32,628 nucleotides of DNA from contig JBDOLX010000012.1 in NCBI GenBank assembly GCA_039832905.1, forward strand, positions 1 through 32,628. Direction: 5' to 3'. The translations under genes were made by a program, and so were the position numbers. The DNA is from Desulfurobacteriaceae bacterium. GTDB lineage: Bacteria; Aquificota; Aquificia; Desulfurobacteriales; Desulfurobacteriaceae. The notes under the pieces are model-generated. The model had not been told where the DNA came from. It searched no databases and saw nothing but the letters and a program-made list of their open reading frames with translations. Of the stretch, positions 1-32,628 are shown one piece after another. Numbering within the stretch: the stretch's first letter is position 1; every line of letters begins with the position of its first letter.

Positions 1-1194
1 CCCAATACTTACCGTTACAGGTATGTCTTGTCCTTCGTACGTGAAAGAACTGTTTTCTACAAGTCTCCTTATTCTCTCAAAAACCTCTTTTGCAGAATGT
101 TCATCTGTTCCGTAAAGAACAAGGAGTATTTCTTCTCCTCCAAATCTTACAGCTAAATCAGTTTCCCTTATGTTCTCCTTAATTATCTCGGCTATCTTTT
201 TAAGGACGTAATCACCTGCAAGATGTCCATAAGTATCGTTGATTCTCTTAAAGTTATCTATATCAAGCATTCCAATGGCTATAGGCTTATTCTCCCTTAA
301 CGCAAGCTTAACAAGTTCTCTTAAACGCTTTAATCCAAACCTTCTGTTGAAAAGCCTTGTAAGAGGATCAATAGTAGATTCTTTTTTGAGTAACTCGTAA
401 GCATATGCGTTCCTAAAAGCCTGAGCCATAGAGTGTCTAATTCTCCTGTAAAAAAGAATTTCCAATCCTTTCATCTTTTCTGTCTTTCCTACTATAACTG
501 CTCCTTTCCAAGTTTCAGTCACAAGAGGAATGATACAGACGGATTTGAGGAACATATTTCCCGGAAACTTTACTGCAACATCATCAACGTTTAAAACTTT
601 TACCTTGTTGCTTTCTATTATTTCAGCCAATCCTTCAGGTATTATCGGATCCATATTTACAGCATGAACAAGTTCAATTTCACCCCCTTTTTGTGAAAAG
701 AAAACGGCAGATAAGACACCAAACTTATCGTACAGAAACTGATACACCTTTGAAGCTAGAACCTTACCCTCTAAAGTTTTACCAAAAATGTCGTTTATTT
801 CATTCTGGTAGTGATCCAACAATTCGTCTTGGTATATAGCGTTCAAGAAGTATAGTAGTTCTTTAGAGAATTCAGATATAAAATCCTTTCCTTTAGGTTC
901 AATTTCCACGTTTTCAAGAAGGACTTTCATATCTTCTACTTTTCCTGCTTTCTTAGCTTTTCTCAGCCTTGAAAGAAGATTTGTCAAATAGTTAAAGTAA
1001 TCTTTAAGATTTCCTTCAACGAGAACAAAATACATAAATATGGTGAGTATAAAATTCGAAAGTAAGGATATGGTAAACTCTAAGTAACCTAACTTCAAAG
1101 TAGGGTTTATGGCCTTAAGTGCTAAAGGTGTTAAGAACCCAGATATTGTTGCCATTAAAGTTATGTCCCTTAAAAGTCTTTTCTTTATTTCCAT
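1..1194 (-). CDS. Membrane-anchored diguanylate cyclase (GGDEF), 3' end outside window
   Basis: Probable diguanylate cyclase making c-di-GMP from two GTP at the inner membrane. I translated 398 codons from an ATG at 1194; the frame is open to base 1, so the C-terminus is missing. Two hydrophobic segments (about residues 11-31 and 38-60) anchor it. A middle region (about 130-260) looks GAF-like but I am not certain. The GGDEF domain starts at DPLTRLFNRR (about 276) and continues with DIDNFKRINDTYGH and the active-site loop RFGGEEI (GGEE at 352-355). RETD at 343-346, five residues before GGEE, is the classic RxxD inhibitory site, so product feedback is likely. AGAAGG lies just upstream of the ATG. 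It diverges by 24 bp from the FlhB-like gene. Domain assignment is firm; which process it controls is unknown, though flagellar neighbours hint at motility. Confidence 0.9.
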   Translation of the reverse strand, partial: MEIKKRLLRDITLMATISGFLTPLALKAINPTLKLGYLEFTISLLSNFILTIFMYFVLVEGNLKDYFNYLTNLLSRLRKAKKAGKVEDMKVLLENVEIEPKGKDFISEFSKELLYFLNAIYQDELLDHYQNEINDIFGKTLEGKVLASKVYQFLYDKFGVLSAVFFSQKGGEIELVHAVNMDPIIPEGLAEIIESNKVKVLNVDDVAVKFPGNMFLKSVCIIPLVTETWKGAVIVGKTEKMKGLEILFYRRIRHSMAQAFRNAYAYELLKKESTIDPLTRLFNRRFGLKRLRELVKLALRENKPIAIGMLDIDNFKRINDTYGHLAGDYVLKKIAEIIKENIRETDLAVRFGGEEILLVLYGTDEHSAKEVFERIRRLVENSSFTYEGQDIPVTVSIG

Positions 1195-1218
1195 AATAAA
1201 CCTTCTTAGAGGTTAGTT

Positions 1219-1485
1219 TTGAAAAGAAAGGCAGTTGTTATTAAGTATATCAGAAATAAGGATAACGCCCCCAAAGTAGTAGCAAAAGGAACAGGATTCA
1301 TAGCTGAAAAAATTTTAGAACTAGCAAAGAAACATAACATTCCTATAGTCGAAGATGAAAAACTTATATCCTTCCTTATTAATATAGACATCGGAAAGGA
1401 AATCCCTCCCGATACTTACAAGGTTGTAGCAAAAATCCTGAGCTACGTGTATACAATTATTCGCCCAAAATATCTTTCAAAATAG
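1219..1485 (+). CDS. FlhB C-terminal-domain-like protein (EscU/YscU/HrcU switch family)
   Basis: An 88-residue protein resembling only the cytoplasmic C-terminal domain of the flagellar export switch protein FlhB, without its four transmembrane helices. Family hallmarks are APKVVAKG, AEKILELAKKHNIPIVED, IGKEIPPDTYKVVAKIL and the YVY ending. The autocleavage motif NPTH is not present; the matching region reads RNKDNAPKV. Such stand-alone FlhB tails occur beside flagellar genes in several phyla and may act in export control. The start is TTG with AGAGG (1208-1212) six bases upstream. Its last 29 bases overlap the 3' end of flgM on the other strand. Family call is strong; the actual role is inferred. 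Confidence 0.85.
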   Translation: MKRKAVVIKYIRNKDNAPKVVAKGTGFIAEKILELAKKHNIPIVEDEKLISFLINIDIGKEIPPDTYKVVAKILSYVYTIIRPKYLSK

Positions 1486-1729
1486 CATCAGAAATTTTAT
1501 GTAAGTTAACAGTATACTTTCCTTCTTTAATAGCCTTCTTTATCTTTTCAACTTTCTCAGTGGGAACAGATTCCACTTCAACGTTAAGGTTTCCAGAAAG
1601 ATCAACAATAACGCCTTTCTCTTCCTTGATAACTTCGGACGAAGACTGCTTTTTGCTATTTACCCTATTGGAAGGTAGATCTTTTCCTAAAAGTTTAAGT
1701 ACTTCTGAGGAATATTCATTTATTTTCAA
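1457..1729 (-). CDS. flgM: Anti-sigma-28 factor FlgM
   Basis: Probable FlgM, which holds the flagellar sigma factor FliA inactive in the cytoplasm until the hook is finished and FlgM is exported. About 90 residues. The C-terminal half carries the FlgM signature: VEKIKKAIKEGKYTVNLHKI followed by SDAIL, the helix that binds sigma-28. The N-terminal half is polar and probably disordered, as in the family. I prefer the TTG at 1729 (protein begins MKINEYSS, a typical FlgM start) because GGAGG lies eight bases before it; a TTG at 1744 is in frame but has no ribosome site. The 3' end overlaps the FlhB-like gene tail to tail by 29 bp. No fliA is in the window. Confidence 0.8.
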   Translation of the reverse strand: MKINEYSSEVLKLLGKDLPSNRVNSKKQSSSEVIKEEKGVIVDLSGNLNVEVESVPTEKVEKIKKAIKEGKYTVNLHKISDAILKDILGE

Positions 1730-1863
1730 CTTTCCATCCTCCAAAGGTTTAGAAAGTTCCCTTGACTTATTATATTATCGGAAAAAGATGAAAAAATTTT
1801 ACTATTTTCCTTACTCACAGACTACAGCGAACAGCGATTACTATAGAGTAGAAAGCCAATAAA

Positions 1864-3864
1864 CTAATGGTAAGTAGATACATCATCTTGCAAACCGTTT
1901 TTTAGTAAGAAATCTTGGTTTATCTCTATAGAAATAATTTCTCCATTTTCTTTTAACAAGTACTCCTTTTTATCGGGAGCAACTCTTTCATAAAGGAGAA
2001 CTCTTTCCGCAAGTTCACGGAATATAGGAACAGCTACTTTACTCGCCCAGAGTTTTTCCTTGGGAAGCTTAGGATCATCAACAGTTACTGCAAGAACAAA
2101 TCTTGGGTTCGTCATCGGGAAAGCACCTACAAATGACAGAGTAGCTTTCTCAGGATTGTAGTCTCTAAACTTTGGATCGTATTTTTGAGCAGTTCCTGTC
2201 TTTCCTCCAATAAAAAAGTTTTCAAGTTTTGTACCTATTCCGGTTCCACTCTCAACAACCATAGTTAGTACTCTTCTCATAATCTTTGAAGTCTTTTCAG
2301 AAATTACCTTCCTTTCCTTGATAGATGGAAATCTTTTTAAAACGTTACCCTTATCATCAACAATAGCTGAAAGTATTCTCGGTCTAACATAGTACCCGCC
2401 ATTAACGAGAACAGAATACGCTACAGCAAGCTGCAAAGTTGTTACTGATATGAAATGACCAAAGGATAAAGTTGCAAACTCTACATCTTTCCACTTTTCC
2501 CACCTTCTCAAAATCCCCGGAGATTCGGCTGGGAGTGATATTCCCGTCTTCCTTCCGAAACCAAACGCTTTAAGGTACTTGTAATATTTTTCTTTTCCAA
2601 GTTTCTGAACAATTTTTATTATCCCTATATTGTCAGAAAACTTTATTACTTCCCATGCTCTTAACTTTACATCTTTTCCCCTAAACTCGTTGTGAAATAC
2701 TTTTTTACCGACCTTATAGTAAGCAGGACAATCTATAATTGTATTTTCTGTAATCACTCCTTCGTTTATTGCAGCAGCTAAAACTATTGGTTTCATAACA
2801 GAACCAGGCTCGTATGGTGTAGTAACGAAACGGGCTACAAGGGGTTTAAAGGGATAACTTGCTGCTGCCAATATTTCTCCTGTATACGGGTCCATTAAAA
2901 CTGCATTTATGAAGTTTGGATGCCACTTATCACCATACTTTTTAATTGTTTTCTCGAAAATGTATTGAAGATTACCATCAATAGTTGTAATAACGTTGTT
3001 GCCTTTCTTTCTTGTTAAAAAGACGGACGCATCTTTCCCAAGATATACTTTGCCTGTAGCATCTTTTAGACCAGATAGAACAACTTCATCACCAGTTATT
3101 ATTTTTCTTTTCTCTAAAAGATGCTCAAGTCCTGAGAGACCTTCTCCCACTTTGTTTGTAATGCCAACAATTACAGATCCTACAGCGTAAGGGTAAACCC
3201 TTCTAAATTCAGAAACAAATCCCAAAATGTCTGGATACTTCTTTTTAAACCGGTTTTCGTTTGAGAGAGTGTAGTAAACTCTCAAAGCAACCAACACTGC
3301 TTTGAGTACTTTTTCTCTCTTTACCGATAACTCTTTTTTTAACCAAACAAAAGGAACTTTTATTGTTTTTCCCTTAAGTTTTACTATTGTATACTTCTTC
3401 TTGTAGGCTTTTTCTATGTCCTTATCTGAAATTTCAGAAAAGACACTTAAAATTTGGAGCAACAGTTCTAAATTTTCATTTGTTAACTTGTCTTTTCTTT
3501 TCAAGTACTCTCTTAGAACGTCTTTATCTCTTAAAATTATCCTTTTAAAAAGTTCTTTATCTTTAATTTCTGTAGGTCTAATGTAGAAAGAGAATATTCT
3601 CTCACTTGTAGCGAGAGGAATTCCATTTCTATCTAGAATTTTTCCCCTTTCAGATGAGATCCTAATCACTCCTTTAGATTGTTCTTTTACAAAGCTTATC
3701 CAGAAATCCTTATTAAAGTAGGTCAAAGATAGAAGTTTTCCAAAATAAATAACGACTAAGAATAAAGAGATAAAAAGAAAAAGATTTAATCTATCATCTT
3801 TGAAAGGACTAACGAATCTATAAAATCTAACAATAGCGTTCCAAAATACTCGAAGTAATCTCAT
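1864..3864 (-). CDS. ftsI: Peptidoglycan D,D-transpeptidase FtsI/PBP2-like (class B PBP)
   Basis: Class B penicillin-binding protein of 666 residues that cross-links septal peptidoglycan in the periplasm. One N-terminal membrane helix (about 28-46) follows a basic cytoplasmic tail. A PBP dimerisation domain spans about 60-260, including the RGKILDRNG motif (74-81 region), and the transpeptidase domain follows. The three catalytic motifs are intact: S355-V-M-K358 (context EPGSVMKP), S410-D-N412 and K555-T-G-T558. The neighbouring small FtsL-like gene overlaps its start by 4 bp (ATGA), the order seen in division clusters (ftsL-ftsI), so the divisome enzyme is more likely than the elongation PBP2. 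No PASTA domain. No other division or mur genes follow, so the cluster is reduced here. Confidence 0.9.
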   Translation of the reverse strand: MRLLRVFWNAIVRFYRFVSPFKDDRLNLFLFISLFLVVIYFGKLLSLTYFNKDFWISFVKEQSKGVIRISSERGKILDRNGIPLATSERIFSFYIRPTEIKDKELFKRIILRDKDVLREYLKRKDKLTNENLELLLQILSVFSEISDKDIEKAYKKKYTIVKLKGKTIKVPFVWLKKELSVKREKVLKAVLVALRVYYTLSNENRFKKKYPDILGFVSEFRRVYPYAVGSVIVGITNKVGEGLSGLEHLLEKRKIITGDEVVLSGLKDATGKVYLGKDASVFLTRKKGNNVITTIDGNLQYIFEKTIKKYGDKWHPNFINAVLMDPYTGEILAAASYPFKPLVARFVTTPYEPGSVMKPIVLAAAINEGVITENTIIDCPAYYKVGKKVFHNEFRGKDVKLRAWEVIKFSDNIGIIKIVQKLGKEKYYKYLKAFGFGRKTGISLPAESPGILRRWEKWKDVEFATLSFGHFISVTTLQLAVAYSVLVNGGYYVRPRILSAIVDDKGNVLKRFPSIKERKVISEKTSKIMRRVLTMVVESGTGIGTKLENFFIGGKTGTAQKYDPKFRDYNPEKATLSFVGAFPMTNPRFVLAVTVDDPKLPKEKLWASKVAVPIFRELAERVLLYERVAPDKKEYLLKENGEIISIEINQDFLLKNGLQDDVSTYH

Positions 3865-4124
3865 TTCAAGTACTTAACCTCGTTCTCGTGAAGTATCTTC
3901 ATATTTTTAGTTTGATCATCGACAGTCTTTGGATTTAGCTTTCTAAAAAATTCATTGGTTAAACGGTTATTTTCTTCTTTAAGTTGTTCTATATGCTTAA
4001 CAACTTTTGTTATTTTAGCCCTTTCAGAAGTGCACTTAGAGCGAATACTTACAACCTTTAAGCTAATAGCAACCATCAGAATAAAACTTACAAAGTAACT
4101 TAACGCACATAGGTACTTCAACAT
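3861..4124 (-). CDS. ftsL: FtsL-like small bitopic division protein
   Basis: An 87-residue protein with one N-terminal membrane helix (about 5-26) followed by a charged, coiled-coil-like stretch (about 30-70) with KHIEQLKEENNRL. That architecture, the size, and the position immediately upstream of and overlapping the FtsI-like gene by 4 bp fit FtsL, which scaffolds FtsB/FtsQ and recruits FtsW/FtsI. FtsL sequences diverge strongly, so the call rests on topology and context rather than on residues. The ATG at 4124 has only a weak GGAAGA-type ribosome site. Confidence 0.65.
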   Translation of the reverse strand: MLKYLCALSYFVSFILMVAISLKVVSIRSKCTSERAKITKVVKHIEQLKEENNRLTNEFFRKLNPKTVDDQTKNMKILHENEVKYLK

Positions 4125-4162
4125 CTCTTCCGTAAGATTATATTATTCCTACTACAAGTTAT

Positions 4163-4239
4163 GCGCCTGTAGCTCAGCTGGATAGAGCCCAGGACTCCGG
4201 ATCCTGGTGTCGCGGGTTCGAGTCCCGCCAGGCGCACCA
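4163..4239 (+). tRNA. tRNA-Arg (anticodon CCG)
   Basis: A complete 77-nt cloverleaf. The acceptor stem GCGCCTG pairs with CAGGCGC and is followed by A and an encoded CCA. The D-stem is GCTC/GAGC. The anticodon stem CAGGA/TCCTG encloses the loop CTCCGGA, giving anticodon CCG (reads the Arg codon CGG). The T-stem GCGGG/CCCGC encloses TTCGAGT. The gene is plus strand; its last base (4239) touches the final base of the purF stop codon on the minus strand (4240), so no intergenic space separates the two convergent genes. AT-rich sequence at 4137-4146 (TATTAT/TATAAT on the two strands) probably provides the promoter. Confidence 0.97.
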
Positions 4240-5628
4240 CTAAACTTTTTTAGCCTGCTTAATAATATTGTCAGGTATCTCCACAGGATACTCACCATCA
4301 AAACAAGCTGTACAGTAAAGATCCTTACTTCCACCGGCAGCTTTTATCATTCCCTCTAAGGACAGATATCCAAGGGAATCTGCTTCTATGTACTTACGTA
4401 TCTCCTCTATTGAATGTGAGGATGCTATAAGTTGATCTCTTGTCGGAGTATCGATCCCAAAGTAGCAAGGCCACTTTGTAGGTGGAGAGCTTATCCTCAT
4501 ATGTACTTCTTTTGCACCAGCTTCTTTTAGCATTCTTATTATTTTTCTACTTGTTGTTCCTCTAACAATAGAATCATCAATTACAACGATTCTTTTTCCT
4601 TTTAAGATCTCAGGAATAGGATTAAGTTTGACCTTTACCCCAATATCCCTCATTTTCTGTTCAGGCTTTATAAAGGTTCTTCCAACGTAATGGTTTCTTA
4701 TTAACCCCATTTCAAAAGGAATTCCACTTTCTTGAGAATATCCTAAAGCAGGAACAACGCCGGAATCCGGAACAGGAATAACAAGGTCTGCATCAACAGG
4801 ATATTCTCTTGCTAAGATTTTTCCAAACTCTTTCCTTACCTCGTAAACGCTACGACCAAAGATCTTACTATCTGGACGAGAAAAGTAAACAAACTCAAAG
4901 ATACACTGGGATATCTTGCAAGGTTCCTGTATAGGAATTCTGTAAGAATTCATCTGTCCATTTTCAATAACTATAACTTCTCCTGGTTCTACATCTCTTA
5001 CGTATTTAGCACCTATAAGGTCAAAAGCACAAGTTTCAGACGCAAATACAGGACTTCCATCAAGTTCTCCCATACATAAAGGTCTAAATCCCCAAGGATC
5101 TCTTGCTGCAATTAGTTTTTTGTTGGTCATAACAAGAAGCGAATATGCTCCCTTTAGCTTTGAAAGGGCATCCATTAACTTTTCGAGAAATTTCCTTTTC
5201 TTTGACTTCACTATTAAATGGACTATCACCTCTGAATCGGTAGTTCCCCTAAAAATTGAACCTTCTTCTTCCAATTCCTCTCTTAAGAGTAAAGCATTGA
5301 CTATGTTTCCATTGTGAGCAATAGCCATCTGACCATACTTATAAGAAATAACTATCGGCTGGATGTTATCTGAAGAATCGGAAGCTCCAGATGTTGAATA
5401 CCTGTTATGCCCTATAGCAACATTACCTTTAAGAGCTTTTAGGTTTTCGTTTTTAAAGACGGACGAAACAAGACCAAAATCTCTGTAGTAAGATATCTTA
5501 TTTCCATCAGTTACTGCTATTCCAGCACTTTCCTGTCCTCTGTGTTGAAGAGCATATAGACCTAAGTAGGTGTAATAGGCTGCATTTTCGTGGTTGTATA
5601 TTCCGAATACTCCACAGAACTCCTTCAT
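4240..5628 (-). CDS. purF: Amidophosphoribosyltransferase PurF
   Basis: First committed step of purine synthesis: PRPP plus glutamine to phosphoribosylamine. 462 residues. The glutaminase domain begins with a very short propeptide (MKEF) before the nucleophile Cys5 ([16 protein letters not shown]), with [13 protein letters not shown] and HNRYSTSG following. The PRPP loop [12 protein letters not shown] is at about 349-360. Cys242, Cys388, Cys439 and Cys442 ([21 protein letters not shown]) match the four ligands of the Bacillus-type 4Fe-4S cluster, so this is the cluster-binding, propeptide-processed class, not the E. coli class. Transcribed alone from a promoter at 5673-5700. No purine operon neighbours are in the window. 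Confidence 0.96.
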
Positions 5629-5661
5629 CTTTCCTCTCTTCCCATAATTAGTTACAAAGTT

Positions 5662-5688
5662 TTGAGATAGAGATTATAACAGTATAAT
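5662..5688 (+). promoter_or_regulatory. Probable promoter of the phosphohexomutase operon
   Basis: A perfect TATAAT at 5683-5688 with TTGAGA at 5662-5667 (five of six to TTGACA, but only a 15-base spacer). A start near 5695 would leave a leader of about 40 bases before the ATG at 5734, which has a strong AGAGGAGG ribosome site. The -10 is only a few bases from the divergent purF -10, so the two promoters probably compete for polymerase. Confidence 0.5.
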
Positions 5689-5700
5689 TCTTTAAGTCTA
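5673..5700 (-). promoter_or_regulatory. Probable sigma-70 promoter of purF
   Basis: On the minus strand TAGACT (5695-5700) lies 16 bases before a perfect TATAAT (5678-5673), placing the start about 40 bases upstream of the purF ATG. The -35 element matches TTGACA at four of six positions. It faces away from, and is interleaved with, the plus-strand -10 at 5683-5688. I found no clear PurR-type repeat or purine riboswitch fold by eye in the 105-bp gap. Confidence 0.5.
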
Positions 5701-5733
5701 TCGAAAGAAAAAATAAGAGGAGGCTTAAAAGAA

Positions 5734-7128
5734 ATGATTAAATTTGGAACGGATGGATGGAGAGGAGTAATTTCTAAGGAATTTACCTTCGATAACTTAA
5801 GGAAAGTTGCTCTAGCTCATGGAGAAGTTCTGAAAGAAGAAGGGGCAAAAAAAGTAGTTGTTGGTTATGATTTAAGGTTTCTTTCCGAAGAATACGCCAA
5901 GTTTACAGCCGAAATTTTAGCAGGATTAGGACTTGAAGTAGTTCTCTCCAAAGGCTTTTCACCAACTCCAGCAGTTTCCTTTGCTACGAAATATTTTGGA
6001 TTTGATAACGGTATAGTAATTACAGCTTCCCACAATCATGGTAGATACAACGGATATAAGGTGAAGGAGTCCTTCGGAGGAGCAGCAAGAACCTCCTTTA
6101 CAAAAAAAATAGAAGAGAAGATACCTTTAGTTGAAAATAAAGAAGTCCCGAAAGGTGATTATAAAGAAGAAGATATCAATACTCCTTATGTTGAAGGAGT
6201 AAGGAAACAGCTTGAATTATCTCTCTTTAAAGAAAGAGAACTACTAATTATTCATGATCCAATGTTTGGAGCTCAGCAGGGATTAATGAGAAGAGCCTTA
6301 GAAGGGACAAAACTCAGTGTTTGTGAAATCCACTCTTTTAGGGATCCTCTTTTTGGAGGAAAACACCCGGAACCGATAGTTGAGAAAAATATTACAGGAC
6401 TTATGGAAAAAGTTCGCTCACTGAAGGCAGACATTGGAATTGCCAACGATGGAGATGGGGATAGGGTAGGAATAGTTGATGAGAAGGGAAGGTTTGTAAA
6501 CTCTCAACTTGTTTATGCACTTTTACTTCTCCATATAGTCAGAAATAAAGGAAAAAAAGATGGAATAGTTGTGAAAACTGTTTCTACAGGTTATTTAGTG
6601 GACAGAGTTTGTAGAAAGGAAGGGCTTACCCTTGTAGAAACTCCAGTAGGTTTTAAAAACATTTCGGAAGTAGCTATGGAAAGAAAGGTTCTTTTTGGTG
6701 GCGAGGAGAGTGGAGGCTATGCCCTTATGAATTATCTCCCAGAAAGAGATGGACTACTTATGGGACTTCTACTTATAGAAAAGATGATAGCTGAAGGAAA
6801 GAAAGTTTCTGAGCTTGTAGAAGACCTCTTTAGAGAATTTGGAGCCGCTTTTTACAAGAGAGTTGACTTACCTGTTTCAGAAAGAGAAAGAGAGGCTTTG
6901 GAAAAGCTTAAAGAAAATCCTCCAGAGAAATGGAATAATTTAAAGGTAGAAAGGATTTTAACTATAGATGGTCTTAAGATTATCTTTGAAGATGACTCTT
7001 GGCTACTCTTTAGACCATCCGGTACAGAACCGGTATTTAGAGTATACGCAGAAATGCCAAGTGAAAATAGAACCTACGAACTTTTAGAATGGGGTAAGAA
7101 ACTTTTAAGTGGAGGAAAAGTTGGATAA
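5734..7128 (+). CDS. Phosphoglucomutase/phosphomannomutase family protein
   Basis: Alpha-D-phosphohexomutase of 464 residues, interconverting hexose 6- and 1-phosphates in the cytoplasm to feed nucleotide sugars. All four family loops are present in order: phosphoserine loop TASHNHGRYNG (Ser99), metal loop DGDGDR (239-244), sugar loop GGEESGG (322-328) and C-terminal phosphate loop RPSGTEP (about 430). The phosphoserine loop has HGRYNG where many relatives have PPEYNG, which prevents choosing between glucose, mannose or glucosamine preference by eye. First gene of an operon; its 3' end overlaps the KaiC-like gene. The window also holds several glycosyltransferases that would use its products. 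Confidence 0.9.
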   Translation: MIKFGTDGWRGVISKEFTFDNLRKVALAHGEVLKEEGAKKVVVGYDLRFLSEEYAKFTAEILAGLGLEVVLSKGFSPTPAVSFATKYFGFDNGIVITASHNHGRYNGYKVKESFGGAARTSFTKKIEEKIPLVENKEVPKGDYKEEDINTPYVEGVRKQLELSLFKERELLIIHDPMFGAQQGLMRRALEGTKLSVCEIHSFRDPLFGGKHPEPIVEKNITGLMEKVRSLKADIGIANDGDGDRVGIVDEKGRFVNSQLVYALLLLHIVRNKGKKDGIVVKTVSTGYLVDRVCRKEGLTLVETPVGFKNISEVAMERKVLFGGEESGGYALMNYLPERDGLLMGLLLIEKMIAEGKKVSELVEDLFREFGAAFYKRVDLPVSEREREALEKLKENPPEKWNNLKVERILTIDGLKIIFEDDSWLLFRPSGTEPVFRVYAEMPSENRTYELLEWGKKLLSGGKVG

Positions 7129-7993
7129 GCAGAAAGAGGTAATGAAAGATAACATTTACGTTCTCGGGGAAGCTATAAAGAAAGCTCCTCAGCTAAAAGG
7201 AGTTTCTACAGGTGTAAAGGGGCTCGATGACCTATTTTTCAGTGTAGAATGGGAGAATGGAAAACCTATAAAGAAACCGTTGGGGGGAATACCCGAGTAT
7301 TCAGTTGTAAACCTTACTGGAACTCCTGATACTGGAAAGAGCCTTATTGCCGAACAGTTTACGGTAAAGCAGGCATCTTTGGGACAAAAGGTGTGTTTTG
7401 TCACTGTAGAAAGTCCTGCACCGTTTGTAGCAGCAGGGCTAAGGCAAAGAGCAACGGTTATGGGAATAGAGTTTGAAAAAATAGAAGACAACATAATCCT
7501 TATAGATGCTGCAAGTAATACTAAACTTCGAGATGATATTCCAACTATGCTTGACACTTTAGCTTACGTTTACAGAACTTACCATTGTAGAAGAACTGTC
7601 ATTGACTCTATCACAGGATTGTTTGAAGCAAAGGAAATGCTAGCTAGGTCTGTTGTTAGAGCTTTTTTCAACTTTATGAAGAAATGGTATCAAACGGCTA
7701 TTTTCATATCTCAAAAAAGAAGTGGGCATGACGAGCTTTCTCCGGAAGCAGCAGGAGGTTATGCGGTAGGGCACATTGTCGACTGTACTATTGTTCTATC
7801 CAAGGAAATTCTTCTTTCTCCATCTAAAGCAAAAGCCTACAAGAAAGAGCTTGGAGATATTGTAAGACTTTTCAGAATCGATGGATGTCGCCTTTGTGGG
7901 CATGTTACAAAACTTTACTTAATGGAAATCACGGAACTTGGGTTAGTAGAGATAAAACAGCCTCTTGTAGAATATTTGAAAAGTGTGAAGTAA
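7121..7993 (+). CDS. KaiC-like RecA-family ATPase
   Basis: About 290 residues, a single RecA/KaiC-type ATPase domain. It opens with the family phrase VSTGVKGLDDLF, then Walker A GTPDTGKS (about 67-74), VCFVTVESPAPFVA, and Walker B-like RRTVIDSITGL. Near the C-terminus DGCRLCGH (CxxCxH) could bind a metal. It differs from circadian KaiC, which has two domains; KaiA and KaiB are absent here. Relatives in other phyla are signalling ATPases of unclear role. I chose TTG at 7121 because GGAGG (7111-7115) sits five bases ahead; GTG 7109 and ATG 7142 are in-frame alternatives. It overlaps the mutase gene by 8 bp and is followed by two unrecognised membrane proteins, its likeliest partners. Confidence 0.8.
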   Translation: MDKQKEVMKDNIYVLGEAIKKAPQLKGVSTGVKGLDDLFFSVEWENGKPIKKPLGGIPEYSVVNLTGTPDTGKSLIAEQFTVKQASLGQKVCFVTVESPAPFVAAGLRQRATVMGIEFEKIEDNIILIDAASNTKLRDDIPTMLDTLAYVYRTYHCRRTVIDSITGLFEAKEMLARSVVRAFFNFMKKWYQTAIFISQKRSGHDELSPEAAGGYAVGHIVDCTIVLSKEILLSPSKAKAYKKELGDIVRLFRIDGCRLCGHVTKLYLMEITELGLVEIKQPLVEYLKSVK

Positions 7994-8043
7994 ATATTAA
8001 AATTTATCTAAAAAGATTTTTGAAACAGCTTAAGGGGCTTGTT

Positions 8044-9279
8044 ATGGTAAATTTTCTCATAAGTTTATTCTCACTTCTTTTCATTATAACTACGTGTAGT
8101 AATGGTGCATCACTAGAAGATGTTTTAAATAAACTTGAGAACGACCTAAAAACAAAGAAATCAGAAACTATCATTCAAAAAGACCTAAAAACTTTGCAGG
8201 AAGTAAAGAAAACTCTCCCTGTTAACTATATTCCAGAAATCAACTACTTAATGAAAAAGGAAATAGAGAAAATTCCTGAATCGGGAATAACCAATAAAAA
8301 GAAGGAACTTTTAATTTCTTCTATTATCTATAACAGCTCCATAGGTGTCATGTTTCTTATTGTTGTTTTCACTCTAACTTTCTTCTTCCAACAGGTAAAT
8401 ACAAGACACAGAAACATATTATCAGTTTTTTCAATATTTTTATCCTCGATTTCGGTTATCTATAAACCTTTCTTTTTCTTTTTAGTAGGAACGGCTATTG
8501 TATTTAACCTTAGGCTAAGAAAGCCTGTTTTTACTATTTTTTTAATGTTGTTCTCCGTTATCTCCTTACTCTCGCAAAATATATATAATAACGCTTCGGC
8601 ATACGTTTCTTCTTATTCTACCCTTTACAAGGAAAAAATAGAAAGAGATGGTTATGTTCCTTATTACCTAATAGACAAAGTTTTCAGTGACTCTAAAAAG
8701 GAAACAGTAGAGAAGATAATTAACCAGCTAGCTGTTGGTAACTTTGAAAACATTAAAGTCTTAAAAAACATAGCTGAAAACTCTAATAATGAAGAACTGA
8801 AAATAGCTGCTTTAAATGGTCTTGGATACTTTTACTTTATGAAAGGGGACTACGAAAAAGCAGAAAAGTATTTCTTAAAAGCAAACGGACTGAGTAAAAG
8901 CCCTATTCCAGAAATAAACTTGTACTTTACTTACAGTGCAACTTTACAGGTTGACAAAGCAGCTAAGATGATGGAAAAACTAAAAAGAAATGAACAGATA
9001 GTTATACCTGATAAACCGGTTCCTCTCTTAATTCATCTGCAGCCAAGACCACTAGAAACAAAAGTGGCATGGAACACTATCATTGCCCTTTCTGTAGGAT
9101 TACTGTTGGCTTACATTCTTGTAAGCAAAATTCCTTTTGAATACGGTTTCTTCAATAGAAGCTTTAGGAAAATACCCGGTATTGGTTTTTACATAAATAA
9201 TGGAGTAGCTTTTTTCATACTAATATTCATTGTTTTCCTTGTTACTAACTATATTGTGGTAGGTAAGTTGTTATGCTAA
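8044..9279 (+). CDS. Unrecognised membrane protein with TPR-like repeats
   Basis: I do not recognise this 411-residue protein. The ATG at 8044 follows AAGGGG at a good distance; the frame is open upstream to 7885 but that part overlaps the KaiC-like gene. A hydrophobic N-terminus (1-20, with Cys18 in a poor lipobox context) looks like a signal sequence. A charged helical region (23-90) precedes membrane segments at about 95-117, 125-155 and 161-178. A soluble part includes a TPR-like repeat (about 250-285: LNGLGYFYFMKGDYEKAEKY). Two more helices lie at 342-362 and 386-406. This topology is reminiscent of BatE-like or other TPR membrane scaffolds but no family can be named. It overlaps the next gene by 7 bp. 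Confidence 0.7.
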   Translation: MVNFLISLFSLLFIITTCSNGASLEDVLNKLENDLKTKKSETIIQKDLKTLQEVKKTLPVNYIPEINYLMKKEIEKIPESGITNKKKELLISSIIYNSSIGVMFLIVVFTLTFFFQQVNTRHRNILSVFSIFLSSISVIYKPFFFFLVGTAIVFNLRLRKPVFTIFLMLFSVISLLSQNIYNNASAYVSSYSTLYKEKIERDGYVPYYLIDKVFSDSKKETVEKIINQLAVGNFENIKVLKNIAENSNNEELKIAALNGLGYFYFMKGDYEKAEKYFLKANGLSKSPIPEINLYFTYSATLQVDKAAKMMEKLKRNEQIVIPDKPVPLLIHLQPRPLETKVAWNTIIALSVGLLLAYILVSKIPFEYGFFNRSFRKIPGIGFYINNGVAFFILIFIVFLVTNYIVVGKLLC

Positions 9280-10109
9280 AGGGAAATCTAGAAAAAGTAG
9301 GAAACTTAGTAGATATTCTAAACATTTACCAGAGCAAAAAAGAACCTACAAAGCTCATCCTTAGATCCCCTTCTACAGAACTCGTACTTTGCTTAAAAGG
9401 TGGAAAAGTAGGAATCAAACCGGAAAATGGTCTATCTCCTGAAGCTACCCTTTGGAAGTTCCTAGAGGAGTGGGTTATTTTTGGCTTTTCTTTAAGTTTT
9501 GAAGCTCAAAATGCGAATGACTGTAGAATACCAACTCCTTTAACAATATTTGACTTACAAACGATAGTTGCAAATCCTTATTTAGAGAAAGTGGGGGAAA
9601 TACCAGCCCTTTTCGTTATAGAAGAAGCAGACACTTCTAAATTACCTTCTGTGCTTTCTAAATTTTTCTTTGAAAAAGAACCTTTAAGCATTAAAGACCT
9701 TTATAAACTTGATTTATCTATAACAAAACTTGTTGAACTTAGGGAAGAAGATATATTAAAAATATCCAACGTTGACAAGATAAGTATCTTGTTACCTTAT
9801 CTAACCTCTTTTGCATCTTTAGCCATAATTGCTGCATTGGTTTACTCTATTCTTCCTATTAATGATCTTACCTCCCTAACAAAAGAAAGACTTTTAGAGG
9901 GTCTTAACTGGGCTTTAAGAGAGAAAGTCTTGAGTAATGCAAATACGGCTGTTTTACCTGTTAAAGATTGCTTTGGAAACAACTTAATTTTTAAAGAAGA
10001 TAAGATCATTAGTCCTGGCTGGGACAAGAAACTTGGTAATGGAAATGATTTTTACATAGAACTTCCTAAAAACAATTACAAACCTTTCTTTGCCATACCA
10101 GTGAAGTAA
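9273..10109 (+). CDS. Single-pass protein: DUF4388-like N-terminus, GspH/FimT-like C-terminus
   Basis: A 278-residue protein of uncertain family. Residues 1-50 (GNLEKVGNLVDILNIYQSK, then LILRSPSTELVLCLKGGKV) resemble the DUF4388/PATAN fold found in bacterial signalling proteins. A single membrane helix spans about 171-194. The segment spanning helix and downstream region (SLAIIAALVYSILP, then LLEGLNWALREKVLSNANTA) reads like the helix and first part of a GspH/FimT pseudopilin, though the prepilin cleavage motif (GFTLIE type) is missing and the helix is internal. Both likenesses are by eye and moderate. The start overlaps the TPR gene's stop (ATGCTAA), so the two are probably translated together. 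aroK follows after one base. Confidence 0.65.
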   Translation: MLKGNLEKVGNLVDILNIYQSKKEPTKLILRSPSTELVLCLKGGKVGIKPENGLSPEATLWKFLEEWVIFGFSLSFEAQNANDCRIPTPLTIFDLQTIVANPYLEKVGEIPALFVIEEADTSKLPSVLSKFFFEKEPLSIKDLYKLDLSITKLVELREEDILKISNVDKISILLPYLTSFASLAIIAALVYSILPINDLTSLTKERLLEGLNWALREKVLSNANTAVLPVKDCFGNNLIFKEDKIISPGWDKKLGNGNDFYIELPKNNYKPFFAIPVK

Positions 10110-10110
10110 G

Positions 10111-10608
10111 ATGAGGATAATTTTAGTAGGCTTTATGGGAAGTGGAAAATCTACGATAGGAAAACTTTTATCAGAAAGGCTTTTCCTTCCTTTTTTAGAT
10201 CTTGACGAAGAAATCTTAAAAAGAACCGGAATGACCATTCCAACGATTTTTTCTAAGTTCGGAGAAGATACTTTTAGGGAACTGGAAAGAGAAACTTTGC
10301 TAGAACTACTATCCGCTAAGGAGTGCATAATTTCTACTGGTGGAGGAGCTCCCGTCTATAAAGACAATATGGATAAAATTAACGAAAGTGCTGTTTCTGT
10401 GTACTTAAAAGCAGAATTTGAGACGCTATGGGATAGAATTTCCAAAGACTCCAATAGGCCCTTAGTATCTCTTGGTAAAGAGAAAGTAAGAGAACTTTTT
10501 GAAAAAAGAAAACCTTTTTACGAAAAGGCTAAAATAAAGGTTAGGACGGATATTTACTCTCCATCCGAAACTGTAGATAAGATTCTTCAAGAGCTTAAAC
10601 TACTTTAA
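10111..10608 (+). CDS. aroK: Shikimate kinase
   Basis: Phosphorylates shikimate at the 3-hydroxyl with ATP, step five of the chorismate pathway. 165 residues, the usual length. Walker A GFMGSGKST (7-15) is followed by the shikimate-binding DLDEEI (Asp30, Asp32), FRELERE (about 56-62), the GGGA loop (about 78-81) and the lid arginine region SNRPL. It starts one base after the preceding stop and is the last gene of the operon. Its 3' end overlaps the convergent flippase-like gene by 9 bp. aroA, the next pathway step, lies elsewhere in this window in another operon. Confidence 0.95.
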   Translation: MRIILVGFMGSGKSTIGKLLSERLFLPFLDLDEEILKRTGMTIPTIFSKFGEDTFRELERETLLELLSAKECIISTGGGAPVYKDNMDKINESAVSVYLKAEFETLWDRISKDSNRPLVSLGKEKVRELFEKRKPFYEKAKIKVRTDIYSPSETVDKILQELKLL

Positions 10609-11499
10609 TTTCCTTGAAAGGTAAAACCATCCAACGATAGCTAAAACTCCAGACATTAGAAGAAGAAGAACATGAAAGTAGAATGCAACTGTTAATGCAT
10701 AGGAAACTTTTATTCCTATTAGAGAGAATCCACCAACAAGACCAGCTTCGTATGTCCCAAAGCCTCCAAGACTATGAATTGGCAAAATTGTTGTTGCTTC
10801 TCCAAAAGTAGATACAAAAACTGTTTCAAAGAAATTTAAATCTATATTTCCAGCTTTCATAATAAAGAAAAAGGAGAAAAACTTGAAAAGCCAAGTTAGG
10901 AAAGAGAAGGCTATTAATTTTCCTACTGAAGCAGGCACTAGTATAGTCCTAATAAAGTAGAAAATCGATGCAATAATAGGAATTTTATCTTTAAACTTAC
11001 TAAGGATTTTCCAAACAATTATTGATATTAAAGCTATTAAAATCATTAAAGTGAAGGAAAGCAAGATTAACTTACTTGTTTTTATAGAGATTATAAATGT
11101 TGAAACAATGAAAAACATTAAAAGAGATAAAAGATCGAGAATTCTTATAAAAATCAATCCAGTAGAAGATAGAGAGACTTCAACATTGAAAAGCTTTTTT
11201 AAAATTAGTGGAAATGAAACTTCCCCCGACCTAAAAGGCAGTATGTTATTAAAAAACGTGTGAACTGTTAGGACATTTAAGAGATCTAAAGTGGATATTG
11301 AAGGAAATATTACGTTAAACCGTTTAGCTCTAAAAAGATAAGTGAAAAGGTAAAAGGATAGAGAAAGAAAGAGATAAAAGAAGTTAAGACTATTTAAAAT
11401 AGAATATAGGTTCTTAAAAACGTTAAACTCAAAAAGGAAATACCCGAAAACCAAAAGAATGAAAATAGATATCCCTATACTTAGCTTACTTTTCGTCAA
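10600..11499 (-). CDS. Flippase-like integral membrane protein (LPG synthase TM / UPF0104)
   Basis: A 299-residue polytopic protein with roughly seven to eight hydrophobic helices, matching the lysylphosphatidylglycerol_synthase_TM/UPF0104 group by length and by typical phrases: THTFFNNILPFRSGEVSFPL early, and LPIHSLGGFGTYEAG late. Stand-alone members lack the aminoacyl-transferase domain of MprF and are often encoded beside polyprenyl-phosphate glycosyltransferases. Here it is the last gene after a GT39 and a GT2, overlapping the GT2 by 14 bp, so moving a lipid-linked sugar across the inner membrane is a reasonable inference but unproven. Confidence 0.8.
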   Translation of the reverse strand: MTKSKLSIGISIFILLVFGYFLFEFNVFKNLYSILNSLNFFYLFLSLSFYLFTYLFRAKRFNVIFPSISTLDLLNVLTVHTFFNNILPFRSGEVSFPLILKKLFNVEVSLSSTGLIFIRILDLLSLLMFFIVSTFIISIKTSKLILLSFTLMILIALISIIVWKILSKFKDKIPIIASIFYFIRTILVPASVGKLIAFSFLTWLFKFFSFFFIMKAGNIDLNFFETVFVSTFGEATTILPIHSLGGFGTYEAGLVGGFSLIGIKVSYALTVAFYFHVLLLLMSGVLAIVGWFYLSRKLK

Positions 11500-12451
11500 C
11501 GTTTATCGTTCTCTCTACAACATAAGGTTTTTTATCCTGAGATTCAAAATAAATCCTCATCAAGATTTCACTTATGATACCTGTCGTAAACATCTGAATT
11601 CCAGCTAAAATAAAGAGGACTGAAATAATTAACAGAGGTCTTCCACTAATTGGATGTCCAGTTAACTTTAGAAATATAAGGTAAATAAATGGAATGAATC
11701 CAAGAATAAAAAGAATCAGTCCAAAAATGCCGAAAAAGTGTATGGGTTTTTGCATAAATTTCTTCAAGAACCAAATGAAGAAAAGATCTGCTATTACTTT
11801 AAAGGTTCGAGAAATCCCATACTTTGATTTTCCATACTTTCTTGGATGGTGTTTTACTGGAATCTCTATTATCCTATCGCAAGAAGTTACAGTTGAGGCT
11901 ATGGCAGGGATGAAGCGATGAAGTTCTCCGTAAAGCCTTACTCGTCTAATAACATCGCTTCTGTAAGCCTTTAGAGTACATCCGTAATCGTGAAGCTTTA
12001 CACCAGTTAGCTTTCCTATAAGCCAGTTAGCAATCTTTGAAGGAAGTTTTCTTGAGATAGCAGCATCTTTTCTGTCTTTTCTCCAGCCACTTACAACATC
12101 ATATCCTTCTTTTATCTTTTCTAAAAGCCTTGGTATGTCCTCTGGATCATTTTGAAGATCCCCATCCATCGTTATTATTACATCTCCTTTTGCAAAATCC
12201 ATTCCGGCCATCATTGCAGGAGTTTGTCCAAAATTTCTTGCAAAAAAGATTACTTTTACTTTCTTATCTTTCTGGGCTATACTTTCTAAAACGGTTCTAG
12301 TGCTATCGGTACTTCCATCATCCACAAAGATTATTTCATAGTCGTAAGGTAACTTTTCTAAAACATCTTTAAGTTTGTTGTAAAGTAATGGGACGTTTTT
12401 CTCCTCGTTAAAGACAGGAATAACTATCGAAACTTTTTTATTCTCTAGCAT
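11486..12451 (-). CDS. Family 2 glycosyltransferase, DPM1/ArnC/GtrB-like
   Basis: A 321-residue GT2 enzyme that probably loads a sugar from a nucleotide donor onto undecaprenyl phosphate at the cytoplasmic face. Evidence: SIVIPVFNEEKNVP at the N-terminus, DDGSTDS (44-50), metal-binding MDGDLQNDPEDIP (Asp96, Asp98), and VSGWRKDRKD. Two C-terminal membrane helices (about 240-262 and 273-297) match the DPM1-like/GtrB/ArnC architecture. Overlaps of 14 bp with the genes on both sides indicate strict co-expression with the GT39 upstream and the flippase-like protein downstream. The sugar (mannose, glucose, aminoarabinose, other) cannot be read from the sequence. Confidence 0.88.
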   Translation of the reverse strand: MLENKKVSIVIPVFNEEKNVPLLYNKLKDVLEKLPYDYEIIFVDDGSTDSTRTVLESIAQKDKKVKVIFFARNFGQTPAMMAGMDFAKGDVIITMDGDLQNDPEDIPRLLEKIKEGYDVVSGWRKDRKDAAISRKLPSKIANWLIGKLTGVKLHDYGCTLKAYRSDVIRRVRLYGELHRFIPAIASTVTSCDRIIEIPVKHHPRKYGKSKYGISRTFKVIADLFFIWFLKKFMQKPIHFFGIFGLILFILGFIPFIYLIFLKLTGHPISGRPLLIISVLFILAGIQMFTTGIISEILMRIYFESQDKKPYVVERTINVDEK

Positions 12452-14003
12452 TTAACTTCTCCTTAGGATAGTTTGATATCACTACAATTTTACGTTTTGT
12501 TAAAAACTCCTCCTTTTTAAATAGCAAGTAAAATCTTGTATTCTTTATATTTTTTAGGCGATTTTCTCTAGTTACGAAGACCACGGGTTCTTCTGACTTT
12601 AGCATCTCTTCGGCTTTTCTGAAATCATGAATATTCTCCAATTTTCCAGTTCTGAAATGATAGACGACTTCTGGACTTCTAAAGTGAAGAAAGTAAAATT
12701 TACAACTTTGACAGTTTTTAGCAAGGTCCCTTATAAGTTCTCCTGCTTGTGGTTTTGCCCTAAGTTCCTGTAAAGAAGGTAGTACTATCCATTTTAAAGA
12801 TAGAGATGTAAGTATTAAGAAAACTACCGCTATCTTTAAAGGATTTGATTTCTTGAAAATTAGTATTATGGCAGCAAGGAGTGTAGGAGCTACTAAAAGG
12901 TAAGAAATAGGTGGAAACCCTTTTAGGGTAAAGGCGGCAGTAACAACAACAGAGGCGATTACAAGCAAGAGAACTATTAAGTAGTTTACCAACCTCTTTT
13001 CAAAGTTTAGAAGATACCAGCTTACAACTACGCTAAAAGCTGGGAATGAGGGCAGAAGGTAGTGGGTTAACTTTGTATGGGCTATTTGAAAGAAGGTAAA
13101 AACTCCAAAGAACCAAACTACTGAAAACATTATTACGTTGTCGGTAATAAACTTTCTTTCCTTAAACGCTTTGTAAACTGCAAAAGGAAAAACAAGACTC
13201 CAAGGAAGATATATCCATACATAGTTAGCAAGGTAATACCACCATTGAGTAGGATGCCCTGGAACTTTTGAGAGAAAACGATGAACGTTGTGGAAAAGAA
13301 CAAAATCTTTAAAGAAGTGATAACCATGTTTCTTTAAAACTGCGAAGTACCAGGGAGTAACTATCAAAAAGAAGATAGTAAATCCTTTTATCCATGGAAT
13401 TTCTTTTAAAGTCCTTATTAGGTCTCTTCTTAAGGTTAGGTATACTACTGCAATAATTCCAGGAAGAACTATTCCAACTGGACCTTTTGTAAGAGTTGCC
13501 ATTCCGGAAGATGCAAAAGCAAGAAGATAAAATTCCTCTTTCTTTCTATGGTATCCTTCAAAGAAAAAGATTAAAGAAGCTGTTATAAAAAAGAGTAAAA
13601 CTACATCTGGCATTGCTACTGTAGCCATTCCAACAAAGTAAACCATTGAAAGCAGAGTAAGTGCCGACCAAAAAGCGAGATTTTCACTTTTCCATCTTCT
13701 TAACCACCAGTAAAGAATTAAAACTGTAAAAACCCCAAAAATGGAAACAAAAAATCCTCCTCCAAATTCGTTTATTCCAAAAAGCTTATATCCTAAGACT
13801 ATTAGCCAATAAACGAGTATAGGCTTGTCAAATCTGTACTCGTAGTTATAGTAAGGAGTTATGTAATCTCCCTTTTCTATCATTTCTCTTGCTGCTTCTA
13901 AGTACTTAGGTTCATCCTTGTCAAAACAGGTAAAGAAACCGTTAGGTAGAACCAGGAGTAGAAAAGAAAGAATCAAGAGTAAAAGGAACCTTTTATTCTT
14001 CAT
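12438..14003 (-). CDS. GT39-family membrane glycosyltransferase (ArnT-like)
   Basis: A 521-residue integral membrane enzyme of the ArnT/PMT type that transfers a sugar from a polyprenyl-phosphate donor to lipid A or another periplasmic acceptor. After the first helix comes the acidic catalytic loop CFDKDEPKYLEAA (Asp28-Lys-Asp30-Glu31), then YRFDKPILVYW and about ten further helices, with ATLTKGPVG typical of the family. A smaller C-terminal region (about 430-521) is soluble. A GAGGT ribosome site is close to the ATG. First gene of the GT39-GT2-flippase unit. A perfect palindrome (14012-14031) sits just upstream. Confidence 0.87.
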   Translation of the reverse strand: MKNKRFLLLLILSFLLLVLPNGFFTCFDKDEPKYLEAAREMIEKGDYITPYYNYEYRFDKPILVYWLIVLGYKLFGINEFGGGFFVSIFGVFTVLILYWWLRRWKSENLAFWSALTLLSMVYFVGMATVAMPDVVLLFFITASLIFFFEGYHRKKEEFYLLAFASSGMATLTKGPVGIVLPGIIAVVYLTLRRDLIRTLKEIPWIKGFTIFFLIVTPWYFAVLKKHGYHFFKDFVLFHNVHRFLSKVPGHPTQWWYYLANYVWIYLPWSLVFPFAVYKAFKERKFITDNVIMFSVVWFFGVFTFFQIAHTKLTHYLLPSFPAFSVVVSWYLLNFEKRLVNYLIVLLLVIASVVVTAAFTLKGFPPISYLLVAPTLLAAIILIFKKSNPLKIAVVFLILTSLSLKWIVLPSLQELRAKPQAGELIRDLAKNCQSCKFYFLHFRSPEVVYHFRTGKLENIHDFRKAEEMLKSEEPVVFVTRENRLKNIKNTRFYLLFKKEEFLTKRKIVVISNYPKEKLNARE

Positions 14004-14011
14004 TTGTACCT

Positions 14012-14031
14012 CGCAATTTAATAAAATTGCG
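14012..14031. promoter_or_regulatory. Perfect palindrome in the divergent GT39/zinc-ribbon control region
   Basis: Arms CGCAATTT and AAATTGCG (8 bp each) surround the 4-base centre AATA. It lies nine bases upstream of the minus-strand GT39 ATG. A minus-strand TATAAT (14042-14037) is immediately adjacent, so the palindrome would cover the transcription start. Position and symmetry fit an operator for a dimeric repressor, or a short 5' hairpin in the GT39 mRNA. Only one copy was noticed in the window. Confidence 0.5.
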
Positions 14032-14065
14032 TTTATATTATACCTATAGACGGAGGAAAAGGGTA

Positions 14066-14314
14066 GTGAAGTATTTTAAAAAACTTCTAAAGTGCAACAC
14101 TTGCGGCAATGTTGGGAAATTTACGTACATAGGTTCAAGAAATGTAAATAAGGAAGGGGACGTAAGAGACTTAATAGGGGATAAATGTATGTGGATAAGT
14201 TACTTTAAATGTCCTGAATGTGAAAGCATAGAAGTAGAGTTTCATCCGATAGGAGAAAAACCTGACATTCCAAAAGAGTTCTTTAAAGAGGTTGCTGTTG
14301 AGAAGGGAGAGTAA
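14066..14314 (+). CDS. Small zinc-ribbon protein
   Basis: An unrecognised small protein of about 82 residues with two CxxC pairs, CNTC near the N-terminus and CPEC about 45 residues later, which would form one zinc ribbon. Between them is FTYIGSRNVNKEGDVRDLIG. The start is probably GTG 14066, nine bases after GGAGG (14052-14056); an in-frame TTG at 14027 would overlap the upstream palindrome and has no ribosome site. The 3' end overlaps the following GT39 gene, so they are probably co-transcribed. Function not assigned. Confidence 0.65.
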   Translation: MKYFKKLLKCNTCGNVGKFTYIGSRNVNKEGDVRDLIGDKCMWISYFKCPECESIEVEFHPIGEKPDIPKEFFKEVAVEKGE

Positions 14315-15857
14315 AATCTTATTTCTTTTTTTGGTTATCTTAAGCATTTCTCTGCTTATCAATCTTGATGTTAAAAATCTTTTTCATGAAGAGCCAAGGA
14401 GGGGAATTGTTGCCTTTGAAATGATAGAAAAAAAAGATTTTCTCCAACCGACCGTTCTTGGAGAACCTTACTTTAAAAAACCTCCCTTACACAACTGGAT
14501 TTTGGTTTTATCCTCTTTCCTTGTCGGAGAAATCGGTGAATTCTCGCTGAGGTTTCCTTCAATAGTTGCCACTATTTTACTTGTTGTCGCTTCGTATTTT
14601 TTTGTCAGAAAAATCTTTGACTCTAAGGTTGCTTTACTCTCTTCTTTAATAACGGCAACTACAGGGACGTTGCTTTTTGTCTATTCTACAAAGTGTGAAC
14701 CCGATGCTTTTTTTACCCTATTTGTCTTTTTATCTATTTTCTCTTGGTACACTCTTTTTGAAAGTGGAAAGAGGAAAAGTGCTTGGTTCTTTGGATACTT
14801 TTTTACCTCTCTTGCTGCTTTGACAAAAGGGCTACCTGCTTTTCATTTCTTCTACATAGCCGTAATCTCCTATGTCATAGTAAAAAGAAATCCAAAAATT
14901 CTTTTTTCTAAGGAACATCTTTTTGGTGCTTTAGGTCTTTTTCCTTTTTTCTCTTGGATAGTTTTAATACCGACCGAAAAAGCAGCATTGACACTTTTTC
15001 ACGAAGTCTCTTCCCGATCACCATTAAACTTTTCTTTTCATAGAATCCTAGAAAGGTATATTACTTTTCCTTTTAGATTTTTTATTTCCACTCTACCTTG
15101 GTCTTTAGTAGTTCTAGTTGTTTTATTAAAGAAAAAAGAGAAAGTAAAGAATCTTTTAAAAGACGAAAGGATCTTCTTCTTGGTCTTAACTCTCTTAGGA
15201 AACCTAGCTGTTTACTGGTTTTTCCCCGGTTCGAGGATGAGATATACCATGCCAATTCATCCAATTTTTGCAGTAATAGTTGCTGTCTTCTTAAAGGATT
15301 TCTATCTTAAAAGAATAAATTCTGGAAGGTTTTTAATTTTTCTATCTGCCATTTTGACATCTTTAGTTATTCTTTTTTTGATAAAACTTTTACCGTCGAC
15401 AGTTATCTTAAAGAACATGTTACTTTTCTACCTGACAGTGGCTATAATTTTTCTATATTTTAGGTTTTTCAAAACTGAGACAAAACATGTTGTAGTATTT
15501 CTGTCTGCCATTTTGTTAATCTTTAGAAGTTTTTATAATTCCTTCATAATTCCTGTTTCAAGTGTTAACAAACCTCCCTATAGAGAAATAGCAAAAGAAA
15601 TTGTAGCCTTGTCAAAAGGAAAAGCTCTATGTTCAATGTCTTACAATTTGAAAATTCTTTTCTACGTAGAAAAGTTTAGAGGGGAAGTAGTCCCGTTATG
15701 TAAATATTCTTCCCAAAGGGAACTTTTTGTTTCCGACGAAAGGGCAAGCAATATTCTAAAAGAATTCTTAGTGGGAAAGAAAAAGATTTATCTTAACTCT
15801 TTCACCAAAAACGGTAATATTTCTTTTGCCGATTCCCTGAAAACAAAATCGCAATAA
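14298..15857 (+). CDS. Second GT39-family membrane glycosyltransferase (ArnT-like)
   Basis: About 519 residues, polytopic, same family and almost the same length as the GT39 on the opposite strand. After the first helix the catalytic loop reads FHEEPRRGIVAFEMI, with Glu-Glu where the other copy has Asp-x-Asp-Glu, then EPYFKKPPLHNW and SLAALTKGLPA. It would act on the periplasmic side with a polyprenyl-phosphate sugar donor. I prefer the TTG at 14298 because AGAGG (14287-14291) is six bases before it; a TTG at 14292 directly abuts that site. It overlaps the zinc-ribbon gene at the 5' end and the sirtuin gene tail to tail by 70 bp at the 3' end. Confidence 0.85.
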   Translation: MRRESKILFLFLVILSISLLINLDVKNLFHEEPRRGIVAFEMIEKKDFLQPTVLGEPYFKKPPLHNWILVLSSFLVGEIGEFSLRFPSIVATILLVVASYFFVRKIFDSKVALLSSLITATTGTLLFVYSTKCEPDAFFTLFVFLSIFSWYTLFESGKRKSAWFFGYFFTSLAALTKGLPAFHFFYIAVISYVIVKRNPKILFSKEHLFGALGLFPFFSWIVLIPTEKAALTLFHEVSSRSPLNFSFHRILERYITFPFRFFISTLPWSLVVLVVLLKKKEKVKNLLKDERIFFLVLTLLGNLAVYWFFPGSRMRYTMPIHPIFAVIVAVFLKDFYLKRINSGRFLIFLSAILTSLVILFLIKLLPSTVILKNMLLFYLTVAIIFLYFRFFKTETKHVVVFLSAILLIFRSFYNSFIIPVSSVNKPPYREIAKEIVALSKGKALCSMSYNLKILFYVEKFRGEVVPLCKYSSQRELFVSDERASNILKEFLVGKKKIYLNSFTKNGNISFADSLKTKSQ

Positions 15858-16600
15858 GAAGATATAGGAGTTTCTTGAGGGTTTATTTCTATAAGAATAG
15901 CTCCTTTTCTTTTAGCTATTAAAGGTAAAGAAGCTGCAGGTTGAACAAGGGCAGATGTCCCAACTGAAAAGAAGACATCTGCTTCTTCTGAAACTTTAAA
16001 GGCTCTTTCTAAAATGTACTCATCAAGACTCTCTCCAAACCAGACAACTCCTGGCCCTACAAGTTCTCCGCAATTTTTACACTTTGGAAGGTCTTCTTCT
16101 TTTAGCCCATTTAGAATTCTATCTTTAAACTCTGACTTACTAAGGTTTTTTAAAAACTTTTTGTTTGCAAAAGGAAAAAGACTTGAAAACTCATCTTCAC
16201 TATACTTTTTTCCACAATAACGACACTTTCCTTCAAATATATTACCGTGAAGCTCTAAAATCTTCTTTGAACCTGCTACCTTGTGAAGACCATCTACGTT
16301 TTGGGTTATTAAACTGAATTCATCAAAAAGTTTTTCAAACTCTACAAGACTCTTATGTCCAGCGTTTGGCAAAGCTTTCGCTATAAGTTCCATTCTCCAT
16401 AAATACCACTTCCAAACCTTTAAAGGATCTTCACTAAAAGCTTCAAAAGTAGCAAGCTCTGTTGGATCATATTTATTCCAAAGACCGTCTTTCCCTCTAA
16501 AGGTTGGAATTCCACTTTCTGCACTAATTCCGGCTCCTGTTAAAACAACAACTTTCTTTGATTCTCTTAAAACTCTTGCAAGTTCTTTGAATTTCTCCAT
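15788..16600 (-). CDS. cobB: NAD-dependent protein deacylase (sirtuin, CobB-like)
   Basis: A 270-residue sirtuin removing acyl groups from lysines using NAD. Hallmarks: GAGISAESGIPTFRG (22-36), TQNVDGLH (Asn101, Asp103), catalytic His118 in LHGN, and GVVWFGE. Two CxxC pairs (Cys126/129 and Cys174/177) bind structural zinc. Tyr66 and Arg69 (YLWR) reproduce the Y-x-x-R pair that in SIRT5 and CobB recognises succinyl/malonyl lysine, so desuccinylase activity is likely. The 44-residue spacer between the zinc pairs is clearly longer than in common bacterial sirtuins. It shares one base with lysA upstream and its tail overlaps the convergent GT39 gene by 70 bp. Confidence 0.93.
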   Translation of the reverse strand: MEKFKELARVLRESKKVVVLTGAGISAESGIPTFRGKDGLWNKYDPTELATFEAFSEDPLKVWKWYLWRMELIAKALPNAGHKSLVEFEKLFDEFSLITQNVDGLHKVAGSKKILELHGNIFEGKCRYCGKKYSEDEFSSLFPFANKKFLKNLSKSEFKDRILNGLKEEDLPKCKNCGELVGPGVVWFGESLDEYILERAFKVSEEADVFFSVGTSALVQPAASLPLIAKRKGAILIEINPQETPISSYCDFVFRESAKEILPFLVKELR

Positions 16601-17859
16601 TAAAAAATCTCCCTTGCTACAAGGTCTCCAAGGGTTTCTCTTTGTCTTATAAGTTTGTAACTTCCATTATCTACAAGGACTTCTGCTGCTCTTGGCCTTG
16701 AATTGTAGTTTGAAGACATTGTAAATCCATAAGCTCCAGCACTTAATACTGCTAAAGTTTCTCCTTCTTCTAAAGGAGGAAGTTCTCTTTCTTTTGCCAA
16801 AATGTCCCCTGTTTCACAAATTGGCCCTACAACATCGGCTCTTTTTCCCTTTCCTTCCTTAAAGGTAGTGGGGACTATATGGTGGTAGGCATTGTAGAGA
16901 GAAGGTCTTGCTAGATCGTTCATTCCTGCATCGACTATGTAAAAGAGTTTTTCGTCTCTTTCTTTCTTGAAGATAACTTTTGTGAGAAGAATTCCACAGT
17001 TTCCACTAATTCTTCTTCCCGGTTCCAATATAAGTTTTAGTCCAAGCTCTTTAACGATTGGAACTATTTCTTTTGCAAGGTTTTGAGATGAAACAAAAGG
17101 TTTTGACGGGTCGTAGTTTATCCCGAGCCCACCACCGGCATCAAAATATTCAATTTCTATTCCAAGAGAGAAAAGTTCCTTTACTATTTCTTTAACTTTC
17201 CTTGCAGCTTCTCCAAATGCCGATACATCTTCTATCTGTGAGCCTATATGAAAATGAATACCGATCGGATTAACATTTTTTAAATCTTTTGCAAGTTTAT
17301 AAAGTCTTACAGCATCTTCAAAGTTTACTCCAAACTTACTGGTTTTTAGTCCAGTGGAGATGTAAGGGTGGGTTTTAGCATCAACTTCTGGGTTTACTCT
17401 AAAGGCAATAGGGGCAACCTTACCAAGTCTTTCTGCCACTTTGTTTATAAGAAAGAGTTCACTCTCACTTTCAACGTTAATCATAAGAATATCTTTTTCA
17501 AGAGCGTACTCTATTTCGTCTTCCCTCTTTCCTACGCCTGCAAAGACTATTTTCTTTGGGTCAATCCCTGCTAAAAGTGCTCTAAATATTTCTCCTTTTG
17601 AAACTGTATCTGCTCCTGCCCCAAGCTCTTTTAAAACCTTTAAAACTGCAACGTTTGAGTTTGATTTAACTGCAAAACAGGTTATATGAGGAACAGTAGA
17701 AAAAGCAGAATCAAACTCTTTAAACCAAAACTCTAAGGCAGACTTACTGTAAACGTAAAGAGGAGTTCCAAATTCTTTTGCTAAAAGTTCAACTTCAACG
17801 CCGTCCACTTTCAACTTTCCATTTTCGTAGTAGATAAAGGGAAAAATATCTTTTCTCAC
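16600..17859 (-). CDS. lysA: Diaminopimelate decarboxylase
   Basis: PLP enzyme converting meso-diaminopimelate to lysine, last step of lysine synthesis. 419 residues, normal length. Lys65 (CFAVKSNSN) should carry PLP; HIGSQIEDV, the GGGLGI phosphate-binding loop, LEPGRRI, the active-site Cys in GPICETGD, and AYGFTMSSNYNSRPR all fit. The first 30 residues contain the typical GTPLYVYS entry strand. It overlaps comEC upstream by 4 bp and abuts the sirtuin downstream. With the DapC-like aminotransferase at 22288 it supports a diaminopimelate route to lysine and peptidoglycan. Confidence 0.96.
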   Translation of the reverse strand: MRKDIFPFIYYENGKLKVDGVEVELLAKEFGTPLYVYSKSALEFWFKEFDSAFSTVPHITCFAVKSNSNVAVLKVLKELGAGADTVSKGEIFRALLAGIDPKKIVFAGVGKREDEIEYALEKDILMINVESESELFLINKVAERLGKVAPIAFRVNPEVDAKTHPYISTGLKTSKFGVNFEDAVRLYKLAKDLKNVNPIGIHFHIGSQIEDVSAFGEAARKVKEIVKELFSLGIEIEYFDAGGGLGINYDPSKPFVSSQNLAKEIVPIVKELGLKLILEPGRRISGNCGILLTKVIFKKERDEKLFYIVDAGMNDLARPSLYNAYHHIVPTTFKEGKGKRADVVGPICETGDILAKERELPPLEEGETLAVLSAGAYGFTMSSNYNSRPRAAEVLVDNGSYKLIRQRETLGDLVAREIF

Positions 17860-19106
17860 CGTCTACTCCTTTCTAGCCTTTTATCTATCACTACGTTTCC
17901 CTGTAAGAACTTTCTTGCAAAAGGGAAAACGTAGTCAGAGTAAATTTTACAATTTTTATAAGATTGCCCTTCTGTTGATAAAAAGTAAAAAGAGTGAAGC
18001 TTCCAGCCCTTAACGTAAAAAGTTTTGTTCTCTATTTTCTTCTGGAAAACAATAGAAATGATTAATAGGAACACCAGAGGGATAAAGGAAAAGAAAGGTC
18101 TTTTAAAGTAAAGCAATAAAGATAAAAGAATAACTACTGAAGCAAAGGTGAGTGGTATATTTGTGTGAATAATAAAAACTTTGGTTAAGGAGTAAAGTTC
18201 CTGGCTTAAAATGATAAGAGCTTTTCCTGTAAGATCCAAAAGGTCATTTATAAATCCAATTTTAAACAAAGTAATTTCTGCTAAAAAGGAAAGAATTAAC
18301 AAAGGAACGAAAAGAACTGTTGCAACTAAGGAGTTTAGAGGCGATGCTAAATTTACAGTCCCAAAAAGGTAAAGAACCACCGGTAAAGTAAAAAGCATGG
18401 GTGCAAGAGAAGCCAAAAAGATTGTTTTCCATTTTCCTTTAACTATCTCCAAAGCAACAAATATTCCAAAAACGGCAAGAAAAGACAGTGTTGCCCCTAC
18501 AGATTCTTTGTTGAGTAGAAGAGTGAATAGAAATACAACTCCCAAAAGGTATACAGGAGAAATTTTTCTAAAACTTTCAAACCCTAGGGAAAGAAAAAGG
18601 GACAAAAAGTAAGCTCTAACTACTGAAGGAGGAAATCCGGTAAGTGGCATTAGAGGAAAAAGAACCAAGCAAGAGGTTGTATAAGGTTTCTTAAACCTTA
18701 AAGTTTTGAAAATTAACCCCAAAAAACCAACTACTATCCCAACGTGAAGACCAGAAATTGCTAAAAAAGGGTAAAGCCCTGAAAGGGAAAAGTATGCTTT
18801 AACAGAAGAGGGAATTTCTTGGCGAATTCCCAAAGTTATAGCTCCAACAAGGGCAGAAACTGGATAGTTAAGGTTATCCTTTATCTTTTCGTAGATGGAA
18901 AGTCTGAAATCTTCAAAGGAACCTAAAAGAGGATTTCTACTTTTTAAAACTTTTCCATTTTTATCTACAATATCTCCAACTCTAATATTTTCATCAACAA
19001 AAATAACCTTTTGTCCCTCAAGGTAAGCAAGATGATTTCCTCTTGGAGTCTCTTTTATGAAGACTACTCTGTTGGGATTCTCCATAGATTGAAAGAATAA
19101 AAACAT
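17856..19106 (-). CDS. comEC: ComEC/Rec2-type DNA uptake channel, 5' end uncertain
   Basis: The first in-frame ATG is 19106, giving 416 residues: a short OB-like part, then the Competence domain with many helices and the diagnostic LSGLYPFLAISGLHVGIV. ComEC carries single-stranded transforming DNA across the inner membrane. The C-terminal metallo-beta-lactamase-like domain found in long ComEC proteins is missing; the protein stops soon after the last helix. ATG 19106 has no ribosome site and would start inside a hydrophobic helix. The frame stays open and hydrophobic upstream to about 19286 without ATG, GTG or TTG (see the adjoining entry). Overlaps lysA by 4 bp. Confidence 0.82.
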   Translation of the reverse strand: MFLFFQSMENPNRVVFIKETPRGNHLAYLEGQKVIFVDENIRVGDIVDKNGKVLKSRNPLLGSFEDFRLSIYEKIKDNLNYPVSALVGAITLGIRQEIPSSVKAYFSLSGLYPFLAISGLHVGIVVGFLGLIFKTLRFKKPYTTSCLVLFPLMPLTGFPPSVVRAYFLSLFLSLGFESFRKISPVYLLGVVFLFTLLLNKESVGATLSFLAVFGIFVALEIVKGKWKTIFLASLAPMLFTLPVVLYLFGTVNLASPLNSLVATVLFVPLLILSFLAEITLFKIGFINDLLDLTGKALIILSQELYSLTKVFIIHTNIPLTFASVVILLSLLLYFKRPFFSFIPLVFLLIISIVFQKKIENKTFYVKGWKLHSFYFLSTEGQSYKNCKIYSDYVFPFARKFLQGNVVIDKRLERSRR

Positions 19107-19285
19107 AAAAAAGAGAAGGAAGACTAAGATGACTCCCGGAATAAGCTCTATCGCTTTAAACCGCTTCGAGTAGTAAAAGGAAATTGCTAAGAAAAAGAGA
19201 ACAACGAAGATAAAATAATCGCTACCTATACTTTTTAGTGCTAGTAGTAAAGAATCTAAGCTATGTAGACTACATGTTTTTCCAT
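19107..19285 (-). other. comEC: Probable comEC N-terminal coding region, out of frame with its ATG
   Basis: Translated in the comEC frame this stretch is stop-free and encodes two hydrophobic segments (SDYFIFVVLFFLAISFYYS and IPGVILVFLLFFMF) separated by SKRFKAIE, exactly the N-terminal helices expected of ComEC. It contains no standard start codon. Two bases after the aroA stop lies an ATG (19285) that reads MEKHVVYIA and then stops; it begins ATGGAAAAACATG. One additional A in the five-A run (19277-19281) would put this ATG in frame with the helices. Thus the real gene probably starts at 19285 and carries a one-base shift, through sequence error, mutation or slippage. Confidence 0.6.
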
Positions 19286-19287
19286 AT

Positions 19288-20577
19288 TTAACTTAAGATT
19301 TTCTCTAAGTTCTCAAAGAAAGTCGGGTAAGAGGTTTTTATACACTCAACTTCGTCGATTTCAACTGGTTCTTTACATATTAGCGAAGCAATCACAAAAG
19401 TCATCGCAATTCTGTGATCTCCGAAAGATTTAACTTTTCCCCCTTTCAGTTTTGCTTTTCCTTTTATTACCATTCCATCTTCAAGTTCTTCAGCTTCAAC
19501 CCCTAAGGTTTTCAAGTTCTCAACAGTGGACTTGATTCTATCGCTCTCTTTCACCCTAAGTTCCTTGGCATCCTTTATTACCGTCTCTCCTTCTGCTTGA
19601 GATGCTAAAAGGGCAATTACTGGTATTTCATCTATAAGTCTTGGGATTTCATCTCCACAGATTCTAGTTGCTTTTAGATTCTCTGTATATGAAACTACAA
19701 TATCTCCAACTTCTTCGCCACCTTGAACCCTTTTATTTTCAATCCTGAAATCTACTCCCATTCTCTCCATAACATCTAAAATTCCTGTTCTCGTTGGGTT
19801 CAAAATAACATCTTTCAGCAGAACCTCTGAACCTGGAGTTATTGCTGCTCCTACCATAAAGAACGCAGCAGAAGATATATCAGCAGGAACATCTATTTCT
19901 AAATCCCTTTCAAGTTCTCTATTTTTCCCAAGGGAAACTTTTAAATCCTCTACAATAACATCAACACCAAAAGCTTTTAGCATCTTTTCCGTATGATCTC
20001 TACTTTTTGCAGGTTCTAAGACGGAAACCGGTTCATCCGTAAAAAGTCCTGCCAAAAGTATTGCGGATTTAACCTGTGCTGATGCTTTTGGACTTCTGTA
20101 ATCAATTCCTTTTAAATTCTCTTTACCGATAATCGTTAAAGGAGGATACTTTCCATTTTCTCTTCCAAGAACTTCTGCTCCCATCATTCTTAATGGAATA
20201 GCTATTCTATCCATCGGTCTTCTTCTTAAGTACTTATCTCCAGTCAGAACCGAATAAAACGGTTGCCCAGCAAGTATTCCTGAAATTAATCTAATTGACG
20301 TTCCGGAATTTCCAAGGTCTATTACGTTAAAAGGTTCTTTTAAAGATCTTTTCCCTTTACCCTTAATGATTATTTCTTTTCCAGTATCTTTAATTTCAAC
20401 ACTAAGTTCTAAAAAGGCTTTTAGTGTATTTAAACAATCTTCAGAACGCAAGAAATTTCTAACAACCGTTTCTCCTTTATTTAGAGAACCTAACATAATT
20501 GATCTATGGGATATTGACTTATCGGAAGGAACTCTTATTTCTCCTTTTAAAAAACCCTTAAAATCGGCTTTGAACAT
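19288..20577 (-). CDS. aroA: 3-phosphoshikimate 1-carboxyvinyltransferase (EPSP synthase)
   Basis: Adds the enolpyruvyl group of PEP to shikimate 3-phosphate, step six of chorismate synthesis. 429 residues, full length. Motifs in order: PSDKSISHRS (Lys20), GNSGTSIRL, RRPMDR, KSRDHTEKM, DEIPVIALLA with the catalytic Asp, ELRVKESDRI, and FGDHRIAMTF near the C-terminus. AGGAGG precedes the ATG. It lies 12 bp after amiC and its stop is two bases before the proposed comEC ATG, so it is mid-operon. Confidence 0.97.
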   Translation of the reverse strand: MFKADFKGFLKGEIRVPSDKSISHRSIMLGSLNKGETVVRNFLRSEDCLNTLKAFLELSVEIKDTGKEIIIKGKGKRSLKEPFNVIDLGNSGTSIRLISGILAGQPFYSVLTGDKYLRRRPMDRIAIPLRMMGAEVLGRENGKYPPLTIIGKENLKGIDYRSPKASAQVKSAILLAGLFTDEPVSVLEPAKSRDHTEKMLKAFGVDVIVEDLKVSLGKNRELERDLEIDVPADISSAAFFMVGAAITPGSEVLLKDVILNPTRTGILDVMERMGVDFRIENKRVQGGEEVGDIVVSYTENLKATRICGDEIPRLIDEIPVIALLASQAEGETVIKDAKELRVKESDRIKSTVENLKTLGVEAEELEDGMVIKGKAKLKGGKVKSFGDHRIAMTFVIASLICKEPVEIDEVECIKTSYPTFFENLEKILS

Positions 20578-20589
20578 TTTTCCTCCTTC

Positions 20590-21741
20590 CTACTTTATAA
20601 TCGCTACCTCATTTAAACCTTCAAAATATTCAACTATTCCCTTAGCTATACCCCTTGCAATTTCTTCCTGATACCAAGTCTGAACAAGTCTTCTCCTATC
20701 TTTTGGATTAGTTAAAAAACCTGTTTCCACAAGAACTGCAGGACGACCGGGAGTCTTTAGAACAAGAATGTTCCTGTGCATATCCTTAATTCCATTTACA
20801 AGGTCATCGTTAACGTGAGCTTTTAAATTGTCAACTATTTCTTTAGCAAGTTTTGCACTCTCAACGAAAGTGACAGTTGCAGACATGTTTAGAAGAAGGG
20901 GACTTATACTCCAACACATAATATCGTTACAAAGTCTTACTTTCTTTGCAACTTCCTGGGCTGTTTCTTTTGCCTTTGCAAAAAGTGCTGGAGATGCTTT
21001 AAAGACAGTTACTCCATTCCATTTAGGATACTTTGGCATAGAGTCCGCATGAATGCTAACAAGAGCGTCAGCACAGGATTTAGCTGCAATTTCTGCTCTC
21101 TTTAGCAAAGGAACATAGGTATCTCTTGTCCTTGTCATTATTACTTTTATCTCAGGATGTTTTCTTAAAATTCTTCTAACCCTTAAAGCTATGGACAAGG
21201 TAATGTCCTTTTCCCTTATTCTTGGATGTTTTGAACGCACAGGCCAAACGGCTCCTGGGTCTTTACCACCATGTCCAGGATCAATAACAACAATCCTTTT
21301 TTTCCTGGGCTTACAAGCTATGTTTATAAAGTCTGAAAAGACATCAACTACTATTCTAAAAGGTTTTCCTCCATAGGGCTTCAAGGCAAAAATTTTGTAT
21401 TGATGAGGATCTTTTAGATCAATCCTAACTTTGACATGGTAACTGCTTATTGGAATTACGTTCACTTTGGAAACTATTGGACTGTAAATCCATTTTGTTA
21501 TTCTGTTTGCTCTCGCCTTTTTTATTTCAAACCAAAGAGTATTTCCTTTAAGATAAGACTTTATATTCTCTTTACCTATTTCTCCAGTACAGTCAAAAAC
21601 AATCCTAGTTCTTTCCTCACTTGAAGAATAGCGGATCCTTTTTATAATAGGAGTACGGTATCCGTTGGCTTCCTCTTTAAAAAGTGGAAGGAGGAAAGCT
21701 CCCCCTAAAAGACTTTTCAGAATATCTCTTCTCTTTACCAT
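20590..21741 (-). CDS. amiC: N-acetylmuramoyl-L-alanine amidase with AMIN domain, Tat signal
   Basis: Zinc amidase that cuts the peptide from N-acetylmuramic acid, probably during daughter-cell separation. About 383 residues. The N-terminus MVKRRDILKSLLGGAFLLPL carries a twin-arginine signal (KRRDILK), as in E. coli AmiA and AmiC. An AMIN-type beta domain (about 33-135) targets septal wall, and Amidase_3 follows (about 150-380) with zinc ligands in DPGHGGKDPGA, EKDITLS and VSIHADS, and the catalytic Glu in VETGFLTNPKD. ATG 21741 is preferred; a TTG six bases earlier (21747) is also in frame, and neither has a strong ribosome site. First gene of the amiC-aroA-comEC-lysA-sirtuin unit. Confidence 0.93.
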   Translation of the reverse strand: MVKRRDILKSLLGGAFLLPLFKEEANGYRTPIIKRIRYSSSEERTRIVFDCTGEIGKENIKSYLKGNTLWFEIKKARANRITKWIYSPIVSKVNVIPISSYHVKVRIDLKDPHQYKIFALKPYGGKPFRIVVDVFSDFINIACKPRKKRIVVIDPGHGGKDPGAVWPVRSKHPRIREKDITLSIALRVRRILRKHPEIKVIMTRTRDTYVPLLKRAEIAAKSCADALVSIHADSMPKYPKWNGVTVFKASPALFAKAKETAQEVAKKVRLCNDIMCWSISPLLLNMSATVTFVESAKLAKEIVDNLKAHVNDDLVNGIKDMHRNILVLKTPGRPAVLVETGFLTNPKDRRRLVQTWYQEEIARGIAKGIVEYFEGLNEVAIIK

Positions 21742-21764
21742 GACCAAGCTATTTTAACACATAG

Positions 21765-21770
21765 TATAAT
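21765..21770 (+). promoter_or_regulatory. -10 element of the bcp operon
   Basis: A perfect TATAAT about 35 bases before the bcp ATG. The best -35 candidate (ATGACC at 21740-21745, 19-base spacer) is weak and overlaps the amiC start codon, so bcp and amiC probably share control. The only other signal in the 63-bp gap is the bcp ribosome site GAGGGA (21793-21798). Confidence 0.45.
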
Positions 21771-21804
21771 TTTTAGCCTCAAAATCTAAAGTGAGGGACC
21801 TTTT

Positions 21805-22284
21805 ATGGCTTTAAATATAGGTGAAAAAGCTCCAGAGTTTTGCCTTCTTGATGAAAACGGAAAAAAGGTATGTTTGGAGGATTATAAAGGAAAGTGGAGT
21901 GCCCTTTACTTTTATCCAAGGGATAATACGCCAGGATGTACAAGGGAAGCTCAGGATTTTTCAGAACTCCTTGGAGAATTTGAAAATCTTAATGCTGTTA
22001 TCTTAGGGGTTAGTCCAGATTCAGTAGAAAAACATAAGCGATTTAAGGAAAAAAAGGGGCTAAAAGTTAAACTTCTAAGTGATCCTGACAAAAAAGTTAT
22101 AGGAAACTACGATGTCTGGAAGTTAAAAAAAGTTTGTGGAAGAGAATGCTATGGAGTTGTTAGAACTACATATCTAATTGATCCTAATGGTCAAATTGTT
22201 CACGTTTGGGAAAAAGTGAAGGTTAAAGGGCATGCCAAAACTGTACTTAAGAAATTAAAAGAGCTTCAAGGAGGAGAAGGATAA
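21805..22284 (+). CDS. bcp: Peroxiredoxin, Bcp/PrxQ type
   Basis: Thiol peroxidase of 159 residues reducing hydroperoxides in the cytoplasm. The peroxidatic Cys45 is in YPRDNTPGCTREAQDF, the PrxQ/BCP active-site context. The E. coli-type resolving Cys five residues later is absent; Cys111 and Cys115 (KVCGRECYG) are further along and could serve, or it may be a 1-Cys enzyme. The N-terminus shows the usual GEKAPEFCLLDENGK. A GAGGGA ribosome site precedes the ATG. It leads the operon continuing into the DapC-like gene after 3 bp. Confidence 0.93.
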   Translation: MALNIGEKAPEFCLLDENGKKVCLEDYKGKWSALYFYPRDNTPGCTREAQDFSELLGEFENLNAVILGVSPDSVEKHKRFKEKKGLKVKLLSDPDKKVIGNYDVWKLKKVCGRECYGVVRTTYLIDPNGQIVHVWEKVKVKGHAKTVLKKLKELQGGEG

Positions 22285-22287
22285 AAA

Positions 22288-23463
22288 ATGAACAAGAGAA
22301 TAAAGGAATTAAAATCTTATCCTATGGATAGATTAGTTAAAGCAAAGGAAAACTTAAAAAAACAAGGAAAGAAAATTTACGACTTCGGAACAGGGGATCC
22401 GAAGGAACCCACTGATCCAAAGATTAGAGAAGCAATCATAAATGCTATACCAGAAGTGAGTCAGTATCCGACCGTAAAAGGAAGAAAAGATTTAAGGGAA
22501 GCTATATCAAGCTGGTTTATGAATAGGTTCCACGTGTTTCTTGATCCAGAAAAAGAAATTATTCCAACCGCGGGATCAAAGGAAGCTATTTTCCACTTCC
22601 CATTAGTATTTATAGATACAGATAGCCATAAGAAAAAGGTAATCTTTGGAACGCCTGCTTATCCCGTTTATGAGAGAGGAACTCTTTTTGCAGGTGGCGA
22701 ACCTTATCCTATAAAACTTGAATATGAAGAAGGTTTTCTCTTAAGACTAGATAAATTGCCAAAATCCTTACTGGAAGAAACAGCAATAGCTTGGATTAAC
22801 TACCCTCACAATCCAACAGGAGCAGTAGCTCCTCTTTCTTACCTTGAGGAAACGTATGGAATTTGCCAAGAGTTCAACATAATACTTTGTTCAGATGAGT
22901 GTTATACTGAGATCTACTTTGAAAAACCGCCTCATTCTTTGCTTGAAGTTGGAAAGAAAGGAGCTGTTGTTTTCCATTCACTATCCAAAAGAAGCGGAAT
23001 GACCGGTTACCGTAGTGGATTCGTTGCTGGTGATGAAGAAATCATAAAAACATACCTTAAGTATCGTTCATCCTTCGGAGTAGCTTCTCAAGATTTTGTC
23101 CAACAAGCAGCAAAGGTTGCTTGGTCTGATGAAGAACACGTAGAGAAAAGAAGGGAAATTTTCCGCAAGAAAAGGGATTTATTTTTGGACTTTTTCAAGA
23201 AGATTGGAATGGAGTTTCTGTATCCTGAAGCAACCTTTTACTTTTGGGTAAAGCTTCCAGAAGGCATTGATGGAAAAACCTACGCTCTTCATCTTCTAGA
23301 ATATGGAATAGTTGTTTCTCCCGGTGAGTTTTTCGGAAATGGTGGGGAAGGATTTATAAGACTTGCGCTTGTTCCAACACTTGAAGAGTGTAAAGAAGCT
23401 ATCAGGATTTGGGAAAAAGCCCATCAAACTTTTTTGGAGAAGGTAAATGCAAATAAGGGATAA
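22288..23463 (+). CDS. dapC: Class I/II aminotransferase, succinyldiaminopimelate transaminase-like
   Basis: PLP aminotransferase of 391 residues, most like the DapC group that makes N-succinyl-LL-diaminopimelate. Visible features: DFGTGDPKEPT at the N-terminus, QYPTVKGRKDLREAI, the Asn in NYPHNPTGA, the Asp in SDECYTEIYF, the PLP lysine in HSLSKRSGMTGYRSGFVAG, and the carboxylate-binding Arg in GFIRLALVP. The SLSKRS-x4-RSGFVAG phrase is typical of DapC. LL-diaminopimelate aminotransferase or an aspartate-type enzyme remain possible. lysA elsewhere in the window fits the pathway. Ends 17 bp into exbD. Confidence 0.82.
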   Translation: MNKRIKELKSYPMDRLVKAKENLKKQGKKIYDFGTGDPKEPTDPKIREAIINAIPEVSQYPTVKGRKDLREAISSWFMNRFHVFLDPEKEIIPTAGSKEAIFHFPLVFIDTDSHKKKVIFGTPAYPVYERGTLFAGGEPYPIKLEYEEGFLLRLDKLPKSLLEETAIAWINYPHNPTGAVAPLSYLEETYGICQEFNIILCSDECYTEIYFEKPPHSLLEVGKKGAVVFHSLSKRSGMTGYRSGFVAGDEEIIKTYLKYRSSFGVASQDFVQQAAKVAWSDEEHVEKRREIFRKKRDLFLDFFKKIGMEFLYPEATFYFWVKLPEGIDGKTYALHLLEYGIVVSPGEFFGNGGEGFIRLALVPTLEECKEAIRIWEKAHQTFLEKVNANKG

Positions 23464-23828
23464 AAGAAAGAAAATAATCGTTGACATTAATCTCTCGCCA
23501 ATTTTGGATTTATCTCTTATGCTTGTTATATTTTTGGCAGTCACAACCGAGTTTATCTCCGGTGGTGAGATAAAAGTTCAAGTTCCTAAAGGCGGTAGCG
23601 GTATTCATTCACAAGAAGAAGTTGTAAAAATCGTTATTGATAAATGGGGCAAAATCTATTACCAAGGCAAAACCTATCAAGATCCTGCAAAAGTAGCTGC
23701 CCTTCTGCCAAAAAATAAAAGGATTTACATAAAAGCAGATAAGGAAGTTCCTTACCAGTTTGTTTTCACTATGCTTGATGCTTTAAGAAAGTTTGGAATT
23801 CAAAAAGTTTCTTTAGTGGGGCAGAGAA

Positions 23829-23836
<8 letters not shown>
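23447..23836 (+). CDS. exbD: ExbD/TolR-type biopolymer transport protein
   Basis: A 129-residue bitopic inner-membrane protein. One N-terminal helix (about 17-37: PILDLSLMLVIFLAVTTEFI) holds the conserved membrane Asp21, which conducts protons in ExbD/TolR; a periplasmic domain follows with the usual YIKADKEVPYQFV and MLDALRKFGIQKVSLVG pattern. It normally works with an ExbB/TolQ channel and either TonB or Tol-Pal, none of which is in the window. It overlaps dapC by 17 bp and tsaE by 8 bp. Confidence 0.9.
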
Positions 23837-25581
<1,745 letters not shown>

Positions 25582-25586
25582 TCCTT

Positions 25587-25610
25587 AGGGGGCTTTGTCC
25601 CCCTTTTATT
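25587..25610 (+). terminator. Rho-independent terminator after eno
   Basis: Stem AGGGGG/CCCCCT with a six-base loop CTTTGT, followed by TTTATT. It begins six bases after the eno stop and closes the bcp-dapC-exbD-tsaE-eno unit. A second, AT-rich hairpin (25625-25651) follows. Confidence 0.88.
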
Positions 25611-25624
25611 AACAAAACTCTCTC

Positions 25625-25651
25625 TTTTCTAAGGTCAGCCTTCTTAGAAAA
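25625..25651. repeat. Second inverted repeat in the eno/CGAxxG intergenic region
   Basis: Nine-base arms TTTTCTAAG and CTTAGAAAA around GTCAGCCTT. An alternative shorter hairpin, AAGG-TCAG-CCTT, would use part of the same bases. It could be a back-up terminator or an operator for the downstream gene. A TATAAT at 25685-25690, with only a weak TTAACT-like element upstream, is the likeliest promoter for the gene at 25773, which has AGGAGG at 25761-25766. Confidence 0.4.
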
Positions 25652-25772
25652 ACCTTCCTTTAACTTACACCTTCTTCAAAGATATATAATTCCAACCTAA
25701 TTTTTGGGAGGTCTTTTCTATTCGACATTTCATTCATATATTAGATTTAAACAAAATCAAAGGAGGTAAACT

Positions 25773-26327
25773 ATGGAATTTTCAAAGATTATGGATAATG
25801 TAAGATTTATAGCAAAAGTTATTGAAAAAGAAGATCTCAAAAAAGTTGATCCTCATAAAGTAGCCAAGAAAGCTTATGAACTGTATTGGAAGGCAAACTG
25901 TGAATATGGAGTTGTTAACTCGTTCAAAGCTCTCGGAGTGTTTAACTTTGACTATGGGCAGGTAATGGCTATCTCTAAACAACTTCCTCACAAATGGAAT
26001 ACAATTTGTGGCGCTATTACAGGAGCTTTTTACCTATTTGCCCTTACTCTACCGGAGGAACTTCTTGAAAAGTCTGTCAAAGAGTTAATAAAATTCCACA
26101 ACGAAACTAGGCTTCCAATTTTTGAGGGAAATAAAAAGTTCAACATTCCTAAAGTAGCAGTAGGTTCAATCCTTTGCAGAGATTCCATAATAAACTGGTG
26201 TAAAGCTGCAGGAATTCATCCAAGATCTTTTGAAAGAAGTGAAAGATGTGCGAGAATAACAGGAGACTTAGCTTATAAGACAGCTAAAATACTGAACAAA
26301 TACGCAGATGCCCTTGTTGGAGCATAA
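25773..26327 (+). CDS. C_GCAxxG_C_C-family redox-type protein (CGAxxG motif)
   Basis: A 184-residue soluble protein whose cysteine pattern matches the C_GCAxxG_C_C family: Cys43 (ANCEYGVV), the CGAxxG motif at 79-84 (TICGAITGAF), Cys135 (SILCRDS), and Cys159 (SERCARITGDLAYKTA), with an additional Cys143. Members are described as putative redox-active proteins often encoded next to transporter genes, which fits the Gate-domain membrane protein nine bases downstream. It may bind a cofactor or Fe-S cluster; there is no proof. A strong AGGAGG precedes the ATG. First gene of a three-gene unit. Confidence 0.7.
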   Translation: MEFSKIMDNVRFIAKVIEKEDLKKVDPHKVAKKAYELYWKANCEYGVVNSFKALGVFNFDYGQVMAISKQLPHKWNTICGAITGAFYLFALTLPEELLEKSVKELIKFHNETRLPIFEGNKKFNIPKVAVGSILCRDSIINWCKAAGIHPRSFERSERCARITGDLAYKTAKILNKYADALVGA

Positions 26328-26336
26328 AAGTAGGGA

Positions 26337-27257
26337 ATGGATTACACGAAACTATATCTTATAGTTGTTGGTGCTGTTGCTTTTGGTTATGTTCTTGCTT
26401 CTATTTTAGTAGAAACGAATTTAGTTAACTGGCTCGGGCTAAAGACCATAAAGCTTTCTCGTTTGGGTATTCACCCTCTTTTAACAAACGTTCCAGTTAT
26501 ACATCTTGTTTCTCCCCGAGCTGCTCACATTGCTGCTTCGAAACTTTTAAATGAAGGAAAAGTAGAACCATTAGATCTTTACCTTACCGTTTTAGCTTCC
26601 AACTTTCCCATGCGTTTGATGTTTCTTTATAAGTATTTTTTCCCAGTTCTTATACCCTTAATAGGAGTAATAGCTGTTTACTACGGTATTTTGCGACTTC
26701 TTTTTGATGCTGCTATCCTTGTTGTTGTTTCAATAGTGGGGAGAATAAGGTATAAAAAACTCGAACCTTCTTTGCAAAAACTAGAAAAAGTAAAAGTAGA
26801 ACTTTCACTTAGTTTCTTAAAGAAAGGATTTCTGAAAGGTGTAAAGGAAGCCTTTTCTTTTATTGTGAAGTTTACTCCCCTATTTTTCCTCATAGTTTTC
26901 CTGATGGAAGCAGGAATCATGGAAAAACTTGTTGAGTTCTTAAAACCTATTTTTGGAAAACTTGGTTTTGACTCTTTGGAAATTACCTACATTACAACTT
27001 GTGCCATAAGTCCTCCAGTTGCCTATGGACTCGTTAATGTAATGGTTGAGAAAGGTTATTCGGTAGCCCAAATCCTCGGCACAATGGCTGTTGGAAATGC
27101 AATGTTTTCTATTTTAAGGAGTTGGTGGATGTATCTCCTTCCGTACTACGTTGGACTCTATCCTTTGAAGGTAGTTGCTACACTTTTAATACTTCAGGCT
27201 TTTCTACCTGCGTTTTATAATTTTGTAATAGGGATTATTCTGGTTAATTTATCTTAA
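26337..27257 (+). CDS. Gate-domain (nucleoside recognition) membrane protein
   Basis: A 306-residue integral membrane protein with about eight helices. Two halves each look like a Gate/nucleoside-recognition domain: first with LLTNVPVIHLVSPRAAHIAA and NFPMRL, second with SFIVKFTPLFFLIVFLMEAG, ITTCAISPPVAYGLVNVM and MAVGNAMFSILRSW. The family is found in SpmA/SpmB, FeoB and CNT-type transporters; the substrate of this stand-alone version is unknown. The conserved Cys in TTCAISPP within the second domain is notable beside a cysteine-rich partner gene. It starts nine bases after the CGAxxG gene and is followed by a Toprim gene. Confidence 0.75.
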   Translation: MDYTKLYLIVVGAVAFGYVLASILVETNLVNWLGLKTIKLSRLGIHPLLTNVPVIHLVSPRAAHIAASKLLNEGKVEPLDLYLTVLASNFPMRLMFLYKYFFPVLIPLIGVIAVYYGILRLLFDAAILVVVSIVGRIRYKKLEPSLQKLEKVKVELSLSFLKKGFLKGVKEAFSFIVKFTPLFFLIVFLMEAGIMEKLVEFLKPIFGKLGFDSLEITYITTCAISPPVAYGLVNVMVEKGYSVAQILGTMAVGNAMFSILRSWWMYLLPYYVGLYPLKVVATLLILQAFLPAFYNFVIGIILVNLS

Positions 27258-27268
27258 GGTTTAAAGCT

Positions 27269-27631
27269 ATGGAAGAGATAAAGCTTTTAAAGAATTTTCT
27301 TTTAGAGTTAAAACTTTTTTCTATAAAAAACACCTCGTGGGCGATCTTGGTTGAGGGGAAAAGGGATAAAGCAGCCCTTGAAATCTTTGAGATTCAAAAT
27401 GTTGTTGATTTAAAGGGTAGAAACTTTCACGACCTTGCAGAGGATTTATCAACAAGATTTGAAGGAATTGTTATCCTTACAGACTTTGACAGAGAGGGGG
27501 AAGTAATCTTTCAGAAGCTTTCGAAACTTTTGCCTGTTTATGGTTTAAAAATCGATAGTTCTTTTAGGGAAAAGCTTAGGAAAACAGGGATTCAGTTTAT
27601 TGAAAAGATACCCAAAAAGCTAATACGCTAA
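27269..27631 (+). CDS. Small Toprim-domain protein (UPF0292/RNase M5-like)
   Basis: A 120-residue protein consisting of a single Toprim fold: the conserved Glu29 in AILVEGKRDKAAL and the DxD pair Asp72/Asp74 in ILTDFDREGEV. This is the metal-binding catalytic set of topoisomerases, DnaG primases, RNase M5 and OLD nucleases. Stand-alone Toprim proteins of this size (UPF0292-like, RNase M5-like) occur in archaea and bacteria; RNase M5 itself is longer. It follows the Gate protein by 11 bp. Nucleic-acid cleavage or RNA processing is plausible but unproven, and it has no obvious link to the upstream genes. Confidence 0.78.
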   Translation: MEEIKLLKNFLLELKLFSIKNTSWAILVEGKRDKAALEIFEIQNVVDLKGRNFHDLAEDLSTRFEGIVILTDFDREGEVIFQKLSKLLPVYGLKIDSSFREKLRKTGIQFIEKIPKKLIR

Positions 27632-27784
27632 TAAATAAAGTCTTAACAGATTAATTCACAGATTCCTTGTTCAAATCCAGCAACAGTTAGTAGAAAGTTT
27701 CCCATCGATAAGAACATTTACCCTTTGAAAAAAATTTCTGAATAGGTTCGAAGTTTTCTGGTGGAATTGGATGTACGAAACCAT
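27632..27784. other. Decayed non-coding stretch between Toprim gene and oxidoreductase remnant
   Basis: No intact gene. On the minus strand a short frame at 27783-27687 reads NGFVHPIPPENFEPIQKFF and ends at TAA; it looks protein-like, with an upstream stop and no start codon, so it may be a remnant of another gene. On the plus strand only short broken frames are present. No tRNA, terminator or repeat was seen. Confidence 0.4.
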
Positions 27785-28093
27785 TTTTAGAAAATTAGAA
27801 AAGAAGGATTAGAGTTTGTTGAAGCTTCTGTAGAGTCTATCGATACTTATCCAAGAACAATGAGTGGTTTAAATCCTTTGAAACTAAAACTTTACTTTGA
27901 TAAAGAGGGTGTTCTTATTGGTGGAGAGGTTGTAGGTAAGATCAAGTATGTTTCTGGACTTATAGACTTAATTGGAAGGCTTGTATTTGAAAAGGCAAAA
28001 GTTAAGGACTTAACTACTTCTCCACCGGTATCTCCTTCTCCGTTAATGCCGCCTATCCAAATGGCTTTCCTTCAAGCGATAAAGAAACTTTAA
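27785..28093 (+). pseudogene. C-terminal remnant of a pyridine nucleotide-disulfide oxidoreductase
   Basis: Only the C-terminal dimerisation domain is left. In one frame from about 27790: GLEFVEASVESIDTYPRTM, LKLKLYFDKEGVLIGGEVVG, IDLIGRLVFEKAKVKDL and SPPVSPSPLMPP, matching the tail of NADH oxidase/CoA-disulfide-reductase-like flavoproteins. The FAD and NAD domains and the redox cysteine are missing. Upstream the frame hits TAG, and the phrase FRKLEKK that should precede GLEF is in a different frame, indicating a frameshift. An ATG at 27860 could still give a 77-residue peptide, but it would lack half of the domain. Confidence 0.65.
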
Positions 28094-28115
28094 GGGGCGG
28101 TTTGCCCCTTTCTAT
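28092..28115 (+). terminator. Rho-independent terminator after the oxidoreductase remnant
   Basis: Stem AAGGGGC/GCCCCTT with loop GGTTT followed by TCTATTC. It overlaps the last stop codon and insulates the efflux operon from upstream transcription. Its retention suggests decay of the flavoprotein gene is recent. Confidence 0.85.
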
Positions 28116-28123
28116 TCTTTTCA

Positions 28124-28152
28124 TTGACTGATATACTGATAGGTATTATAAT
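28124..28152 (+). promoter_or_regulatory. Near-consensus sigma-70 promoter of the efflux operon
   Basis: TTGACT (28124-28129), a 17-base spacer and TATAAT (28147-28152): eleven of twelve consensus positions with ideal spacing. The direct repeat ACTGATA occurs twice (28127-28133 and 28135-28141), covering the -35 edge and spacer. Start predicted near 28159. This is the best promoter in the window; such a strong one in front of an efflux operon usually needs a repressor. Confidence 0.85.
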
Positions 28153-28162
28153 CTTTTCTTAA

Positions 28163-28183
28163 TGAATGATGATTCACTATTCA
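28163..28183. promoter_or_regulatory. Possible operator downstream of the efflux promoter
   Basis: Inverted repeat TGAAT-GATG-ATTCA (28163-28176) followed by another ATTCA (28179-28183), right after the predicted start and before the AGAGAGG ribosome site. Position is typical of a TetR/MarR-type repressor site. No regulator gene lies beside it in the window. Confidence 0.4.
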
Positions 28184-28196
28184 GAGAGGTGAAAGT

Positions 28197-29459
28197 ATGA
28201 AAAAGATTTTTTCTACAGTTGCTTTTCTATTAATAGGTCTGGTTACACTTTGGTTATTTTATTACTTTTACCTTCGTCACGTTTATGTAATTACCGACAA
28301 CGCTTTTCAAGATACCCAAATGGTATCGGTATCTACCCAAAGCGTTTCTGGAAAGTTAGTAAAGCTATTTAAAGATGAATATCAGAAAGTAAAAAAAGGA
28401 GAACCATTATTTAAGATTGATGATGCGATTTATAGAAAGGAAGTGGGAGTTTTGGAAGAAAAGCTAAAAGCTTTAAAATCAAAAAAGGAAGAGCTTCAAA
28501 ATAAACTTAAAAGGCTAAAAATCCAACTTTCCCTCAAAGTAAAAGCTAACGCTGAAGAGCTAAAAGCTATAAAGGAAAAGTTATACCAGCTTGACTACCA
28601 AGAAGAACTTGAAAAGAAAAATTACCAAACGACCCTCTCAAAGGCGAAAAGTAGGTTGAAATCTCTTCAGAAATCCTTAGAAGAGGCTGAGGCAAACCTT
28701 ACTTACTGGAAAAAACAGTTTGAAAGGTATAAAAGACTTTACGAAAAAAGGGTTATATCTTTGGAACAACTTGAAAAAGTGGGGCTTAGCTATAAACATG
28801 CTGTCTCTCTTTTTGAAGCTGCAAACTCCCAACTTGAAGCTGCAAAAGAAGACATTAAAGCTGCTGAAAGTCTGAAAAATAGAGTAGAAATTGTTAAAAG
28901 TCAAAAAGAAGAGCTAAGAAGAAAAATTGAAGCCCTAAAGAAACAACTTTTAATTTCAAAAGCAGATCTAAAGAGGATTGAGGAATTAAAAATTTCTATA
29001 AAACAGCTTGAAAAGGAAATAGCTTCCCTAAAGCATCAACTCGAGAAGGCAAAAGTTCTCCTTTCTTACACCCTTGTCAAATCACCGATAGATGGAGTTA
29101 TTGCCAAGAAATGGAAAGAGGAAGGAGATTTTATATCTCCGGGACTTCCCGTTTATTCCATTTACGATCCGAAAACCTTCTACGTTTTAGCTTGGATAGA
29201 AGAGGATAAACTGAGAGATTTCAAGGTAGGTAGCTACGTAAAGGCTAAGTTGGAAGCTTGCGGAAAAGAATTTGAAGGAAAAGTGTCTTCTATTGGATCT
29301 TCAGCAGGTTCCGTTTTTTCTTTAATTCCTAAGGATACATCTTCGGGAGAATACACAAAAGTGGTTCAAAGGGTTCCAGTGAAGATTAAGTTAGAAAGCG
29401 TTCCTCTAAACTGTATAAAACCGGGAACAAACGTCCTTGTTTACATTAAGAAGGAGTAA
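28197..29459 (+). CDS. emrA: HlyD/EmrA-family membrane fusion protein
   Basis: Periplasmic adaptor linking the MFS pump to the TolC channel. 420 residues. One N-terminal helix (about 5-25) is followed by half of the lipoyl domain (VYVITDNAFQDTQMVSVSTQ, GKLVKLF, VKKGEPLFKIDD), a very long coiled-coil hairpin (about 75-290, Lys/Glu-rich), the second lipoyl half (LVKSPIDGVIAKKWKEEGDFI), and a beta-barrel part ending PGTNVLVYIKKE. The topology and the VITDNA phrase fit EmrA. The next gene starts 3 bp later. The hairpin is long enough to reach TolC directly, as in EmrA. Confidence 0.92.
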   Translation: MKKIFSTVAFLLIGLVTLWLFYYFYLRHVYVITDNAFQDTQMVSVSTQSVSGKLVKLFKDEYQKVKKGEPLFKIDDAIYRKEVGVLEEKLKALKSKKEELQNKLKRLKIQLSLKVKANAEELKAIKEKLYQLDYQEELEKKNYQTTLSKAKSRLKSLQKSLEEAEANLTYWKKQFERYKRLYEKRVISLEQLEKVGLSYKHAVSLFEAANSQLEAAKEDIKAAESLKNRVEIVKSQKEELRRKIEALKKQLLISKADLKRIEELKISIKQLEKEIASLKHQLEKAKVLLSYTLVKSPIDGVIAKKWKEEGDFISPGLPVYSIYDPKTFYVLAWIEEDKLRDFKVGSYVKAKLEACGKEFEGKVSSIGSSAGSVFSLIPKDTSSGEYTKVVQRVPVKIKLESVPLNCIKPGTNVLVYIKKE

Positions 29460-29462
29460 AGG

Positions 29463-31019
29463 GTGGGAAAGAAAGTTTACATTATCTCTCTCCTTATAGT
29501 TGCCGGAATGTTTATGACACTTCTTGATACAACGATTGTTGACATAGTTCTTCCCCATATGATGAGTAGTTTTGAAGCTGAGCCTGATGATATACAGTGG
29601 GTAATTACTTCTTACATGATCGCTTCAGCTATTGCAATGCCTGTTGTAGGATGGCTTGGAGGAAAACTTGGACATAGGAATACTTACCTTCTTGGAATAG
29701 GGCTTTTTACTCTTATGAGCGCTGTCTGTGGAATTGCTCCAAATCTTAGCGTAATGATTTTTGGTAGATCCCTCCAGGGAATAGGAGAGGGAATAGTGGT
29801 TCCAATGAGTATGGCACTTCTTTTTGAGCTTTTCCCTCCCGAGAAAAGAGGAATTGCAATGGGGATGTTTGCTCTTGGAGCAACTTTTGGGCCATCGTTA
29901 GGACCAACACTTGGGGGATATTTGGCCGAACACCTTGATTGGAGGTGGGTCTTTTACGTTAACCTCTTACCTGGAATAGTTGTTGTATATCTTCTAATGG
30001 TTTTAATGGAAGAGGACAGGAAAAAACACAAGGAAATCCAAAAGCTCGACCTTATCGGCTTTACTCTCTTGGCAGTAGCACTGTTTAGCCTTATTACTGC
30101 TCTTTCTAAAGGGAACCAATGGGGGTGGAGTAACGAAAAAACGGTAGTTCTTCTTTATGTATTTCTAGTTTCCTCTATTCTATTTGTAATGGTAGAACTT
30201 AAAGTGGAAAATCCTTTAGTAAACCTTAGACTCTTCAAACTTGAATTTTTCAGATACCCTGTAATCTCTCTTTCCCTATTTGGTATGGGAGTTTACGCCT
30301 CTTACTTTCTTTTACCTTTATACCTTGAAAAGCTTAGAGGGTTTCCAACCTTAGAGGCAGGGAAAATCCTATTCTTTCCAGCTGCTGCAACAGGAGTCAT
30401 TAGCGTTATAACAGGACTTTTACTTGATAAAAAGATTCTGAGTTTTAGAACAGCAATAATTATTGGAACGACCCTTTTCATATTTGGAACATACATCCAA
30501 GCAAAACTTGACCTTTTTATGGGCAAGTGGGAAATAGTCCTTTGGCTCCTACCTTGGGGAGCTGGAATGGGGTTTTTCTTTCCAGCTTTATCTCAGCTTT
30601 CGCTTGGAAACTTTAAGGGAGACTCTCTTCGCCAAGCTTCGGCTCTCCAGAACCTTTTAAGACTTGTTGGTGGAAGTGTTGGAACTGCAATTTCAACTTA
30701 CATCCTCATTAGTTCACAGAGTAAACACTTTGTAAACCTTACAGAAAAAGTTTCTCCTTACTCTCCACAAGTTGTAGAATTTACAACAAAAGTTAAAAAT
30801 TACCTTTACTATACCCTTTCAACTCCAAAGTGGGAACTTTCAGAAAAAGCACAAGGAATACTTGGAAGTCTATTCAACGAACATTCATTCTGGCATTCTT
30901 TTGGTGATGCTTTCTTTTTTGCAACCATTTGTGGAGTTTTTACTCTCTTGATTGCAACGCTCATAAAGGAGGAAAACCTTGAAGAAGTTAATCTTTCTAG
31001 TGATGGTTCTAATTCCTAA
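29463..31019 (+). CDS. emrB: EmrB/QacA-type MFS drug efflux transporter (DHA2, 14 TM)
   Basis: Proton-driven drug exporter of the DHA2 group, 518 residues, about 14 helices. Family motifs: TLLDTTIVDIVLPHM in helix 1, GKLGHRNTYLLG (motif A) after helix 2, GRSLQGIGEGIVVPM in helix 4, and LGATFGPSLGPTLGGYLAE (motif C) in helix 5. It starts with GTG at 29463, with AAGGAG close before it at the end of emrA. The last 41 bp overlap the tolC start, so all three parts are translated together. Drug specificity cannot be read. Confidence 0.93.
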   Translation: MGKKVYIISLLIVAGMFMTLLDTTIVDIVLPHMMSSFEAEPDDIQWVITSYMIASAIAMPVVGWLGGKLGHRNTYLLGIGLFTLMSAVCGIAPNLSVMIFGRSLQGIGEGIVVPMSMALLFELFPPEKRGIAMGMFALGATFGPSLGPTLGGYLAEHLDWRWVFYVNLLPGIVVVYLLMVLMEEDRKKHKEIQKLDLIGFTLLAVALFSLITALSKGNQWGWSNEKTVVLLYVFLVSSILFVMVELKVENPLVNLRLFKLEFFRYPVISLSLFGMGVYASYFLLPLYLEKLRGFPTLEAGKILFFPAAATGVISVITGLLLDKKILSFRTAIIIGTTLFIFGTYIQAKLDLFMGKWEIVLWLLPWGAGMGFFFPALSQLSLGNFKGDSLRQASALQNLLRLVGGSVGTAISTYILISSQSKHFVNLTEKVSPYSPQVVEFTTKVKNYLYYTLSTPKWELSEKAQGILGSLFNEHSFWHSFGDAFFFATICGVFTLLIATLIKEENLEEVNLSSDGSNS

Positions 31020-32247
31020 TTTGGTTTTTGGTAGACAGGTTAGCGATTTAAACGAACTTGTAAAACTTGCTCTACAAAATAACCCTGAAATTGAAATAGT
31101 AAGGAAAAAGAAAAACATCTCAGAATACGAGTTTAAGAAAGCTATAGGAGAATTTCTTCCTTCTTTAAAATTTGAGTATTCAAAAGTTCGCCTTTCTGAC
31201 GTTCCAACCTTTAATATCGGACCTGCCGAGTTCTCCACTATGAATAAAGATTTTTACAACTTTAAACTCTCCCTTACTCAACCAATTTTTATGGGCGGGA
31301 AACTAATCCTTAACTACAAAATAAAAGAAAAGAAAAAAGAAGTTGCTTCTTACGAACTTCAAGAAAAGGTTTTAGAAGTTGTAAGAAACATTAAAAAAGA
31401 CTACTACGAACTCTGTGAAGCAAAGTCAAATGTTGAAATTGCTCAAAAGTTCCTTGAAGCTGCAAAAGAACACCTAAAAACCGTGAAATCTTTCTATAGT
31501 GAAGGTTTAATTCCAAGAAGGGAACTTCTTGAGGCAAAAGTTAAACTCTTTGAAGCAAAAGAGAAACTTGAAAATGCTAAAAACTTTTATGAAATTTCTT
31601 TAGAAAAACTAAGAAAAGATGTTGGTGTTGAAAACTTAGAAGTAAAAGTAGAAAAACTTTCGTATGAACCTTTAAACCTATCTTTAGAGGAACTTTTAAA
31701 CACTGCTTATAAAGTTAGACCAATTTTTAAATACCTTAAACTTCTAGAAGATACAGCTAAGTATGGTGAAAAAATAGCTTACAGCCAGTTTCTACCAAAC
31801 CTTTTCTTAAATTTTTCTTATGAAAAAACAGATCAATACGTTGGAAGTAACTATTCAGCAACCTCCTTTAGTTTGGTTCTTCAGTTTCCGATTTTTGAAG
31901 GTGGAAAAAGGTACTGGGATTTAAAAGTTGCAAAGGAAAAAGAGAATGAAGTGCAAACATTAATAAAGAAAACGAGAGACCTTGTAAGACTTCAGGTAGT
32001 ATCGGCATTTAAGAAACTCAAATCTTGCGAAAAGAGAATAGAAACTGCAAGAAAAATGGTCGAGGAGGCAGAAGAGCTTTTTAAAACTTCTAAGGAACGC
32101 TATAAAGAGCAAGTTGGAACTTCAACAGAAGTCGTTGACGCTATCGCCTATTATGTAAAAGCCAAGGAATTTTTAAACTCTGCAATAGCAAACTACAATA
32201 AAGCACTTGCAGATTTAGAGTACGCTGTGGGAGTTTCTAAGTTTTAA
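30979..32247 (+). CDS. tolC: TolC-family outer membrane efflux protein
   Basis: Outer-membrane channel for the EmrAB pump. 422 residues. A signal peptide (MKKLIFLVMVLIPNLVFG) is cut near residue 18. Two OEP repeats follow: LNELVKLALQNNPEIEIVRK and then VAYSQFLPNLFLNFSYE, SLVLQFPIFEGGKRYWD in the second half, separated by long helices, as in TolC trimers with a periplasmic helical tunnel. The start is TTG at 30979 with AGGAGG upstream, inside the emrB 3' end. Having its own dedicated TolC suggests a self-contained tripartite system. Confidence 0.93.
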   Translation: MKKLIFLVMVLIPNLVFGRQVSDLNELVKLALQNNPEIEIVRKKKNISEYEFKKAIGEFLPSLKFEYSKVRLSDVPTFNIGPAEFSTMNKDFYNFKLSLTQPIFMGGKLILNYKIKEKKKEVASYELQEKVLEVVRNIKKDYYELCEAKSNVEIAQKFLEAAKEHLKTVKSFYSEGLIPRRELLEAKVKLFEAKEKLENAKNFYEISLEKLRKDVGVENLEVKVEKLSYEPLNLSLEELLNTAYKVRPIFKYLKLLEDTAKYGEKIAYSQFLPNLFLNFSYEKTDQYVGSNYSATSFSLVLQFPIFEGGKRYWDLKVAKEKENEVQTLIKKTRDLVRLQVVSAFKKLKSCEKRIETARKMVEEAEELFKTSKERYKEQVGTSTEVVDAIAYYVKAKEFLNSAIANYNKALADLEYAVGVSKF

Positions 32248-32264
32248 TAAAGAGCAATGCCTTC

Positions 32265-32628
32265 TCATACCAGAGAAACTCCTACTTTTTCACCTATTCC
32301 TTTTTGAAGATCCTGCTTCAACTTAACAAGCTCTAATATATTTTTAGGGGATGGTGAAATTTCCACAATCATAGATTTCTTATAAGTTGGAGCAAGGAGA
32401 AATCCCCATCCTTACTTCCTTGACCTTATACCCTTTTCCTTCCAAAAACTTTATGGCTGTCTCGTAGGCTTTTGAAAGATCCTTACCTTTAACGACGGCA
32501 GGATTGTTTATTATCTCCATGACTTTTTGTATATCCCTTAGGGTTTCAAAAAATCTTTAAGCTATGAAAACCTCCACATCTTTACCTATAAACTTTTGCA
32601 ATTCTTCTGTTAAATCTATAAGTTCCTT
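32265..32628 (-). pseudogene. Broken gene of unknown family, continuing past the window end
   Basis: Minus-strand coding-like sequence is interrupted at least twice. From the edge it reads KELIDLTEELQKFIGKDVEV then FIA and a TAA, continues in the same frame as RFFETLRDIQKVMEI and KAYETAIKFLEGKGYKVKEV, then must shift frame to read GWGFLLAPTYKKSMIVEISP and ILELVKLKQDLQKGIGEKVG before TGA at 32267. A 46-residue ORF (32520-32380) lies inside. The pattern ELVKLKQDL-x-GEKVG vaguely resembles the tail of minimal nucleotidyltransferases, but I do not recognise the family. It converges on tolC with 17 bp between. No terminator is visible in the gap. Confidence 0.5.

Follow-up and report, generated by a model that had tools for sequence, protein, structure and literature searches.

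A KaiC-like ATPase, probably part of a KaiC-HTH regulatory module, lies beside a lineage-restricted TPR-ORF3 membrane protein pair in Aquificota

Genes at the locus

The window (the whole stretch of DNA that was analyzed, 32,628 nucleotides) contains three genes between a phosphohexomutase gene and aroK. The sequence-only reading had described them as one run, and this layout is real: the genes are consecutive, and all are on the plus strand. The features referred to below are as follows.

5734 to 7128, plus strand: phosphohexomutase (PMM/PGM/GlmM-like), with Pfam PGM_PMM I to III; the upstream neighbor of KaiC in the window's family
7142 to 7993, plus strand: KaiC-like ATPase, TIGR03878 (thermo_KaiC_2), assigned by TIGR03878, PF06745, and residue conservation in 56 members
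8044 to 9279, plus strand: TPR membrane protein (ORF2), based on the ORF and its start, TPR matches, a structure model (pLDDT 89), and a positive-inside count
9273 to 10109, plus strand: ORF3, a one-pass protein according to its model, with a GspG-similar C terminus and a family-restricted distribution
10111 to 10608, plus strand: aroK, shikimate kinase (PF01202 [SKI]; E value, 3.4e-46); the constant downstream neighbor of the TPR-ORF3 pair
1 to 1194, minus strand: protein with a GGDEF diguanylate cyclase domain, truncated at the edge of the window

The best NCBIfam match of the phosphohexomutase was TIGR03990 (303.9 bits), which is below the cut-off of 439. The coordinates listed for the ATPase are those of an ATG start at position 7142, and a GTG at position 7109 is a possible alternative start. 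The start of ORF2 was placed at ~8044 and not at the mechanically called 7885, as the alignments of its relatives begin from ~8044. ORF2 and ORF3 overlap by 7 nt.

The KaiC-like ATPase

The prediction of a one-domain KaiC-like ATPase was confirmed. The protein of 294 amino acids has a single KaiC domain that matches TIGR03878 over profile positions 1 to 258 of 259 (E value, 6.6e-129; 428.8 bits, compared with a curated cut-off of 232.2) and also matches PF06745. The catalytic site is intact and comprises the Walker A motif (G60 to S67 in the numbering of the ATG form), the glutamate E90, and the Walker B residue D155. Residues G60, D63, T64, G65, K66, E90, D155, and S156 are invariant in 56 TIGR03878 members, and the window copy has all of them. 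The C-terminal CxxCxH that had been proposed for this protein was not supported as such. Among the same 56 members, C249 is conserved in 95% and C252 in 73%, while R250, G253, and H254 are conserved in 100%, so that the conserved motif is C-R-x-x-G-H. Because the second cysteine is conserved in just 73%, a zinc site or other invariant metal site at this position was rejected.

KaiC-like ATPases are proposed signaling hubs in archaea, and to our knowledge few of their partners there have been worked out. The KaiC family TIGR03878 and its neighboring regulatory domain (TIGR03879) are already named in NCBIfam, and a literature search for either family by name retrieved no relevant paper.

The TPR membrane protein and ORF3

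ORF2 had been described as a multi-pass TPR protein, in agreement with the TPR_1/TPR_2 Pfam matches found in all 16 of its relatives and with the several membrane helices of the model. The model contains an N-terminal signal-like helix, an extracytoplasmic N-domain, and membrane helices, and the TPR domain (residues ~203 to 320) is predicted to be followed by two C-terminal membrane helices. Across the family, lysine and arginine together account for 18, 5, and 31 of every 100 residues in loops 1, 2, and 3, respectively. The abundance of these residues in loops 1 and 3, their scarcity in loop 2, and the signal-like N terminus together predict a periplasmic location for the TPR domain, which would put it out of reach of a cytosolic ATPase. 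The protein matched no whole-protein family in Pfam or NCBIfam, and a PDB fold search with its model gave no match at an E value of ≤0.001, the TPR part being like ordinary TPR repeats. Short TPR-only matches in two further genomes (G024 and G041; E values, ~1e-4) were taken as generic TPR similarity.

The ORF3 model (pLDDT 86) shows a soluble N-terminal part up to residue ~168, a long membrane helix (residues ~169 to 193), and a C-terminal part, confirming the single-pass architecture with a soluble N-terminal part and a portion beyond the membrane. The N-terminal part is predicted to form a cytosolic alpha/beta domain, and the C-terminal part is predicted to be periplasmic. No family was found for ORF3 in Pfam, NCBIfam, or PHROGs. 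A PDB fold search with the model gave no match at an E value of ≤0.001, and its sequence profile matched PDB chains only at E values of 0.04 and worse.

Two more specific similarities had been suggested for ORF3. The first, a DUF4388-like part, has to be abandoned: none of the 16 ORF3 members had a Pfam match to DUF4388 (PF14332), and a profile-profile comparison of the N terminus with the real DUF4388 proteins of the phylum gave a probability of 0.3%. Genuine DUF4388 proteins exist in the phylum and in the window's own genome (G000:C30). The second, a pseudopilin-like character, holds for a short C-terminal tail and not for the whole protein. The last 30-odd residues, which have the loop motif SPGxDxxxGTxDD, were aligned by hhalign with the GspG/T2SSG pseudopilins over 32 columns with a probability of 88.6% (E value, 2.6e-6, which is the value for a single comparison), and no other family compared with this segment exceeded a probability of 0.5%. 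The T2SSG Pfam family (PF08334) had no match in the 16 ORF3 members. ORF3 lacks a short N terminus with a prepilin cleavage site directly before the helix; instead, a folded domain precedes residues 169 to 193. As its membrane helix is internal and not N-terminal, the complete protein cannot be called a pseudopilin.

KaiC and an HTH protein are coupled across Aquificota

Genomes were compared in two sets, first 61 relatives and then 136 Aquificota genomes; the window's family, which is probably Desulfurobacteriaceae, is represented by 22 genomes. KaiC is present in 57 of the 61 relatives. In other families, the next gene after it often encodes a protein of ~218 amino acids, which belongs to TIGR03879 (near_KaiC_dom, a probable regulatory domain), and archaeal members of this family give HTH-like matches. 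TIGR03879 was found above the cut-off in 116 of the 136 genomes. When only matches over the TIGR03878 and TIGR03879 cut-offs were taken into account, 106 genomes had both proteins, 8 had KaiC only, 10 had the HTH protein only, and 12 had neither (Fisher p, 8.5e-7, uncorrected for shared ancestry and genome incompleteness). The corresponding numbers for 88 good genomes were 78, 2, 4, and 4, of which the two KaiC-only and the four HTH-only genomes count against the coupling. Neither protein is present in genome G036 (a single contig, 100% complete), and both occur in its congeners, G042 and G047.

By coordinates, KaiC adjoins the HTH gene in about 42 genomes, in 40 of them within ~0.4 kb and in two more within 2 kb. 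A TnpB-type gene lies between the two in G042. The same adjacency was seen in contigs labeled Diapherotrites, Micrarchaeota, Microgenomates, Calditrichaeota, and Hydrogenothermaceae/Hydrogenothermus; misbinning may account for some of these labels. KaiC and the HTH gene are not adjacent in the window's genome and in its family. The window's genome encodes its TIGR03879 protein (G000:C19:378-662; 122 bits, compared with a cut-off of 65.1) on a contig other than that of the ATPase.

The genes around KaiC and the HTH gene differ among the other families. In several genomes of family f4 (L120, L121, L122, L124, L127, and L128), the gene after that of the HTH protein encodes a TamB-like protein of ~1,100 amino acids (Pfam TamB; E value, 1e-10 in L120), and in two f4 genomes (L053, 8867 to 9592; L061, 6425 to 7156), the gene after KaiC was recognized by eye as one for a PP2C-like phosphatase. 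The gene after the HTH gene in family f3 does not encode the same TamB-like protein but a reverse gyrase (TIGR01054; 1253.6 bits in L069). It was found beside KaiC-HTH in three f3 genomes (L069, 7180 to 12308; L051; and L068), a hint that the module may be connected with hyperthermophily.

The HTH gene adjoins pilB in the window's family

In the window's genome, the HTH gene on contig C19 is located 17 nt upstream of a gene for PilB (TIGR02538; 699.7 bits, compared with a cut-off of 675.65), and DUF190, aroD, and a cytochrome c assembly-like gene follow, the last two having been identified by eye. This PilB has an MshEN domain, a family known for c-di-GMP binding. The same order, with hemA where the contig goes on, was found in most of the window's family (L110 [G000:C19, 306 to 2656], L111 to L119, L125, and L126). 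The HTH gene adjoins pilB in the 13 family genomes checked, and this was not seen in other families. We consider this link to be the most interesting lead from the survey.

One reading of it is that the KaiC-HTH module acts on type IV pili in the window's family, with KaiC or the HTH protein controlling PilB and with ORF3 and the TPR protein serving as pilus accessories. Besides the adjacency to pilB, the resemblance of the ORF3 C terminus to the GspG pseudopilin loop points in this direction, and a precedent is known from the archaellum, in which the KaiC-like ATPase ArlH is thought to stimulate the PilB-like ArlI (PMC8978795). However, PilB-type ATPases occur in genomes that have neither KaiC nor the HTH protein (G036, G086, and G111), ruling out that such ATPases need the module; the HTH genes of other families lie beside TamB-like or reverse gyrase genes and not beside pilB; and G002 has HTH-pilB without the TPR protein and ORF3. 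The link is found in one clade only and rests on gene order, and it may therefore be an inherited arrangement. This reading is, in our opinion, improbable. A fuller version, in which KaiC-HTH would be wired to type IV pili in the window's family and govern how strongly the adjacent PilB is expressed or how active it is, as a bacterial counterpart of ArlH-ArlI, with TPR-ORF3 and its pseudopilin-like tail as an accessory to the same apparatus, appears very improbable.

Distribution and gene order of the TPR-ORF3 pair

The TPR protein and ORF3 were searched for in Aquificota genomes and, for ORF3, also in plasmids, among which it was not found. Among the genomes searched, only members of the window's family gave full matches to the two proteins, namely 20 of its 22 genomes. 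Three weak partial ORF3 matches elsewhere in the phylum were taken as chance, since their frames contain stops. Both genes are missing from G001 and G002, which are congeners of the window and which both keep KaiC. In the relatives, the two genes overlap by 7 to 19 nt, and aroK follows them immediately in each of the 16 loci that were inspected closely and in three more. Within the pair, sequence identity across the family has fallen to about 25 to 36%. As the genes overlap, stand before aroK, and are absent together from two congeners, they look like a real evolutionary unit, and the case for regarding them as a pair is strong. The unit presumably forms a membrane complex and, as far as the libraries searched show, is an undescribed lineage-restricted pair. 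In one genus (g7; L040, L045, and L048), TPR-ORF3-aroK lies beside bioD-like, flagellin, FliD, FliS, and FlaG-like genes on the opposite strand, as identified by eye.

The adjacency to aroK, which is constant even where the rest of the neighborhood becomes flagellar genes, could mean that the pair serves cell envelope or shikimate-linked physiology via aroK and not secretion or a pilus. Yet aroK is a housekeeping gene, so that adjacency alone says little, and it is not apparent what a membrane TPR protein would do in shikimate synthesis. We regard such a function as very unlikely.

The ATPase is not bound to the pair in this way. KaiC was found above the cut-off in 114 of the 136 Aquificota genomes, compared with 20 for ORF3. 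The run PMM-KaiC-(LOG)-TPR-ORF3-aroK is present on one contig in 15 of the 22 family genomes, and in 14 relatives a TIGR00725/SLOG gene (LOG) separates KaiC from the TPR gene. Among the genomes with KaiC and the pair in one run, that of the window alone has no LOG gene between them. A search for a TIGR00725/SLOG gene in the window's genome found none, which makes the direct contact of KaiC and the TPR gene, seen in this genome only, a peculiarity of it. In G008, G013, and G016, which belong to another genus, TPR-ORF3 is found with aroK, and KaiC is located elsewhere. In the congener G002, the SLOG/TIGR00725 gene downstream of KaiC is shortened, and an IS607-type element with genes for a serine recombinase and TnpB lies next to it (L032, 5028 to 7474).

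The sequence-only reading had further suggested that the ATPase could signal to or energize a membrane complex. The evolutionary unit of the two membrane proteins and its run with the ATPase in the family are supported; the part assigned to the ATPase is unsupported. A single signaling or energizing membrane complex of KaiC, the TPR protein, and ORF3 that is specific to the window's family is most unlikely, although the gaps in their common run are short or overlapping and the predicted cytosolic domain of ORF3 would be within reach of an ATPase, because KaiC is found across the phylum without the pair, is separated from it by relocation or by the LOG gene within the family, has a better partner in the TIGR03879 HTH protein, and, by the predicted topology, could not reach the TPR domain. 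An indirect functional link between the ATPase and TPR-ORF3 is possible.

Probably two systems at one locus

The explanation that we consider likely is a KaiC-HTH regulatory module next to an independent, lineage-specific TPR-ORF3 membrane pair. As the phylum-wide partner of the ATPase is encoded elsewhere, the three neighbors are probably not one machine. Family membership, the intact ATPase site, the phyletic coupling, and the adjacency of KaiC and the HTH gene in many other genomes are direct observations. The ATPase would be the KaiC half of a two-gene module that consists of a one-domain KaiC/RecA-fold ATPase (TIGR03878) and an HTH protein (TIGR03879). KaiC would assemble into an ATP-dependent ring, and the nucleotide state of the ring could, through contact with the HTH partner, control the DNA binding of the latter and thereby a set of genes. 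Separate from this module, the TPR protein and ORF3 would form a fast-evolving inner membrane pair that is restricted to the family and travels with aroK; the TPR domain may serve as the docking site for the pseudopilin-like tail of ORF3, both being predicted to be periplasmic. The retention of KaiC and TPR-ORF3 in one run in 15 family genomes speaks against this explanation, as does the separation of KaiC from the HTH gene in the family, and since the run has been kept despite the divergence of the pair, some selection for co-expression is possible.

The survey strengthens the case that the TIGR03878 ATPase and the TIGR03879 HTH protein work together, including in genomes in which their genes are apart. 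In Aquificota, a deep-branching bacterial phylum, the KaiC-HTH pair is almost universal and has occasionally been lost together. The locus also illustrates that a tidy three-gene neighborhood can mislead, the contact of KaiC and the TPR gene being confined to one genome.

Comparison with known systems

The window ATPase is like TIGR03878 proteins at full length, with a score of nearly twice the cut-off and conserved catalytic residues; it stands apart from its usual partner and otherwise differs only in sequence. The one full TIGR03879 member of the same genome belongs to a family whose name already records a position near KaiC-like proteins, whereas here the gene is on another contig and is followed by pilB instead of being preceded by KaiC. 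The gene that lies between KaiC and the TPR gene in relatives belongs to TIGR00725/SLOG cluster 4 (LDcluster4), of which the search of the window's genome detected no member. ORF3 resembles the major pseudopilin GspG/T2SSG in its C-terminal loop, over the 32 aligned columns described above, but differs in having a large cytosolic domain, as predicted, before the helix and no prepilin-type N terminus.

Cyanobacterial KaiC proteins share the RecA/KaiC fold with the window ATPase and are its best sequence relatives among solved structures. However, they have two tandem domains, compared with one in the window ATPase, which reached 35 bits with circ_KaiC (TIGR02655; cut-off, 546). With ArlH (NF052589), the window ATPase scored 30.4 bits, below the cut-off of 215, and the protein encoded beside PilB here is the HTH partner and not KaiC itself. 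The ArlH-ArlI pair is comparable in that a KaiC-like ATPase is proposed to regulate a PilB family ATPase (PMC8978795).
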